Origin: Sulfurovum sp. 16-42-52
GTDB lineage: Bacteria > Campylobacterota > Campylobacteria > Campylobacterales > Sulfurovaceae
Assembly (NCBI GenBank): GCA_002281755.1
Contig: NCHB01000001.1
Location: forward strand, 1-64,000
DNA: 64,000 nucleotides
Direction of reading: 5' to 3'
Both the position numbers and the translations under genes were made by a program. The stretch's first letter is position 1. Every line of letters starts with the position of its first letter. Below, in pieces: positions 1 through 64,000 of the stretch. The notes beneath the pieces are model-generated. The model was not told where the DNA came from, searched no databases, and saw nothing but the letters and a program-made list of their open reading frames with translations.

Positions 1-52
1 CGATAATCCCTTGATAGATATTTGTTGCTCTTGATAGTTCTATTTTAGCTAA

Positions 53-2158
53 ATTTCGGTTTTATCGTGGTTAGGTGGGGTTAATCAGAGGGTTCTATTC
101 TTAGTACAAACGCTTCATGCAGAACGTGCAAAAGTAGATTTTTCACTGGTCATATCCGGTGGAGTAAGCCTTGGTGCCTATGAAGCGGGGTACAATTGGG
201 CTCTGATTAAAATGCTTGCCAAAGCAAAAGTAACCGATGCCATCATTGACCCCCAAATGCAGTCCGTAGCTGGGGCATCAGCTGGCTCTATCAATGCGTT
301 GCTTTCTGCGATGTACTGGTGCCAAAAAGATTCTGTGCCTTTACATAACAGCGTCGATGACAACTTATTCTACGAGACATGGGTTAACCTCGGTATAGAA
401 GATCTCGCCATACACGGGAAAGATCCTGAGAATAAAAGTTCACTTTTTATGCAGAAGGGGTTACAAAAAAAAGGTGACAGTATTATCGAGCATCTCCAAA
501 AGCCCATTTTCAAAAAAAATTGTGAAGTACCTTTAGGCATAGCCGTAACAAAAGTCACGCAGATTACCAAAACGATACAAGGTATCGATGTCAAAAATCA
601 AAATTTTTCTGTACCCCTTGTATTTAAAGAAAAAAATGGACAGGGCATTGTTGAAAACAAGACACTCCCACCCAGTACCAAATTTTATCTCTCTATACCG
701 GGTATAGAAAAAGACCGTAAGAAGGTCATCAATCTTCTTTTGGCTTCAGGTGCTTTCCCCGGTGCCTTTCAGCAAATTAAATTGGATTATCGTTATGAGG
801 GGGTAAACCGTTCAAATTATTTTATTGACGGGGGTCTGTACGACAATGTTCCCCTCGATCTTGCCATCGCACTCAATGACAACGCTACCCATTATTTTTT
901 TATGGATCCAAGTAACATGAGAAAAGAACCGGTTGATACGAACAAAGAAGAAAAAGAAGAAGCGTTGCCTGTTGGATTTATCTCTACCAACCTGATGCCT
1001 ATCTTTGATAGTTTTGGCATTATGCAGTCCATGAAGCTCTATGAAGCCATCAATCAACATTTTACCGGCAACAGTCAAAAGAAACTCATACTCTCATCCC
1101 GATACCATCCGCTTACAGGTAAATTTCTGGGACATTTTGGTGCATTTTTAGATCAAAATTTTCGGGTCTATGATTATTATATCGGGGTTTATGATGCCGT
1201 GTATCATCTAGCAGCCGGACTAAAAAGAAACTTTCCGCAAAGGTTTGAAAAGGTATCCCAGATCGACATTATGAATCGTTTAAAAACAGTGTTGGGTATT
1301 GATGAAAATCCTGAAGCATTGGCTGCCTATCAACTCCTTCTTGATACAGAATTTTATGACGCCAAACCAAAAACGACCGACCGTTTTTCTGCCATTTATA
1401 ATGCATTCAATACCCAAAAATCGGACAACGAACGCTACGACAATGATGAGTTTAAACTCTTTCTTTCAAAACTTGATATGCATTATCTTGAACTTCCTGA
1501 AAGATCTTTTGTACGTTATGCAAAAAAAGACATTGACAACTGGTATAAACTGCCTCTAAGGGTAATAATCAGCCGTATTACAACGTTGGAAAATGACAGA
1601 GCCGAAGTCGTCAAAGAAGGCAATTCTCTTGCAGCAGTAACCAGCCTGGGGGCATGGGCAGGAAACACTTTTATAAAAGACAAAGACGGTTTCAAACTGC
1701 TACCCTTGGATGTGCCTCAAGATGAAGGCAAGGAGGGTCTGAGAATGGCGTTAAGACTTCTGCCAGGAGAGATAGCTACTGATCTCTTAAACGGCGGTGC
1801 AAGTTTTGGATATACGGGTATCTTTTATGGCGACATGGGTCTTATCAACGGCTTTGAAGCAAAAGCAGCCTATGTCGTAAGTGACAAAACAAATAATTTT
1901 GTACGTGTAGATATGGATGCTTTTAAAGAGTTTGATGATCTTTTCAAATTTGGTGCAGGTGTCAGTGCATTTGGAGATATGGAAAGCACTTTTTACCAAC
2001 AAGACACAGCGTATGGCGCCAATGCCTATGTGGACATTGTTGATATCTTTAGACTCAGCTATGTCTACAGACATGGCAGCAGTGTGGAGACGGAGAACAA
2101 CTATCTTTACTTTGGGATTGAAAATATCCCTGCGCTGATTTATTGGCTTAGTCGATAA
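53..2158 (+). CDS. Patatin-like phospholipase, start unresolved
   Basis: Predicted acyl hydrolase of the patatin family, probably exported. The glycine-rich oxyanion loop (SGGVSLGAYEAG, bases 155-190) is followed by the nucleophile elbow GASAGS (Ser codon at 278-280) and the catalytic Asp of IDGGLYDN (827-829), so the Ser-Asp dyad is intact. The roughly 250 C-terminal residues look beta-rich and may sit in or near the outer membrane. The frame is open from 53, after a stop at 50-52, but has no ATG, GTG or TTG before 212; a start at 212 would remove the oxyanion loop. The residues just before it (RVLFLVQTLHAERAKVD) read like the end of a signal peptide cut after LHA. The 5' end may be broken, or use a rare codon such as ATT at 53. 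The family call is firm; start and activity are uncertain. Confidence 0.75.
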   Translation: MSVLSWLGGVNQRVLFLVQTLHAERAKVDFSLVISGGVSLGAYEAGYNWALIKMLAKAKVTDAIIDPQMQSVAGASAGSINALLSAMYWCQKDSVPLHNSVDDNLFYETWVNLGIEDLAIHGKDPENKSSLFMQKGLQKKGDSIIEHLQKPIFKKNCEVPLGIAVTKVTQITKTIQGIDVKNQNFSVPLVFKEKNGQGIVENKTLPPSTKFYLSIPGIEKDRKKVINLLLASGAFPGAFQQIKLDYRYEGVNRSNYFIDGGLYDNVPLDLAIALNDNATHYFFMDPSNMRKEPVDTNKEEKEEALPVGFISTNLMPIFDSFGIMQSMKLYEAINQHFTGNSQKKLILSSRYHPLTGKFLGHFGAFLDQNFRVYDYYIGVYDAVYHLAAGLKRNFPQRFEKVSQIDIMNRLKTVLGIDENPEALAAYQLLLDTEFYDAKPKTTDRFSAIYNAFNTQKSDNERYDNDEFKLFLSKLDMHYLELPERSFVRYAKKDIDNWYKLPLRVIISRITTLENDRAEVVKEGNSLAAVTSLGAWAGNTFIKDKDGFKLLPLDVPQDEGKEGLRMALRLLPGEIATDLLNGGASFGYTGIFYGDMGLINGFEAKAAYVVSDKTNNFVRVDMDAFKEFDDLFKFGAGVSAFGDMESTFYQQDTAYGANAYVDIVDIFRLSYVYRHGSSVETENNYLYFGIENIPALIYWLSR

Positions 2159-2168
2159 AAAAAGAGGG

Positions 2169-2729
2169 TTACTTCTTTTTTTTCTTCGTCATATTTTCCA
2201 TTGCAAACCACACAGTACCGACCACGCTAAACAAAATCAGCGGTGCTATCCATGGATTGATTTTGATGTAGGCAAAAACACGGATAATCGCTTCACTCGA
2301 ATAAAAAGCACTCAAACCTATCACCAACACAAAAACAATCGAGGCAAAAACATTGTAAAATCCAAACTTTTTAAAATCATATTTTGCCAATGCCATAGAA
2401 ATTGGCACGAGAGTCTTCACCCCATAGATAAATTTTTGGATAAAAATAGCCAAGACACCATACTTTCGCATCAACACAGTTGCAAGGGCTATCTTTCGTT
2501 TGTGTTTGGCAAAATAAGGCTGAATGGACTTTTTTTGGTATTTGCCCATATAGAATAAAAACATATCGCCCAAAAAGTTCGACACCGCAGCCACTGCCAA
2601 CGCCGTTGTCAAGTCCATTTTTCCCATATACGAAAATACTCCGGCTGCTGCCACGATAAAAAGTGAACCGCCAAAAGAAAAAAAGGCAATCGCCAAATAT
2701 CCCCATGTTTCTAATGATGTAAAATCCAT
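2169..2729 (-). CDS. DedA family membrane protein
   Basis: Integral inner-membrane protein of the DedA/SNARE-associated (VTT) family, linked in other bacteria to undecaprenyl-phosphate or phospholipid flipping. About 186 residues with several hydrophobic segments, a central FLGDMFLFYMGKY stretch, and the family-typical QKFIYGVKTLVPISMALAK around residues 96-115. The end is a lysine-rich cytosolic tail (TKKKKK). I chose the ATG at 2729 because AGGAAAG lies about 7 nt upstream; an alternative start at 2768 would run into the promoter of the divergent permease gene. Substrate unknown. Confidence 0.85.
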   Translation of the reverse strand: MDFTSLETWGYLAIAFFSFGGSLFIVAAAGVFSYMGKMDLTTALAVAAVSNFLGDMFLFYMGKYQKKSIQPYFAKHKRKIALATVLMRKYGVLAIFIQKFIYGVKTLVPISMALAKYDFKKFGFYNVFASIVFVLVIGLSAFYSSEAIIRVFAYIKINPWIAPLILFSVVGTVWFAMENMTKKKKK

Positions 2730-2775
2730 ACGCTTTCCTACTCTTTTAAAGTTACAAATCATATCCAAATTAAGT

Positions 2776-2781
2776 TATAAT
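2776..2781 (+). promoter_or_regulatory. -10 box (TATAAT) for the AEC permease
   Basis: Consensus TATAAT lies only 7 nt before the ATG at 2789, so transcription would begin at or within a base or two of the start codon. No Shine-Dalgarno sequence is visible in the gap. Inferred from sequence only. Confidence 0.45.
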
Positions 2782-2788
2782 CCTGCGC

Positions 2789-3706
2789 ATGATTGAAACA
2801 CTCATAAGCATCCTTTTTGTCTATCTCTTTATCGTACTGGGATATGCTTCCAAACGCATTTTCCAAGAAGATATCAATACAAAAACCCTCACCTTGATGT
2901 CTGTCTATTTTTTGCAGCCTTTTGTGACAGTGTGGGGTTTCTCGACCACCAAACTTCATAGCGAACATTTCACCGTGCCACTGGTCTATCTGGGCATCAT
3001 CTTAGCTCTTCTACTCCCGACTGTTTTTATCTCAAAGTTTCTCTTTAGCGACCCCAAAGACAGAGCCATCTTCAGCATCGCAGGATTTGTAGGTAATACG
3101 GGCAATATCGGCATCCCTCTGGGTATCGCTCTATTTGGAGAAGCATCAGTCATCTACACTACACTCATCAACATCGCCAATGTTTTTGTTGTCTATATAC
3201 TGGGTGTCTATCTTTATTCACGTGGTTCATTTAGCATTAAAGATTCACTCTTCAATATCGTCAAAATCCCTATCATCCCCGCTTCAATCATCGCCATACT
3301 GCTCAATATCTATGATGTTCCGCTAGGTATCCAGATAAAAGAATTTTTTAAAATGGGAGCGTATGCCGGCATCGTCTTACAACTTTTTTTGCTCGGTACC
3401 TTTCTTCAGGGTATACGCATCAAAGAGCTACACCCGAAACTCTTTGTGGGTGCTATGAGCCAAAAATTTATCATCATTCCTATTGTCACGGCTTTGATAC
3501 TCAGTGCTACACCGCTGCCTGCATTTGTGCAAGGTGTGTTGTTTATGGAGATGATGGTACCTATGGCAGTAGCAAATATCAATCTGGCTTCACTCTATGA
3601 CTGTAAACCAAAAGTGGTTACTTCACTGATTTTTCTCAGCACACTTATTTTTATCCCGATGCTTTTTCTTCTAAGCAGTATCATAAACGTGTTTTATTTA
3701 TGCTAG
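2789..3706 (+). CDS. AEC family (auxin efflux carrier-like) permease
   Basis: Secondary transporter of the auxin efflux carrier/malonate carrier family; bacterial members export or import small organic acids. The 305 residues form about ten hydrophobic helices in two halves. The first half carries GFVGNTGNIGIPLGIALFGE (residues about 92-111), the conserved crossing motif of the family, and the second has MEMMVPMAVANINLASLYD near residue 255. It is divergent from the dedA gene and followed by the carboxynorspermidine dehydrogenase gene, whose start lies 30 bp past its stop. Substrate cannot be told from sequence. Confidence 0.85.
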   Translation: MIETLISILFVYLFIVLGYASKRIFQEDINTKTLTLMSVYFLQPFVTVWGFSTTKLHSEHFTVPLVYLGIILALLLPTVFISKFLFSDPKDRAIFSIAGFVGNTGNIGIPLGIALFGEASVIYTTLINIANVFVVYILGVYLYSRGSFSIKDSLFNIVKIPIIPASIIAILLNIYDVPLGIQIKEFFKMGAYAGIVLQLFLLGTFLQGIRIKELHPKLFVGAMSQKFIIIPIVTALILSATPLPAFVQGVLFMEMMVPMAVANINLASLYDCKPKVVTSLIFLSTLIFIPMLFLLSSIINVFYLC

Positions 3707-3735
3707 AATATTGTCAAAATTTTCTAGGAGTCTTC

Positions 3736-4953
3736 ATGTCTAAAAAAACCCTTATCATTGGTGCCGGCGGTGTTGGAAATGTGGTTGCATTTAAGTGCGC
3801 GATGAACAGTGAAACTTTTGGAGCAATCACACTTGCAAGCCGTACTCTCAGCAAATGTGACGCCATCGCTGCCAATATCAAAGAAAAAGTAGGGGTCCAA
3901 ATAGCCACTGCCAGCGTTGATGCAGACTCTGTGTCCCAGCTCGTAACACTCATAGAGCGTACAGGTGCCGACATCGTCATCAACGTGGCATTACCTTACC
4001 AAGACCTTAGCATCATGGATGCATGCAGACAAACCAAAGTGGACTACCTAGACACTGCAAACTATGAACACCCCGACACGGCGATGTTTGAGTACAAAGA
4101 GCAATGGGCAAGAGATGAAGTATTTAAAGAAGCTGGTATCATGGGACTTTTAGGCTCAGGCTTTGACCCTGGTGCTACCAATGTGTTTTGTGCCTATGCC
4201 CAAAAACACTACTTTGACGAGATACATACCATCGACATCCTTGACTGCAACGCGGGTGACCACGGTTACCCATTTGCAACCAATTTTAACCCAGAAATCA
4301 ATCTAAGAGAAGTTTCTGCCAAAGGACGCTACTGGGAAAACGGTGTATGGATAGAGACAGAGCCCATGGAGATCATGCAAGTGTGGGACTATCCTGAAGT
4401 GGGGCCAAAAGACAGCTACCTGCTCTACCATGAAGAGATGGAAAGTCTTGTCAAACACATCAAAGGACTTAAGCGCATCAGATTTTTTATGACCTTTGGT
4501 CAAAGCTATCTTACACACATGAAATGTCTTGAAAATGTCGGGATGCTGGGCATCAAGGAAGTAGAACACAAAGGTATGAAGATCGTGCCTATGGAGTTTT
4601 TGGCCACTCTGCTACCAGACCCAGCCAGCCTTGGGCCACGTACCAAAGGCAAAACCAATATCGGTATCTTTGCCAAAGGGCTTAAAGACGGTAAAGAACG
4701 AAGCATCTACATCTATCAGGTCGCTGACCATGAGGCGTGTTACGCGGAAGTGATGAGCCAAGGCGTAAGCTACACCACCGGTGTACCGGCGATGATAGGT
4801 GCCAAACTGATGTTAGAGGGCAAATGGAGCGGTCAAGGGGTCTTCAACATTGAACAACTTGATCCCGATCCTTTTATGGAAGAGCTGAACAAACAAGGTC
4901 TGCCATGGAAAGTGATGGAACTTGGAGCAGATGAAACACGCGTCATCAGCTAA
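3736..4953 (+). CDS. Carboxynorspermidine/carboxyspermidine dehydrogenase
   Basis: NAD(P)H-dependent reductase of the saccharopine dehydrogenase family. In Campylobacterota this form condenses aspartate semialdehyde with a diamine to give carboxy(nor)spermidine, the alternative route to spermidine. The Rossmann motif LIIGAGGVGNVVAFK is at residues 5-19 and the catalytic-domain motif GLLGSGFDPGATNVF near 136-150. The 405-residue length fits the family. The ATG at 3736 is preceded by TAGGAG at good spacing; an in-frame ATG at 3700 lies inside the upstream permease gene and is less likely. Its partner decarboxylase (nspC) is not in the window. Confidence 0.88.
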   Translation: MSKKTLIIGAGGVGNVVAFKCAMNSETFGAITLASRTLSKCDAIAANIKEKVGVQIATASVDADSVSQLVTLIERTGADIVINVALPYQDLSIMDACRQTKVDYLDTANYEHPDTAMFEYKEQWARDEVFKEAGIMGLLGSGFDPGATNVFCAYAQKHYFDEIHTIDILDCNAGDHGYPFATNFNPEINLREVSAKGRYWENGVWIETEPMEIMQVWDYPEVGPKDSYLLYHEEMESLVKHIKGLKRIRFFMTFGQSYLTHMKCLENVGMLGIKEVEHKGMKIVPMEFLATLLPDPASLGPRTKGKTNIGIFAKGLKDGKERSIYIYQVADHEACYAEVMSQGVSYTTGVPAMIGAKLMLEGKWSGQGVFNIEQLDPDPFMEELNKQGLPWKVMELGADETRVIS

Positions 4954-4961
4954 GTTTCTAG

Positions 4962-5744
4962 ATGGATTTTCTACTCAAAAAATGTATCTCATTTTTTTTA
5001 ATGCCTCTGCCTTTGGGCGTGGCATTGATTTTACTTGCACTTTTATTTTTAAGCAAAAATCAACATGTTAAAGCCAAATTCACCCTGACACTCAGTCTTG
5101 TATGGTTGTTTCTCTTTTCTTACTCACCTTTTGTCAATGCTCTGTTATATAGGCTAGAAAATGTCTACCCTACTTTGCATCAAACACCCAAAAAAGTACG
5201 ATACATCTATGTTTTAGGAAGTGGTCACCAGAGCGATAAAAATCAACCCATTACCTCACAACTAAGCCCAACGGCACTGGTTAGACTCACTGAAGCCATA
5301 CGGCTTTACAAACAACTCAAAAAAGAGACAGCCAACCAACCTAAGATCATCGTCTCAGGATACAGTGGTCTGTTTGATGATACACCCCATGCACTGATGC
5401 AGGAGCAACTGGCACTTGCCTTGGGTATACCTAAAGTTGATATTGTGCTTCGCTGTGAGCCTAGAGACACGCAGGAAGAAGCCATAGCAGCGGCAGAAAT
5501 CATTGGTAAGCAGCCCTTTATTTTGGTGACCTCTGCTTCACATATGCTGCGAGCAATGGACTTCTTCGAAGAGAAAGAACTACACCCCATCCCTGCACCG
5601 ACAAACCATCTTGCAAGCAAAGAGCATCCAAACTATCTGGACTTTTTTTCAAGCCGAGCGCTAGACAATAGTACTATCTTATTTCATGAAGCTTTGGGGT
5701 TGGCATGGATGAAGTTAAAAAGTATCAAATCATTTACACCATAA
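4962..5744 (+). CDS. ElyC/SanA/YdcF family membrane protein (DUF218)
   Basis: Envelope protein with two N-terminal membrane helices (residues about 8-30 and 37-57) followed by a DUF218 domain on the periplasmic side. The domain shows YVLGSGH (around 85), an SPTALVRLTEAIRLYKQL helix and VTSASHMLRAMDFFEEK near 188-205. E. coli ElyC, with the same layout, influences undecaprenyl-phosphate metabolism and peptidoglycan assembly. The start is 8 bp past the previous stop, so the two genes are probably cotranscribed. The exact function of this copy is unknown. Confidence 0.8.
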   Translation: MDFLLKKCISFFLMPLPLGVALILLALLFLSKNQHVKAKFTLTLSLVWLFLFSYSPFVNALLYRLENVYPTLHQTPKKVRYIYVLGSGHQSDKNQPITSQLSPTALVRLTEAIRLYKQLKKETANQPKIIVSGYSGLFDDTPHALMQEQLALALGIPKVDIVLRCEPRDTQEEAIAAAEIIGKQPFILVTSASHMLRAMDFFEEKELHPIPAPTNHLASKEHPNYLDFFSSRALDNSTILFHEALGLAWMKLKSIKSFTP

Positions 5745-5746
5745 CA

Positions 5747-6115
5747 CTACAAATCTATCGCGTACCGTTTTAATGTCTCCAGATCTATCAACTCAAGCAT
5801 TTTCATATGGGTTGCATGGATAAAAATCTGCGGTGCCATACCGTCCAAATGGGCTTTAACAAATGAATGTCCTCCCAAACACCAACTCTGTCCAGGCTTG
5901 ACCCCTGCAAAGTTGTATTGCGGCATCGGAGTCGAAAGATCATTGCCTACTTTTTTTGAATAGGCCAAAAACTCTTCTGTGGCATAGATACAAACCGCAT
6001 GTACAGCAGGGTTGTGTGCTCCTGTGTTGCAAAAACCGTCTCTGTGAAACCCGGTCAAGGGCTTTAGACTACAGGGCTCAAGCGGTTCGCCTAAAACGTT
6101 TAATGATTCATCCAT
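5747..6115 (-). CDS. DUF2237 family protein
   Basis: Small soluble protein, 122 residues, with the near-invariant DUF2237 core: NVLGEPLEPCSLKPLTGF at residues 6-23, then HRDGFC and HAVCIYATEEFL, and later SWCLGGHSF. The conserved Cys and His residues suggest a metal or redox role, but no biochemical function is established for the family. An AAGGAT ribosome-binding site lies upstream of the ATG. It converges on the ElyC-like gene, with 2 bp between the two stops. Confidence 0.85.
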   Translation of the reverse strand: MDESLNVLGEPLEPCSLKPLTGFHRDGFCNTGAHNPAVHAVCIYATEEFLAYSKKVGNDLSTPMPQYNFAGVKPGQSWCLGGHSFVKAHLDGMAPQIFIHATHMKMLELIDLETLKRYAIDL

Positions 6116-6244
6116 GGTCTATCCTTCAGTTCAATCAACATTGAGGAAGATTATAGCCAAAATACACCGTGTGCCGTTAAAGCGTAGTGATTTTACATTT
6201 TTTTTGAGTAGTAAGGCAAATATGTAACTGTTTTGAGAAACTTT

Positions 6245-6805
6245 CTATGCAAGCGGTTTGGAAGTCTCATACGCCAACTCCCAGTATTGATTACCGTTAA
6301 ACTCAAATTCACCTATGACATCTAGCCCCAATTTACGGGTGTGTGCTGCATAGGAGCGCGGATTGATCTGATTGACAAAAGTGACCAGTATCGGGTAACG
6401 CTTTGCCATCTCTACACGTGCAAATTCAAAGATGTCTTTGAGTACTGCAGTGCCTCTAAGGCTTTTATCAACACAGATAGGACCATACTGATAAGAGTTG
6501 TCGACACTCAAAGTCTGATTCGCATACTGTAACCCGGGTAGCCCTTCTATCATCTTTTTAAATATCGGCCATCTGGAACAAAACTGCCATGAAGCAGCCA
6601 TCACATACGCCAAAACCACCTCACCTTCCTTGGCTATAAATAGTCCGTTTTGGGCTATCAGTTCTGTGAGTATTGCTTCATCAAACGGTGTTGTCACAAA
6701 GCCGTCTTTTTTGTCAACCTGACTGATGGTATCGATATGATATTTGGCATGCAGTCTTAGAACAGCTTCACTGTCTTCAAGGGTCGCAATTTGTAGTTGT
6801 ATCAT
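6245..6805 (-). CDS. GNAT family N-acetyltransferase
   Basis: Predicted acetyl-CoA-dependent transferase of the GNAT fold, about 186 residues. After the N-terminal strand-helix (IQLQIATLEDSEAVLRLH) comes the central strand FIAKEGEVVLAYVMAA, then GPICVDKSLRGTAVLKDIFEF, which stands in the acetyl-CoA pyrophosphate-loop position although the classical Q/RxxGxG/A is degenerate. The C-terminal part has NQINPRSYAAHTRKLGLDVIGEFEF, typical of the family. Start is either ATG at 6805 or GTG at 6817; AGG sits too far from the first and too close to the second. It follows dsbD closely on the same strand. Substrate unknown. Confidence 0.75.
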   Translation of the reverse strand: MIQLQIATLEDSEAVLRLHAKYHIDTISQVDKKDGFVTTPFDEAILTELIAQNGLFIAKEGEVVLAYVMAASWQFCSRWPIFKKMIEGLPGLQYANQTLSVDNSYQYGPICVDKSLRGTAVLKDIFEFARVEMAKRYPILVTFVNQINPRSYAAHTRKLGLDVIGEFEFNGNQYWELAYETSKPLA

Positions 6806-6820
6806 TTTTTGTTTCACTAC

Positions 6821-8182
6821 CTATTCAGCCAAGAGATCCAGGGTATCAAAGAACTCTTCAGGCTCCTGATACCCATAAAACTGTGCATCTTCCATCTCTT
6901 TACCCTGTGCATCGATGAACACAAAGCCCGGAGGTCCAAAAATGCCAAACATCTCTTTGAGTTCTTCTGTTTTTTTGTTCGACTTGTCACTGATATTGAC
7001 ACTCACGGCAACATACTTCTCTTTGAGTATCTCTTGGACTTTAGCATCCTTGAAAGTTGTATCTCTGAGGTGCTTGCAAACTGGACAGGTATCGGTATGA
7101 AAAAATAGTATTAGTATTTTGCCCTCATCCATCGCTTGACGTTTTTTTATCTCATAGGCAGTCAAGTTGGCTATCTCTTCAAAGGGCATCGCACCAGAGA
7201 GTGCAGTCTTGCTCTCACCGTTCAAGGTAATAGTCGTTTTGGGAAGCGGCTGCGTGAAGTTTCTCTCTCCAAATCCCACACCTATCAATAGTATGGCACC
7301 CCAGATAAGCAGGACTGTACCTACAGCCTTCTCAAATCTCTGCCAGTGCGTACTCTCTGTCCCAAGCCCATCTGTGGCACCCAAGTACACCGCTATGATA
7401 ACAAGATACACGCCCCAGAGTATCAGCGGATTGACCAGTTCGAGACTTGAAAATATCTCTATCGCCACCGCAAGCAGCAAGGCACCAAAAAAGTATTTTA
7501 CCTTGTCCATCCACATCCCTGCTTTTGGTACCAGATACCCTGCCCCAAACCCAAATATCATCAATGGCACACCCATCCCTAATGCCAAGAAAAACATCGT
7601 CAAGGCACCCAGCGTAGCATCACTCGTCGTGATGGCTACAGACAAAAAGGAGATAAGAACGGGAGAAACACAAGCACCTAAAATAAGCGCAGAGATAAGC
7701 CCCAAAACAAAGACCATCCCAAAGTTCCCACCCTTGATGCCTTGTGAACTCGCACCCAGTTTAGATTGTATAAAAGAGGGCAATTGAATGGTAAAAAGAC
7801 CAAACATCGAAAGCGCCATCAGTACAAACACCAGACTCATCGCCCCTATCGCCCAGACATTTTGAAAATAAGACTGCAACTGCTCACCCGTAGCACCTGC
7901 CAAAGCACCCATCACCGCATACGTCACCGCCGTACCCAGCACATAAGAGAGCGAAAGCATCACTGCTTTGGTTCTGGTCACATCTTTGCCTTGTCCTGCC
8001 ACGATGCTAGAAATGATAGGAACCATAGGCAAGACACAAGGCGTAAACGTAAGTAACACCCCAGAGATAAAAGCACCACCAACTATGCCCCATGTGCCGC
8101 CAGAGATACCGGCATCGGCGAAAAGTACTGTACTAAAAAGCAAAACACCCCATATCGGGAACATCACTATCTGTTTTTTCAT
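6821..8182 (-). CDS. dsbD: Thiol:disulfide interchange protein DsbD (short form)
   Basis: Membrane electron carrier that moves reducing power from cytoplasmic thioredoxin to the periplasm for disulfide repair and cytochrome c maturation. A signal peptide (about residues 1-22) leads into a CcdA-type domain of eight helices with the two redox motifs FTPCVLPMVP (Cys near 48) and GACVSPVLISF (Cys near 170). The C-terminal periplasmic thioredoxin-like domain has FFHTDTCPVCKHLRD (CPVC near 365-368). The N-terminal immunoglobulin-like alpha domain of E. coli DsbD is missing, giving 453 instead of about 565 residues; this short form is widespread in the group. AAGGAAA precedes the ATG. Confidence 0.9.
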   Translation of the reverse strand: MKKQIVMFPIWGVLLFSTVLFADAGISGGTWGIVGGAFISGVLLTFTPCVLPMVPIISSIVAGQGKDVTRTKAVMLSLSYVLGTAVTYAVMGALAGATGEQLQSYFQNVWAIGAMSLVFVLMALSMFGLFTIQLPSFIQSKLGASSQGIKGGNFGMVFVLGLISALILGACVSPVLISFLSVAITTSDATLGALTMFFLALGMGVPLMIFGFGAGYLVPKAGMWMDKVKYFFGALLLAVAIEIFSSLELVNPLILWGVYLVIIAVYLGATDGLGTESTHWQRFEKAVGTVLLIWGAILLIGVGFGERNFTQPLPKTTITLNGESKTALSGAMPFEEIANLTAYEIKKRQAMDEGKILILFFHTDTCPVCKHLRDTTFKDAKVQEILKEKYVAVSVNISDKSNKKTEELKEMFGIFGPPGFVFIDAQGKEMEDAQFYGYQEPEEFFDTLDLLAE

Positions 8183-8273
8183 CTAATTTCCTTGTATGGA
8201 GAGTTACAAGATTTTACAACTCAAGAGTGTATTTTCTGTGCAAAAGCTTCATTAATTGCACTACATTTATCGT

Positions 8274-8537
8274 TTATTGTTTCCTTTTTTTATCTAAAAA
8301 ATATTCCCGTAAAGAAAGCAGACCAATTAGAAAGAACAATATGATGCATAAAATTATAAAAATGCGTTGAGATATCACCAGATAGAAACCGATCATTGGA
8401 AGTAAAATGATAAATGGTCCAAAGATGAAACCTATTAAATTTTGATCTACTTTTGCAAACCTTAAAAATATATACACTGTCGGTCCGAATAAAATGAGTA
8501 AAATCCCCCATATGTTAAATACAAAAAAATCTTCCAT
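8274..8537 (-). CDS. Small membrane protein, function unknown
   Basis: 87 residues with three likely membrane helices (about 6-24, 34-54 and 58-76) and a basic tail ending DKKRKQ. I do not recognise the family. The ATG at 8537 was chosen because GGAGG lies 11-13 nt upstream; a TTG 18 bp earlier overlaps that site. It lies between dsbD and serS on the same strand. The open frame, ribosome-binding site and hydrophobic pattern support a real gene. Confidence 0.6.
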   Translation of the reverse strand: MEDFFVFNIWGILLILFGPTVYIFLRFAKVDQNLIGFIFGPFIILLPMIGFYLVISQRIFIILCIILFFLIGLLSLREYFLDKKRKQ

Positions 8538-8585
8538 TCTCTTCTTTACCTCCAAACTTTCACACTTATTTGTACCATACCTAAA

Positions 8586-9830
8586 CTACATATACTTTTT
8601 CAGCACTTCAGGTATCTCAATCGTTCCATCTTCATTTTGATAATTTTCCATAATGGCAACAAGCGTACGCCCTACCGCAAGGGCTGAGCCGTTGAGCGTA
8701 TGCACAAAACTGTTTTTAGTACCGTCTTTAAATCGTATCTTGGCACGTCTTGCCTGAAAATCCCGTGTGTTGGAGATGGAAGAAATTTCACGGTATTTAT
8801 TTTGTCCTGGGAGCCACACTTCCAAGTCTACCGTTGTCGCAGCCGAGAAACCCAAGTCTCCGCTGCACAGCTGCACTACTCTATGGGGAAGCCCAAGTGC
8901 GGTAAGTATATCTGATGCATTTTGCACCATCATCTCAAAGACTTCATCTGAGTTGTTGGGATGTGCGATGGCAACCATCTCAACCTTGTCAAACTGGTGT
9001 TGGCGTATCATCCCGCGTGTGTCTCGTCCTGCTGAACCTGCTTCTTTTCTAAAACACGGTGTGTAGCCTGTCATGAGTATGGGAAGTTCTTTTTCAGCAA
9101 GTATCTCATCGTGGTACACATTGGTAAGCGGAACTTCCGCTGTGGGGATAAGATACAAATCTTCACCTTCCACTTTAAACAGATCCTCTTCAAACTTAGG
9201 AAGTTGCCCCGTACCCTGAAGCATCGCAGCGTTATTGATAAACGGCACACACAGTTCTTCAAAACCTTTTTTTGCATTGGTGTCCAAAAAGAAGTTAATC
9301 AGTGCACGCTCTAGCCTCGCAGCCTCACCACGAAGCACAGAAAAGCGGCTTTTCGCCAACTTCACGCCACGCTCAAAGTCTATCCACCCGTTCATCTCAG
9401 CCAATGCCCAGTGTTCTTTGGGATCAAACGCAAACTCTCTAGGTTCTAAGACTTTACGAAGCTCCACATTATCATTTTCATCTACACCCTCAGGCACACT
9501 CTCATCAGGGAAGTTAGGCATTGCCAACGCCACAGCAACCAATGCCTCTTCCGCCTCTCTAGCCTTCTCCTGTAACGGAACCATTGCCTCTTTGTTCGCA
9601 TCAAGCGTTGCTTTGAGTTCTGTAGTATCTTTACCCTCACGCATATACTGTCCAAAGAGTTTGGACATACTGTTTTGTTCTGCCTTTAGCGCTTCTAACT
9701 CCGCATTGGCTTCTTTGAGAGACACAAACAAGGTTTTAAGATGCTCAAGCGTAGCAACATCTACACCTTTTTTTTGAAGCTTAGTGCTGGCTTCTTCAAA
9801 GTTATTTTGGAGGTATTTTAAGTCTATCAT
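8586..9830 (-). CDS. serS: Seryl-tRNA synthetase
   Basis: Class II aminoacyl-tRNA synthetase that charges tRNA-Ser, and tRNA-Sec where present. 414 residues, the usual length. The N-terminal long coiled-coil arm (residues about 30-100) is rich in Lys, Glu and Ala. Class II motif 2 is seen in [21 protein letters not shown], and motif 3 in [19 protein letters not shown] near the C terminus, with the ATP-binding Arg present in each. The N terminus [13 protein letters not shown] is canonical. Confidence 0.97.
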
Positions 9831-9938
9831 GGGGTTTACCTAGTGGGAAATTTATTGAGGGAATTATAGAATAATTTAAAAAAGATTCTGATTAAGCTTT
9901 AGATACCTAATCAGAACAATACACTAATTGCTTAAATA

Positions 9939-10583
9939 TTAATAAAAATATTTAATACCAAATGCAATGCTTCCCATACTATCTAAATTACTATCAAAGT
10001 GAAGTGTGTTACCATTTGCATCTATATAATCAGAGGGAATATCTGAAAAACTTGTAACTGAATATTTATACGATAAATCAAGTCCGATAACTTCAGATAC
10101 AGTCATAGCCACACCAACTTGCCCACCATAAAATACACCTGATTCGTCTGCAAGGTTAAAATCCCTTCCATATCCCGCATCAGCAGTCAATTCATAGCCC
10201 ATATATCCAATATGCGCACCTATGTATGGTTTCAAGTCATAGCTACTTTCCCTAGTTGTCCATACAAAGTAATCTAAAAGAAATGAACCTTTGTTCATTG
10301 TCTCTTCTGTACCTGATTCACCATTATTGTAATACGTGTAGAGGAAAGTTGCTCTCCACTCCTCTTCTTCAACACCGATATTAAAACCATATTCACCTGC
10401 AAAATTACTATCTGTTTCAAATGGAGGTTGTATAAAATCATTCCAATAAACCTGTGCACTAGAATCTACTTTTGTGGCTTCAACTTCTAAACCGATAAAT
10501 GCTTTAGAAGACAACTCTTCTGCGGCATTCAAAGAACTTCCAAGTATTATCCCTAAACAAGCTGCTGTCATTTTCTTCATCAT
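9939..10583 (-). CDS. Small outer-membrane beta-barrel protein
   Basis: 214-residue precursor with a signal peptide (MMKKMTAACLGIILGSSLNAA, cleavage after NAA) followed by alternating beta strands and a C-terminal GSIAFGIKYFY that ends in an aromatic residue, the signature recognised by the Bam complex. It resembles OmpW/OprF-like eight-stranded barrels (motifs YIGAHIGYMGYEL and YGGQVGVAMTVSE). AAGGAAG precedes the start. A second barrel gene lies about 1.5 kb further on. Ligand unknown. Confidence 0.7.
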   Translation of the reverse strand: MMKKMTAACLGIILGSSLNAAEELSSKAFIGLEVEATKVDSSAQVYWNDFIQPPFETDSNFAGEYGFNIGVEEEEWRATFLYTYYNNGESGTEETMNKGSFLLDYFVWTTRESSYDLKPYIGAHIGYMGYELTADAGYGRDFNLADESGVFYGGQVGVAMTVSEVIGLDLSYKYSVTSFSDIPSDYIDANGNTLHFDSNLDSMGSIAFGIKYFY

Positions 10584-10935
10584 TTTTTCTTCCTTGTCCC
10601 ATTAGAATATTGCATTAAAAAATTAATGCGCATATATAACCATAGCATATATTTATATTTTTTAATCTTAAAAAGAGAAAAAAATGCAAAAAATCTCCGT
10701 TTTTTATCTCAGTTTTATTTTTGGGCAAATTTGTTAAAAAATGGGTAGTAGTAAAGAAGGACTCAATGGTTACGAAAAGATATTAGTTTTACCTCCAAGA
10801 CAAGACATACTTTAGTCTCTGCCGTAGAAGTAAACACTAGACGATCAGGTGTATGTAGAGACCTTTCTCATTTGGGCATTGCGCTTTGTCGTAGCCTTAA
10901 CATTCACGCCTCTGCTTTATGAAAAGAGAATCTAT
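10584..10935. other. 352-bp intergenic region, AT-rich, no clear gene
   Basis: Holds the likely promoter region of the downstream barrel gene, including a 7-bp inverted repeat (GCATTAA, 4-nt loop, TTAATGC) at 10612-10629. The rest contains only short frames; the largest ATG-started one I noted is a 24-codon plus-strand frame at 10741-10815 without convincing coding character. Possibly decayed sequence. Confidence 0.4.
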
Positions 10936-11154
10936 TTATTTGGTATCTTCCATGTAACCAATACCTGCACCTACAGCAGTACCAACTGCTGCTCCTGTGA
11001 GTATGGAACCTCCACTTACAGCACCAACCACTGCGCCTGTACCGGCACCTATGAGAGCACCTTTTTGTGTTTTTGGTCCAACTTGGGCACATCCTGCCAT
11101 CAACACTATAGCTACACTAGCAACTAAAATGTTTTTACTGTTTAATATCTTCAT
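10936..11154 (-). CDS. Small glycine-zipper lipoprotein
   Basis: 72-residue lipoprotein. The signal peptide ends in a lipobox, LMAGC, with the lipidated Cys at residue 22. The mature part is a glycine-zipper segment of GxxxG-spaced repeats (KGALIGAGTGAVVGAVSG, then GAAVGTAVGAGIGYMED), as in YMGG-like and OmpA-associated Gly-zipper proteins. Such segments form membrane-inserted helical hairpins. Members are often stress-induced in other bacteria; nothing here shows its regulation. It sits among small envelope genes on the same strand. Confidence 0.75.
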   Translation of the reverse strand: MKILNSKNILVASVAIVLMAGCAQVGPKTQKGALIGAGTGAVVGAVSGGSILTGAAVGTAVGAGIGYMEDTK

Positions 11155-11315
11155 GATTACAATCCTTTTTTATTGAGATAAGTATATGATTTCAAAGATA
11201 CGCATCATTGAAACAAATCTTATCTGCATTTTCTGCCTTTACGGTCACTTCAACATATTTCATTATTTTTCATATTCTTTACAAGAATCTATTTGATGCC
11301 ATTTTGCACAAGTGG

Positions 11316-11537
11316 TTAGTTACGTCTACTCCCTAAAAGCAAGATCAAGCCACCCAATACTATGGCACCTGCACCAGCCCAAACTGGAATATTTACCGTC
11401 TGCTTTTCGTTTACTGACATTTCGATTGGTCCCAATTTGACCTGCTCTGTATTCTTCGTATAACTGAAGCTGCTGTATGTTAAACCTAATGCACCACCTA
11501 CAATCAGTATGATCCCCAATATTTTAATCGCGTTCAT
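11316..11537 (-). CDS. Small two-helix membrane protein, function unknown
   Basis: 73 residues with a first helix at about 5-24 (IKILGIILIVGGALGLTY), a short exported loop containing KLGPIEMSVNEKQTVNIPVW, and a second helix (AGAGAIVLGGLILLLG) ending GSRRN. I recall similar proteins in many gammaproteobacteria without an assigned function. A likely AAGGAAATG ribosome-binding site adjoins the start. The preserved motif pattern argues that it is real. Confidence 0.7.
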   Translation of the reverse strand: MNAIKILGIILIVGGALGLTYSSFSYTKNTEQVKLGPIEMSVNEKQTVNIPVWAGAGAIVLGGLILLLGSRRN

Positions 11538-11625
11538 TTCATTTCCTTTTTGATTTGTTTTTCTCCCAGATACAAGTCACTAAAAATAGCAACACGCTTA
11601 TTTTGTGTAGAAGTATTTTGACTCT

Positions 11626-11775
11626 TTATAGTATCCGTCGACGCTCAATGAGGCGAATGAGAATTACCACGATTGCGACGATAAGAAGAATATGGATGAA
11701 TCCGCCCAAAGTATATGAACTGACGAGCCCTAGAGCCCAAAGGACTATTAAGATAATTGCAATTGTTTCAAGCAT
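11626..11775 (-). CDS. Lmo0937-family small membrane protein
   Basis: A 49-residue frame read by eye from the minus strand: it begins MLETIAIILIVLWALGL, continues SSYTLGGFIHILLIVAIVV and ends ILIRLIERRRIL before TAA. This matches the lmo0937-type family, two hydrophobic helices joined by a short YTLGGFIH turn, found across many phyla with no established role. AAGGAAA lies 4-10 nt before the ATG. It is short enough to be missed by automatic length cut-offs, and the plus-strand open frame over it is a shadow. Confidence 0.75.
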   Translation of the reverse strand: MLETIAIILIVLWALGLVSSYTLGGFIHILLIVAIVVILIRLIERRRIL

Positions 11776-12007
11776 TTTATTTCCTTTTTTATAATTTGGC
11801 GAATTGTAAATACGGTGAGTACATTCGCCTTCTGTAAAATTACACTGTTGCCGATTTATGGGCAGTAAGTATAAAACTAGGTCTTGTTTGAAGTTCTTTT
11901 AAACATTCATATAAAATAAAAAAATGAATATTTTATTCTAACATCTTTCATGGTGGCTATGTCATAGCCGATAAGAAAGTATGGATGAAGAACGTTCGAT
12001 ACTCTAT

Positions 12008-12026
12008 CAGGTCTCACATAGACCTG
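12008..12026 (-). terminator. Stem-loop after the second barrel gene
   Basis: Perfect 7-bp inverted repeat CAGGTCT-N5-AGACCTG, starting 13 nt beyond the 3' end of the barrel gene on the minus strand. There is no clear U-tract, so it may stabilise the message end rather than terminate. Confidence 0.35.
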
Positions 12027-12038
12027 GTAGAAATGATT

Positions 12039-12728
12039 TTAAAACCTATAAGATACACCGACGTTCAGGGTATAAATAGAGTAATCATGTGTCTCACTAT
12101 AGGTTCCCTGTGCAATTGCTGCACTGGTATCATCATACAGATTTACATAATCTGCAAATACTGCCCAATTATCTGTCAGTTCGTAAGATGCTCCAAAGCC
12201 CCACTGGAAACCATCTTCATCCATATCTAAAAATTTTGCATTAGTCCCAAAGTCTGTACTCAAATCAACATTACCATACCCAAGCAAAGCATAGACATCA
12301 AATGCTTCAGTCACAGGGTACATTGGCTTAACGTAGATTCCCCATGCTGAAAACTCACTGCAAGGTCCGTTGGTATTGACTACACTACCATTAGGAAGCG
12401 TATAACTATCAGTCCAGTCACCATCGCCGACTGAATCCCAGTATCTACCTTCTACCGCAATGTATTGGTTCATCTTATATCCTGCTTGAAGCATATAGGT
12501 ATTGAAGCTGTCTTCGTGATTTCCAAACGATCCTGTAGAACCAGTGTAGTCATCTGTAATATCTGCATAACCATAAGCAAGACCCACATAGAAGCCGCTA
12601 TCATCAATAACGGCCGCAGGCACTTCTTGTGTTTGAATCATTGGCTCAACTGGAACGAAATCCCCACCTGCTATTGCACATGCACTCATTGCCAAAACTG
12701 TTACTGCTGAAAGAGTAAACTTTTTCAT
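12039..12728 (-). CDS. Outer-membrane beta-barrel protein
   Basis: 229-residue precursor with a signal peptide (MKKFTLSAVTVLAMSACAIAG), a short periplasmic linker, and a barrel of amphipathic strands: GFYVGLAYGYADI, YMLQAGYKMNQYIAVEGRYW, WAVFADYVNLYDD and the final YTLNVGVSYRF with C-terminal Phe. The layout matches OmpA-like/opacity-family small porins (OMP_b-brl). It is separate in sequence from the barrel at 9939-10583. AAGGAAA precedes the ATG. Its 160-nt leader holds a hairpin and a T7 run. Role unknown. Confidence 0.72.
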   Translation of the reverse strand: MKKFTLSAVTVLAMSACAIAGGDFVPVEPMIQTQEVPAAVIDDSGFYVGLAYGYADITDDYTGSTGSFGNHEDSFNTYMLQAGYKMNQYIAVEGRYWDSVGDGDWTDSYTLPNGSVVNTNGPCSEFSAWGIYVKPMYPVTEAFDVYALLGYGNVDLSTDFGTNAKFLDMDEDGFQWGFGASYELTDNWAVFADYVNLYDDTSAAIAQGTYSETHDYSIYTLNVGVSYRF

Positions 12729-12890
12729 AATTTTTCCTTGTAAATTTGTATTTTATGACCATAAAACACTGCTTGTTTGAGCAAAAAAAGTTTCCGGTCT
12801 TCCTCACAAAAGAGGAATGCTGAACACCTTCCTTAACCCAAGAGATAGAAAGCCATGCAGAAAAACCTACAGACTCACCTGTCTATTGTC

Positions 12891-14387
12891 TTATAGAGCA
12901 GGCTGAGTAATTCTATTCTTCTGTAAAGTGACTTCTTTCTTTGATAACAGTCTGCCGTCAACACTTGCACCAGTTTGTACTGCAATTAAATTTGCTCCAA
13001 GTACTATGCCCTTGAATTGGGCTCCTGTTCCAATGGTTGTATTTGCCCCTGCAACTTGCCAGAAAACATTTTTAGCCTGTGCAGTACCTGCCAAGGTTAT
13101 GATGGCATTACTCATTACTGTGAGATTTCCTGATATCTGGAAAATCCAAACATCGTTTGCCCCACCTGTGAGAGTAACTCCTGCACCAGTTATCAAAACA
13201 CCTGAACTCCACTTATAGAGTCCAGGAGCTATATTTAGACCACTTATATCACCTGCACCGAGTTCGGTAGTTGGAGCAGGGGTTGTGCGTCCGGCTGCAT
13301 CAACGTATGCAGCTTCCATATCAAATACTGCGGGGCTTACCAGGGTACTGTATGCTACAAAACAGCTAGGACTACCAGTATAGGCAGCATCAACACCATG
13401 GATGAAAGATCCCACTGCCATTTCACTACAAGTAACATCAATCATAGCAGCAGCCGTGATTGGACTAGAACCTATGTTACCCGTAATAGCAGAAGTAGGG
13501 ACATTTGTGATGCCTGATTCTGACAGAATTACAAAATCACCCGCTTTACCAAGATTTACAGGATCCGGACCTACTGCTGTGTCCGTTCCCGTAGTAAAGC
13601 TCCAGACATTCAGACCATTACTATCGTTCAAATATAATCCGTCTGTATCTTTGACGCCAGTAGTGATTGTCGCAGTATATGTAGTACTTGCATTAAGATC
13701 GCCGTTAGGGTTAAAATATACTGTTCTGTCAAGGTAGCTCACTACACCACTAACATTACTATTTAAAGTATCATTGTGTAGCGTAAAAGTAGTATTATCG
13801 ACAGTAGTACCATCGACTGTTTTACTAAGAAGAGCACTGACAGTTCGGTTCAGAGGTACATTTGTGGCACCATCAGCAGGAATGGTAGAGATCACTATAG
13901 GTGGGGTATTGACTGTAGGCGGAACAACGTCTGCCTCATTTATTGTTGTGAAACTCCAGACATTCAGACCATTGCTAATATCTAAAGCATTGCCGTCCAT
14001 ATCTGTGACATCAGGGGTAATTGTAGCAGTATATGTAGTGTTATAACCAAGAGTGATTTCAGGAGTAAATATCATAACAGTGTTATTGTTACCGTAACTT
14101 ACCATACCTGGAACCGGTTCACCGTTAGCATCGGTTACGGTAAAAGTACCTGCATTTACGCTGTCAGGATTGATCTCTTCGCTAAAAGTAGCGCTGATTA
14201 GAGTAGCAAGTGGTACATTTATAGCACCATTTGTAGGAATTGTAGAGGTTATGCTCGGTGCTCCAAGCACGACAGCCGGTCTTGTAGTATCTTCACAGCT
14301 ACTACTACCACATCCTCCCATAAAAAATGTCATCATAAAGAGTGATGAAAATAGAGCCATATTGGCATAGTGTTTGAATGTTTTCAT
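12891..14387 (-). CDS. Ice-binding-like lipoprotein: two Ig-like domains plus DUF3494
   Basis: 498-residue exported protein. A signal peptide ends at a lipobox-like MGGC (Cys26), followed by a Ser/Thr linker. Two Big_5-type Ig-like domains follow (about 42-150 and 160-272); each starts with STIP(T/A)(N/D)GA(I/T)NVPL and ends NGLNVWSFTT, so they arose by duplication. Residues about 280-495 form a DUF3494 ice-binding domain: GKAGDFVILSESGITNVP, GLYKWSSGVLITGAGVTL, VWIFQISGNLTV, FWQVAGANTTIGTGAQFKG and a final GRLLSKKEVTLQKN. The family binds ice or inhibits its recrystallisation, and some members act as ice adhesins. With a lipid anchor and Ig spacers this one would be displayed at the cell envelope. 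Ice binding is inferred, since some DUF3494 proteins have no tested activity. Confidence 0.85.
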   Translation of the reverse strand: MKTFKHYANMALFSSLFMMTFFMGGCGSSSCEDTTRPAVVLGAPSITSTIPTNGAINVPLATLISATFSEEINPDSVNAGTFTVTDANGEPVPGMVSYGNNNTVMIFTPEITLGYNTTYTATITPDVTDMDGNALDISNGLNVWSFTTINEADVVPPTVNTPPIVISTIPADGATNVPLNRTVSALLSKTVDGTTVDNTTFTLHNDTLNSNVSGVVSYLDRTVYFNPNGDLNASTTYTATITTGVKDTDGLYLNDSNGLNVWSFTTGTDTAVGPDPVNLGKAGDFVILSESGITNVPTSAITGNIGSSPITAAAMIDVTCSEMAVGSFIHGVDAAYTGSPSCFVAYSTLVSPAVFDMEAAYVDAAGRTTPAPTTELGAGDISGLNIAPGLYKWSSGVLITGAGVTLTGGANDVWIFQISGNLTVMSNAIITLAGTAQAKNVFWQVAGANTTIGTGAQFKGIVLGANLIAVQTGASVDGRLLSKKEVTLQKNRITQPAL

Positions 14388-14759
14388 TCAATTGTTCCTT
14401 TTTGTGCGTTTATTTATAGTGTTATAAATAAAAAAATGTATATTGATGTATCATCCGTTACTATGGATTTGCACAGAGAAGAAAGTATATGTAAACGCGT
14501 AGTAGAGTTAAAGTAACCCTCGCATGATTTACTATGAGCAATGCTTTGAAACTATTTCAACACATCACTATGAAAGCATTATACTCTTTAAATTCATTTT
14601 AATGCTTCGTATATTAAATTATAGGTTTGAATTATACTAAAATTGAAATCTTCCCACTTACGTAGACTCAAAGATACTTATCTGTCGTTTACGTTGAAAA
14701 CATATAGCGCTAATGTTTACAGCACTATCTTCATTTTTTACTTAAGTTTAAATTGAATG
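14388..14759. other. 372-bp intergenic region upstream of the ice-binding gene
   Basis: AT-rich, with no reading frame I can support. It should contain the promoter of the ice-binding gene on the minus strand. A short inverted repeat TTTATA-GTGT-TATAAA lies near 14410-14426. No other clear structure seen. Confidence 0.4.
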
Positions 14760-15062
14760 TTATTTCTTGGATTTGGCGTTAGACTCCAAAGACCACTTAT
14801 CAGTAACAGTACATCCAACATCACAACTCACATGAGGGGTTATGCCTACAGCCTCAGGGTTGATTGCCACTGCTATGAGAAAGTAGTCACCATCCCCTCT
14901 ATGTGCAGTAAAAATGTGTGTACCACAAAACTCTTCATTCATGAGTTCAGCGACTGTGGTTGCGTACCTGTAGGCATCTTGCTGTGTTTCAAATGTCATA
15001 TTATTGGTGTATTCACTTTTTTTAAAACACGCACACTCTTTTTCCATTTGAACTGTAAACAT
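14760..15062 (-). CDS. Cysteine-containing protein of unknown function
   Basis: 100-residue soluble protein. It has an N-terminal CAC motif (about residues 10-12), a helical part with FETQQDAYRYATTVAELMNE, then EEFCGTHIFTAHRGDGDYF, a strand YFLIAVAINPEAVG, and a C-terminal pair in SCDVGCTVTDKW. Five Cys plus conserved-looking His residues could bind metal, but I do not recognise a characterised family. The ATG at 15062 has AAGGA at good spacing; a longer frame from 15113 lacks this. It lies between the tRNA gene and the ice-binding gene. Confidence 0.6.
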   Translation of the reverse strand: MFTVQMEKECACFKKSEYTNNMTFETQQDAYRYATTVAELMNEEFCGTHIFTAHRGDGDYFLIAVAINPEAVGITPHVSCDVGCTVTDKWSLESNAKSKK

Positions 15063-15169
15063 AGGAGCATCCTTTTTGGTATGAGGTAATACTTTTTGGC
15101 ATGATAACATCATCTGCTTATGGTTATGCGGAATATAAATATGTTATTGAGGTGGATTTAGTTTTTGAG

Positions 15170-15246
15170 TGGTGTCAAGAGAGGGACTCGAACCCTCGAC
15201 CTCCGGCTTATGAGACCAGCGCTCTAACCAGCTGAGCTACCTTGAC
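15170..15246 (-). tRNA. tRNA-Met (CAT anticodon)
   Basis: 77 nt including an encoded CCA. The acceptor stem GTCAAGG pairs with TCTTGAC (one G-U), with discriminator A; the D arm is GCTC/GAGC, the anticodon loop CTCATAA gives CAT, and the T arm GAGGG-TTCGAGT-CCCTC is perfect. CAT is elongator Met or lysidine-modified Ile2. The overall form favours elongator Met, but this is not decisive; initiator is unlikely because the first acceptor pair is a normal G-C. Its 3' end faces the accessory region. Confidence 0.93.
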
Positions 15247-15336
15247 ATCTTCGTTAAAAGAGACGGAATTTTAACTAAAAGTACCTTTAAAGTCAACAAT
15301 ATAAACAAAAATAGTGTAAAAAATAGATTTAAACTC

Positions 15337-15363
15337 ATACTTTAGTTAAAGTGACTAAAGTAT
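15337..15363. promoter_or_regulatory. Perfect inverted repeat upstream of groESL (candidate operator)
   Basis: ATACTTTAGT at 15337-15346 and its exact complement ACTAAAGTAT at 15354-15363, separated by 7 nt. It ends 24 bp before the -35 box of the groES promoter. It is not the HrcA CIRCE consensus (TTAGCACTC-N9-GAGTGCTAA) nor the HspR HAIR site (CTTGAGT-N7-ACTCAAG), although the N7 spacing equals HAIR. A role in heat-shock control is inference. Confidence 0.5.
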
Positions 15364-15387
15364 TTTAAATAAATTGAGATAACTCTA

Positions 15388-15416
15388 TTGACTTTGAAGT
15401 GAAAACCTATTACAAT
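15388..15416 (+). promoter_or_regulatory. Housekeeping promoter of groES-groL
   Basis: TTGACT (15388-15393), 17-nt spacer, TACAAT (15411-15416): a near-consensus sigma-70 promoter. Transcription would start near 15423, about 30 nt before the groES ATG, leaving AAAGGAG in the leader. Confidence 0.75.
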
Positions 15417-15454
15417 ACTGACACAAAAATTATGACACTCAAAGGAGCATTATT

Positions 15455-15721
15455 ATGGCATTTGAACCACTTAAAGGCAGAGTTCTCGTCACGCGCGAAG
15501 AACAATCAAATACAACAGCATCGGGTCTCTACATCCCAGACTCAGCCAAAGAAAAACCTTTGGAGGGCAAGGTAGTAGCAGTAGGCCCAAAAGCAAAAGA
15601 AGACGGTATCTCTGTGGGTGATACGGTGGTATTTGGCAAATACTCAGGTTCAGAAATCACGATTGAAAACCAAGAGTATCTCATACTTGAGAGCAAAGAA
15701 ATTTTAGGTCTTATCAAATAA
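15455..15721 (+). CDS. groES: Co-chaperonin GroES (Hsp10)
   Basis: Caps the GroEL ring in ATP-dependent protein folding. 88 residues, slightly shorter than the usual 95-97. It starts [14 protein letters not shown]; the mobile loop is [13 protein letters not shown] (residues about 20-32, with the GroEL-contacting hydrophobic triad GLYIP), followed by [12 protein letters not shown] and a final [28 protein letters not shown] precedes the ATG. First gene of the groESL operon, 14 bp before groL. Confidence 0.97.
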
Positions 15722-15735
15722 CAAAGGATTTTACT

Positions 15736-17361
15736 ATGGCAAAAGAAATATTTTATTCAGACAAAGCAAGAAGCGGACTGTATGCGGGTGTGAGCAAACT
15801 AGCAGATGCAGTCAAAGTAACCATGGGTCCTAGAGGACGCAATGTGCTCATACAAAAAAGTTACGGTGCGCCACACATCACCAAAGACGGTGTGAGTGTT
15901 GCTAGAGAGATACAGCTTGCTGATTCACTTGAAAACATGGGTGCACAACTTGTCAAAGAAGTTGCAAGCAAAACAGCCGATGAGGCAGGTGATGGAACAA
16001 CGACTGCGACTGTTCTAGCGCACGCTATTTTCAAAGAAGGGCTTAGAAACATCACAGCAGGTGCAAACCCGATAGAGGTAAAAAGAGGGATGGACAAAGC
16101 AAGCGCTGCCATCATCGAAGAGCTTAAGAAAATCTCTCAAGAAGTTAAAGATAAAAAAGAAATCGCACAGGTTGCAACTATCTCTGCAAATTCAGATGAG
16201 ACTATCGGCAATCTAATCGCTGAAGCGATGGAAAAAGTGGGCAAAGACGGTGTCATCACTGTAGAAGAAGCTAAAGGCATCAATGATGATCTTGAAGTGG
16301 TAGAAGGGATGCAGTTTGATAGAGGCTACCTCTCACCTTACTTTGTAACCAACACTGAAAAGATGACATGTGAGCTTGAATCACCTATTATACTCGTTAC
16401 AGACAGTAAGATCACTTCACTTAAAGACCTTATCCCTGTGTTAGAGCAGGTACAAAAAAGTGGTAGACCATTGCTTATTATCTCTGATGATGTTGAGGGA
16501 GAGGCATTGGCAACACTGGTGCTTAACCGTCTTAAAGGTGTGCTCAACATCGTAGCGGTCAAAGCACCTGGATTTGGTGACAGAAAAAAAGCGATGCTGA
16601 ATGATATTGCCATTCTTACGGGTGCTACACTCATCACCGAAGAGCTTGGACTTACTTTGGAGAAAACAACGCTAGCTGAGCTTGGTCAAGCAGGAAGAAT
16701 CATCATAGACAAAGACAATACGGTTATCGTAGATGGTAAAGGCAGTAAAGACGCAGTTGCTGCAAGAGTGAACGAGATCAAAACACAAATCGGCACCACA
16801 ACCAGCGAATACGATAAAGAAAAACTCCAAGAGAGACTCGCAAAACTCTCTGGCGGTGTAGCCGTCATCAAAGTGGGCGCAGCAACTGAGACGGAGATGA
16901 AAGAGAAAAAAGACAGAGTGGATGATGCGCTCTCTGCTACTAAAGCTGCCGTGGATGAGGGTATCGTCATCGGTGGAGGCGCGGCACTCATTAAAGCCAG
17001 CCAAGCTGTAACACTTACACTTGAAGGTGATCAGGCTATTGGCGCTCAAATCATCCTAAGAGCTGTCTTTGCACCGATGAAACAAATCGCGCAAAATGCA
17101 GGTTTTGATGCAGGTGTGGTTGCGGATAAAATTGCCAATAGTACTGATAAAAATCTAGGCTTTAACGCGGCTACAGGTGAATATGTCAATATGCTTGAAG
17201 CAGGTATCATCGACCCGCTTAAAGTTGCGCGTGTAGCACTACAAAATGCTACTTCTGTGGCATCCTTGCTTCTTACAACAGAAGCGACGATATCTGACAT
17301 CCCTGAGCCGACACCAGCACAGTCAATGCCTGACATGAGCGGTATGGGTGGCATGATGTAA
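15736..17361 (+). CDS. groL: Chaperonin GroEL (Hsp60)
   Basis: Fourteen-subunit folding chamber, 541 residues. ATP-binding motifs [11 protein letters not shown] (about 29-39) and [14 protein letters not shown] (about 85-98) are intact, as are the apical-domain stretch [18 protein letters not shown] and the equatorial GGGAALIKA. The C-terminal tail ends in the usual Gly/Met-rich form (MSGMGGMM), which lies inside the folding cavity. Cotranscribed with groES and followed at once by a bidirectional terminator shared with xseA. Confidence 0.98.
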
Positions 17362-17368
17362 TACCCGT

Positions 17369-17395
17369 CTAAACGACACCTGTCGTTTAGGTTTT
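17369..17395. terminator. Bidirectional terminator between groL and xseA
   Basis: Stem CTAAACGACA / TGTCGTTTAG with a CC centre (17369-17390) followed by GTTTT on the plus strand, 7 bp past the groL stop. The xseA stop codon (17387-17389, minus strand) lies inside the right arm, so the hairpin also forms the 3' end of the opposite gene. Confidence 0.7.
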
Positions 17396-18637
17396 AGCCA
17401 AACACAGCGCTTCGATGCGCGTTGAAGCATCTTGTAAGATGAACTTTTGGTTTATCTCAAGGTTGCTCAACTCTACCAGCTTTCCTTCTACTGAAGTTTG
17501 TGACCAGCCTTTATGACACTGTAACTTTGGGTCATTCATCAAGTGTTTTTGTTCCATGTATTTTACATACTGACTTCTCTGCTCTACAATAAACGCCATA
17601 GCCTGTCTGAAATTGCTTTGCAACTGGGGTAAAACAGAGGTCAGTCTACTCAGTTTATAGTCCATGACTTTCGTAAACTCCGCTTCCAAATGTACAAATT
17701 TGTCTTCTATAGCCAAAAGCTGTTTACTGGGTGAACTGCGTAGTAAAATCTCTTCTGTATGCCTTAATTCACGTGATAGACGCTGCAATTTCTGCGCCAT
17801 AGCGTAAGTGAACTGTTCACTACTTTGCGCTAAAGTGTAGAGTATCTCTCTTGCATCAGGCAATATCATCTCCATGGCTGCACTGGGTGTCGGAGCACGT
17901 AAATCTGCTACAAAATCACTTATCATCACATCCACTTCATGACCCACGGCACTCACTACAGGTGTATGCATCATAAAAATCGCATCAGCAACCGCCTCTT
18001 CGTTGAAACTCCACAAATCTTCGCTGCTTCCCCCACCACGCCCCACGACTACAACGTCCACATCCAAACTATCGGCATAGCGTAACGCTTTGGCCATCTG
18101 AGCAGCTGCCTGTTCTCCTTGCACCAAAGTATCAATGATTACCACCTCAAGCAAAGGCCAGCGTTGCTCGATAATCTTCAGCATATCATACAAAGCTGCA
18201 CTCTCTTTGGCGGTTACGAGGGCTAGTTTATGTATATGTTTGGGGATTGGTTTTTTTCTGTGCGCATCAAAGTAGCCTTTGGTTTTAAGCTTTTCTTTGA
18301 GCTGTTCATACGCCAAAGCCAACGCTCCTTTGCCATAAGGTTCGGCATGTACGACATAAAGCTGATATTCACCTCTTGGGGTGTAGACACTCACAGAGCC
18401 TTCTATCACAAGGTGCATCCCTTTTTCGATGCGAAATTTCAATTTGGCTGCAGCGGAACGCCACATCACACATTTGATACTGCTCTCTTTATCTTGCAAG
18501 GAGAGATAGACATGCCCTGAAGTGTGATAGGTCACGGAAGCCACTTCACCCTCAACAAAGATATGTAGAAATGTTGCTTCAAGTAGTGATTTTATTTTAG
18601 TATTGAGTGAGGAGACACTCATCATGGATTGAGACAT
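17387..18637 (-). CDS. xseA: Exodeoxyribonuclease VII large subunit
   Basis: Catalytic subunit of the XseA-XseB nuclease that degrades single-stranded DNA. About 416 residues. The N-terminal OB-fold (FVEGEVASVTYHTSGHVYLSL, about residues 26-46) binds ssDNA. The catalytic domain contains VVVGRGGGSSEDLWSFNEE and TPVVSAVGHEVDVMISDFVAD, followed by RAPTPSAAMEM; the C-terminal half is a coiled coil. The ATG at 18637 has AAGGT 6 nt upstream; a longer frame to 18715 would overlap ubiE. The small subunit xseB is not in the window. Confidence 0.93.
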   Translation of the reverse strand: MSQSMMSVSSLNTKIKSLLEATFLHIFVEGEVASVTYHTSGHVYLSLQDKESSIKCVMWRSAAAKLKFRIEKGMHLVIEGSVSVYTPRGEYQLYVVHAEPYGKGALALAYEQLKEKLKTKGYFDAHRKKPIPKHIHKLALVTAKESAALYDMLKIIEQRWPLLEVVIIDTLVQGEQAAAQMAKALRYADSLDVDVVVVGRGGGSSEDLWSFNEEAVADAIFMMHTPVVSAVGHEVDVMISDFVADLRAPTPSAAMEMILPDAREILYTLAQSSEQFTYAMAQKLQRLSRELRHTEEILLRSSPSKQLLAIEDKFVHLEAEFTKVMDYKLSRLTSVLPQLQSNFRQAMAFIVEQRSQYVKYMEQKHLMNDPKLQCHKGWSQTSVEGKLVELSNLEINQKFILQDASTRIEALCLAKT

Positions 18638-18659
18638 ACTCGACCTTTTAAAAGGGTAT

Positions 18660-19382
18660 TTACTTTTTTTGTGCAACCAAGAGTGTAGAGATACCCATCG
18701 AAAATGATTTGACATATTTCATCTCAAATCCTGCCTCTTCAAGTTCTTTTACCAACATTTGTGTGGTAAGAAAGTCTTCTATCGAGTCTGGCAGATACTG
18801 GTAGGCTTCGTAGTTTTTGGATATCAAGCCCCCAACTTTTGGCAAAATATGCTTCATACCAAAATGGACTACTTTATCGATAAAACTTTTATGCTCTTGT
18901 TTGGTGAATTCCAAAATAACCACGATGCCACTGGGTCTTAATGCACGATAAAACGCTGCTAATGCTTCTACCCTGTCCACCACATTGCGAATACCGTAAG
19001 AGATGGAGATGATATCTGTACTGGCATCCTCTACAGGCAGGGTTTGTGCTTTACCCACGATAAACTCTGCAAAATCGACTTTACTCTTAGCCACATCAAG
19101 CATGCCCACCGAAGGATCGATACCTACATATTTACTTACTTGGATGTTGCGCTCTTTAGCAATATCTCTCCAATACAGCAGCAAATCACCCGTACCCGTA
19201 GCGACATCGGTTATCTGAGCTACTGTTGTTACACCTAAAATGTCGTAGGCTTTGTTGCACCCTTTTTTACGCCATTGTTTATCGATACCAAAACTCAGAA
19301 CTCTGTTTGCCAAATCATAGGTTGGGGCAATATCATCAAACATATGTACAATTTTATCTTGCTTTTCTTCTTTACTGTTCAC
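18660..19382 (-). CDS. ubiE: Menaquinone/ubiquinone C-methyltransferase UbiE/MenG
   Basis: SAM-dependent methyltransferase that methylates demethylmenaquinol, the last step of the quinone pathway (menaquinone is expected in this phylum). 240 residues: FDDIAPTYDLANRVLSFGID at the N terminus, SAM motif I DVATGTGDLLLYW (about 60-72), VGIDPSVGMLDVAKSK and the ISYGIRNVVDR signature. The start is a GTG with GGAG 9 nt upstream, both inside a 49-bp tandem duplication that separates this gene from ribD. Confidence 0.93.
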   Translation of the reverse strand: MNSKEEKQDKIVHMFDDIAPTYDLANRVLSFGIDKQWRKKGCNKAYDILGVTTVAQITDVATGTGDLLLYWRDIAKERNIQVSKYVGIDPSVGMLDVAKSKVDFAEFIVGKAQTLPVEDASTDIISISYGIRNVVDRVEALAAFYRALRPSGIVVILEFTKQEHKSFIDKVVHFGMKHILPKVGGLISKNYEAYQYLPDSIEDFLTTQMLVKELEEAGFEMKYVKSFSMGISTLLVAQKK

Positions 19383-19459
19383 TGCGTTTACTCCATAGTA
19401 TCAAATCTACCTTTTCTTCTTTACTGTTCACTGCGTTTACTCCATAGTATCAAATCTAC
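19362..19459. repeat. 49-bp perfect tandem duplication at the ribD-ubiE junction
   Basis: Bases 19362-19410 and 19411-19459 are identical over 49 bp. On the minus strand each copy carries the last 12 codons and stop of ribD plus the ribosome-binding site, GTG and first seven codons of ubiE. Only the copy at 19411-19459 is used for the ribD end, and only the other for the ubiE start. Confidence 0.97.
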
Positions 19460-20422
19460 ATCATTTTGAGTGTGATGCAAAAAAGTTAAATTCATGCCTG
19501 TATTATAGGTTAAATTATGTGTAGAGAGCTTAGGGGTTTGATAGATAAGCAACCAGTCTATCTTTTCTTTGAGTGCATCCAACATTCCCTCTCCACCTTC
19601 TGCAAGTACAAACGAAGGGGTGTCTAAAAAATCTAAGTTCTGTACTACTTCAACCTCTCTGTTCTGCACACCAAAGAGGGGTATCCCTCTGTCAAAATTG
19701 TCTTCTTTGGCATAGATTTTTACATGAGGTGCCTTAGCCTGAATCAATCTGCAATCCAGTGTCGGTCTATCAACCCGTACCGTATTGCCACCTATCAGCA
19801 AAATATCACAAAACCCGCGAAGCCTGTGGACATGTTCCAGCGAAGCAGGACAACTCAAATACCTGTCATCTGCTCCGATACGGGCATTGGTCGTCTGTGC
19901 CAGTTTAAAAAGAACAAACGCCCTTTTTTGCCAAATCAAAAAAGGCTCAATCAAGGCTTTACACGCTTCTTCCAGTACTCCAACACTTACGGAAGCACCC
20001 AGCATCTCCATACCGCCACCATGCCCCTCTATGGGGTCTTTGGTACCTATCACCACTCTTTGCAAAGCCAAGTTTCGAAGCAAGGAAGCGCATGAGGGGG
20101 TTTTACCTTTATGTGAGCATGGTTCAAGCGTGACATAGATACTGCAAGCTTTGAAAAAATGAGCAGGGAGTGTCAAGAGAAACTGATGGGCTTTTTTTGC
20201 ATCATTTCTATCGAAGTCTATAAGTTTTTTTGAAAGTGTTTCGTATGCGGTGAGTAGTGCCAACACTTCGGCGTGTGAAGAGCCTGCTTTTTGGTGCGCT
20301 GCTATGGCTACAATCTCACCTTTGCAGGTAATCACAGCACCTACAGCAGGATTTGGGTAGGTTAAGCCTTGGTAGCGCCAAGCTTCATTGAGAGCGAGTT
20401 GCATATAAAATTCATCATTCAT
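19421..20422 (-). CDS. ribD: Riboflavin biosynthesis deaminase/reductase RibD
   Basis: Bifunctional enzyme for the second and third steps of riboflavin synthesis. The N-terminal cytidine-deaminase-like domain has the zinc ligands HAEV (about residue 50) and LEPCSHKGKTPSC (two Cys), preceded by PNPAVGAVI. The C-terminal reductase domain has KLAQTTNARIGADDRYLS, HRLRGFCDILLIGGNTVRVD and FVLAEGGEGMLDAL. 333 residues, slightly short. The ATG at 20422 has AAGGAG 8 nt upstream; a GTG at 20431 overlaps that site. The last 12 codons come from one copy of the tandem duplication. Confidence 0.93.
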   Translation of the reverse strand: MNDEFYMQLALNEAWRYQGLTYPNPAVGAVITCKGEIVAIAAHQKAGSSHAEVLALLTAYETLSKKLIDFDRNDAKKAHQFLLTLPAHFFKACSIYVTLEPCSHKGKTPSCASLLRNLALQRVVIGTKDPIEGHGGGMEMLGASVSVGVLEEACKALIEPFLIWQKRAFVLFKLAQTTNARIGADDRYLSCPASLEHVHRLRGFCDILLIGGNTVRVDRPTLDCRLIQAKAPHVKIYAKEDNFDRGIPLFGVQNREVEVVQNLDFLDTPSFVLAEGGEGMLDALKEKIDWLLIYQTPKLSTHNLTYNTGMNLTFLHHTQNDVDLILWSKRSEQ

Positions 20423-20452
20423 AAGCAGCACTCCTTGGGCTATAGTCTTGAA

Positions 20453-20884
20453 TTAGTTCCAGTCAAAATAGGTTCTGGCCGTCTTGATTCCACCATACGC
20501 CACGTTCTCTTCACCCTCTTTCATCTCTAGCATGATGCCCTCATCGTCTGCACTTTTGAGAACACCGCTCAGTTGATTGCCACCCATGAGTTTGAGTTTT
20601 ACTTTTTCACCAATGGCATTTTTAAAGTGCACCGGTTTTGAAAGTTTTCGCTCTATGCCAGGTGAACTCACTTCAAGACGATACGCTTGGCTCATAGGAG
20701 GGTGTACATCCAAAAACGGTGAGAGTTCATGAGAAATAGCTGCACACAAATCAAGACTCACACCACCCGCTTTTGTTATAAGGATACGAAAGATAGTCTC
20801 TTCAAATTCAGTCACCATTTCTGTATCATATAGAGCTGCACCATTGGCTTCTATTATCTTGGAAATTTGTGTTTCAAGATTCAT
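20453..20884 (-). CDS. rimP: Ribosome maturation factor RimP
   Basis: Needed for maturation of the 30S subunit. 143 residues with the two-domain RimP fold: the N-terminal alpha/beta domain includes LRIL-like FRILITKAGGVSLDLCAAIS, the linker carries LEVSSPGIERKLSKPVHF (the family signature, about 82-99), and the C-terminal SH3-like barrel follows. The ATG at 20884 lies inside the end of rbfA (11-nt overlap), with GGAG about 10 nt upstream, so translation of the pair is probably coupled. Confidence 0.93.
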   Translation of the reverse strand: MNLETQISKIIEANGAALYDTEMVTEFEETIFRILITKAGGVSLDLCAAISHELSPFLDVHPPMSQAYRLEVSSPGIERKLSKPVHFKNAIGEKVKLKLMGGNQLSGVLKSADDEGIMLEMKEGEENVAYGGIKTARTYFDWN

Positions 20885-21266
20885 TTTGGCTATCTCCCTC
20901 TTCTTTTTCATCAGCAGTACGTGTACTGATTTGTTTAAAAAGCGCTTCCATTCTGCTTACTTTTTCGAGTTGGTGGTCAAATTCAAAGGTAAACACAGGT
21001 GCTTTAAACCAACCTTCACTCTGCTTACAATGGTTTTGCAAATAGCCTGCAACGGCGCGCAGTTGTCTCAGTGCTTCATTTTGCTCTTTTTCGTTAAGAC
21101 AAGAGGTATCGAGATAAATTTTTGCATCCGATCTACCTTTGGAACAGACAACATCGGTAACAACCAATCCATTGATACGCTCATCATCCAAAGAACTCAG
21201 CGCTTCAGGAATAATCTCTTTGAGTATAGACTCTACTCTATGCCGCTTAATCTCTTCATGGGTCAT
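20874..21266 (-). CDS. rbfA: 30S ribosome-binding factor RbfA
   Basis: Binds free 30S subunits and helps 16S 5'-end maturation, notably in the cold. 130 residues with the KH-like fold: the N-terminal RVESILKEIIPEALSSL, GLVVTDVVCSKGRSDAKIYL in the middle and LRQLRAVAGYLQNH. The C terminus is acidic (ADEKEEGDSQNES). It starts 1 bp after infB ends, in the usual infB-rbfA-rimP order. Confidence 0.93.
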   Translation of the reverse strand: MTHEEIKRHRVESILKEIIPEALSSLDDERINGLVVTDVVCSKGRSDAKIYLDTSCLNEKEQNEALRQLRAVAGYLQNHCKQSEGWFKAPVFTFEFDHQLEKVSRMEALFKQISTRTADEKEEGDSQNES

Positions 21267-21267
21267 C

Positions 21268-23877
21268 TTAGAGTGTTACCTGCTCTTCAACATTTTTATA
21301 GGTTTCAATCGTATCACCCTCTTTGATGTCATTATAACCATCAAGCATAATACCACATTCATACCCATTTTTGACCTCTCTTACATCCTCATTAAAGCGT
21401 TTAAGCGATGAAATCTTACTCTCATAGACCACGACACCATCACGGATGAGTCTGGCTTTTGAGTTACGTGTAATCACACCATCGGATACTTTACATCCGG
21501 CGATCGTCCCCACTTTACCTACCACAAAAGTCTCACGAACTTCTGCCTGACCTGTTACTTCTTCAGAGATAACAGGACTCATCATACCGCCAAGCAATGC
21601 TTTGACATCATCCAACAAATCATAAATCACAGAATAAGACCGAATCTCGATTCCCAACTCTTTGGATTTTTTCTTGACTGCACCGGTAGGACGGACATTA
21701 AATCCAAGAACGACCGCATGTTCAGACGCATCGGCTAGGGTAAGATCACTCTCGGTCACACCACCCACACCTTCGTGAATGATGTTCACTTTTACTTCTT
21801 CGTTTCTCAGTTTCTCTAGTGAACCTTTGATGGCTTCCAAAGAACCCTGTACGTCTGCTTTGATGATGACAGGAAGAGACTTGAGCTGACCTTCGGCAAT
21901 AAGTGCAGAGAGGTCATCCAAAGATGCTTTTGTACTTTTAGAAAGCTGTTTGGCTCTGTCATACTCAGCTCTTTTTTCTGCCAACTCACGAACTTCTTTG
22001 TCTGAACCCATCACGATCATCTCATCACCTGCATCAGGAACTTCATTGAGCCCCACAATAGCAGCCGGCGTACTTGGCCCTATCTCTTTGACACTGCTAC
22101 CGTCATCAAGTCTGATGGCTTTGATACGACCGTATGTTTTACCCGCAATCACATTATCACCGATACGCAATGTACCATTTTGAATAATCACATTGGCTAC
22201 AGGCCCAAAGCCTTTTTCAAGTAAACTCTCAACGACCACCGCTTTGGCAGGTCTGCTTGGATCAGCCTGAAGCTCCATCACTTCAGCCTGAAGCAAAATC
22301 GTCTCAAGAAGGTCATCAATACCCATACCTGTATGCGCCGATACAGGCACAAACTCATATTCTCCACCCCAATCTACGGCGATGATGCCGAGTTCAGAAA
22401 GTTGTGCCTTCACGTTATCGGGATTGGCAGATTCTTTATCCATTTTATTGATAGCCACAATCATCGGTACACCAGCGGCTTTGGTATGGGAAATTGCTTC
22501 TTTGGTTTGAGGCATTACGCCATCATCTGCTGCAACCACGATGATGACGATATCAGTCGCCTGCGCACCACGTGAACGCATAGCTGTAAAGGCTTCGTGT
22601 CCCGGGGTATCAACAAAAGTAATCTTCTTGCCATTTTTCTCAACCTGATAGGCACCAACATGCTGTGTGATACCACCTGCTTCTTTGGCTGCGACTTTTG
22701 TTGTACGGATTCTGTCCAAAAGTGATGTTTTACCATGGTCAACGTGCCCCATGATGGTAATCACCGGTGGTCTCTCTTCGAGGTTTTCATCTTCTACCGC
22801 ATCATAGGCATCTGAGTAGTCAAGTTCATCAAGTGGATTGACGGTAGTGACTTCCACTTCAAACTCTTCGGCCAATATCTCTATTTCATCTTTATTTAAG
22901 AAGTCATTTTTAGTTACCATCATACCCAATGCGAAAAGGACACCCACCACTTCACCCACAGAACGGTTCACTTTTTCGGCAAATTCATAGACTCTTACAT
23001 TTTCAGGGATTTCAATCGAAGTCACCACTTCTGTGTTTTCTACTTTATCGTATTTTTTACGTTTTCCACCACGTTTGAGAGAGCGGGTTTGCTGTGGCTT
23101 GAATGCTTGTCTCACCTTTGCAGTACCGCCATTTGCGGCTTCTCTTTTTTTCATCTCTTCTTTACGTTTTTGTTCTTGGCGCATCATATCTTCATAGATG
23201 TTTTTATCGGAAAAGTCCAAAAGTACGATTTCTTCATCACCAAAACCGCTATCGATATCACTCATCATGCTCTCATGATTAAAAATATCTATCTTAGTGC
23301 CTGTATCTCTGGCTTCTGCCACTTTTTTGGGTTTTCTTTTTGCCGATGGGCTCTGCTCTTCCATGGAAAACTTTGTAGCTGCTCTCACCGGTGCAGGTTT
23401 AGCTTTTCTGACGATTTTGATGCCACCGCGTGAAAGCGTTTTTTTCATCGGCTTCTCTTCGCCTTCTTCACTGCTAGCTGTTACTTCGTTTTCTATTGTC
23501 TTACTCACAACAGAAATGCCTTTACGTGTCTTTATCTCTTTGGGTACAAGTTCAGTTTCAGCTTCTTCCTGAACACCCTGCGTGGCATCAGCCTCAAGAG
23601 TCTCTTCCTGCACTGGTGATTCTTCTGGCACATCTTTTTTCTGTACTGTTTCGACTGTTTTTTTCGTAACGGTAATTTTGGATTTTGTATTTGGTTTTAC
23701 AAAACCTTTTGGCAACACACCGCTAATCGCATAATCCACAAGGATGCCTGCATCTTCCATGCTGATAGTACTGTTTGCTGCTTTTACATTAAAGCCCAGT
23801 TCTTTGGCTTTGTCCAACAGTTCCCCGTTTGACAATCCTGCTTCATCTGCTATTTCTTGGATTTTAACTTTATCCAT
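21268..23877 (-). CDS. infB: Translation initiation factor IF-2
   Basis: GTPase that brings initiator tRNA to the 30S subunit. 869 residues. An N-terminal IF2_N helix domain ([26 protein letters not shown]) is followed by a long charged linker rich in Lys and Glu (about 70-290). The GTPase core has G1 [12 protein letters not shown] at about 374-385, G3 [12 protein letters not shown] and G4 NKMD, and the C-terminal domains II-IV are complete. Heads the translation-factor run infB-rbfA-rimP, with ylxR just upstream. Confidence 0.98.
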
Positions 23878-23921
23878 TCTTTATTAACTCCTTTAATATA
23901 ATGCAACACGTGCATAACTGA

Positions 23922-24158
23922 CTATCTGGTCAGCTGTCCTAAAAACTCAGTAAATCGCTCGAAATCCTGCCTCAAACGTTTTGCTAAGCCTTTGATCTTT
24001 TTTTCATCCCTCACACAGGTATCACAAAGATAAAAACTTCTGCCCATTCCCTCAAATATCACAACTTCTGTACCCTTTTGTTGTAAACGAATCAAAGTAT
24101 GTTGAGGATGTCTGCTTCGGCAAGTGATACACATACGTGTCGGCTGTGATTTTTTCAT
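23922..24158 (-). CDS. ylxR: YlxR/DUF448 RNA-binding protein
   Basis: 78-residue protein with the YlxR fold: TRMCITCRSRHPQHTLIRL at the N terminus and GRSFYLCDTCVRDEKK in the middle. The two CxxC pairs could bind zinc. In Firmicutes the homologue RnpM binds RNase P RNA; in Campylobacterota the function is untested. It sits directly upstream of infB, the usual position for the family. Confidence 0.88.
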   Translation of the reverse strand: MKKSQPTRMCITCRSRHPQHTLIRLQQKGTEVVIFEGMGRSFYLCDTCVRDEKKIKGLAKRLRQDFERFTEFLGQLTR

Positions 24159-24193
24159 GTGTATTATACCTAAAAAGAGATTAAGCCCACAGC

Positions 24194-25075
24194 TTAACTT
24201 TGGGTCATGACACCATTATTGTCTAATGCCAGTGTGAAAACCCTAAACTGTGGAAAACTTTTTTGCAGCTCATCGGCAAGTTTATCCGCATCCTTATCAT
24301 AAGCAAGATTGAAAAAGGTAGAACCAGATCCAGAGAGTGTACTCATCAGCGCGCCATACTTCAGTGCTACTTTTTGGACATCAAAGAGTTCAGGCATCAT
24401 CTTCATCCGTCGTGACTGATGCAGTTTGTCTTTGGATGCGATACGCAGTAAATCCCATGACTCACTCATAAAAAGCGCCGTCATGTAAGAGGATCGTGAC
24501 AGAGAATACACCGTCTCTTCTTTTTTATACACTTTAGGCAAAATGGTACGCGATTTTGCAGTGGAAATGGTACGATCAGGCACAACCACCACTGCCCTGA
24601 GGTACTCAGGCATCCGCCGTTTTTTACTGTAAACCTTATCTCCCTCTACACATGCCACATTAAAGCCACCCATCACGGCAGGGGTGATATTGTCAGGATG
24701 ATGCTCATAGCGCAATGCCTGATTGAGGATTTCTCGTTTGTTGTATTTTTTATCTGCAGCAGTATAGGCTGCGCTTAAGGCTGCAACGATGACCGCTGAA
24801 GAGCTCCCCAATCCCCTTGAAATAGGTATGCGGTTATGAAATTCAAATCTGAAATTATCTTCTCTTTCAGTCAATCGTTTATAATTTTCAGTAAAAATAC
24901 TCAGAAAAAGCGTATTTTTCTTAATCTTTGGATTGTCTGAACCTTCACCGTGAGTCGAAATACTTAAAAATTTTGAAGGGGTGATGATGATTTCATTTCT
25001 TAAATCTACAGCAAGTCCCAAAGTATCAAACCCTGGTCCCAGGTTTGCTGAAGTAGCGGGTACGCTTATAAACAT
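24194..25075 (-). CDS. thrB: Homoserine kinase
   Basis: GHMP kinase that phosphorylates homoserine with ATP, a step of threonine synthesis. 293 residues. The N terminus has [20 protein letters not shown], the ATP-binding GHMP loop is [19 protein letters not shown] (about residues 88-107), and the C-terminal motif is [16 protein letters not shown]. Same strand and order as in Campylobacter, between the tsaB-like gene and ylxR. Confidence 0.95.
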
Positions 25076-25195
25076 CTTTGTCCTTATATGAACGCCTTTA
25101 GAGCAAAACCTACGCCACAGACCCCTGTAGCATTACAACCCAAAAGAATTTTGAAAAAATTACAATGCAGATTTCAGTTTTTTAGCGTATAGATA

Positions 25196-25705
25196 CTAGA
25201 CAGCCGGCAAGACATAATCTGGTACAGATTCTTCATCCAATTCAAGATCATGAATAGATTGAGGCAAGAGGAACCTTGCATCAACGGGCTGTTCATATTT
25301 TTTTGTAATTATAGTCTTTTTTTCCTTGATAAAATAGAGATTTCCCACCGCCTTGATAGGAGCGCCTCCATTTAATGCAAAACCGCTGCACCCTACGCAC
25401 TTGATGCCATAGAGTATTTCGATGCTCTTCAGCATAATGTAGGTCAGTTTTATCGCCATGTATGACCCCGGACCTCTAGTGTAAATGATTCGGCAGACAG
25501 CATACCGCTTCAGGCACGCTTGCAGTAAAGGCAAAAGAGCTTCGGAGGTTTTATGCTCAGACATCAAAGTTTCGATCAAAAGACCCTCTTCATAGACCCC
25601 TATAAGTAGAGGTGATGCAATGGGAATGACAAGAAGGTCATATGATTTAGGCAAAGCTTTTTGCAAACACTCTACTTTGTAATTCTTCCACCGCAACAAA
25701 ATCAT
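25196..25705 (-). CDS. tsaB: Divergent TsaB-like protein (t6A tRNA modification)
   Basis: 169-residue protein of the ASKHA fold, probably the TsaB partner of TsaD for threonylcarbamoyl-adenosine synthesis on tRNA. The supporting motif is IIYTRGPGSYMAIKLTYIMLK, aligning with the TsaB GPGSFTGLR loop, and KTSEALLPLLQACLK before it. It is short, and the GPGSYMAIK loop departs from the usual Thr-Gly. An ATG at 25705 would overlap lpxC by 59 nt; TTG codons at 25666 or 25654 are other options. The position between lpxC and thrB is conserved in the phylum. Confidence 0.7.
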   Translation of the reverse strand: MILLRWKNYKVECLQKALPKSYDLLVIPIASPLLIGVYEEGLLIETLMSEHKTSEALLPLLQACLKRYAVCRIIYTRGPGSYMAIKLTYIMLKSIEILYGIKCVGCSGFALNGGAPIKAVGNLYFIKEKKTIITKKYEQPVDARFLLPQSIHDLELDEESVPDYVLPAV

Positions 25706-26531
25706 AATTTTTGCTATCTGAAAGCAATTTAGTCGTAAGCTGATAATTTAATGCATGACTTCCTGCAAAGGATTCGTATTTGCCAAGGATGTTATATCCT
25801 GTCACCATCATATCACCCATGGCATCGAGTATTTTGTGCCTTGCAAACTCATTTTCAAAACGCAGACCTTCTGGATTGAGCACTTTATAGTCATCTAACC
25901 CGATGGCATTTTGCAGCGTTGCACCCAAGGCGAGATTTTGACTTTGTAAATACTGAATATCTTTGGCAAATCCAAATGTCCTTGCCCGTGCAATCTCTTC
26001 GATGAAGTTTTTGGTACTAAAGGCAAACGATTCTGACTGATCACCGATGACAGGGTGATCAAACTTGACACGAAAGTCAAACTGTGCCGTATCATGAGGC
26101 GATAGACGTACAAATTTCTCTCCATCCTGAACCTCCACTGTTTGTTTGATGCACAGAATTTTCTTCACCGCATCCTGTTCTTGAATACCTGCTTCATCCA
26201 ACAACAAACAAAAGGAAATGGATGATCCATCCATGATCGGCATTTCATTTCCATTGACTATCACCCGCATATTGTCTATACCGTAGGCATACACGGCGGA
26301 GAGAAAATGCTCTATCGTGGAGATAAATCCTTTTTCGTTTCCTATGACGGTAGCCATACGTGTATCTATCACCGAATCAGGGGAAAGGGGTATACTCATT
26401 GCCAAATCTTCACGGTAAAAGAGGATGCCTGCATCTGCTGGAAGTGGCTCAAGTCTTAACTTGATAGGCTCACCCTTATGCAAGCCAATGCCGACAACTT
26501 CAACAGGTTTTTTCAGTGTTCTTTGCTGCAT
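25647..26531 (-). CDS. lpxC: UDP-3-O-acyl-N-acetylglucosamine deacetylase
   Basis: Zinc enzyme of the committed step of lipid A synthesis. 294 residues. Zinc ligands are visible as STIEHFLSAVYAYGIDN (His of the EHxxSAL-like motif, about residue 78) and RHKILDAMGDMMVTG near 230, with His and Asp; GSSISF and MPIMDGSS mark the first domain. The ATG at 26531 has a perfect AAAGGAGG site 6 nt upstream. Its 3' end overlaps the tsaB-like frame. Confidence 0.96.
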   Translation of the reverse strand: MQQRTLKKPVEVVGIGLHKGEPIKLRLEPLPADAGILFYREDLAMSIPLSPDSVIDTRMATVIGNEKGFISTIEHFLSAVYAYGIDNMRVIVNGNEMPIMDGSSISFCLLLDEAGIQEQDAVKKILCIKQTVEVQDGEKFVRLSPHDTAQFDFRVKFDHPVIGDQSESFAFSTKNFIEEIARARTFGFAKDIQYLQSQNLALGATLQNAIGLDDYKVLNPEGLRFENEFARHKILDAMGDMMVTGYNILGKYESFAGSHALNYQLTTKLLSDSKNYDFVAVEELQSRVFAKSFA

Positions 26532-26624
26532 TGCTTCCTCCTTTAACATATTTTTTTTTGACTATTATAGTCAGAATTTATCCCAATCGCAAAGCATAGC
26601 GCTTGACTGTGTAGAATTTGTGAA

Positions 26625-27995
26625 CTATTTACCTTCAATAATCTTATCGGCTGCAGTGAATACATTATCGATATTTTTACGAATCCACTCTTTATCAAAC
26701 CATTCTACGGGTCTGACTTCTATACCCTGCACCAAAAGACCAAAATGCAGATGATCACCCAGCGCTAAGCCTGTGACACCCGTATTGGCTATATCATCAC
26801 CGGCTTTTATCTCATCTCCTGTATTAACTAAGAGCTGAGAACAGTGACCATAAAGACTATAGAGACCCAATCCATGGTCAATCATAGGCATATTGCCATA
26901 AATGCCATTTTCACCGGCATAAACTACTTTACCGGCATTGGATGCTTTGATAGTTGCCATCTTTGTACTTGCCAAGTCATACCCCACATGATAAGACAAG
27001 GAGACTTCATTCTCTTTATCCTCATAATAATAGTGTCTTTCATCTCCATAGCTTGCAACTTTTTGTCCGTTTCTAAGCGGATAAAAATGGTTCATTTTCC
27101 ATTCCTGCAACACGTCCGAAGAAACTACACTGCTTAAATCATGTATCAGCTTCTCATTGGCTAAACGCATGGTTTCATTGATGGCTTTGAGCTTCTCGAT
27201 TTTATCATTGATGGTTGCAAATTCAGGATTACCTGATGCCAAATCGGTAATCTTTCCATCAATAAATTTATCGGTAGCTTCGATATAGGAGACTTTATAG
27301 CGGTGGCTTTTGAGGTACAAAGGTATTTCTACTGCGCGTTGATTTTTCGCTGCATCTATCGCCACAATTTTAGCTGAGAAATCCTGCTTGTCAAAGGGCC
27401 ATGCAAAGAGTGCTGCATAATATCCTGCTTTTTTATAAGGCTGTGCTTTAAAGGTGTTACCTGCGGCCTCAATATATAGGGTGTTAAGTTTTTCATCGCT
27501 TGCCTGAAATACCACCAATGCACTTCCGCCTTGCGTCATACTGTAGGAGTTTGCAAGCAGATTGACATTGGGTCTGACGGTATCAACCGTGATATCTATC
27601 GTCTGTTCGCTTTTATTGCCTTCGAAGAACTGCCACAGACTTTTATCGGTTACAGTGACTTTAAGGGTGAGCTTTTTTACTTTAGGGTCGAGTACTTTGC
27701 TTTGGGGATATTTGACCATCAGCGTCTGCTCTTTCACGCCTTCATCAATATTACCCTGCCCTACAATCAAACTTTTTTGCCCGTCACTCATAACAAGTTC
27801 AAAATGTTTAAGACCCGTATTGTCACTGAGGCTGATTTTAATCGGTTCACTTAGGTTCCAAAAGAGAGTCTCTTCGCTGTGAACCGTTGGTGCAACCCGC
27901 TCAAATTCGGGTGCAGTATACACATACCCTGCACCCCCAAGTAATGCCAACACGAGCAATCCGCCTATTATTATTCCGCCACTTCTATTTGCCAT
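26625..27995 (-). CDS. M23 family peptidoglycan metallopeptidase
   Basis: Predicted periplasmic zinc endopeptidase that cuts peptidoglycan cross-links. 456 residues: an N-terminal membrane anchor (about 8-26), a long beta-rich region of Ig-like character (30-210), a helical linker, then a LytM/M23 domain at 325-430. The zinc ligands are visible in SYHVGYDLAS (HxxxD) and GDHLHFGLL (HxH). Campylobacter has a similar gene beside lpxC. The first 11 nt overlap the upstream DHH gene. A cell-shape role is inference. Confidence 0.88.
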   Translation of the reverse strand: MANRSGGIIIGGLLVLALLGGAGYVYTAPEFERVAPTVHSEETLFWNLSEPIKISLSDNTGLKHFELVMSDGQKSLIVGQGNIDEGVKEQTLMVKYPQSKVLDPKVKKLTLKVTVTDKSLWQFFEGNKSEQTIDITVDTVRPNVNLLANSYSMTQGGSALVVFQASDEKLNTLYIEAAGNTFKAQPYKKAGYYAALFAWPFDKQDFSAKIVAIDAAKNQRAVEIPLYLKSHRYKVSYIEATDKFIDGKITDLASGNPEFATINDKIEKLKAINETMRLANEKLIHDLSSVVSSDVLQEWKMNHFYPLRNGQKVASYGDERHYYYEDKENEVSLSYHVGYDLASTKMATIKASNAGKVVYAGENGIYGNMPMIDHGLGLYSLYGHCSQLLVNTGDEIKAGDDIANTGVTGLALGDHLHFGLLVQGIEVRPVEWFDKEWIRKNIDNVFTAADKIIEGK

Positions 27996-28953
27996 TGAGT
28001 AATCCTAATTCTTGTATCTTGGACAAAATTGTATCGATACTTTCTTGTAATCCGCATTGCAAGAGGGTAAATCCTGCTGCCACTTTATGTCCGCCACCGC
28101 CAAAAGCAAGGGCAACTTTGGAGACATCAACCTTTTTACTGCGCAAAGAGACACGAATCCCATCACCTAGCTCCATCACAAACACGGCTACCTCAACGGT
28201 GACCAGTGAACTCGCATAATCGACAATGCCATCTAAATCAGGCATACTAGCTCCTGTGGCTCTAATGTCATCTTGTGTGACCCTAAGCGTTGCCACTTTG
28301 GCATCCTGTACCAAAGTCAAAGATGCCAGTGCTTTTTCCAATATACGAAAAGAACTAAGCGGTCGTCTTTGTGTAAAATGGTACGCAATATCGTTGGGGT
28401 TCGCACCGGCTTTGACCAAAAGTCTAGCCACATGAAAAACCTCTTCATTGACTGAAGTCGTCGTAAAATAGCGGGTATCAGAAAGCAATGCGCTATAAAA
28501 ACAGGTAGCGGCATCTTCATTGATAGGGTACAACTCTTTAAAGAGTGCAAATGCCACCTGTGATGCAGAGGCATACTCAGGCAGTATGGCATTGAGACTT
28601 CCGTATCTTGTATTGCTGTGATGATGATCGATATTGATAATCTCTCTGCCTCTGAGATCAAAACCCAATCGATCAATACTGCCGCAATCACAGGAAATGA
28701 TAACGCTCTCTTTATAATCCATCTGCTGTTTGATTTTTTTAAAATGGGGTAAAAAGTCAAGATGAATCGGCAACTCAGGTGAAGCATTGACCACTTCGAC
28801 TTTCAAATGTTTCTCTTTGCTTAAGAGTGCATAGATGCCCAATGCTGTACCCAAGGTATCTGCATCAGGGTTGAGATGCGAGAGTATGGTAATCGTTGTT
28901 GCATTCTCTAGTGTTTTTTTTACTTCCGAAAAAGGAAGAGGGAGTATGCTCAT
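27985..28953 (-). CDS. DHH/DHHA1 phosphoesterase (NrnA-like)
   Basis: Soluble manganese-dependent phosphodiesterase, 322 residues. Catalytic motifs are LSHLNPDADTLG (about 24-35), ISCDCGSIDRLGFD, the family DHHH (INIDHHHSN, about 108-116) and the C-terminal DHHA1 glycine loop FGGGGHKVAAGF. Relatives degrade nano-RNA, pAp or cyclic dinucleotides; which applies here cannot be told from sequence. Upstream of and overlapping the M23 gene by 11 nt. Confidence 0.88.
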   Translation of the reverse strand: MSILPLPFSEVKKTLENATTITILSHLNPDADTLGTALGIYALLSKEKHLKVEVVNASPELPIHLDFLPHFKKIKQQMDYKESVIISCDCGSIDRLGFDLRGREIINIDHHHSNTRYGSLNAILPEYASASQVAFALFKELYPINEDAATCFYSALLSDTRYFTTTSVNEEVFHVARLLVKAGANPNDIAYHFTQRRPLSSFRILEKALASLTLVQDAKVATLRVTQDDIRATGASMPDLDGIVDYASSLVTVEVAVFVMELGDGIRVSLRSKKVDVSKVALAFGGGGHKVAAGFTLLQCGLQESIDTILSKIQELGLLNGK

Positions 28954-28966
28954 CTAGATTTTTCTT

Positions 28967-29788
28967 TCAAGGATACACTTTCATAGACAGATCAATCCAG
29001 TTTGCTTGATGGATAACAGCACCTGAACTAATTGCATCCACACCCGTCTTAGCAATGGCTTCGATGGTACCCAGTGTCACATTTCCGCTTGCTTCAAGTA
29101 AGATATGTGGGTAGTGTGCATTGCGGTAGTCTACCACTTCTTTTGTCGCTTCAAGAGACATATTGTCACACATCACGATATCTGCTCCTGCTCTCATCGC
29201 AACTTTCGCCATCCCCAAACTCTCACACTCGATTTCCACTTTGGAGGTAAAAGGTATCTTTTGGCGCACCTCTTTCATAAACGTATCCAAATCATCAATG
29301 GTTTGAAGATGTGTATCTTTGAGCATCAAACAGTCATCCAGTCCCATACGGTGGTTAATCCCCCCGCCGCAGCGTACCGCATACTTTTCAAACTCACGCA
29401 AAAGGGGTCTTGTTTTACGGGTATCGAGCAACTTCACGCCTGTATCTTTGATGGCATCAACATAGCGTGCAGTCAGCGTAGCGATAGAGCTTGCATGCAA
29501 CACCATATCCAAAATACAACGCTCCAAAGAGAGGATGGTTTTTGAATCGCCTAAGATATCAAGCAGTATGTCACCTTTGCAAAAAGAAGACCCATCAGAC
29601 ACTTTCCACTCTACTGCAAAATCATACATTTGTGCCAGTTTCTGCACATACGCTTCTCCTGCAAATACACCCTCACTCTTAGCAATGATATACGCTCGTA
29701 TGGGCTTAGAGACACTAATACGCGAAAAAAGATCCCCACGACCGATGTCTTCAGCCACCAAGGCTCTTAAAAACGACTCTTTCTGCAT
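28967..29788 (-). CDS. nadC: Quinolinate phosphoribosyltransferase
   Basis: Converts quinolinate and PRPP to nicotinate mononucleotide in de novo NAD synthesis. 273 residues. Key stretches are LDTRKTRPLLREFEKYA (about 130-147), RCGGGINHRMGLDDCLMLKD, VEIECESLGMA and SSGAVIHQANWID. Its ATG overlaps the nadA stop by one base (TGATG), so the two NAD genes form an operon. Confidence 0.96.
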   Translation of the reverse strand: MQKESFLRALVAEDIGRGDLFSRISVSKPIRAYIIAKSEGVFAGEAYVQKLAQMYDFAVEWKVSDGSSFCKGDILLDILGDSKTILSLERCILDMVLHASSIATLTARYVDAIKDTGVKLLDTRKTRPLLREFEKYAVRCGGGINHRMGLDDCLMLKDTHLQTIDDLDTFMKEVRQKIPFTSKVEIECESLGMAKVAMRAGADIVMCDNMSLEATKEVVDYRNAHYPHILLEASGNVTLGTIEAIAKTGVDAISSGAVIHQANWIDLSMKVYP

Positions 29789-30795
29789 CAGTGAATCGCC
29801 AACATACGCTCTAACGCAAGGTTTGCATACTCAATCGTGTGCGGATCAACGAGTATTTCATTAAGGGGTTTGTTGTCTTCTATGGATTTTAATGTTCTGT
29901 ACAAATCTTCCAGTGTCGTTTCATTCATCGTAGGGCATTCGGGTTTGGTGGATGAGAGTACATAAGTATTGTGTTTTCGCATTCTGTTTACCAAGTTGTA
30001 CTCTGTGCCTACGGCTACTTTTTGTTCTGGGTCTAGCTCCGTAACATACTTGATAAGCTGTGAAGTAGAACCTGAAAAATCAGCCGCTTGTACTACCAAT
30101 GGGTCACACTCTGGATGCACAGCTATCTTGATGTCTGGGTATTTGTTGCGGTAAAAGGCAATATCATCCACGGTAAAAAGCTGGTGCACGGAGCAAAACC
30201 CGTTAAAACAGATGATGTCAGCTTCTTTTGGGTCACACTCTTTTCCTTCTTTTTCTACCCCGATAACACAAGACTTCAGCCCCATCTGTATCGCAAAATT
30301 TTGCCCCAGACATCTATCAGGAACAAAAAGTATCTTTTTACCGCTCTCTAACCCTTTTTGAATAATCTTAAACGCATTAGAAGAAGTGCAGACCATCCCG
30401 CCCATCTCCCCGACTTTGGCTTTGACTGAAGCGTCTGAGTTGATGTAGGTGATAGGCAATATATCTTCCCTGGCAATGCCTCGCTGCACCATATACTGCA
30501 CTGACTCTTCAAAGTACGAACCGTCCATCATGCGTGCCATCGCACAACAGGCAATTTTAGGCATCAACACCCGTTTATGCGGTGCGATGACTTTAACCGA
30601 CTGCCCCATAAAACCCACCCCGCAAAAGACAACCCAAGGATTCGTATCAGCTTGGCATCTGCGCGCCAACTCAAGGCTGTCACCCACGATATCTGCCATC
30701 TCAAACACTTCATCTCTCTGGTAATAATGCGCAACCACAGTCACCTGAAGTTCTTTTTTCAGTCTGTTTATTTCTGCTTTATAGTCTATGTTCAT
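29788..30795 (-). CDS. nadA: Quinolinate synthase NadA
   Basis: 4Fe-4S enzyme condensing iminoaspartate with dihydroxyacetone phosphate to quinolinate. About 335 residues. Cluster cysteines are likely in FCGVGFMGQS, FNGFCSVHQLF and STKPECPTMNE; substrate residues occur in AHYYQRDEVFEMADIVGDS and AVHPECDPLVV. Of two in-frame starts the ATG at 30795 has the better AAGGA spacing; the one at 30801 is only two codons longer. Divergent from plsY. Confidence 0.96.
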   Translation of the reverse strand: MNIDYKAEINRLKKELQVTVVAHYYQRDEVFEMADIVGDSLELARRCQADTNPWVVFCGVGFMGQSVKVIAPHKRVLMPKIACCAMARMMDGSYFEESVQYMVQRGIAREDILPITYINSDASVKAKVGEMGGMVCTSSNAFKIIQKGLESGKKILFVPDRCLGQNFAIQMGLKSCVIGVEKEGKECDPKEADIICFNGFCSVHQLFTVDDIAFYRNKYPDIKIAVHPECDPLVVQAADFSGSTSQLIKYVTELDPEQKVAVGTEYNLVNRMRKHNTYVLSSTKPECPTMNETTLEDLYRTLKSIEDNKPLNEILVDPHTIEYANLALERMLAIH

Positions 30796-30873
30796 GTTCA
30801 TATCCTTTATTATTGGGGCTATTTTATCAAAATTCGGTTAAAATTGCATATTAAACCCAACCGCGGAGTTGTT

Positions 30874-31497
30874 ATGGACTTTTTACTCAATCAAAATATT
30901 TTGCTCTATCTTGCTGCTTATATCATTGCCGGTATTCCTTTTGGGTATCTACTGGCTAAAAAGTATGCGGGTGTCAACATCAAAGAGTCAGGAAGCGGCA
31001 ATATCGGCGCAACCAATGTCTTGCGTGTGGTCAAAGAAAAAGATGCAAAACTCGCCAAAAAACTGGGTGCTGTCACACTTTTTTTAGATGCCATCAAAGG
31101 TGTCCTTGTCATCGTAGTAGCCAAAGTACTTGGTACGCCTGAATCCGTGCTTTGGACAATCGCTGTACTTGCAGTAGTGGGTCACTGCTTTTCCGTGTTT
31201 CTATCTTTTGAAGGTGGCAAAGGTGTTGCTACAGGCTTTGGTGTACTTGCAGTCATGATGCCGCTGCCTGCACTGGTTGCCATCATCGTTTGGCTCATTG
31301 CAGCCAAAGGCTTAAAAATCTCCTCACTCTCCTCACTCATCGGTTTACTTGCTTTTATCATCACATCCTACGTACTCTATCCCGAAGTACCGGGGATTGG
31401 CTCACACGCCCCTATCTGGATTATTGCTCTTATTATTTTCTACAAACACATCCCGAACATTGTCAGGTTGTTTAAAAAAGAAGAAGGTACGGTCTAA
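30874..31497 (+). CDS. plsY: Acyl-phosphate:glycerol-3-phosphate acyltransferase
   Basis: Inner-membrane enzyme making lysophosphatidic acid from acyl-phosphate, the product of PlsX (also in this window). 207 residues with about five helices. Conserved motifs: SGNIGATNVLRVVKEK (about 38-53), GHCFSVFLSFEGGKGVATGF (about 107-126) and YKHIPNIVRLFKKEE at the end. The ATG at 30874 has GGAG upstream; the longer open frame runs back into nadA on the other strand and is not used. Confidence 0.95.
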   Translation: MDFLLNQNILLYLAAYIIAGIPFGYLLAKKYAGVNIKESGSGNIGATNVLRVVKEKDAKLAKKLGAVTLFLDAIKGVLVIVVAKVLGTPESVLWTIAVLAVVGHCFSVFLSFEGGKGVATGFGVLAVMMPLPALVAIIVWLIAAKGLKISSLSSLIGLLAFIITSYVLYPEVPGIGSHAPIWIIALIIFYKHIPNIVRLFKKEEGTV

Positions 31498-31498
31498 G

Positions 31499-31825
31499 AT
31501 GACCATTCACATCGAAGCGCTGTCGTTTGATGTGATTATCGGCTTGCTTGATTTTGAACGGGACAAACCCCAACGCGTCATCATCAACCTTGAAGCCTCT
31601 TATGAATACACCCAAGATAATTTTATTGACTATGCCGACATGGTTGATGCCATACAAGAAGAACTCAAAACAAAACGTTACACACTGCTTGAAGATGCCC
31701 TCTTGGGACTAAAAGTTGCTCTCTACACTAGGCACCCCAGCCTTCAAACGCTCTGGATTAAGATTTCTAAACCTGATATCTTACCCCAATGCACAGTGTC
31801 CCTGAGTAAATCGTGGCATTTTTAA
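31499..31825 (+). CDS. folB: Dihydroneopterin aldolase-like protein FolB
   Basis: Folate pathway enzyme of the T-fold family, 108 residues. It begins MTIHIEALSFDVIIGLLDFER, matching the substrate-binding N terminus of FolB, and has LLEDALLGLKVALYTRHP with the helix that carries the catalytic region, then WIKISKPDILP. Slightly shorter than E. coli FolB. It starts 1 bp after the plsY stop, and precedes the CosR-type gene as in Campylobacter. Confidence 0.85.
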   Translation: MTIHIEALSFDVIIGLLDFERDKPQRVIINLEASYEYTQDNFIDYADMVDAIQEELKTKRYTLLEDALLGLKVALYTRHPSLQTLWIKISKPDILPQCTVSLSKSWHF

Positions 31826-31853
31826 CTATTTTTTAAAAAAACTTTTATTTTTA

Positions 31854-31862
31854 TGTTATACT
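31854..31862 (+). promoter_or_regulatory. Extended -10 promoter of the CosR-type regulator
   Basis: TGTTATACT at 31854-31862: a TATACT hexamer with the upstream TG. Transcription would begin near 31869, about 28 nt before the ATG. The upstream stretch is very A/T-rich, as usual for promoters in this phylum. Confidence 0.55.
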
Positions 31863-31896
31863 ATTAAATAAAACTTAAAAGACAAAAGGTTTCCGT

Positions 31897-32571
31897 ATGA
31901 GAATATTAATCGTAGAAAATGACGCGACTCTCAGCAAAACAATTTCTGATACATTAGCAGAAGAGGGTTATCAGAACGATATAGCAGAAAACCTCAGTGA
32001 TGCCAAATATTTTATCGAGATTCGCAACTATGATTTAGTCTTGCTTTCATGGCCGATTGCACAGGAAAACAGTCTTGATATGATCTCCACTATCAAAACC
32101 GAAGCACACAAAACCTCTGTCATCGTCCTCTCTGAAAGAGACGACAAGGGAAGTGAGATTAAAGCACTCAAATCCGGTGCAGATGACTACATCAAAAAAC
32201 CCCTTGATTATGATATTTTACTGGTGCGCATTGAAGCGAAATTGCGTTTTGGTGTCTCAAATATCATTGAGATTGATGACCTAATCATAAACCCTGAAGA
32301 GGAAAAAATCATTTATCAAGGTGAAGAGATTGAACTTAAAGGCAAACCATTTGAGGTACTTACCCACCTTGCCATGCATAAAGACCAAATCGTCTCAAAA
32401 GAACAACTGCTTGATGCCATTTGGGAAGAACCTGAATTGGTAACACCTAATGTCATTGAAGTCGCCATCAACCAGATTCGTCAAAAAATGGATAAACCCT
32501 TAGACATTACAACGATTGAAACCGTGCGAAGACGCGGATATAGATTTTGCTTTCCTAAAAAAATAAATTAG
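31897..32571 (+). CDS. cosR: Orphan OmpR-type regulator, CosR/HsrA (HP1043) family
   Basis: 224-residue DNA-binding regulator. In Campylobacter jejuni (CosR) and Helicobacter (HsrA/HP1043) the orthologue is essential, works without phosphorylation and controls oxidative-stress and central genes. The receiver is degenerate: residue 51, where OmpR-type receivers have the phospho-Asp, is Ser (LVLLSWPIA), and the acidic pair is Glu7-Asn8 (IVEND); the late Lys survives in DDYIKKPLD. The C-terminal winged helix is complete (PFEVLTHLAMHKDQIVSKEQLL, EVAINQIRQKM, VRRRGYRF). No kinase gene adjoins it. The order folB-cosR-fdxB-ppx matches C. jejuni. Confidence 0.93.
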   Translation: MRILIVENDATLSKTISDTLAEEGYQNDIAENLSDAKYFIEIRNYDLVLLSWPIAQENSLDMISTIKTEAHKTSVIVLSERDDKGSEIKALKSGADDYIKKPLDYDILLVRIEAKLRFGVSNIIEIDDLIINPEEEKIIYQGEEIELKGKPFEVLTHLAMHKDQIVSKEQLLDAIWEEPELVTPNVIEVAINQIRQKMDKPLDITTIETVRRRGYRFCFPKKIN

Positions 32572-32588
32572 CCCTTATGGGCTTTTAT
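32570..32588 (+). terminator. Intrinsic terminator after cosR
   Basis: AGCCC-TTAT-GGGCT followed by TTTAT; the left arm overlaps the cosR stop codon. It separates cosR from the ferredoxin gene 130 bp on. Confidence 0.6.
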
Positions 32589-32701
32589 GCCGCTATTGTC
32601 CTTGCAACTTTACAAAATCATTTATTTACGCTCTTATTTAATTCAAGCATAAGCTTTCTTCAGTTATAACTCTTTTAAACAATCACAAGAGGAAACCCCT
32701 A

Positions 32702-32953
32702 ATGGCATTAATGATAACCGATGAATGTATTGCGTGTGATGCATGTAGAGAAGAGTGTCCCAATGAAGCAATTGAAGAAAATGATCCCATTTATTTTATC
32801 GATCCGGACAGATGCACGGAGTGTGTAGGTCATTTTGATGAACCTCAATGTATTGCCGTTTGTCCAGTCGATTGTATCATTCCCGATCCTGACAATGTGG
32901 AAAATGCTGAAGAGCTCAAGTTTAAATACGACAAACTTCAAGAAGAATACTAA
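32702..32953 (+). CDS. fdxB: Alvin-type 2[4Fe-4S] ferredoxin
   Basis: 83-residue electron carrier with two tetranuclear clusters. Cluster motifs: CIACDACREECP at residues 9-20, and a second CTEC-(insert GHFDEPQ)-CIAVCP; the insert between Cys of the second motif and the C-terminal helical tail (AEELKFKYDKLQEEY) are typical of Allochromatium-type ferredoxins with very low potentials. It sits between cosR and ppx, matching Campylobacter fdxB. Confidence 0.9.
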   Translation: MALMITDECIACDACREECPNEAIEENDPIYFIDPDRCTECVGHFDEPQCIAVCPVDCIIPDPDNVENAEELKFKYDKLQEEY

Positions 32954-32961
32954 GCATACCC

Positions 32962-34485
32962 ATGGCAAAACGAACCGCTATCATAGATATTGGTTCAAAC
33001 TCAGCCAGATTAGTTATCTTTGAAAAAACAAGCCGTTATGGCTTCAATCTTATTTGCGAACAAAAATCCAGAGTTCGCATCGGTGAAGGTGCCTATCAAA
33101 AAGAAGGTTTCCTTCAGCCTCTTGGCATTAAACGCGCTTTTCTTGCCTTAAAATCCTTTCTTGATACCATTGACAAATATGAAGCGAATAAAACGCTCTG
33201 CGTTGCAACCTCTGCACTACGCGATGCACCAAACAGCAAAGCGTTTGTAGAGTGGATACACAAAGAGCTTGGACTCTCCATCAAAGTCATTGATGGCAAC
33301 AATGAAGCGCGCTTCGGCGGTATTGCTGCGGTGAATCTTCTGCCGATTGAAGAGGGAATCAGTATCGATATAGGTGGCGGGTCTTCAGATATGTCTCTGA
33401 TTCAAAACGGTCATATCATCGATACCTATTCGCTTGATTTGGGTACAGTCAGACTCAAAGAACTTTTTTTTGACAAAGTATCAAATCCGCTGCTTGCAAA
33501 CGAAAAAGCAAAAGCTTACATCCACGCTGAAATCGCTAAGCTTCCTGAACACTTTAAGCACCCCGTGGCAATTGGCATCGGCGGTACGGCAAGAACACTC
33601 TCTAAGGCCATTATGAAACAGAGCGGCTATGCTTTAGACAAACTGCATGCTTTTTCGTATGAGCTAAAAGAGCACAAATCGTATCTGGATGCCATTGCGG
33701 TTTCAAGTGCCAAAAACCTTAAGCGCTTTCCTTTACAAAAAAACCGATACGATACCATACGTGAAGGTACACTCATCTTCAATGAGATCCTTGCTCATAT
33801 CGGAACGCAAAAAGTCATCTCAAGTGCTGTAGGGGTAAGAGAAGGGGTGTTTTTAGAACAGTTTCTAAAAGATGAAAACAAAAAGTTTCCTTCTACGCTC
33901 AATCCAAGCATCGTCTCCATACTTGACCGTTTCAAACCGCTCATCACCATAGAAAAACACCGAAAGACCAAACAAAAACTTGCTTCACAGCTTTATACGG
34001 TACTACAATCTGAAATAGCAGACGACAAGCGTTTTGAGCAGGAGTTACACAATGCTCTCCTTTTGTCAAACATCGGCAAAACACTCACTGTCTATAAGGC
34101 ACACCAGCATGCCTTTTATATCGCTATTGCGGAGCTAAACTACGGGTTTACCCATCAGCAGATTGTCCTCATCTCGTCACTGTTGCGTATGCATGGTACA
34201 GAGCTGTTGAACAAACCGCTCTTTGAGCAGTACAAATCTCTCCTGCCTGCAAAACAATCTCTCCTTTGGCTGCGTTTTATCTACACGCTGACGGTGTTTC
34301 TGCATGAAGCATCCAATAGTGCAACGATTGAGTTTAGCTATGCTAACAAAACACTGCGTATCATCTCGGACAAACCACTCAATCTAGCAAAAGAAAATAT
34401 CAAATCTCTGGAAAAACCTATCGCATTGGCTATCGTTGTTGTGGATAAAAGCATCATTCCGAAAAATGATAAATTAGGCGTTTAA
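32962..34485 (+). CDS. ppx: Ppx/GppA family exopolyphosphatase
   Basis: Hydrolyses polyphosphate or guanosine pentaphosphate (pppGpp); in Campylobacter related enzymes do both. 507 residues: ASKHA N-terminal domain with AIIDIGSNSARLVIFE (about 5-20), VATSALRDAPNSKAF, ISIDIGGGSSDMSLI (about 133-147) and AIGIGGTARTL, then an HD-like helical C-terminal domain (about 310-507). Start 8 bp after the ferredoxin gene, so they are probably cotranscribed. Confidence 0.9.
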   Translation: MAKRTAIIDIGSNSARLVIFEKTSRYGFNLICEQKSRVRIGEGAYQKEGFLQPLGIKRAFLALKSFLDTIDKYEANKTLCVATSALRDAPNSKAFVEWIHKELGLSIKVIDGNNEARFGGIAAVNLLPIEEGISIDIGGGSSDMSLIQNGHIIDTYSLDLGTVRLKELFFDKVSNPLLANEKAKAYIHAEIAKLPEHFKHPVAIGIGGTARTLSKAIMKQSGYALDKLHAFSYELKEHKSYLDAIAVSSAKNLKRFPLQKNRYDTIREGTLIFNEILAHIGTQKVISSAVGVREGVFLEQFLKDENKKFPSTLNPSIVSILDRFKPLITIEKHRKTKQKLASQLYTVLQSEIADDKRFEQELHNALLLSNIGKTLTVYKAHQHAFYIAIAELNYGFTHQQIVLISSLLRMHGTELLNKPLFEQYKSLLPAKQSLLWLRFIYTLTVFLHEASNSATIEFSYANKTLRIISDKPLNLAKENIKSLEKPIALAIVVVDKSIIPKNDKLGV

Positions 34486-34532
34486 GAAATACAAGTAGAG
34501 ACAAAAGGAGTGCTATTGCCTCCTCTTGTAAG

Positions 34533-34542
34533 AGGGGGGGGG
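34533..34542. repeat. Poly-G tract (G10)
   Basis: Ten G in a row on the plus strand, between the convergent ends of ppx and bamA, 8 bp from the bamA stop. An arm CCTCCTCTT at 34518-34526 can pair with its left flank. It lies outside both coding regions. Confidence 0.85.
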
Positions 34543-34550
34543 GAGGTTAT

Positions 34551-36917
34551 CTAAAACTTTGACCCCATAGAGAATTCAAATACGGCAGTGTTGTCGCCTT
34601 CTTGCTCATCGACTGGATAGGCAAAGACAAGGTTAATCGGTCCAAATCCAGATTGCCACTCCAACACGACACCCGTTGAAGAGCGCGTAAGGCTGTCTTC
34701 TATTCTTGTTGTAGTTGTAGCAGTACTTAAGTCTCCGATCTCTTTTTGAATACGCGCAAAATCTGAAGCGACATAACCATAATCATAGAAAAATGCCAAT
34801 CTCATTTTAGCCGCTTCTGAAAGTGGTACACTCGCTTCCACACTACCCGAAGCCGTCTCTGTACCCCCCACAAGTCTGCGTTGACCAAATGCATCAATAT
34901 AATAAGGCGATAGAGAATACGGGTTATATCCTCTCACGCTGCCAATACCCCCCATAAAGAGTTTTTCAGCTGTAGGTAGCTTCCCATCTTCACTGCCTGC
35001 ATTGATAAGTGTTGCCCGTCCTTTTAGACGGAAGATAAGATCGTAATCAATCCAATCTTCCATCCCTTGGAAAAATCCAAGTTTCAAGTTTGTTTTCAAA
35101 AAGTCCGTATACCCTTCAGGGAAGATTGTTGCATTGAAATCTTCTCCATCAAGCTGTGCAAATTCAAAATTTACCACTCCGATCATCCCTTCTCTTGGAA
35201 GATAAAAATCATCGGTATTGTCATAACTGATGGTTGCAAACTCTGAAGTTTTTTGGTATTGGTCGTTATATAAAAAGTCTGTGAAAAGATTCGTAGTAGC
35301 TTCATTGATGGTTGACTGGTTATCGACATACCCCAGTCCCAAAGAGCCGTGGAAATGTCTAAAAAACTCTCTACCGACTGTAGCAGTACCACCCAATTGG
35401 TCTTGCGTATAGTCTATAAATTCGTAATCTCTTTTGTAAAAACTAACCCCCATACTGTACATACTGTCCCATATCTTGGGGTTGACAAAGGAGAGGTTGT
35501 AGTTGGTAGAGATTTGAGAGATTTCAAAACCCAGCGTGGAGTTGATACCTGAGCCAAAAATGTTTCTGTCTGAGATAGAGGCATTAACCATTAGACCTTC
35601 ATAACTTCCGTATCCACCCCCAGCTGAGATTGTACCGGTTGATGTCTCTTTAACTTTTACCAAAAGATTGATTTTATTGGCCGATATTCTTTCACTTTGA
35701 ATATCGATAGAGTCAAAAAACCCTGTTCTTCCCAAAGCACTTTTGGAGTCTTTGAGATCGGTTGCATTAAAAGTATCGCCCGGTGCCAAGTAGACATAAC
35801 GGCGGATAACCCTGTCTTTTGTGGTATCGTTTCCAGAGATAATGACATCGTTTATCTTAACCACTTCTCCTGGTTCAACGACATACTGCAGGTTGATGAT
35901 CTTCTGCGCAGGGTCTTTGTGCATCTGTGGTGCTACTTTGACGAAGGCATATCCGAAGTTACCTACTTCTTCTTCTATGAGGGCAATATCTTTACGCATA
36001 CGCTTGATATTAAATATTTTTCCTTTTTTTAATAGAAGATCATCTTTCAGTGATTCCACATCCAGTCCTTTGACTGCCTGAGTGATACCGATGCTACCTA
36101 CACGGTACTGTATCCCTTCTTCTACCTGATAGTCCACTTCAGCATTATAAGAGCCAAAATCAACACGCATAAGAGGCTGGCTGACATAGGCATCCAAATA
36201 GCCGTGTTGCATATAGGTATCTTTGACTCTGTAGGCGTCATATTCCAATTGGTCTACCGCGGCTTCACCATTGTTTCTCCATGGCATCCAGCCAAGGAAA
36301 TCTTTTTCTTTGTTCGCAGCTTCACGGGTAAGTTCATCTGCCTCTAAGGCTTTTGCCCCTACAAAGTTCATCTTTTGGATAACGATTTTTTCACCCTTAT
36401 TGACATCAAATACAACTGAGATACTGCTTTCACCTACTTTACTGGTACTGACCTCTATCACGGTGTCATAATACCCTTTGCTTTCCAGATTTGTAATCAG
36501 CGCTCTTTTTGCTTTGGAAACACGTCTTGTATCATACAAATCACCTTTTTTAAGCCCGCTGCTTTCCAACAGTTCTTTAGCATCATCACCTGAGCCGTAT
36601 CCTTTGATTTCAACATTGGCTATAGCAACCTTTTCATCAAAATGATAAATGAGTACACCGCCCTGCTGATCGACCCACACATCTTTAAAATAGCCTTGCT
36701 CATAGAAGTTTTTAACCGAATCATTGATCTTTTCAGCATCCACTTCATCACCTACATGGATACCTGCAATCTCTTTTGCCATAGCAGGAGAGAGATGGAC
36801 AAGACCTTCAAACTTCATCTGTGTCACTTTTTGAGCCAAAAGGAGTGAGCCTGCAAACATCCATACAAGCAGTATCTGCAAAGGTAATACCCTCAAAAGT
36901 GCTATCTTTTTTATCAT
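34551..36917 (-). CDS. bamA: Outer-membrane protein assembly factor BamA
   Basis: Essential Omp85 protein that inserts barrels into the outer membrane. 788 residues: signal peptide (about 1-28), five POTRA domains (about 30-400; motifs GDEVDAEKINDSVKNFYEQGYF, SKAKRALITNLESKGYYD, YQVEEGIQYRVG, VVEPGEVVKINDV), then a 16-stranded barrel with the loop 6 signature GGIGSVRGYNPYSLSPY and the C-terminal EFSMGSKF ending in Phe. Divergent from tyrA, as in Campylobacter. Confidence 0.97.
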   Translation of the reverse strand: MIKKIALLRVLPLQILLVWMFAGSLLLAQKVTQMKFEGLVHLSPAMAKEIAGIHVGDEVDAEKINDSVKNFYEQGYFKDVWVDQQGGVLIYHFDEKVAIANVEIKGYGSGDDAKELLESSGLKKGDLYDTRRVSKAKRALITNLESKGYYDTVIEVSTSKVGESSISVVFDVNKGEKIVIQKMNFVGAKALEADELTREAANKEKDFLGWMPWRNNGEAAVDQLEYDAYRVKDTYMQHGYLDAYVSQPLMRVDFGSYNAEVDYQVEEGIQYRVGSIGITQAVKGLDVESLKDDLLLKKGKIFNIKRMRKDIALIEEEVGNFGYAFVKVAPQMHKDPAQKIINLQYVVEPGEVVKINDVIISGNDTTKDRVIRRYVYLAPGDTFNATDLKDSKSALGRTGFFDSIDIQSERISANKINLLVKVKETSTGTISAGGGYGSYEGLMVNASISDRNIFGSGINSTLGFEISQISTNYNLSFVNPKIWDSMYSMGVSFYKRDYEFIDYTQDQLGGTATVGREFFRHFHGSLGLGYVDNQSTINEATTNLFTDFLYNDQYQKTSEFATISYDNTDDFYLPREGMIGVVNFEFAQLDGEDFNATIFPEGYTDFLKTNLKLGFFQGMEDWIDYDLIFRLKGRATLINAGSEDGKLPTAEKLFMGGIGSVRGYNPYSLSPYYIDAFGQRRLVGGTETASGSVEASVPLSEAAKMRLAFFYDYGYVASDFARIQKEIGDLSTATTTTRIEDSLTRSSTGVVLEWQSGFGPINLVFAYPVDEQEGDNTAVFEFSMGSKF

Positions 36918-37030
36918 CGTTAAACCTTAGTATAATTTGCAACTATTTTATCTTTATTTCAATAAGAACCTGATAAGAAACAGAGAAATGATGTTATACT
37001 CTTTTTCAAAAAAACAAGGTGAAACACGGA

Positions 37031-37873
37031 ATGTCCAAAATCAAAATCGGTATCGTTGGTTTAGGGCTTATGGGAGGCTCATTGAGCCTGGCGCTTCAAA
37101 AACAGTCTGAGGCATATTATTTTATCGGGATGGATCACAACGCATTACACTGCTCTCAGGCACTTGAACTGGGACTTGTGGACGAGATTACAGACTCGCT
37201 TGTACTGCTTAAAACCTGTGACATTATCATTCTGAGTATTCCCGTGGACAGCATCATCGCGATGATAAAATCGTTTGATTCTTTGCCGCAAACATGTACT
37301 CTGATTGATTTGGGAAGTACCAAAGAGAAAATCTCCCTCAGTGTTCCTGCACATATCCGAGAAAACTTTGTGGCAGCACATCCTATGACGGGTACGGAAA
37401 AGTTTGGTCCTACGGCTGCGCTTGAAGATCTCTATATGGATAAAGTAGTGGTATTGTGCGACCTTGAAAAAAGCGGCACACATCAGCAGGAAGTGGCAAA
37501 AAAACTCTTTACTGATATCGGTATGCAACTGGTCTGCATGGGCTCAAAAGAACATGACAGACATGCAGCCTTTATCTCCCATATGCCGCATGCCGTGAGT
37601 TTTTCTCTGGCAAACTCCGTCATCACACAAGAAGGTTCTAAAAGTATTGTGGCCCTCGCAGGTGGTGGGTTTAAAGACATGAGCCGCATCGCCAAATCTT
37701 CTCCCAATATGTGGGAAGATATCTTTAGACAAAACAAGACCAATGTACTTGAAGCACTTGCCGCCTTTGAAGTCGAACTGGATCGATGTAGAGAAATGGT
37801 GCAGAATGAAGAGTGGGAGAGGCTTAATGCTTGGATGCAAAAAGCCAATAGTCTGCATGATATCCTAAGCTAA
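37031..37873 (+). CDS. tyrA: Prephenate dehydrogenase
   Basis: NAD-dependent oxidative decarboxylation of prephenate to hydroxyphenylpyruvate for tyrosine synthesis. 280 residues. The Rossmann motif is IGIVGLGLMGGSLSLAL (residues about 5-21); the active site has LIDLGSTKEKISLS, AAHPMTGTEKFGPTAA (catalytic His) and AFISHMPHAVSFSLA. The ATG at 37031 has AAGGTG upstream; a GTG at 37019 overlaps that site. A TATACT -10 box lies at 36995-37000. Confidence 0.93.
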   Translation: MSKIKIGIVGLGLMGGSLSLALQKQSEAYYFIGMDHNALHCSQALELGLVDEITDSLVLLKTCDIIILSIPVDSIIAMIKSFDSLPQTCTLIDLGSTKEKISLSVPAHIRENFVAAHPMTGTEKFGPTAALEDLYMDKVVVLCDLEKSGTHQQEVAKKLFTDIGMQLVCMGSKEHDRHAAFISHMPHAVSFSLANSVITQEGSKSIVALAGGGFKDMSRIAKSSPNMWEDIFRQNKTNVLEALAAFEVELDRCREMVQNEEWERLNAWMQKANSLHDILS

Positions 37874-37877
37874 GTGC

Positions 37878-39371
37878 TTAGCCAAACCGATCCAGCATCT
37901 GTTTAAGTGCTTTTTTATCTATCTGAACCGATTTGTCACCCCGTTTTTTGGCATACAGTTTGCGTACCATCTCTTCTACTGCTGGGTCTTCACTCACATG
38001 CGCATACAAACGTTTCAGTGCTTCTTCATCCGTGTATGTTTTTGTGCGCATGCCTTTAGGTATCTGCCGTAATACACCCATCAATAAAGCCCCTAAGACA
38101 AAAGCTATAACCAGCATCCACCATGAAAGGGACGTACGTTCTGTTTTTGGCTCAACAAGCACTTCTTTTTTCACTTCTTGAGGGTGTTCTGTGTTACTTT
38201 GAACCACTGTGTGTGAAGGTTTTGCCTCGCTTGGATCTTGTGTTTTAACCTTACTTTTGATGGTGATTTCATACGCTTTAACTTTCAAAGTTTTCAGCGC
38301 ATTTTCACCTGGAACGAGGACACTGAAAGTACGCTCTGGAATGGTAAAGTCCTCTTCTGAGATAAAGGCAAAACTTTTGGTGTACTTGCTATGTAGTTCT
38401 CCATTTTGCACCGATGTCTCTCGTTTGGCTTCGTCCGTATAAACCGTGACACCATCAATGTCATATTTTGGAAATTCAAAATTTTCAAGACTCCCTTTGC
38501 CTTCTATGGTTACACTCAAGTTTACGGGCTTATTGGCTTTGCTCACTTGGGTATCGATGCTTGAATCCAGCGTAAAATCACCCAGCAAATCGCTCTGTTT
38601 TGCTTGCGGTAACACTTCTATCTGTAGCGCGTTGGATGTGATGTGTTTCCAACTTGTGCCAAATCCCATCCCGAAGATATCTCGTGTGTTTCTATCGGTT
38701 AAGCCGATAGCCGCACCGGCAGGAGTGATGGTGTAGTTTCCTTCAGCTTGTGGGGTGAGTATGTACTGTACTTCTTGTATCCGGTACTCTGCTTTCATAT
38801 AGGGTTGTTTCTGAGCTTCATTGCTTACTGTAAAGCCTGTAAAAGTGGGTGGTGTGTATTGTACATCTCCAGAGAGTCTCACATCGTTTTTCAGTGCAAA
38901 ATAAACTGTGACCGCAAAAGATTCACCGACACTAACTTGGGTATTTTTAGTTTGCATCTCCAAATAAAAGGGGTTATGATTGTTTTTCAAAGAGACACTG
39001 GCTTTAACTACTTTTATCTCAATCGGCTCTGTTTTGTATGTCTGATCGTCAATCTTAACTGCATAAGAGGGAATAGTCATGCTTTGTTTGGGTACAAACT
39101 GGAGTATCTGCGTGGTACTCTGCTCTTGCTGCATCGCACCGTTGATGATGCTGAGGTTATGACTGCTACTCCCAGAACGCCCTACAATAGGTGCATCACC
39201 CACAGCGTCAATCGTCGGAAACTCTGCTACGCCTCCCGTGGCTTTAAGATAGAGTTGTACCGCATTACCTTCTACTACTTCAACCGTATCGACAGACGCT
39301 TTGACTCCTGCGCCAAACGCCATGCTGCACACAAGCCCTATGGCTACACATACCTTACCAAGGTTTAACAT
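37878..39371 (-). CDS. batD: BatD (aerotolerance) membrane protein
   Basis: Last gene of the Bat cluster. 497 residues: signal peptide, large periplasmic beta-sandwich region with repeats of the BatD type (KASVDTVEVVEGNAVQLYLKA, QVSVGESFAVTVYF, KPVNLSVTIEGKGSLENF), one membrane helix (about 415-435, WWMLVIAFVLGALLMGV) and a C-terminal cytoplasmic part. The ATG at 39371 has AAGGAG upstream; a GTG at 39377 overlaps that site. It overlaps the TPR gene by 17 nt. Bat proteins are linked to oxygen or stress tolerance in Bacteroides; in this phylum the function is untested. Confidence 0.88.
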   Translation of the reverse strand: MLNLGKVCVAIGLVCSMAFGAGVKASVDTVEVVEGNAVQLYLKATGGVAEFPTIDAVGDAPIVGRSGSSSHNLSIINGAMQQEQSTTQILQFVPKQSMTIPSYAVKIDDQTYKTEPIEIKVVKASVSLKNNHNPFYLEMQTKNTQVSVGESFAVTVYFALKNDVRLSGDVQYTPPTFTGFTVSNEAQKQPYMKAEYRIQEVQYILTPQAEGNYTITPAGAAIGLTDRNTRDIFGMGFGTSWKHITSNALQIEVLPQAKQSDLLGDFTLDSSIDTQVSKANKPVNLSVTIEGKGSLENFEFPKYDIDGVTVYTDEAKRETSVQNGELHSKYTKSFAFISEEDFTIPERTFSVLVPGENALKTLKVKAYEITIKSKVKTQDPSEAKPSHTVVQSNTEHPQEVKKEVLVEPKTERTSLSWWMLVIAFVLGALLMGVLRQIPKGMRTKTYTDEEALKRLYAHVSEDPAVEEMVRKLYAKKRGDKSVQIDKKALKQMLDRFG

Positions 39372-40239
39372 CTTCACTCCTTTTTGGCTTACTTTCCCCG
39401 CCCATTTTGTACATCATCGTAGGCGTTTTGCCTTGTTGCGTTTTTTTCATCAGGCGTTTTAACTCTTGTTCTTTCTGTTTCTCTTCTTTGCTCATCTGTG
39501 GTTCTTGGGGTTGGGGTTTTTCACCCTCTTTACCCTCATTTTCTTGATTGTTTTTCTCTTTTTGTTCATCAGGCTTGGAGGGCTCTTTTTGTTTTTTATC
39601 GTGCTCATTTTTGTTTTTTTGCTCGTTGTCTTGCTGCTTTTTGTCTTTGTTTTCTTGGTCTTGTTTTTCTTTGTTTTGTTGCTCTTTATCTTGTTTTTGC
39701 TCATTCTCTTTGTTTCGATCTTGCTTTTTTTCGTCTTTTTCTTTTTGGTCTTGATTTTTTTGCTGCTGTTCTTTTTTATCTTGGTTCTCTTTTTTGTCTT
39801 TGTTTTGCTCGTTTTTTTGTTGCTCTTGTTTTTTCTGTTCTTCTTGCTCTTTTTTCAGTTTTTTTGCGAGCTCAAGGTTAAAACGGGTCTCTTCATCTTC
39901 TTTGAGCTTCAACGCTTTTTCATACGTGCTGATTGCCTTATCGAGTTCGTTTTTCATAAAGTGGCTGTTGCCGATGTTGTGTAATCGTGTCGCTTCATCG
40001 ATGCCTTTGGCTTGCTTGTAAGCTTTGATGGCATCATCGTATTTTTTATCTTTATAGAGTGCATTTCCAACATCGTACTGTTTTTGTGGTGTCTCTGCAT
40101 CCAAACTCTTCAATAGCACAGCACTCTTAGCAAAATCCTTTGCCTCATACGCCCTATTTGCCTGCTCAATAGTTTTAAAATCCGTAAGCCCTGCATGTAA
40201 AAAAGTGAATAGTGAAGAGAGTAATAAGGTTTTTTTCAT
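39355..40239 (-). CDS. TPR protein of the Bat cluster (BatC-like), K/E/Q-rich
   Basis: 294 residues. After a signal peptide, two to three tetratricopeptide repeats (about 25-125: YDVGNALYKDKKYDDAIKAY, RLHNIGNSHFMKNELDKAIS). Residues about 130-265 are a low-complexity tract made almost entirely of Lys, Glu, Gln, Asn and Asp, likely an extended or coiled linker, followed by KEEKQKEQELKRLMKK and a short tail. Four-nt overlap with batB. Its place between BatB and BatD and its TPRs match BatC. The low-complexity tract could evolve fast. Confidence 0.78.
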   Translation of the reverse strand: MKKTLLLSSLFTFLHAGLTDFKTIEQANRAYEAKDFAKSAVLLKSLDAETPQKQYDVGNALYKDKKYDDAIKAYKQAKGIDEATRLHNIGNSHFMKNELDKAISTYEKALKLKEDEETRFNLELAKKLKKEQEEQKKQEQQKNEQNKDKKENQDKKEQQQKNQDQKEKDEKKQDRNKENEQKQDKEQQNKEKQDQENKDKKQQDNEQKNKNEHDKKQKEPSKPDEQKEKNNQENEGKEGEKPQPQEPQMSKEEKQKEQELKRLMKKTQQGKTPTMMYKMGGESKPKRSEDVKPW

Positions 40240-41204
40240 CTTTTTCTCCTTGGCAGTGAACTAAAGGCAATGAGTAGAAAGAGAAGTGCTAAACCTAGAG
40301 GATAATAAAACAATTCTACCTGTTCTTTCACTGTGACTTCACCTTGTTGTTGATTGGCGTAGGTGTGGCGTATGACTGAGACGAGTTCTTCGATGTCTTT
40401 TTTGCCTGTACCCGCTACCACATACGCACCGCCGTTCTCTTTGGCAAGTTCACCCAATGCATCATTTCGCTGTGTGATGGCGATAGTACCGTCTTGAAGC
40501 ATATAGGGTTTGCCATCTTCACCGATGACAGGCGCACCTTTTTGTGTACCCACAAGCACCACATACATAGTGATGCCGTTTTCTTTCATGGAATCTGCAA
40601 ATCCTGTGATGGCTTCCTTATCTCCCCCATCTGTAAAAAGCACTAAAATCTTCGGTTTTTTGTCTTTGAGTAGCCTCTTTGCCTCTTCACCCAAAGCATC
40701 ATAATCGGTAGAGCCCATACTGATGTACGAGTCATCCACTCCTTCGACCAGCATCTTCAGTGTCTCTTTGTCAGAAGTAAACGGTGCAAGAACAAAAGGA
40801 CTGTAGGCAAATGCCACCACACCTATCTCATCGCTTGGCATGGCATCAAAGAGCGTCTGCATCTTCTTTTTTGCAAACGCCAAACGGTTGGGATAGACAT
40901 CTGTACTGCGCATAGAACCCGAGATGTCAAGCGCACTTAGGAGTGTTAAGCCTTGTACCTCCACTTTTTTATCGCCTTGGATGATGACAGGTCTTGCCAT
41001 GGCGACTATCATCAAAAAAAGTGCCAAAAGCATCAAAATGTTTCGCACTGCCAAAGGCATACTTTCCTCTGTGGCACTCAAACGCTTGAGTACTTTTTCA
41101 TCAAAAATGCGTGAAAGCCTGTCTTTGTTGGTCGAGATAAGAAAGGCAAAAACAACAAAGGGTACAAGTAGTGCCCAAAAAAACTGCGGATTGACAAACT
41201 GCAT
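40236..41204 (-). CDS. batB: BatB: VWA-domain membrane protein
   Basis: 322 residues with N-terminal membrane helices (about 5-22 and 49-68), a von Willebrand A domain (about 75-280) with the MIDAS motif SALDISGSMRST and later LVLFTDGGDKEA, and a C-terminal helix (FYYPLGLALLFLLIAFSSL) with a basic end. The ATG at 41204 has AAAGGAG 6 nt upstream. Start is 1 bp from the batA stop. The VWA binds a partner through a bound metal; partner unknown here. Confidence 0.9.
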   Translation of the reverse strand: MQFVNPQFFWALLVPFVVFAFLISTNKDRLSRIFDEKVLKRLSATEESMPLAVRNILMLLALFLMIVAMARPVIIQGDKKVEVQGLTLLSALDISGSMRSTDVYPNRLAFAKKKMQTLFDAMPSDEIGVVAFAYSPFVLAPFTSDKETLKMLVEGVDDSYISMGSTDYDALGEEAKRLLKDKKPKILVLFTDGGDKEAITGFADSMKENGITMYVVLVGTQKGAPVIGEDGKPYMLQDGTIAITQRNDALGELAKENGGAYVVAGTGKKDIEELVSVIRHTYANQQQGEVTVKEQVELFYYPLGLALLFLLIAFSSLPRRKR

Positions 41205-41205
41205 C

Positions 41206-42123
41206 TTAGACTCCTTTCGCGTTTCTAAAATAGACAAACAGTAAGAGACTCAAGATCGCCACAAAGAGCGGATAGATAAACAGGTAGGTATGCTGAACAA
41301 TCTTTTTGTCATCTATCTTGGTGACTTCGAGTTTATCTATCTCTTCATAGATTTGAGAGAGTGTCTGTGCATCACTTGCCCCATACGCCATCCCTTTGCC
41401 TGCTTTGGCTAGCGCCTGAAGGTAAGGGGCATTATATTCACTGGGATGTCCCACCCCGATGGCGTAGAGTTTGATGTCGCGTTTTTCAACCATACTTTTG
41501 AGTTCAGTAAAGGGTACTTTACTCATGTTGTCGATGCCGTCCGTGAGCAAGATAACAATTTTAGATTTGGCTTTACTTTTAGACAAAAGCCCATAAGCCT
41601 GAACCACCGCATCATTGATAGCAGTGCGTTTTCCTGCCGGGCCCATCTCTTGCATGGCGGTGATATCGGTTAGAAACTTCTTCTCAAATGTCATCGGTGA
41701 AGCGATAAAAGCAATGTCTGCAAAGGTCACCATACCGATGCGGTCATTTGCTCTTTTGTCTATAAAATTTCCTATCACCTCTTTGGAGACATCAAATTTG
41801 TTTCTTAGCCTATCAGCAACATCAAAACCACGCTGCCGCATCGAGTCGCTTGAGTCGAGTATCAGCACGATATCCCGTCCCTCTTTTTTGCTGTTGGTAT
41901 AACTTTTGGTCAGTACAGGTGAAGCCAGAGCAATCACCGCTGCGCTCACACCCACCCACTTAAGCCAGACAAGCAAAGTAGATTTTCCTGCGCTTTTTGC
42001 CATCAACGTTTTCACATGAGGAAAAAAAATCGCACGGCTTCTCTCTTTGCACCCATAGGCACACAGGACAAACAGCAGTATTACCCCCAACAGATAGGGG
42101 TATTCAAAACTAAAGTGACTCAT
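41206..42123 (-). CDS. batA: BatA: VWA-domain membrane protein
   Basis: 305 residues with N-terminal helices (about 8-25 and 52-70), a VWA domain with MIDAS motif LILDSSDSMRQRG and VILLTDGIDN, and one C-terminal helix (YLFIYPLFVAILSLLLFVYF). Overlaps the upstream small membrane gene by 14 nt. Paired with BatB as in Bacteroides and Leptospira Bat operons; acts at the inner membrane, with the VWA domain on the periplasmic side by the helix pattern. Confidence 0.9.
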   Translation of the reverse strand: MSHFSFEYPYLLGVILLFVLCAYGCKERSRAIFFPHVKTLMAKSAGKSTLLVWLKWVGVSAAVIALASPVLTKSYTNSKKEGRDIVLILDSSDSMRQRGFDVADRLRNKFDVSKEVIGNFIDKRANDRIGMVTFADIAFIASPMTFEKKFLTDITAMQEMGPAGKRTAINDAVVQAYGLLSKSKAKSKIVILLTDGIDNMSKVPFTELKSMVEKRDIKLYAIGVGHPSEYNAPYLQALAKAGKGMAYGASDAQTLSQIYEEIDKLEVTKIDDKKIVQHTYLFIYPLFVAILSLLLFVYFRNAKGV

Positions 42124-42517
42124 GGACTACCTGCACATAGAGGTTAAAGTGTTTAAGTGTCTCCTCATCTATATGTTCCACCTCTTTTTTATATTTGTAT
42201 GCTTCCAACATCGGTTCAAGCTGTGAAAAAAGCTCTTTTCTGCGTGCATCAGTCGCCAAAAGTCGACCGTAGTAGGTTGCCATGTACGCAGCATGTTTGG
42301 TATCATTCCAGTCAAGTGTTTTGAGTATGTTTAGATAAGTCTTGGGAAGATTGACTTTTTTATTTTCCCAAAGTTTCTTCATCACAAAAAAGAGTATGGA
42401 AGCCATCAAAAGAGTTCCAAACCCTATCAATCCCCAATACAGATACAGACTGTTATCGGGGATTTCAAGTAGGGGTTTGATGTCTTTGAGTTGTGCACTT
42501 AGATTGTTGTCATTCAT
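42110..42517 (-). CDS. Membrane-anchored protein of the Bat cluster (DUF4381-like)
   Basis: 135 residues: one membrane helix (about 26-46, YWGLIGFGTLLMASILFFVMKKL) and a helical C-terminal domain with YLNILKTLDWNDTKHAAYMATYYGRLL. The place between DUF58 and BatA and the architecture match the DUF4381 proteins common in MoxR/VWA operons. I cannot confirm the family by sequence alone. Confidence 0.72.
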   Translation of the reverse strand: MNDNNLSAQLKDIKPLLEIPDNSLYLYWGLIGFGTLLMASILFFVMKKLWENKKVNLPKTYLNILKTLDWNDTKHAAYMATYYGRLLATDARRKELFSQLEPMLEAYKYKKEVEHIDEETLKHFNLYVQVVHESL

Positions 42518-42521
42518 CCTC

Positions 42522-43349
42522 TTACCTCATTTTTTTCATCAGCTTCAAAGCCGGTTCTTGATGGGTGTATATTTTTGCAAAACGGATGCCCTGTTTTTTG
42601 AACTGCTTGTAGAGTCTTTCATCATTTTCATGCAGGGCTTTAGTGTACCCTTTGAGCACGCTACTATCCACATCCCCTTCAAAACTCTGCTTGCTCTGCA
42701 TATCAATCAGTCTAAGATAGCCCAGTTGTGAAGGATTTTCTTCAAACCTGTCGCGCACGATAACCGCAAAAACATCATGCTTTTTGCTCAACAGTTTCAA
42801 ATCAATCTCACCCACAAAATCCGACACGATAAAAAGCAGCGATTTCTTCTTGAGTCTTTGATGCAAAGTCTGCGTTAAGGCATTAAAATCCGCCTCTTTT
42901 CCTAAAGGCTCAAACGCCACGATCTTCTCTACTGCCTGATGCACTGCAAAAAGTTTTTTGCTGGGTTTACTCACATCATAGAGTCTGTCTGCAAAAATCA
43001 TATGCGTAAAAAGATCGGTATTTTTGATAGCAGAAAACCCTAAAGTTGCCGCCACTTCAGCCATGATGTCAGACTTTTGTTTGACCGTTCCAAAGTACAC
43101 CGAACCGCCCAAAACAGATACCACCACGACATTGAGCTCCCTCTCCTCTTTGTAGATCTTGACAAAAGGTTTGCCCAGTTTTGCGGTCGTTTTCCAGTCT
43201 ATCTTACGGATATCATCGCCATAGACATACTCACGAAGTTCTGAAAACTCAAACCCTTCACCCTGAAACAGCGAAGCGTTATTGCCAAGCATCTCTCCAT
43301 AGACTTGCTTTTTGGTTTTGAGTACGATTTTTTTTGCAAGATGATTCAC
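42522..43349 (-). CDS. DUF58 domain protein (MoxR-associated)
   Basis: 275 residues. N terminus KQVYGEMLGNNASLFQGEGFEFSELREYVYGDD, then the DUF58 core RKIDWKTTAKLGKPFVKIYKEERE (about 50-73) and a VWA-like fold with LLFIVSDFVGEIDLK. GTG start at 43349, with GGGG upstream. DUF58 proteins work with MoxR ATPases as a chaperone-like unit for assembling metal or multiprotein complexes; direct function unknown. Confidence 0.9.
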   Translation of the reverse strand: MNHLAKKIVLKTKKQVYGEMLGNNASLFQGEGFEFSELREYVYGDDIRKIDWKTTAKLGKPFVKIYKEERELNVVVVSVLGGSVYFGTVKQKSDIMAEVAATLGFSAIKNTDLFTHMIFADRLYDVSKPSKKLFAVHQAVEKIVAFEPLGKEADFNALTQTLHQRLKKKSLLFIVSDFVGEIDLKLLSKKHDVFAVIVRDRFEENPSQLGYLRLIDMQSKQSFEGDVDSSVLKGYTKALHENDERLYKQFKKQGIRFAKIYTHQEPALKLMKKMR

Positions 43350-43358
43350 GCTGTACCC

Positions 43359-44324
43359 CTACGGTATCGGTACGGCTGCTAAAATCTTGCTGATGATCGT
43401 ATCGACATTCACTTCTTCAGCCTGTGCCTCATAAGAGAGGATGATGCGGTGACGCAGTACCTCTTTGGCGATGTAGGCTACTTCCATGGGTGAGACATAG
43501 TCTTTTCCTTTGAGATACGCAATGGCGCGCGCAGCTTTGTACATATCGATACTCGCACGCGGGCTGGCTCCAAACTCAATGTAAGCTTCAAGCTCTTCTA
43601 GCCCATGCGCTTTAGGGTTTCGTGTTGCTGCGACCAATTCGATGATGTATTTTTCTATCTCTTCATCCATGTGAACTTTGAGCGCTTCTTCTCTGATTTG
43701 GTTCAAGTCTTCTCGTGTGGCTACTTGATGGATGGTCTCAAAGGTATTGTTTGCAGCCCGTCTTGCTATCTCGAGTTCTTCTTCTTTGGTGTTGTAGCCC
43801 ACCACGATTTTCATCATAAACCTGTCAAGCTGTGCTTCAGGAAGCTCATACGCACCCTCTTGTTCGACTGGGTTTTGGGTTGCCATGACCAAAAAAGGAA
43901 GATCAAGCTTAAAGGTCTCATCGCCGATAGTCACCTGTCGCTCTTGCATCACTTCAAGTAGCGCCGACTGCACTTTTGCAGGAGCACGGTTGATTTCATC
44001 TGCTAGTAAGAGGTTGGTAAACACCGGACCTTTTTTGATTTTAAAACTGTTATGTGAAGGGTCATAAATCTCTGTACCGATGATATCTGAAGGCAGTAGG
44101 TCAGGGGTAAACTGCACACGTTTAAAGTCAAGCCCAAGGGTTTTTGCCAAAGCATTGACCGCAGTGGTTTTAGCTAGTCCAGGAACACCTTCAAGCAGGA
44201 TGTGCCCTCTACAAATAAGCCCTGCCAAAAGCCCTTCAACCATCTTCTCCTGTCCCACAAGCACTTTTGAAATCTCTGTTTTAATCGTCTGTATGATTTG
44301 ACTCACTGTACGCTCCTGCTTCAT
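43359..44324 (-). CDS. MoxR family AAA+ ATPase
   Basis: 321-residue ATPase, first gene of the Bat cluster. Walker A is LLEGVPGLAKTTAVNALAK (about 36-54), Walker B LLADEINRAPAKVQSALLEV (about 103-122), sensor 1 in PFLVMATQNPVEQEG, and the C-terminal lid follows. MoxR ATPases remodel partners bound by VWA proteins such as BatA/BatB. Same strand as the kinase/regulator pair upstream, with a 79-bp gap. Confidence 0.94.
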   Translation of the reverse strand: MKQERTVSQIIQTIKTEISKVLVGQEKMVEGLLAGLICRGHILLEGVPGLAKTTAVNALAKTLGLDFKRVQFTPDLLPSDIIGTEIYDPSHNSFKIKKGPVFTNLLLADEINRAPAKVQSALLEVMQERQVTIGDETFKLDLPFLVMATQNPVEQEGAYELPEAQLDRFMMKIVVGYNTKEEELEIARRAANNTFETIHQVATREDLNQIREEALKVHMDEEIEKYIIELVAATRNPKAHGLEELEAYIEFGASPRASIDMYKAARAIAYLKGKDYVSPMEVAYIAKEVLRHRIILSYEAQAEEVNVDTIISKILAAVPIP

Positions 44325-44403
44325 TTTCTTAAGGGTATATTTGAAAAAAGTATAGTGACATGAAGTTAATTGAAAGTAAACACTTAGAGTCGCAAATCAG
44401 GGG

Positions 44404-45117
44404 TTAAGAGGATCTGACTTCTAAAGCATAGCCTATCTTACTGTAAGAGACGATGGGCAAATCCGGCAAAAGTTTACGCACCGAATAAACCAACGTCCGC
44501 AAAGTAGAATCAGAGACAAAATCATCTTTCCACAAGTAGGCTATTAGGGTGTCGTAGCGTACGGTGGTGTTAATGTTTTGAACCAACAGTTCAATAAAGA
44601 GTCCCTGCTTTTTATTGAGCTTCACCGCCTGCCCATCATAGTACAACACCTGCTGCTCTGTAGAATAACAATAAAAGTTGCCAATCATAATACGGGATGC
44701 ACTCTCTTTGGGGACTGCCCTAGAGATGCTTGCTGTCTGGACGGCAAAGCGTTTGAACGCTATCTGCACCGTTACCAGTACTTCTTTACTTGAAAAGGGT
44801 TTGCCTATAAAGCCGTAAGGTGCCAGCTCCAAAAGCTCTTCAAGTGTGGCATCATCTGAATGCGCAGTAATGAACACGATGGGCAGTGTATAGGTCTCTA
44901 AAATCTTCCTTGCCAGCTGTATGCCATCCATAGCCCCTTTGATGTTGATATCCATCAAAATCATATCGCATGCTATCTGCCCGAGAGCTTGGAGTGTATC
45001 AGTGGCATTGTCAAAACACCCTGAAATCTGAACATCCTGCTGCAAGAGGATATCTTGCAAATATCGCTGTGTGATGGCTTCATCTTCGACGATAACGACA
45101 TGTTTGGGAAATGACAT
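44404..45117 (-). CDS. Response regulator with winged-helix output domain
   Basis: 237 residues. Receiver with the acidic pair Glu11-Asp12, phospho-acceptor Asp56 (MILMDINIKG), Thr in VFITAHSDD and Lys in GFIGKPFSS: complete for phosphorylation. The C-terminal part (about 140-235) is an OmpR-type winged helix (KKQGLFIELLVQN, STLRTLVYSVRKLL). GGAGG precedes the ATG. It is encoded directly after a histidine kinase that is its likely partner. Target genes unknown; the Bat cluster immediately downstream is a candidate. Confidence 0.88.
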   Translation of the reverse strand: MSFPKHVVIVEDEAITQRYLQDILLQQDVQISGCFDNATDTLQALGQIACDMILMDINIKGAMDGIQLARKILETYTLPIVFITAHSDDATLEELLELAPYGFIGKPFSSKEVLVTVQIAFKRFAVQTASISRAVPKESASRIMIGNFYCYSTEQQVLYYDGQAVKLNKKQGLFIELLVQNINTTVRYDTLIAYLWKDDFVSDSTLRTLVYSVRKLLPDLPIVSYSKIGYALEVRSS

Positions 45118-45119
45118 AC

Positions 45120-46277
45120 CTACGCCTCCTTCGCATCAAAATAAATGACGATTTTCACCCCGTCTTTTCCATCGATATCGATCGTGCCATGGGGCAGCGT
45201 GGCACTGAGGTCTTTGATGAGTGTGACCCCCAAAGATTGGAATGATTTTGAGGTGTCATACCCTTTGCCGTTGTCTTCTATGCTCAAACGGTAGCGTTTG
45301 CCTTCAGGCTTCAACGAGATACTAATCGTGCCTTCTTTTTCATCAAAGGCATGTTCGATGGCATTGGTGACGGCTTCGTTGAAGATAAGCCCCAGATTCA
45401 TCGCTATCTTCATATGCACCCTGATAGGGTCTATGTCGGTGAGAATGCTGTGTTCGGTATAGGTTTGCAGGTTTTGGGCTATCTCTTCAAGGTATGCTTG
45501 GATGTCCACCTCTTCATAGGAGTGGTTGGAGTAGAGATTTTTATGCATCATACTCATCGCTTTGAGTCTGTCTACATGGGTTTCAAACATCTTTTTGTAT
45601 TTGGGATCATCGATCTTAAATGCCTGTCCCTCAAGCAGACTCATCACTACCTGCATATTGTTTTTGGTTCGGTGGTGCACCTCTTTGAAGAGGATTTTGT
45701 TCTCTTCAAGGGCAATGTTGAGCCGTTGCTCATACGAACTTCGCTCACTTTCGATGATAAAGACCATATATGAAATCGCCAGATACCCCAACACAATCTG
45801 CGAAAGCAGCTCCCATTCGTACACAAACTTAAAACCCGTCACATACGAAAAAAGAGGGATAAACAACAAGATAACAAACATGTTGGTACTCCATCTGATG
45901 CCCTTTTTAACACCCAGAAAGAAGAAAACAAAGATTGGCAGAGTAGCCAACCAAAACAAAGAGAGTTCAGGGTCCTGATCGGGTACGATAAGTGACATCG
46001 AAAGCAAAAAAGTCAGCGCACCCAGTATCATATAGGAACTGTAGGTTACAGAGATATAATGCGGAAAGACAAGATAGGCAACCATCAAGATAAAGACAAT
46101 AAAAAGTTCAACAAAGAGCATCGTATAATAACCCTGAATCAGGTTTTCATACGCATACAACAACATCACAAATGAACCGACAAAAATAAAAAGATTGACC
46201 ATCGTAGCTCTTAGTCTATCACGGCTTTTGGGGGTAAAATACTTGCCTTTTAAGACTTCTTCTTCAAAAAAACCCAA
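45120..46277 (-). CDS. Membrane histidine kinase of the HisKA_2 type
   Basis: 385 residues. The N-terminal half has six to seven membrane helices (about 25-190), without an obvious ligand domain. It is followed by a HisKA_2 dimerisation domain with the phospho-His motif KEVHHRTKNNMQVVMSLLEG (about 198-217) and an HATPase domain with FNEAVTNAIEHAF, IEDNGKGYD and LGVTLIKDLSATL. The start is TTG, supported by AAAGGAG 7 nt upstream. HisKA_2 kinases are most often paired with other outputs than the OmpR-like regulator next to it. The signal sensed is unknown. Confidence 0.87.
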   Translation of the reverse strand: MGFFEEEVLKGKYFTPKSRDRLRATMVNLFIFVGSFVMLLYAYENLIQGYYTMLFVELFIVFILMVAYLVFPHYISVTYSSYMILGALTFLLSMSLIVPDQDPELSLFWLATLPIFVFFFLGVKKGIRWSTNMFVILLFIPLFSYVTGFKFVYEWELLSQIVLGYLAISYMVFIIESERSSYEQRLNIALEENKILFKEVHHRTKNNMQVVMSLLEGQAFKIDDPKYKKMFETHVDRLKAMSMMHKNLYSNHSYEEVDIQAYLEEIAQNLQTYTEHSILTDIDPIRVHMKIAMNLGLIFNEAVTNAIEHAFDEKEGTISISLKPEGKRYRLSIEDNGKGYDTSKSFQSLGVTLIKDLSATLPHGTIDIDGKDGVKIVIYFDAKEA

Positions 46278-46339
46278 ACACGCTCCTTTGGTACTTTTAC
46301 TGTTTAAAGTATAGTCTTAGGCGTATTAGTATTGGCTGA

Positions 46340-49312
46340 TTAGTGTTTCAGATATCCCATCGCCGTAGCGATGATGTCATCGTCATCTTTAGAGCGTGAC
46401 TTGAGCACCACTCTCTCTTTTGCCTCATCTGTAAATTCTATAAATACATTTTCGCCATATGAAGAGACTTTAGAGATACCCTGCCCTCGTGCCAACACTT
46501 TCATGACAATCACATCGATAAACTGACGGGTAATCACATCCAGTTTCCCAAAACGATCAGCTATCTCAGCCTCTATCTCATACACTTCACCGACATTCTC
46601 ACACAAGGAAAGCCGTCTGTAAAGCTCCAGCCTCAGTCTGTCTTCTTCTATCAGTTCTTCATTGAGGTAGGCGTTTATAGAGAGCTTCATGTCGATGCTG
46701 TGGGCGACCGCCTGATGACCGCCTGAGAGCTCCTTGATGGCATCTTCAAGCATCCTTAGGTAAAGTGAGTAGCCTATCTGTTTGATGTGCCCTGATTGTG
46801 CTTCACCAATGATATTTCCCCCACCGCGTATCTCAAGGTCATGAAACGCCAGTACCGCGCCACTTCCCAGATCCGAGTGTGATTCAAGTGCCAGCAGACG
46901 GCGTTTAGCATTATCCGTCAAACGCTCTTTATCGGTGACCATAAAGTAACAGTACCCTTCTTTGCCCCCGCGCCCGACTCGTCCACGAAGCTGATGCAAA
47001 TCTGCGATACCAAAACTATCTGCTCCATCGACTATCATTGTATTGGCATGAGGCATATGGATACCTGATTCGACGATGGAAGTCGAAAGCAGGACATCAT
47101 ATTCACCGTCTTCAAAGCGCATCATCTCATCTTCGGTCTCTTTGGCAGAGATTTTGGAGTGCAGTACAGCGATGCGAAGTTTAGGCAAGAGTGCCAAAAG
47201 ATCTTTTTTCTTCTCTTGTATGCCTGCGATGGAGTTAAAGACATAAAATATCTGCCCGCCTCTACGCATCTCACGCAGCAACGCTTCTTTGATGACCTTG
47301 TCATCGTAACTCTTCACAAAAGTGCGCACACCTTGACGCTCTGTTGGAGGGGTCAAGATTTCAGAGAATGACTTGACATCAGAGAGTGCCAAGTTCAAAG
47401 AGCGCGGTATCGGTGTAGCCGACATGGAAAGCAGATGCACATCAATCGCCATCTCTTTAAGTGCTTCTTTTTGCTTGACCCCAAATTTATGCTCTTCATC
47501 GATGATGACCAGTGCAAGGTTTTTAAACTTCGCCCCAAGAAGCGCATGCGTACCCACCACCACATTGATTGTACCCTCTTCAAGCCCTCTTAATGTCAGC
47601 GTTTTTTCTTTAGCGGTAGAAAACCTGTCCAGTTTAGCCACTTTGATGCCATGCCCATGAAATCGTTCTTTGAGACTTTTGTAATGTTGGGAGCTGAGTA
47701 GCGTGGTAGGAGCTATCATCATTGCCTGATAGCCGTTTTTGACCGCTACAAACATCCCGTTCATCGCCACTTCAGTCTTACCAAAGCCTACATCGGCTGA
47801 GAGCAGTCTGTCCATCATACGACCGCTGGACATATCATCCAGCATATCAAAGATGGCACGTTCCTGATCTTCCGTGTGCACAAAACCTGCTTGCGCCATA
47901 AAGATGGCATGCTCTTCCAAATGACGGTCAAGCACAATACCCGCTTTAAGATGCCGCTGTGCCGAGAGGTGGATGATTTGTGAGGCGATGGCAAAGAGTT
48001 TTTCGCGTACTTGGGCTTTGAGTTTTTTGAAACTCGCTTTACCCATACGATCCAGCGCAGGCAAAGCGCCCCCTTCAGCCACATAACGGTCGATGACTTC
48101 AAGGTTTGAGACAGGTATCAGCAACGCATCCTCATTTTGGTAATGCAGCACCACAAACTCACTCCATGCGCCCAGCACTTCGCGTTTTTCGATACCTCTA
48201 AAAATACCCACGCCATAGTTTTCGTGCACCACATAGTCACCCACTCTAAGTTCATCAAGTACGATGCTGGCTTTTTTTACTTTTTTGCGCTTAAGCGGTT
48301 TATTGAGTGAAAGGATGAGCTTCTCTTTGCCCAATAGATTGATGATCCCCTCTTGATACACAAAGGTGATGTTTTCAAAAGAGTCCAGCTGTGAACTGCG
48401 CACAATGCTCTCATTTTTAGCGATAATTGTAATCTGCTTGTCTTGATGTGATTGAAGAAGCTTATTGGGGTCTATGGCTTCTAAGTCACGGTATTTTTTA
48501 CTCTCTGGTATCTGTGGAAGCAAAAAAGATTTTCGTGGTACAAGTGGTGTATCAAACGCATACAACTCTTTAAGCTCTTCATCTAAAGATGAAATCAATA
48601 CACTCTCAAAGACCTCCAGCGCGTTGTGTGCTAACTCATCGAGATGCCACACGCCCAACGAATCGATATCTTTCACAAAAGTATCGTACTTGCTATACTG
48701 CGTTCTGTTTTTAAGTGCTTCATATTGGGTTGCATCTAAGGCTAAAAACGCGGGGCTAAAAGTAAAGCCCTCCAACTCTTCACCAAGGCGTTTTTGAGAC
48801 CCCTCATCATAATAATCAATCGCCTCTACTTCTTCATCAAACAAAGAGATACGGTACGGTTTTTCGGCATCGATGGGGAAAATATCAATAATATCACCCC
48901 TAAAAGAGACTTCACCACCACTGGCTGCAATATCGGTAAAATGATACCCCCAATAGTAAAGCATCTCTTTAAGCTCACTAAGACTGAGTGTGTCACCAAA
49001 GTTAATAGTATGGTACGCGAAACACTCTGGTTTAGGAAAAGGTATCAACGCGGTTCTAAAGGGCGAGATAAGCACTTTTTTGTGAGCACTAGCATAAAAA
49101 GAAGCCAATCCAAGAAACATCGCCTGCACTTCTTCTTGATAGGAGCGCATATCTTCACCCAAAGCCACACGGATATCGGGCAACATAAACGCTTCAAATC
49201 CAAGTAGCGTAGCGATGTCGCGTACCTGAACTGCTTCTTTGTCATCTTTGCAGATAAGCAGTTTTGTCTCTTGTAGCCCTTCTAGGTATTCGTAACTATT
49301 ACTTTGAGTCAT
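46340..49312 (-). CDS. mfd: Transcription-repair coupling factor Mfd
   Basis: Removes stalled RNA polymerase at DNA damage and recruits UvrA. About 990 residues, shorter than E. coli Mfd (1148) but normal for this phylum. UvrB-like N-terminal module, then the RNAP-interacting domain (GDYVVHENYGVGIFRGIEKR), SF2 motor with Walker A LSADVGFGKTEVAMNGMFVA, DEEH box (IIDEEHKFGVKQ), QLRGRVGRGGKEGYCYF motif VI, and a C-terminal TRCF domain. ATG at 49312 with GAGG upstream; overlaps folC by 14 nt. Confidence 0.96.
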   Translation of the reverse strand: MTQSNSYEYLEGLQETKLLICKDDKEAVQVRDIATLLGFEAFMLPDIRVALGEDMRSYQEEVQAMFLGLASFYASAHKKVLISPFRTALIPFPKPECFAYHTINFGDTLSLSELKEMLYYWGYHFTDIAASGGEVSFRGDIIDIFPIDAEKPYRISLFDEEVEAIDYYDEGSQKRLGEELEGFTFSPAFLALDATQYEALKNRTQYSKYDTFVKDIDSLGVWHLDELAHNALEVFESVLISSLDEELKELYAFDTPLVPRKSFLLPQIPESKKYRDLEAIDPNKLLQSHQDKQITIIAKNESIVRSSQLDSFENITFVYQEGIINLLGKEKLILSLNKPLKRKKVKKASIVLDELRVGDYVVHENYGVGIFRGIEKREVLGAWSEFVVLHYQNEDALLIPVSNLEVIDRYVAEGGALPALDRMGKASFKKLKAQVREKLFAIASQIIHLSAQRHLKAGIVLDRHLEEHAIFMAQAGFVHTEDQERAIFDMLDDMSSGRMMDRLLSADVGFGKTEVAMNGMFVAVKNGYQAMMIAPTTLLSSQHYKSLKERFHGHGIKVAKLDRFSTAKEKTLTLRGLEEGTINVVVGTHALLGAKFKNLALVIIDEEHKFGVKQKEALKEMAIDVHLLSMSATPIPRSLNLALSDVKSFSEILTPPTERQGVRTFVKSYDDKVIKEALLREMRRGGQIFYVFNSIAGIQEKKKDLLALLPKLRIAVLHSKISAKETEDEMMRFEDGEYDVLLSTSIVESGIHMPHANTMIVDGADSFGIADLHQLRGRVGRGGKEGYCYFMVTDKERLTDNAKRRLLALESHSDLGSGAVLAFHDLEIRGGGNIIGEAQSGHIKQIGYSLYLRMLEDAIKELSGGHQAVAHSIDMKLSINAYLNEELIEEDRLRLELYRRLSLCENVGEVYEIEAEIADRFGKLDVITRQFIDVIVMKVLARGQGISKVSSYGENVFIEFTDEAKERVVLKSRSKDDDDIIATAMGYLKH

Positions 49313-50444
49313 CAAACCTCTTTAAAAATGCCTCTACGACATAAAATGAACCAAATACCAAATAGTGATCCTCTTTATCTAGTGTATCATCAAAATAACC
49401 ATACGGCATTCCGACCCTTTTAAGTGCCTCTTCTATACTGCTCAGTGTTGCTGCTCTTTGTGTCTCTATGGGAAGTATCAGAACCCGTTTGACTTTAGGC
49501 TTAAGGATACGCAACACCGTTTCATAATCCTTATCATCCAAACTGTTGTAAATAAGCACAACCTTGTCATCCAGTGCTTCTACTAATGCCATGGCTGCCA
49601 AAGGATTGTGCCCTACATCGATGCGGACATTGTCTTGCAGAGGGTAAAAGCGTCCGAAAAGTTCCAAATCCTGCAAAGAAGCAACATCATAAACTATGCC
49701 CAATATTTTCAAAGCCTCTAGTGCCACAGAGGCATTTTGAGCCAGATACCCGCTCCATCCTTTTTGTTTGGCAAGGGCTTTCATTGCATCATTTGGCACG
49801 CTTGCATAGTGAAGGTCAGCACCTTTTTGTAGACATATCTTTTGTGCTACCTGCACCACCTCATCATACACCTGTGGAGCCAAAAGCATCTGTGTTTGGA
49901 TGCTGTTGATTTTGGTAGTGGCTATGGCTTCGATGCTTTCACCCAAAAAAGCCTGATGGTCTAACCCGATGGGGGTGATGATGCTAAGGAGCTTATCGCA
50001 AACATTGGTCGCATCATGCTCTCCACCCAGTCCTGCTTCAAGTACTATCAAATCAAGCGTTTCAAATGCCACCAGTGCCAAGAGCGTCGTGTACTCAAAA
50101 TAGCTCAGCCCTTCGCTCACCTCTTGACCTAGTATGACAAAGAGTTTTTGATGTGCCACCTCAAGCATAACATCAGAACTCTCTTCACCGTTTAGCCAAA
50201 TACGCTCGTTAAACCGTAAAATGTGCGGTGAAGAAAAATGCCCCACACTCAAACCACTTTTATAGGCTGCATGCGCAAGTACTCTGCCCGTTGTACCTTT
50301 ACCATTTGTGCCTACGATGTGCACTGTTTTGGGGTGGCGTATCTGTGGTTTGAGCAAAGCATACGCCAGATGGATACGCCCATAGTCTATCTCTTTATAG
50401 TAAAGCGGTTTGGACTCGATGAACGTTTCAAAACAAGGTATCAT
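49299..50444 (-). CDS. folC: Folylpolyglutamate/dihydrofolate synthase
   Basis: Mur-ligase family enzyme that adds glutamate to folate; in bacteria usually also dihydrofolate synthase. 381 residues. ATP loop HIVGTNGKGTTGRVLAHAA (about 42-60), FSSPHILRFNERIWLNGEE, LLALVAFETLDLIVLEAGLGGEHDATN and IGLDHQAFLGESIEAIA. Overlaps lptE at ATGA and mfd at its 3' end, so the group is probably one transcript. Confidence 0.92.
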   Translation of the reverse strand: MIPCFETFIESKPLYYKEIDYGRIHLAYALLKPQIRHPKTVHIVGTNGKGTTGRVLAHAAYKSGLSVGHFSSPHILRFNERIWLNGEESSDVMLEVAHQKLFVILGQEVSEGLSYFEYTTLLALVAFETLDLIVLEAGLGGEHDATNVCDKLLSIITPIGLDHQAFLGESIEAIATTKINSIQTQMLLAPQVYDEVVQVAQKICLQKGADLHYASVPNDAMKALAKQKGWSGYLAQNASVALEALKILGIVYDVASLQDLELFGRFYPLQDNVRIDVGHNPLAAMALVEALDDKVVLIYNSLDDKDYETVLRILKPKVKRVLILPIETQRAATLSSIEEALKRVGMPYGYFDDTLDKEDHYLVFGSFYVVEAFLKRFDDSK

Positions 50445-50965
50445 TTAGCCTCTTTGAGTATCCCTTTGGCACTGACATACGCCAAAAACTCATCCATCCC
50501 TTTCTCAAGCCCTTTACGAAGTGCTTCTATCCTGATAGCCGAAGAAGCAAGCGAACTCTCTTCGATGTCAGACTCCACGATACTTGTGATGTCTTTACTC
50601 ATCTTTCCTTCTTTCGTTACCATCTCAAAATGCATCCGCACCGTCACCAGATAGCGTGTCACATACCCGTTGGCATATGCCAGTGGCACAAAAGTACTTC
50701 CCGCGTAGGTAACATGGATTTGGCTCTGCGCTTGCTCCTTGGAGACAACCTGACCCTTGAAGCGCGTATACACCATACGGTTCATCTCATCTCTTACAAA
50801 CGGTGCATTTTCAGGCTCAACCCTGTCTACATAGACTTTGATATACACTTTGTCCGAAAAGACATTTTGAATGACCTGCGAAGAAGGCTTATAGCCACAA
50901 GATACCAATAGCAGGGCTATGAGAGTGAATAGTGAATAGTGAATAGTGAATAGTTTATTTGTCAT
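50441..50965 (-). CDS. lptE: LPS-assembly lipoprotein LptE-like
   Basis: 174-residue lipoprotein; signal peptide with lipobox LLVSC (Cys23). The mature part has the pattern of LptE: CGYKPSSQVIQNVFSDKVYIKVYVD, GYVTRYLVTVRMHFEM, then a helical C terminus (ASSAIRIEALRKGLEKGMDEFLAYV). LptE plugs the LptD pore that places LPS in the outer leaflet. Codons 5-14 are four copies of a heptamer repeat. Same order as in Campylobacter (leuS-lptE-folC-mfd). Confidence 0.8.
   Translation of the reverse strand: MTNKLFTIHYSLFTLIALLLVSCGYKPSSQVIQNVFSDKVYIKVYVDRVEPENAPFVRDEMNRMVYTRFKGQVVSKEQAQSQIHVTYAGSTFVPLAYANGYVTRYLVTVRMHFEMVTKEGKMSKDITSIVESDIEESSLASSAIRIEALRKGLEKGMDEFLAYVSAKGILKEAK
50925..50952. repeat. 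lptE: Four-copy heptamer repeat inside lptE
   Basis: GTGAATA repeated four times on the plus strand (50925-50952), read as TATTCAC on the coding strand and encoding part of LFTIHYSLFT in the signal peptide. Seven is not a multiple of three, so gain or loss of a unit shifts the frame. Confidence 0.95.
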
Positions 50966-50974
50966 CTCGATTTC

Positions 50975-53416
50975 TTAGTTTGGTTTCACAGCAAGATTTA
51001 CCAGTTTACCGGGTACAACCACTTCTTTGAGTATCGTCATCCCCTCAAGCCATTTTGCACCTGCCTCTTTTGCTGCTGCGAGGACTTCTTCTTGTGCTGC
51101 ACTAGCAGCCATCTCTATCTCCACGCGTTTTTTACCGCCTATCATCACCACATACACAAAATTCTCTTGCACAAACACTTCTTCTTTGACTTCCAAGATA
51201 CGCTGCAAATTTTTGCGTGCAAACAAAACTTCACTTAATTCTGTCGTCACATGCGGGATAATCGGTTCAAGAAGGTTCAACATGATGTACATCCCTTCTG
51301 TCCACACCAGCGCGTTGTCTTGTTTGTCCAGCGCATTAAGCGCTTCCATACAGGCTGCGATGAGTGTATTGAATGAAAACGATTTTTCGTACACATCGCT
51401 AGACTTTTGCAAGGCTTCATATACTTTGACACGCGCCAACTTAGACTCTTTCGAGAGTGCTGCCTGCTCAATCTGTGGCAGCGTAGACTGTGTCACTTTT
51501 GCCTGTCTGTCATACAGCCTCTTGATGAACCGAAACGCCCCCTCGACAGCGGAGTCATTCCACTCCAACTCTTTGGCAGGTGGCGCGGCAAAAAGCGTAA
51601 AGAGTCTAGCTGTATCTGCACCGTATTTTTCCACCAGTGCATCAGGGTCAACGGTATTGCCTTTAGATTTAGACATCTTGGCACCGTCCATCAGCACCAT
51701 TCCTTGTGTGAGTAGATTTTCAAACGGCTCATCGATGTTATGGTAGCCCAAATCACGCAACACTTTCGTGAAAAATCGCGCATAGAGCAAGTGCAAAATC
51801 GCGTGTTCTATCCCCCCGATATACTGATCAACCCCCAACCAATAATTGGCATCTTCTTTGTCTATGCCCGTTGTGTTCCATTTATTGGGATGGGTTGCGT
51901 AGCGGAACTGATACCAGCTTGACTGCACAAAAGTATCGAGTGTATCGGTCTCTCTTATCGCCTCTTTCCCACACACAGGACAAGTACAGTGTTTCCATGT
52001 CGGATGGTTTTCTAGCGGATTGCCCTCACCGGTTATCTCTACATCTTCAGGTAAAGCGATGGGAAGATTTTCCACTCTCTCAGGCACAAGCCCACAGTGT
52101 TTACAATGCACAAACGGTATGGGCGCTCCCCAGTAACGCTGACGGCTCACACCCCAGTTTCGTAGCCTGTAGTTGGTTGTCCCCTTGCCAAATCCCGCCT
52201 CTTCAAACATCCCGATGATCTTCGCTTTGGATTCATAGTTGCCCAATCCCGTAAACGCAGCTGAGTCAATCAACGCCCCCTCAAGTGTATAAGGCAGCGA
52301 CTCTCCTCCGCTAATGACACGCTTAACAGGCAGCGCGTATTTACTTGCAAACTCAAAGTCTCTCTCATCATGCGCAGGCACTGCCATCACCGCACCGCCA
52401 CCATACGAAGCAAGCACGAAGTTAGCCGTCCACACGGGTATCTCTTCCCCCGTCAAAGGATGGATGACTGTAATCCCAAGCGCATAGCCCTCTTTGTCCG
52501 CCTGTGCTCTTTCGCGTTCTGTCATATTGGCTATGACACCAATTTTAGCCACAATCTCCTCGTCCAACAGTGCATTATCACAAAGGTATTTAGTGATGGG
52601 GTGTTCTGCCGCAAGTGCGGAGTAAGTCACACCGTAAATCGTATCGGGTCTGGTGGTAAAGACAGTATAACGCTCAAAATGCCCGCCAAGTTTTTCTTTG
52701 GAACTTGCGCTTAACTCAAAGCTAAACTCCAAGCCCTGCGATTTGCCTATCCAGTTGTTTTGCATCGTAAGCACTTGAGAAGGCCATTTGCCCTCAAGCA
52801 ACTTCAAATCACCCAACAACTCATCGGCGTACTTGATGATGTCAAGATAATACCCTGGCATCTCTTTAAGCTGCACCGCATTGTCACAACGCCAACAACA
52901 GCCCTCTTCTACTTGTTCATTCGCCAATACCGTATGGCAGGACTCACACCAGTTAACTGTAGTGGACTCTCTATAAAGCAGCTTTTGCTCAAACATCTTG
53001 ATGATAAACTCTTGCTCCCACTTGGTGTACAGCACATCACAGGTCGCAAATTCGCGTGTTTTAGAAAACGAAAGTCCCAAAGTATTGAGCTCTTTTCTCA
53101 TGTAGTCGATGTTGGAGTACGTCCACTCTTTAGGGTGACGACCGTGTTTGATGGCGGCATTTTCAGCAGGCATCCCAAAAGCATCCCAGCCTATGGGATG
53201 CAGCACATTCAGGTTTTGTTTTCTGTAGTAACGCGCAAACGCATCCCCAATGGCATAATTGCGTACATGCCCCATGTGTAAACGCCCTGAGGGAAACGGG
53301 AACATCGATAAGATGTATTTTTTCTTCCGCTCATACCCATCATCCGGCTCAAACGCCTTCTCATCATCCCATTTTTGCTGCCACTTGGCTTCAATCTCAC
53401 TTGGATTGTAACTCAT
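50975..53416 (-). CDS. leuS: Leucyl-tRNA synthetase
   Basis: Class I synthetase with editing domain, 813 residues. The HIGH motif is [17 protein letters not shown] (about 38-54), the KMSKS loop is [20 protein letters not shown] near 560-580, the zinc-ribbon Cys occur in [22 protein letters not shown] and CKHCGLVPE, and the CP1 editing domain lies between. The C-terminal anticodon and tail domains are complete. Confidence 0.97.
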
Positions 53417-53526
53417 TTTTTATCATCTTTGTGTTGGTATCTAAAGAAAAGGATTATAACCAAGATGGGGTTAGATGCTTCTGTAGCATCTTTACAAAAG
53501 CAAGGAATGATAAGAGTGTATCCCTT

Positions 53527-54399
53527 TTATTGAAACGTATTACACGCCCCAATATCACCCGAAGTAAACCCGCGTCTAAACCACTCTACCCGTTGGGCTG
53601 AACTGCCGTGGGTAAAAGCATCGGGTCTCACCGTACCTTGGGCTTGGCGTTGTAAGGTGTCATCCCCTATGGCAGAGGCGGCTCTGAGTGCTTCTTCGGC
53701 ATCACCTGGCTCTAAGATGTCAAACTCATTATGCGCATGATATGCCCATGCTCCGGCGTAACAATCTGCCTGCAACTCTACTTTGACTTGCAGGGCATTT
53801 GCTTTGGTGCTCTGCCCGCCCCACTGCTGTTTGGCTTGTTGTACTTTTTCCAGTGTACCTTGAAGATTTTGTATATGGTGTCCCACTTCATGTGCCAACA
53901 CATACGCTTGAGCAAAGTCACCAGGGGCATTGTGTCTGCTTGCCAGTTCATCAAAAAAACCCAAATCAAGATAGACTTTTTGATCCGCAGGGCAATAAAA
54001 GGGCCCCATCTGTGCTGAAGCAAACCCGCATCCGCTTTGAGTACTTCCTCTAAACAGTACCATCACAGGCTCACGGTAACCCCGTAGTTCTTTTTTCCAC
54101 ACATCTTCTGTGCTGGCAAGTACTGTAGAGATGAATGCCGCACTTTTATCATCTTTTGCTTTATCTACGGGGGCAACCGAGCCGCCCTGACCGCCGATGA
54201 GTGCCAAAGGATTATAGCCTGCCATGTACGCTACTACCCCTAACCCAATAATCATCCAGCCAAATTTTGTTCGCAGCAATGGTCTGATGATGGGCCAAAA
54301 TGCCATCATCATGCCCATAGACGGCATACCACCGCCACCACCCGAACTCGCTCTTCTATCTTCTACATTGCTGCTTTGTCGTTCATCTTCCCATTTCAT
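53527..54399 (-). CDS. ypfJ: Neutral zinc metallopeptidase, YpfJ family
   Basis: 290 residues. N-terminal cytoplasmic part, one membrane helix (about 45-62), then the peptidase domain (about 85-285) with the zinc-binding HEVGHHIQNLQG motif (about 168-179), FCGFASAQMGPFYCPADQKVYLDL-like region before it, and a second conserved part with EWFRRGFTSGDIGACNTF at the end. Members resemble human metalloprotease-like YpfJ/KPN_02809; substrate unknown. Convergent neighbours absent; dnaX starts 114 bp beyond it on the other strand. Confidence 0.88.
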   Translation of the reverse strand: MKWEDERQSSNVEDRRASSGGGGGMPSMGMMMAFWPIIRPLLRTKFGWMIIGLGVVAYMAGYNPLALIGGQGGSVAPVDKAKDDKSAAFISTVLASTEDVWKKELRGYREPVMVLFRGSTQSGCGFASAQMGPFYCPADQKVYLDLGFFDELASRHNAPGDFAQAYVLAHEVGHHIQNLQGTLEKVQQAKQQWGGQSTKANALQVKVELQADCYAGAWAYHAHNEFDILEPGDAEEALRAASAIGDDTLQRQAQGTVRPDAFTHGSSAQRVEWFRRGFTSGDIGACNTFQ

Positions 54400-54512
54400 C
54401 CAACAACCTTATTTATGCGTGTGTATATGACTTAATTATACCAATCAAAAGTAAAAATCCACTACAATAATAATTCAATAATGCCTGAAGCTGCTCGAAA
54501 AGGAATCTCTCT

Positions 54513-56288
54513 GTGTCATTAGCCTTAGCAAGAAAATACCGCCCTGCCACCTTTGATGATCTCATCGGGCAAGAAGCCGTTTCACAGACACTCTCTATGG
54601 CTCTAGAAGGCAAGAGACTCTCACACGCTTATCTGTTTTCAGGACTAAGAGGAAGTGGTAAAACCTCTACAGCGCGTATCTTCGCTAAAGCCCTACTGTG
54701 TGAAAAAGGAACCAGTTCACATCCTTGCGGCATCTGTGTACACTGCACCATGGCTTCAGAAAACAGCCATATGGATATCATCGAAATGGATGCGGCAAGC
54801 AACCGCGGTATCGATGACATCAAAGATCTCATCGAACATACCAAGTACAAACCCTCTTTGGCGCGGTATAAAATCTTCATTATCGATGAAGTTCACATGT
54901 TAACCCCGCAGGCATTTAATGCTTTACTTAAGACCCTTGAAGAGCCGCCGGATTTTGTCAAGTTTATCTTGGCAACGACCGATCCGCTCAAACTACCCGC
55001 TACCATTTTGTCGCGTACACAGCATTTTCGGTTCAAAAAGATTCCCCAACCACTCGTACTGAAGCACTTGGAGCACATCTTAGATCTTGAAAATGTAGGG
55101 TATGAAAGAGAAGCGCTTGATATCATCGCCCGTTCAGGTGCAGGGAGTCTCAGGGACTCTCTTACGCTCTTAGACCAAGCCATCGTGTACTCAAAAAACT
55201 TTGTGGATGTAGGTACGGTCACTTCCATGCTTGGTATCATAGAACCTGGACGTCTTGAAACTTTGTTGCAGGACATTATGCACAAAAATACCGCCCAACT
55301 GCTCTCCTTCATCAAAATGGCAACAGACTATGAAGCGGAGATGATACTCGATGAGTTTACCCTTTATCTTAAAGAGTTGCTTTTAGACGAAAAAAGCCCA
55401 TTTTCTCCTATGATTATAGAGCGTTTTTTCAGGGTGCTTGCCGAGTCCAAATCACTCCTTGCTCTTGGTAGTGACGGCGAATTTGTACTCTCTTTGTCAC
55501 TCTTCAAGATGATGGAAGCCTTGGAAATCAAAGACATCGATACCATGATACGCGGTTTAGAACAGGAACTAAAAGGTGTAGAAGTCTCCGAAATCATCGT
55601 AACAACGCAAAATACACCCGTTTACGAAGAGGTCACCGTCATCACCGAAGAGGACATTATTGCCACACTGCCTGTACAAAAACAGCATAAAGCATCTCTT
55701 TCCAAAGAAGCACAAGAAGTCCAAACAGACTCTGGCTCTATCCCCGAAGTGGCTCAAGTACCTACAACCCCTGTGCCACCACCACAAACCCAGCACAATC
55801 ATTTACCCCAAAACAAACTGTTTGAAAAGCTTGTTGCAAAACTCTATGACCGAGACTATGAACTGGGTGCCTGTTTTGAACGCAACATACTCTTTGAAAA
55901 TTTTATGGATAACGAGCTAACATGGGGTTCTATGGCTGAGGATGAGGATAAAAAGATGCTCATCACACACTGGGGACTGATCAGCCATTTTGTTCAAGAT
56001 GTTTTTGGTGTAGGTACCAAGATTATCAACATCACTAAAAAAAAAGTTGACACCCCTCCTAGCATAGAAAAAGAGACGGAAGTAGAGCAGGCTTTAGTAC
56101 ATGAAGATGCTGATGCCGCATCGATGATAGAAGAGATCGAAATGAAAAGCTCCTGTATCGCTCCTGATGCAGGAGAGACTGAAGCAGCAAAAGAAAAAGA
56201 CCCTTCAAGCTTGTTTGAAGAGCCGATGATCAAAGAAGCCATTGCACTCTTTGACCCCAAAAAAGTCCGTATCAAGCGCAACGCGTAA
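54513..56288 (+). CDS. dnaX: DNA polymerase III subunit gamma/tau
   Basis: Clamp-loader ATPase, 591 residues. Walker A FSGLRGSGKTSTARIFAKAL (about 43-62), zinc ligands CEKGTSSHPCGICVHC (about 65-80), Walker B IIDEVHMLTPQAF, sensor 1 LATTDPLKLPATILSR and the domain III collar follow. The C-terminal third (from about 370) is a divergent linker plus tau-type tail. GTG start with AAGGAA 8 nt upstream. An A9 run at 56037-56045 (codons 509-511) could produce a shortened gamma form by slippage. Confidence 0.95.
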   Translation: MSLALARKYRPATFDDLIGQEAVSQTLSMALEGKRLSHAYLFSGLRGSGKTSTARIFAKALLCEKGTSSHPCGICVHCTMASENSHMDIIEMDAASNRGIDDIKDLIEHTKYKPSLARYKIFIIDEVHMLTPQAFNALLKTLEEPPDFVKFILATTDPLKLPATILSRTQHFRFKKIPQPLVLKHLEHILDLENVGYEREALDIIARSGAGSLRDSLTLLDQAIVYSKNFVDVGTVTSMLGIIEPGRLETLLQDIMHKNTAQLLSFIKMATDYEAEMILDEFTLYLKELLLDEKSPFSPMIIERFFRVLAESKSLLALGSDGEFVLSLSLFKMMEALEIKDIDTMIRGLEQELKGVEVSEIIVTTQNTPVYEEVTVITEEDIIATLPVQKQHKASLSKEAQEVQTDSGSIPEVAQVPTTPVPPPQTQHNHLPQNKLFEKLVAKLYDRDYELGACFERNILFENFMDNELTWGSMAEDEDKKMLITHWGLISHFVQDVFGVGTKIINITKKKVDTPPSIEKETEVEQALVHEDADAASMIEEIEMKSSCIAPDAGETEAAKEKDPSSLFEEPMIKEAIALFDPKKVRIKRNA

Positions 56289-56298
56289 CTAAAGTCTC

Positions 56299-57108
56299 TT
56301 ACTCTATCCACGCCTTGGTTACTATCTTTGGCTTATCGTCATAAATCTTTATCTTCTCGGCTCCCACACAACGCCCCTCTTCATCTAACTCAAAAACAAC
56401 CATTTGCAATAAAACCTTGCAAGTATCAGGTACATCAAAATGTCCGCCGATACCCGTAAGTAAACGCTGCATAGGTATCTCTTTTTTCATGCCAATCACA
56501 CCGTCACGACAACCGGTCAAACCCACATCGGTGACATAACAACACCCCTGTGTTATCTGTAAATCATCTGTCCCCACATGGGTATGTGTGCCCAAGATCG
56601 CACTCACTTCATTTTTCAGCATATGAAACAAAGCCTGTTTTTCACTACTGGCTTCTGCATGCATATCTACGACAATATGCTTTACACCTTGAGCTTTGAG
56701 TTCATTCACCGCTTCTGTTGCCATGGTAAAAGGGTTATCTGCCATAGGCATGGTATAGTGCCCCATCACATTAATCACGGCAAGTTCTTTTCCTAAAAGT
56801 ACAGTATGAAAGATGCCTTTCCCGGGTGTTGCTTGGGGGTAGTTCAGAGGACGAATAAGCGGATACGTATCAAAAAGTGTGAGTATCTCTTTTTTATCAA
56901 AACTGTGATTACCGCCACTCATCATACTCACACCATAGCCAAGCAACTCTATACAATTTTTTTCCGTCAGTCCAAAACCGTGAGAGGCATTTTCATAATT
57001 GGCAATTGTAAAGTCTATAAAGTGTTCCTGCTGGAGTCTTTTAAGATGCCGTTTAAGCATCAACCGACCCGGTTTTCCTACGATATCACCGATAAAACCT
57101 ATCTTCAA
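56299..57108 (-). CDS. TIGR00282-family metallophosphoesterase (YmdB-like)
   Basis: 269-residue calcineurin-like phosphoesterase. N-terminal metal site IGFIGDIVGKPGRLML, Asn in MSGGNHSFDKKEI, AVINVMGHYTMP, and the C-terminal His in GTHTHVGTDDLQITQGCCYVTDVGLTG. YmdB in Bacillus hydrolyses 2',3'-cAMP and affects biofilm; the substrate here is untested. The start is TTG at 57108, 6 bp after fabH, without a strong ribosome-binding site. Confidence 0.88.
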   Translation of the reverse strand: MKIGFIGDIVGKPGRLMLKRHLKRLQQEHFIDFTIANYENASHGFGLTEKNCIELLGYGVSMMSGGNHSFDKKEILTLFDTYPLIRPLNYPQATPGKGIFHTVLLGKELAVINVMGHYTMPMADNPFTMATEAVNELKAQGVKHIVVDMHAEASSEKQALFHMLKNEVSAILGTHTHVGTDDLQITQGCCYVTDVGLTGCRDGVIGMKKEIPMQRLLTGIGGHFDVPDTCKVLLQMVVFELDEEGRCVGAEKIKIYDDKPKIVTKAWIE

Positions 57109-57114
57109 AACAGC

Positions 57115-58137
57115 TTACTTTGTACGTGCTTTCCCACAAAAAGGAAGCAGAGCTGAAGCCCAAGTCAAGCCACCGCCAAAGGTATCAAGCAGCATCAAAT
57201 CACCTGTTTGCAGTCTTCCTGATTCCCAAATATCATTGATCGCCATCGGTATGGAGGCTGCAGACGTGTTGCCGTATTTATCCACTGTGAGTACTACCTG
57301 CTCATCTTTCATTTTAAGCGCATCCCCAACTGCCTTGATGATGCGATAATTCGCCTGATGGGGGATAAAATGAGGGATATCTTCAGCGTTAATTTCATTT
57401 TTAGTTAAAATTTCTTTGACATCATTGGTCAGTGTTTTGACTGCCAGTTTAAAGGTTTCATTGCCTTTCATCTGTACAAAATTCAAACCCGTATCTATGA
57501 CATGCTGGCTTGCAGGATGCATCGCTCCGGGTGCAGGGGTAACAAGAAAATCGGCGTAAGAGCCATCAGCCGAAGCATGCAAATCAACAAAACCTTCTTC
57601 TTTGTTGGATGTGGCAGATATCACCGCTGCACCTGCGCCATCCCCAAACAAGATACACGTGCTTCTGTCCGTATAATCAACAATCGAAGAGAATTTTTCT
57701 GCACCGACTATCAATACATTTTTTTTCATACCTGACTCTATAAACGCTTTTGCGATAGAAAGCAGATAAACAAATCCGCTACAGGCTGCAGAGATGTCAA
57801 AAGCCTGTACATTTCTGATACCTATCTTGTCTGAGATGATACACGCCGTTGAAGGCATATTGAAATAATCAGGCGTAATGGTTGCACAAAGCACCAAATC
57901 TATTGCATCTTTACTGATTCCGGAACGCTCTAGTGCAAGTGTGCAGGCTTTTGCTGCCATATCGCTCGTGTATTCATCGGCTGCAGCAATATGTCGCTCT
58001 TTAATCCCCGTACGTTTAATAATCCACTCATCGGTCGTATCGACCATTTTTTCAAGATCCGCATTGGACAAAATTTTCTCAGGTACATAGGCCCCTATAG
58101 ATCGAAAAGACGCATATATGGGTTTTGTTGGTGACAT
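57115..58137 (-). CDS. fabH: 3-oxoacyl-ACP synthase III (FabH)
   Basis: Initiates fatty acid synthesis by condensing acetyl-CoA with malonyl-ACP. 340 residues. Catalytic triad visible as [18 protein letters not shown] (Cys), [15 protein letters not shown] (His) and [15 protein letters not shown] (Asn). The ATG at 58137 has AAGGA upstream; an earlier in-frame ATG lies five codons before. Downstream of plsX, as is usual for the phylum. Confidence 0.96.
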
Positions 58138-58218
58138 TGTTGTCCTTAGCAATTAAATAAAGTCTGTAATTTTACCATAATTTTTTAAGTTTTAGGAGGC
58201 AGGAAAGAGCGGTTTATG

Positions 58219-58242
58219 CCAAAAACACTGTAGTGTTTTTGG
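58219..58242. terminator. Palindrome between plsX and fabH
   Basis: Perfect 11-bp inverted repeat CCAAAAACACT / AGTGTTTTTGG with a 2-nt centre, 2 nt past the plsX stop on the minus strand and 82 bp before fabH. Only a plus-strand T-rich tail is present, so it may attenuate or process the plsX-fabH message rather than end it. Confidence 0.5.
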
Positions 58243-58244
58243 TG

Positions 58245-59234
58245 TTATTTTGTATCAGAAAGGAGTGCCTCTATGGTTTTATTGACATCTGATTCGGTGT
58301 AGCGAATTGCCTGAAATATAGCATTTTTAATCGCTTTTGCATTAGAGCTTCCATGGGAGATAATTGCACAACCATCAATACCAAGCAGTGGTGCCCCACC
58401 GTATTCAGCATAATCTACTTGCATTTTCATGTTGCCAAAAACTTTTTTTCGCATCATCAAAGCACCGATTTTTGCAGGTAAAGATTTGCGTATATATTGT
58501 CTCATAAGTGTGAAAATAGTATCCACAACCCCTTCACTCGTTTTAAGCAAAATGTTACCTGTAAACCCGTCACAGACTACCACGTTGACATTTCCGTTAA
58601 AAATATCACGTCCTTCTACATTACCCACAAAGCCCTTGAGATTTTTGAGTAATTTAAAGGCTTCTTTCGTTAAAGCATTGCCTTTTGAGTCTTCTGAACC
58701 ATTTGATAAAAGTCCCACTTTGGGTGAAGCGATACCCAAAATAGTATGGGCATACGCTTCTCCCATGGCACCAAATTCATACAAATTTTGTGCGCTGCAG
58801 TCTGTTACTGCCCCTACATCCAGCACCAATGTTTTTGTGTCGATGACACTGGGCATGAGGGTTGCAAGTGCAGGCTTGGAGATATGCGGCAAACGTCCTA
58901 TGCGTAAAGTAGCAAGGGTCATTGTTGCACCACTGTGACCCGCAGAAACTACCGCTGATGCCTCTTTGTCACGTACAAGTTCAACTGCTTTATAAATGGA
59001 GGTGTCTTTACGTTTTAAAGCATTGGTTGCCTGATCATGCATCGATATGACATCTGATGCTTCAACAATCTCGACTTTATCTGCATAATATGGAGGTAGG
59101 AAAGCGCGTATCTCATCGCTGTTACCTACGAGTATAGGAAGAAATTTTTTTACTTCAAGTGCTTGTACAACACCCTCTATAATGGGTTCAGGACCGTAAT
59201 CCCCACCCATTGCGTCTATCGCAATCCTAATCAT
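58245..59234 (-). CDS. plsX: Phosphate acyltransferase PlsX
   Basis: Makes acyl-phosphate from acyl-ACP for PlsY. 329 residues with the signature [16 protein letters not shown] at residues 3-18, [39 protein letters not shown] and [18 protein letters not shown]. Starts 5 bp after rpmF, the conserved rpmF-plsX-fabH arrangement. Confidence 0.96.
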
Positions 59235-59239
59235 TGGGA

Positions 59240-59401
59240 TTACGCTTTGGTAGTTTTGTACTCACCGGTTGTCATATTCATGTGGTGAGGCATTCTCCAT
59301 GTTCCATCTGCATCTTTTACCGGCATTGGTAATGTCAATTTGTAATGTGTTCTTCTTTTTGCTGCTCTTGTGTGACTCACACGTCTTTTAGGTACTGCCA
59401 T
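59240..59401 (-). CDS. rpmF: Ribosomal protein L32
   Basis: 53-residue ribosomal protein read by eye on the minus strand; too short for a common length cut-off. It starts [20 protein letters not shown], continues [20 protein letters not shown] and ends [13 protein letters not shown]. The part where zinc-binding L32 has two CxxC pairs contains no Cys, so this is the zinc-independent form. Lies between the DUF177 gene and plsX in the usual cluster. Confidence 0.95.
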
Positions 59402-59426
59402 TTTATGTCCTTTGTTACAATTTTAT

Positions 59427-59801
59427 TTAATATTCTACTTCAAATGCTTCGTCGCTATTACTGCATTTCTCGCAATAATTATAGGCGCTTTTGAAGGTAT
59501 TTATTTCACTTTGAAGGATGTAATCCATATCAATTTCACCATCCAAAAATTCAATTATATCCAAATCATCTTTATCTTCAGATATAACATCGCTCAACTT
59601 AAGCCTAAGTGCGGTATCTATCGGATAGCTATAGGCTTGCCCACATCTATCACAATTTAGCTCCAAACTTCCTGCCATCTGCCCCGCAAGAAGTACCTGA
59701 TGATAACCGCTTTTTTTTAATGTCCCAACAAAAGACACACCTTCAAGAGACGTCTCAATGGGCATCGGCGTAGAGACAATCTTGTCAAAAACTATTTTCA
59801 T
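59427..59801 (-). CDS. DUF177/YceD family protein
   Basis: 124 residues with LELNCDRCGQAYSYPIDTALRLKL (CxxC, about 48-54) and a C-terminal YCEKCSNSDE pair, as expected of a small zinc-binding YceD protein. YceD proteins sit upstream of rpmF in many bacteria and are linked to 23S rRNA accumulation or ribosome assembly in plants and E. coli. Length and neighbours fit. Confidence 0.85.
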   Translation of the reverse strand: MKIVFDKIVSTPMPIETSLEGVSFVGTLKKSGYHQVLLAGQMAGSLELNCDRCGQAYSYPIDTALRLKLSDVISEDKDDLDIIEFLDGEIDMDYILQSEINTFKSAYNYCEKCSNSDEAFEVEY

Positions 59802-59813
59802 AGCGTGTAGACT

Positions 59814-60227
59814 TTAGTAAATCTCTCTTTGGGCAAAAAAGAAATTGATTTCGTTCACTGCATTTTCAACCGAATCACTTCCGTGCACTGCATTGGCATC
59901 AATACTGTCAGCAAAATCTGCTCTGATTGTTCCAGGCGCTGCTTCTGCTGGATTGGTTGCACCCATCAATTCTCTGTTGATTGTCATTGCATTCTCGCCT
60001 TCTAGTACAGTTACAACAACAGGACCGGAAATCATAAAGTCAACAAGATCTTTAAAAAAAGGTCTTTCAGAGTGAATCGCATAAAACGCTTCTGCATCTA
60101 CACGTGAAAGTCTTGTTTTCTTGGTTGCTGCAATTCTAAGGTTCGCTGCTTCAAATCTTGCAAGAATCTGACCCACTACATTTTTAGCTACCGCATCTGG
60201 TTTGATGATTGATAATGTTTGTTCCAT
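59814..60227 (-). CDS. ndk: Nucleoside diphosphate kinase
   Basis: 137 residues; transfers the gamma phosphate of ATP to NDPs. [20 protein letters not shown] at the N terminus and the phosphohistidine in [18 protein letters not shown] (His near 117) are canonical. The ATG at 60227 is preceded by AGGAA; the longer frame from 60281 is not supported. Starts the ndk-DUF177-rpmF-plsX-fabH run. Confidence 0.96.
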
Positions 60228-60346
60228 CTTGTCTATTCCTAAAGGATAATTTACTTCCAAAATGATTTTTTTGGAGAGCATTTGGTCGGAATAGTATCGA
60301 AAAATATATTAAAATAAGATTAAGTTTAAAGGATGATAAAGAAGAG

Positions 60347-60369
60347 CGGGAGTGCAAAAAGCACTCCCG
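60347..60369 (-). terminator. Terminator after fdxA
   Basis: CGGGAGTGC-N5-GCACTCCCG, followed on the minus strand by a T/C-rich tail (CTCTTCTTTATC), 15 nt past the fdxA stop. Confidence 0.75.
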
Positions 60370-60383
60370 TAATGAAGTAGAAA

Positions 60384-60746
60384 TTAATCTTCTACTACAG
60401 GTTTTCTAGCTTTTCTGTCTTCGATTGAAATGTCTGCTCTTGTAGGCATTACAAGGCTAGCATCTCTCATAACATACGCTTGATCGTCAATGTAGTTATC
60501 TCCATTGTAATGATCTTTATACTCATCTGTAAATGGCATATCCCATGTGATACAACCCTCAGTAGGACACGCCTCAGCACAGGCTGGAGAATCAAAGTGA
60601 TCTACACACTCAACACATCTATCTGGATATACGTAGTGGTACTCTTCACCCGTTGGGTTATCATCCTCATCTACGATTGCTTCTACTGGACATTCGTCAA
60701 TACATGCCGCACAGTTAATACAGGTATCATTAATAATTACTGCCAT
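60384..60746 (-). CDS. fdxA: Alvin-type 2[4Fe-4S] ferredoxin with C-terminal extension
   Basis: 120 residues. Cluster motifs CINCAACIDECP (about 9-20) and CVECVDHFDSPACAEACP with the Alvin-type insert; then a tail of about 50 residues (DEYKDHYNGDNYIDDQAYVMRD) that is longer than in fdxB. Campylobacter FdxA at the same place, next to ndk, is tied to iron and oxygen response. The ATG at 60746 has AAGGA at good spacing; the one at 60752 abuts it. Confidence 0.9.
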   Translation of the reverse strand: MAVIINDTCINCAACIDECPVEAIVDEDDNPTGEEYHYVYPDRCVECVDHFDSPACAEACPTEGCITWDMPFTDEYKDHYNGDNYIDDQAYVMRDASLVMPTRADISIEDRKARKPVVED

Positions 60747-60827
60747 TTTCATTCCTTTTTATTTAGATTTCAAACTATAGCCAAAGATTTTTAAAAAAAA
60801 CTTTAAAAGCGCTAAAAAATGTGTGCA

Positions 60828-60848
60828 AAAAAGAGGAATCCTCTTTTT
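60828..60848 (-). terminator. Hairpin after metK
   Basis: AAAAAGAGGA-A-TCCTCTTTTT, 6 nt past the metK stop on the minus strand; the second arm supplies a run of six T, giving an intrinsic-type terminator. Confidence 0.7.
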
Positions 60849-60854
60849 ACACAA

Positions 60855-62012
60855 TCACAGCCCCAAATAGGCTTGAATATCCCCAATTCTTGGGGTTTTC
60901 TCCCAAGTGAAATCCTCATCTTCCCTACCAAAATGACCATACGCCGCTGTTTTTCTATAAATCGGTCTAAGTAAATCCAGCTCTTTGATAATGCCTTTGG
61001 GTGTCAAATCAAACAATGCATCCACACAAGCTGATATCTTCGACACATCTACTTTTTCTGTACCATGGGTATCGACGTAAATCGAAACAGGTTTTGCCAC
61101 ACCGATTGCATAGGCTATTTGCAAAGTTACCTTTTCACATACACCAGCTGCCACAAGATTTTTAGCCACATACCGCGCCGCATACGCAGCTGAGCGGTCT
61201 ACTTTTGTAGGATCTTTACCTGAAAATGCACCACCGCCATGAGGACAAGAACCCCCATAAGTATCGACAATAATCTTTCTTCCGGTAAGTCCTGCATCAC
61301 CTTGAGGCCCTCCAATCACAAAACGTCCCGTCGGGTTAATATGATAGGTGATATCATCAGTCATTAATGCTGCCGGAATGACAGCCTTGATGACTTCTTC
61401 AAGTACTGCTTTTTGAACTTGCTCGAGTGAAACATTGTCATGATGCTGTGTTGAGACGACGATGGTATCTATGGCAACCGGTTTTCCGTCTACATATTTA
61501 ACTGAAACCTGTGCTTTTCCATCGGGACGTAAGAATGGTACGGTACCATTTTTACGTACCTCTGCCAATTTACTTGTCAGTTTGTGTGCCAATGATATAG
61601 GCAAAGGCATCAATTCCGGTGTTTCACTACAGGCATAACCAAACATCAATCCCTGATCCCCTGCACCAATTTCTCCAGAAGCCTGATCAACGCCCTGATT
61701 GATATCGGGGCTCTGCTCTCCTATACCGTTAAGCACGCCTGCTGATCGGTAATCAAAACCAAAAAGTGCGTCAGTATACCCAATCTCACGAATCACCTCT
61801 CTTGCAATCTCTTGCATCGGGGCATACGCGGTTGTTTTAAGTTCTCCTGCAATAACACAAAAACCATTGCTCACTAACGTCTCACATGCCACTCTGGCCT
61901 GCGGATCTTTTTCGATGATATAATCCAATATAGCATCTGAGATCTGATCAGCCATTTTATCTGGATGACCCTCGGTTACCGATTCACTTGTAAAAATGTA
62001 TTCGTTAGCCAT
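60855..62012 (-). CDS. metK: S-adenosylmethionine synthetase
   Basis: Makes SAM from methionine and ATP. 385 residues. [23 protein letters not shown] at the N terminus, [21 protein letters not shown] (about 117-137), [24 protein letters not shown] and [22 protein letters not shown] near 245-300. Start ATG at 62012 with AAAGGAA. SAM made here feeds UbiE and other methyl transfers. Confidence 0.97.
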
Positions 62013-62114
62013 TTTTATTCCTTTACTATTTTTGTTCACTGTCACTGAACTTGAAAAAATATCTGCCTAGATACTTATTGAAGTCCACTGTCCCAAAACA
62101 GAGCCAAGCCTGCT

Positions 62115-63920
62115 TTAGCTAATTTTTTGTGCCAACTGTTCAGGCAAGATGCCCAACGACTCTTCCACACGTTTTGTATTGCCATGGGTAATAAAGGCAT
62201 CATCATACTCAAACGTCGTAACCTGTACATCTTGTATCTTATACTCACTTAAAAATTCCAACAGTGCTGAACCCACACCGCCCAGGGCTGCTGAATCTGA
62301 AAATACAAACCATTTTTTATAGCCTGCACTTAGCTGGGTAAGCATCGAGACATCCAAGGGTTTAACAAAACGTAAATCCAAAATACCCACATTCGCATCA
62401 ACCAGTTGTGCTGTCTGTTCAGCCCTTCCTACACCATTGCCATATCCGATAAAAAGGATTTCCTCACCCTCTTTAAGAAGGACAGACTTCCCAAGCTCAT
62501 AAGGAGGGCTTTGTCTGTCTTGCGCTAAAAATGCACCTCTTGGATACCGAAAGGCACAGGGGTGAGCGTACTCTTTGGCAAATGCCATACAAAGCTTCAT
62601 CGTCGTTTCATTGTAGGGAGCTAGCAGTGTCATATTTGGTATGGCTCTAAGATAACTGATATCAAAAGCGCCTTGATGGGTCTCTCCATCTTCTCCTACT
62701 ATGCCGGCTCTATCCAAAGCAAATGCCACACCTAAATCCATAAGGGCTATATCATGAATGACCTGATCGTACCCGCGTTGTAAAAAGGTTGAGTAAATGG
62801 TACAAAATGGTTTAAAGCCTTCTTTTGCCAAGGGTCCCATTGACGTAACTGCATGCTGTTCGGCAATCGCAACATCCCAAAAACGATTGGGGTATTTGGC
62901 TATCGCTGCGCTCATACCTGTACCGCTTGGCATGGCTGCGGTAACCCCTACTACTTTTTCATCTGCATCTGCCAATTCAACCAGCATTTCAGAAAAGATA
63001 GCCGTTGCTGCTTTGGCACCGTTTTTTTGCGGGGCGATGCCGGTTTTCAGATCAAACGCACTCACACCATGCCAATTTTCTTTTGTTCCCTCAGCGATTT
63101 CATACCCTTTTCCTTTGGTTGTTTGGGCATGTATGATGACCGGTTTACCCAAAGCCTTTGCAACCCTCATGGTCTCCATCAATGAGGCGATATCATGTCC
63201 ATCTACCGGCCCGATGTATTCAATACCCATCTCTTCAAAAAGTATACCGGGGGTAATCAATTTAAAAGACTCTTCAAACCGTTTTGCCAAATAGCTTGCG
63301 CTCTCAGGCAGATGCTCAAGTACTTTTTCTACTTTAGCTTTAAACTTCTGATAAAAGGAGCCTGCCATTGTTTGAGAAAGCAGCTTCGAAATAGCGCCTA
63401 TAGGTTTGGCGATACTCATTTCATTATCATTGAGGATGATGACTACGGGGTATTTTCTATCGCCCAGTTCATTGAGAGCCTCATACGCCATACCCGCACT
63501 CATGCTCCCATCGCCTATCAATGCCACAGGAATACGCTTCTCACCTTTAAGGGCAATGGCTTTCGCTGCACCCACAGCCAAAGAGATAGAAGTTGAACTG
63601 TGTCCTGCAACATAGTAGTCATACTTAGACTCTTTAGGCTTCGTGTACCCGCAGATACCGCCAAACTGACGCAGTGTATCAAAGGTATCCCATCTGCCGG
63701 TGAGGAGTTTATGTGCATACGCTTGATGACTGACATCAAAGATAAATGGGTCTTGTTCAACATCAAACACACTGTGCATGGCGACAATCAGATCAGTTGC
63801 ACCCATGGTAGAACTTAAATGTCCACCGTTTTTACTCACTGTCTGTAAGATCTTTTGCCTAATCTCTTCAGCGAGTGTGTTGAGTTCTTCTATTGAACAG
63901 GCTTTTATATCTCTCATCAT
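62115..63920 (-). CDS. dxs: 1-deoxy-D-xylulose-5-phosphate synthase
   Basis: Thiamine-diphosphate enzyme starting the MEP isoprenoid pathway from pyruvate and glyceraldehyde 3-phosphate. 601 residues. ThDP motif ALIGDGSMSAGMAYEALNELG with later NDNEMSIAKPIG, DGHDIASLMETMRV, TTKGKGYEIAEG, and the transketolase-like pyrimidine-binding domain (FWDVAIAEQHAVTSMGPLAKEG). ATG at 63920 with GAGGAAG upstream. Confidence 0.96.
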   Translation of the reverse strand: MMRDIKACSIEELNTLAEEIRQKILQTVSKNGGHLSSTMGATDLIVAMHSVFDVEQDPFIFDVSHQAYAHKLLTGRWDTFDTLRQFGGICGYTKPKESKYDYYVAGHSSTSISLAVGAAKAIALKGEKRIPVALIGDGSMSAGMAYEALNELGDRKYPVVIILNDNEMSIAKPIGAISKLLSQTMAGSFYQKFKAKVEKVLEHLPESASYLAKRFEESFKLITPGILFEEMGIEYIGPVDGHDIASLMETMRVAKALGKPVIIHAQTTKGKGYEIAEGTKENWHGVSAFDLKTGIAPQKNGAKAATAIFSEMLVELADADEKVVGVTAAMPSGTGMSAAIAKYPNRFWDVAIAEQHAVTSMGPLAKEGFKPFCTIYSTFLQRGYDQVIHDIALMDLGVAFALDRAGIVGEDGETHQGAFDISYLRAIPNMTLLAPYNETTMKLCMAFAKEYAHPCAFRYPRGAFLAQDRQSPPYELGKSVLLKEGEEILFIGYGNGVGRAEQTAQLVDANVGILDLRFVKPLDVSMLTQLSAGYKKWFVFSDSAALGGVGSALLEFLSEYKIQDVQVTTFEYDDAFITHGNTKRVEESLGILPEQLAQKIS

Positions 63921-64000
63921 TTACTTCCTCTGCAAATAGGCACTTAAAAGTTTTTTTGCAAAAACAATCTGCGACTCATCGTAGGTCAATCCCAGAGTTT
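63921..64000 (-). CDS. 3' end of an upstream gene, unidentified
   Basis: An open frame enters from the right edge and ends at TAA at 63921-63923, immediately before the dxs start: TLGLTYDESQIVFAKKLLSA, then YLQRK. Only 25 codons are visible; I do not recognise the product. The abutting stop suggests cotranscription with dxs. Confidence 0.5.
   Translation of the reverse strand, partial: TLGLTYDESQIVFAKKLLSAYLQRK

Follow-up and report, generated by a model that had tools for sequence, protein, structure and literature searches.

The dnaX gene of Sulfurovum sp. 16-42-52 contains a run of nine A's that is very probably a programmed transcriptional slippage site, through which one gene would yield both tau and a shorter, gamma-like DnaX. 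This reading is drawn from comparison of orthologous sequences. In the proposed mechanism, RNA polymerase would slip on the nine A's and produce a mixture of dnaX mRNAs. Transcripts with 9 or 12 A's would be translated into full-length tau (591 or 592 aa); those with 8, 10, 11 and so on would reach a stop within a few codons and give a gamma-like protein of 511-518 aa. The short form would keep the clamp-loader ATPase domains and a domain-V-like fold and would be without the C-terminal tail.

The A9 run of dnaX and the part of the protein beyond it

The window, meaning the whole 64,000-nucleotide stretch analysed, carries dnaX on its plus strand. The protein matches the NCBIfam model PRK08451 (DnaX gamma/tau) with 734.7 bits against a cut-off of 572, and the Pfam domains DNA_pol3_delta2 and DNAX_ATPase_lid are matched in the same product. 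The features are as follows (source in brackets).

54513..56288, plus strand: dnaX, DNA polymerase III gamma/tau; full-length product tau, 591 aa, GTG start (NCBIfam, Pfam)
55794..56036, plus strand: domain-V-like folded module, residues 428-508, predicted to be kept in the short form (AlphaFold2, Foldseek)
56037..56045, plus strand: candidate A9 slippage run, three AAA Lys codons 509-511 (window sequence; family conservation)
56046..56285, plus strand: disordered linker and conserved C-terminal tail, residues 512-591, predicted to be lost in the short form (AlphaFold2, alignment)
56048..56050, plus strand: TGA stop that a transcript with one extra A (or a -1 ribosomal shift) would meet, product 512 aa (computed; family-wide closure of the frame)
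56065..56067, plus strand: TAG stop that a transcript one A short would meet, product 517 aa (computed; family-wide closure of the frame)

The preliminary description had placed an A9 run at codons 509-511 of the 591-codon gene, with stops in both slipped frames, and the letters of the window bear this out. The context is ATC ACT AAA AAA AAA GTT GAC, in which the flanking ACT and GTT limit the run to exactly nine A's, and the slipped-frame stops come 1 and 7 codons past it. The computed A10 product has 512 aa and ends ...ITKKKS before TGA, which agrees with the Lys-Lys-Lys-Ser-stop given earlier. The computed A8 product has 517 aa and ends ...KKKLTPLLA before TAG; its length is as first described, but the stop lies just past position 56063, where the feature had been taken to end. 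The A7 and A11 variants are also truncated when computed (511 and 518 aa), and with 9 or 12 A's the reading frame stays open. A single A9 run is not remarkable by itself, and it is conservation that constitutes the evidence. The window contains two A9 runs against 4.8 expected from dinucleotide shuffles, and a pattern count over the genome gives 27 A9/T9 matches per 1.99 Mb. The only other A9 of the window (26551-26559, minus strand) is outside coding sequence, directly upstream of the start of ORF 25647-26549, which looks like lpxC.

The run lies at a predicted domain boundary. An AlphaFold2 model of residues 428-591, made with 74 aligned relatives, contains an alpha/beta module at residues 428-508 (pLDDT about 95); the final beta strand of the module (503-508) extends up to the codon that immediately precedes the run. 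A disordered linker follows, and then helices at residues 564-569 and 571-580. When the module was compared with solved structures using Foldseek, the top match was DnaA domain I (E 6.5e-3) and the DciA KH-type domain ranked fourth (E 0.087); the 50 matches listed did not include E. coli tau domain V. A sequence search of the C-terminal part against the PDB gave no match, so it is from fold and position only that we infer the module to be the counterpart of tau domain V. The conserved tail, EPMIKEAIALFDPKKVRIKR, is likely the counterpart of the polymerase-alpha-binding tail of E. coli, by analogy with E. coli tau without its last 25 residues, which like gamma does not bind polymerase alpha and retains its clamp-loader ATPase (PMC11470591). 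A short form lacking this tail would be expected to load clamps but not to tether a polymerase. Loss of a C-terminal tau tail had been proposed before and still holds; the cut, however, follows the folded domain-V-like module and not domain III as in E. coli, so that the short form would lose the linker and the C-terminal tail only.

Two further features of this region were observed. Another conserved block, SMIEEIEMKSSCIAPDAGETEAAKEKDP, lies in the tail that the short form would lack (window 56100-56285, residues about 530-591); a cysteine in it is almost invariant. A linker repeat, CTTCGACAAGCTCAG / CTGAGCCTGTCGAA, occurs 6-35 codons past the run in L091, L092, L096, L099, L122, L131, L138, L147, L163 and other genes, sometimes as inverted pairs that would form hairpins.

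Conserved run and two-frame stops in orthologous dnaX genes

Orthologues were collected by scanning public genomes, a scan that placed the window in Sulfurovum, and by searching genomes at three ranks: 78 in the genus, 120 in the family and 150 in the order. After alignment of the proteins, attention was given to the linker that joins the conserved TKI(I/V)N strand to the EPM(I/V)K tail. This linker contains an A9 or A10 run in 56/65 dnaX genes of the genus Sulfurovum; for ten further genera of the family the figure is 34/75 (33/51 without genus g8). In total, 90 of 140 distinct family genes carry the run in the homologous inter-domain linker, a count that overstates independence because the genes are related, though different genera, codon phases and positions agree. 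The preliminary description had asked whether the run is conserved in relatives and held that its absence from them would speak against a switch; it is kept. Its length in the family is nine in 58 genes and ten in 32, and never more. When synonymous codons were randomised with the protein held fixed, 41 genes with runs were expected and 92 were observed. Run-bearing genes have a higher GC content than run-less ones (0.440 versus 0.378, p 3e-7 with relatedness ignored), the opposite of what would be expected from drift in AT-rich genomes. They include genes of 59-63% GC, and at a GC content of at least 58% an A9 is found in 6/7 genes, one from genome G095. Nine of the 65 Sulfurovum-genus genes are without a run of at least nine, as are most genes of genera g3 and g11, and there the switch would be dispensable or made otherwise. 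In the DnaX tree, the contig-cut genes L117, L235 and L237 carry wrong labels and are uninformative on the run.

Stops were scored in the 92 run-bearing genes, comprising the 90 of the family and two of Sulfurimonas. Both slipped frames are closed within 5 codons in 65 of these, compared to 15 expected from synonymous randomisation and 9 from codon permutation; the largest values among 500 simulations were 24 (synonymous) and 17 (permuted). By this comparison of sequences, the conservation of run and stops in orthologues is far beyond chance. In a frequent context, AAAAAAAAAGTAGTTAA, one A fewer leads to a stop at once and one A more to a stop two codons on. Run-less genes served as control, and both frames were closed in 13/78 of them versus 11.5 expected. 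When the test site was slid along the gene, the value was 0.70 at the run and fell to about 0.1 at most positions beyond 12 codons from it. Runs in frame 2 have both frames closed within 5 codons in 11/12 cases. Immediate closure is weaker in genera g10 (2/8 within 5 codons, 5/8 within 10) and g4 (0/4 and 2/4, respectively). A need for stops in both frames points to a site at which bases would be either gained or lost, as happens in polymerase slippage. Baranov and colleagues considered an A9 conserved among homologues to be very likely purposeful slippage and truncating cases hard to judge comparatively (PMC1088944). The two-frame stop test applied to these sequences supplies a comparison for such truncating cases.

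The same two-frame pattern bears on the possibility that the short form (KKKS-stop) is made by -1 ribosomal frameshifting on A_AAA_AAA, as in E. coli dnaX, which we regard as improbable. The run does contain A_AAA_AAA, a -1 shift in the window would lead straight to a stop, and tRNA-Lys(UUU) is the only tRNA-Lys among the tRNA genes read in the genome (most, not all, of 38). However, an SD-like sequence stands upstream of the run in just 6/90 genes and a downstream stem-loop is near background (mean z -0.53 across genes, +1.9 in the window), so that the SD and stem-loop of E. coli are absent here. A -1 shift would also need only seven A's and one closed frame, yet the genes retain 9-10 A's, and stops close the deletion frame to the same degree (within 3 codons in 57 genes versus 32 expected). 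On the SD, stem-loop and two-frame evidence together, -1 frameshifting was rejected as the main mechanism. Of the two precedents named for a gamma/tau switch in the preliminary description, the E. coli-type shift thereby finds no support, and the Thermus-type slippage, with its run and two-frame stops conserved, is supported.

Many Campylobacterota have phase-variable homopolymer tracts, and a run whose length changed during DNA replication could toggle tau between cells. All 90 family runs, however, are in frame for full-length tau, and phase variation was rejected on this count as very unlikely. The tau tail is moreover expected to be essential, from the E. coli dnaX I618X strain, which could not be made (PMC11470591).

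If instead the lysines mattered to the protein, for example in DNA binding, the A run would be incidental; KKK is indeed common at the run position in genus g1. The choice among synonymous codons makes this scarcely credible, and it was rejected. Linker Lys triplets are AAA-AAA-AAA in 86/86 cases, compared to 1/13 elsewhere in the same genes, and the Lys codons within runs are AAA in 270/270 cases and AAG in none, compared to 75% AAA and 25% AAG elsewhere. An A10 occurs at another linker position and codon phase in L109, L110, L119, L150 and L151, where the usual KKK is absent. Where the run occupies a different codon phase (most of g2, L109, L110, L150, L151, L181), both frames are closed all the same, and the enrichment of stops is not explained by the protein sequence. 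Finally, chance or AT-richness, with hidden stops guarding against accidental slippage, has next to no likelihood: an A9 alone is not rare, but the genes richest in GC have the run most consistently, and were slippage only harmful a single synonymous AAG would abolish it, yet none does so.

A candidate +1 frameshift in a sister genus and signals beyond the family

The A-run switch is not universal in Campylobacterota. The linker run is absent from genus g8, where the low-GC exception L228 has an A9 late in the tail; at the position of the linker run, g8 has a candidate +1 ribosomal-frameshift signal. A junction motif, K-E/D-L-P/S-S/P/R, encoded by AAG GAG TTA CCC TCC or close to it, is present at the linker start (codons about 450-505) in 20/26 distinct g8 genes, among them L167, L169, L170, L172, L173, L177-L180, L182, L186, L187, L190, L196, L197, L199, L218 and L219. 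Its codons are nearly fixed, with AAG in 20/20 (5.1 expected), GAG in 17/17 (8.3), TTA in 17/20 (6.4) and CCC in 19/19 (3.1). The +1 frame reaches a stop within two codons after CCC in 17/20 genes versus 6.4 expected, and stops in the -1 frame are not enriched (0 versus 2.8 expected). The site has the geometry of prfB: an SD precedes a shift-prone codon by 3 nt, and a stop, confined to the +1 frame, follows soon after. For +1 frameshifting the SD is described as standing three bases ahead of the shift codon, and Listeria phage PSA cps shifts to +1 at CCC_UCC (PMC5009743). In the g8 genome G101, tRNA-Pro(UGG) is the only tRNA-Pro among the tRNAs read. In g8 dnaX, a candidate +1 ribosomal frameshift of the prfB kind apparently takes the place of the A run. 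Genus g8 is nested among run-bearing lineages in the DnaX tree, which suggests that frameshifting replaced slippage. Outside g8, an in-frame AAGGAN-NNN-CCC after codon 430 occurs in 8/238 genes, and a +1 stop follows within 4 codons in 8/8.

Two other arrangements were seen in g8. In L234 (genome G146), CCC TCC TAA closes the first ORF in the zero frame, near base 1895, and the rest of tau is encoded in the +1 frame; this split dnaX would be either an inverted layout or an assembly error. The low-GC genes L031/L228 and L040/L227 have an A9 at codon 375, just past clamp-loader domain III, with both-frame stops at 2 and 0 codons. This may be an alternative slippage site that would give a shorter, E. 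coli-like gamma.

Outside the family (72 genes, the two Sulfurimonas included), 15 runs of A9-A12 were found after codon 430, and both frames are closed within 5 codons in 10/15 versus 4.1 expected. In L281, which comes from f11, a different family of this order, the zero frame ends with A10 and then TAG (about bases 520-535, minus strand), and the tail is readable solely in the frame reached by one extra A. This suggests that L281 is an inverted slippage-type dnaX.

These comparisons make it probable that the cut of DnaX at the end of the domain-V-like fold is itself a selected trait, reached by interchangeable means: slippage on A9/A10 in most Sulfurovaceae genera; an SD-stimulated +1 shift at CCC_Y in g8, with scattered cases among Arcobacter, Sulfurimonas and Campylobacter relatives; and two-ORF genes of inverted layout, by slippage (L281) or a +1 shift (L234). 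A whole family appears to keep a dnaX recoding signature under selection, at a boundary that would remove the polymerase tether only. A sister genus seems to swap slippage for ribosomal frameshifting at the same spot, which argues that the product and not the mechanism is selected. The importance of the short clamp-loader form is a long-running question, and according to a 2012 review most bacteria are without dnaX frameshift signatures and may not make gamma (PMC3290774). A switch of this kind had been thought undescribed for Campylobacterota, in line with which we found no report of dnaX recoding for Sulfurovum or Epsilonproteobacteria in the open-access literature. A +1 ribosomal frameshift in dnaX would be new and is apparently undescribed.

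Comparison with known dnaX and frameshifting systems

The outcome predicted here, tau and a truncated DnaX from one gene, is shared with the -1 frameshift of E. coli dnaX. That system relies on an A_AAA_AAG heptamer together with a 3' stem-loop and an SD located 9-14 nt upstream, and its cut precedes domains IV-V; Sulfurovum shows none of these features, and its heptamer reads A_AAA_AAA. In Caulobacter, as cited in PMC5009743, gamma arises at the protein level by proteolysis of DnaX, without recoding. Chlorobium and others have two-ORF (inverted) dnaX genes with A7-A10 (Antonov 2013, PMC3711429). A poly-A frame transition is common to both, and L281 has the same layout, whereas in Sulfurovum tau is the zero-frame product. 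The g8 signal resembles the +1 frameshifts of prfB and Listeria phage PSA cps in its SD 3 nt before the shift codon and its CCC_UCC (PMC5009743). In contrast to these, it would make the short form, its A site is a sense codon, and the stop follows in the +1 frame.

Thermus thermophilus dnaX, as far as it is described in the sources drawn on (Larsen 2000; PMC1088944, PMC5009743), shares with Sulfurovum a single tau ORF, a late A9 and nearby stops in both other frames. The Thermus A9 leads to about 50% short product (PMC1088944), and gamma there comes from slipped transcripts; in Sulfurovum, slippage, its efficiency and the two resulting proteins are predicted from sequence. The Sulfurovum gene falls with the Thermus type in having at least nine A's inside the tau ORF, close stops in both frames and a run length conserved among orthologues. 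It differs in belonging to an unrelated phylum, in the conservation of the run across a whole family, and in a cut that maps to the end of a domain-V-like fold.
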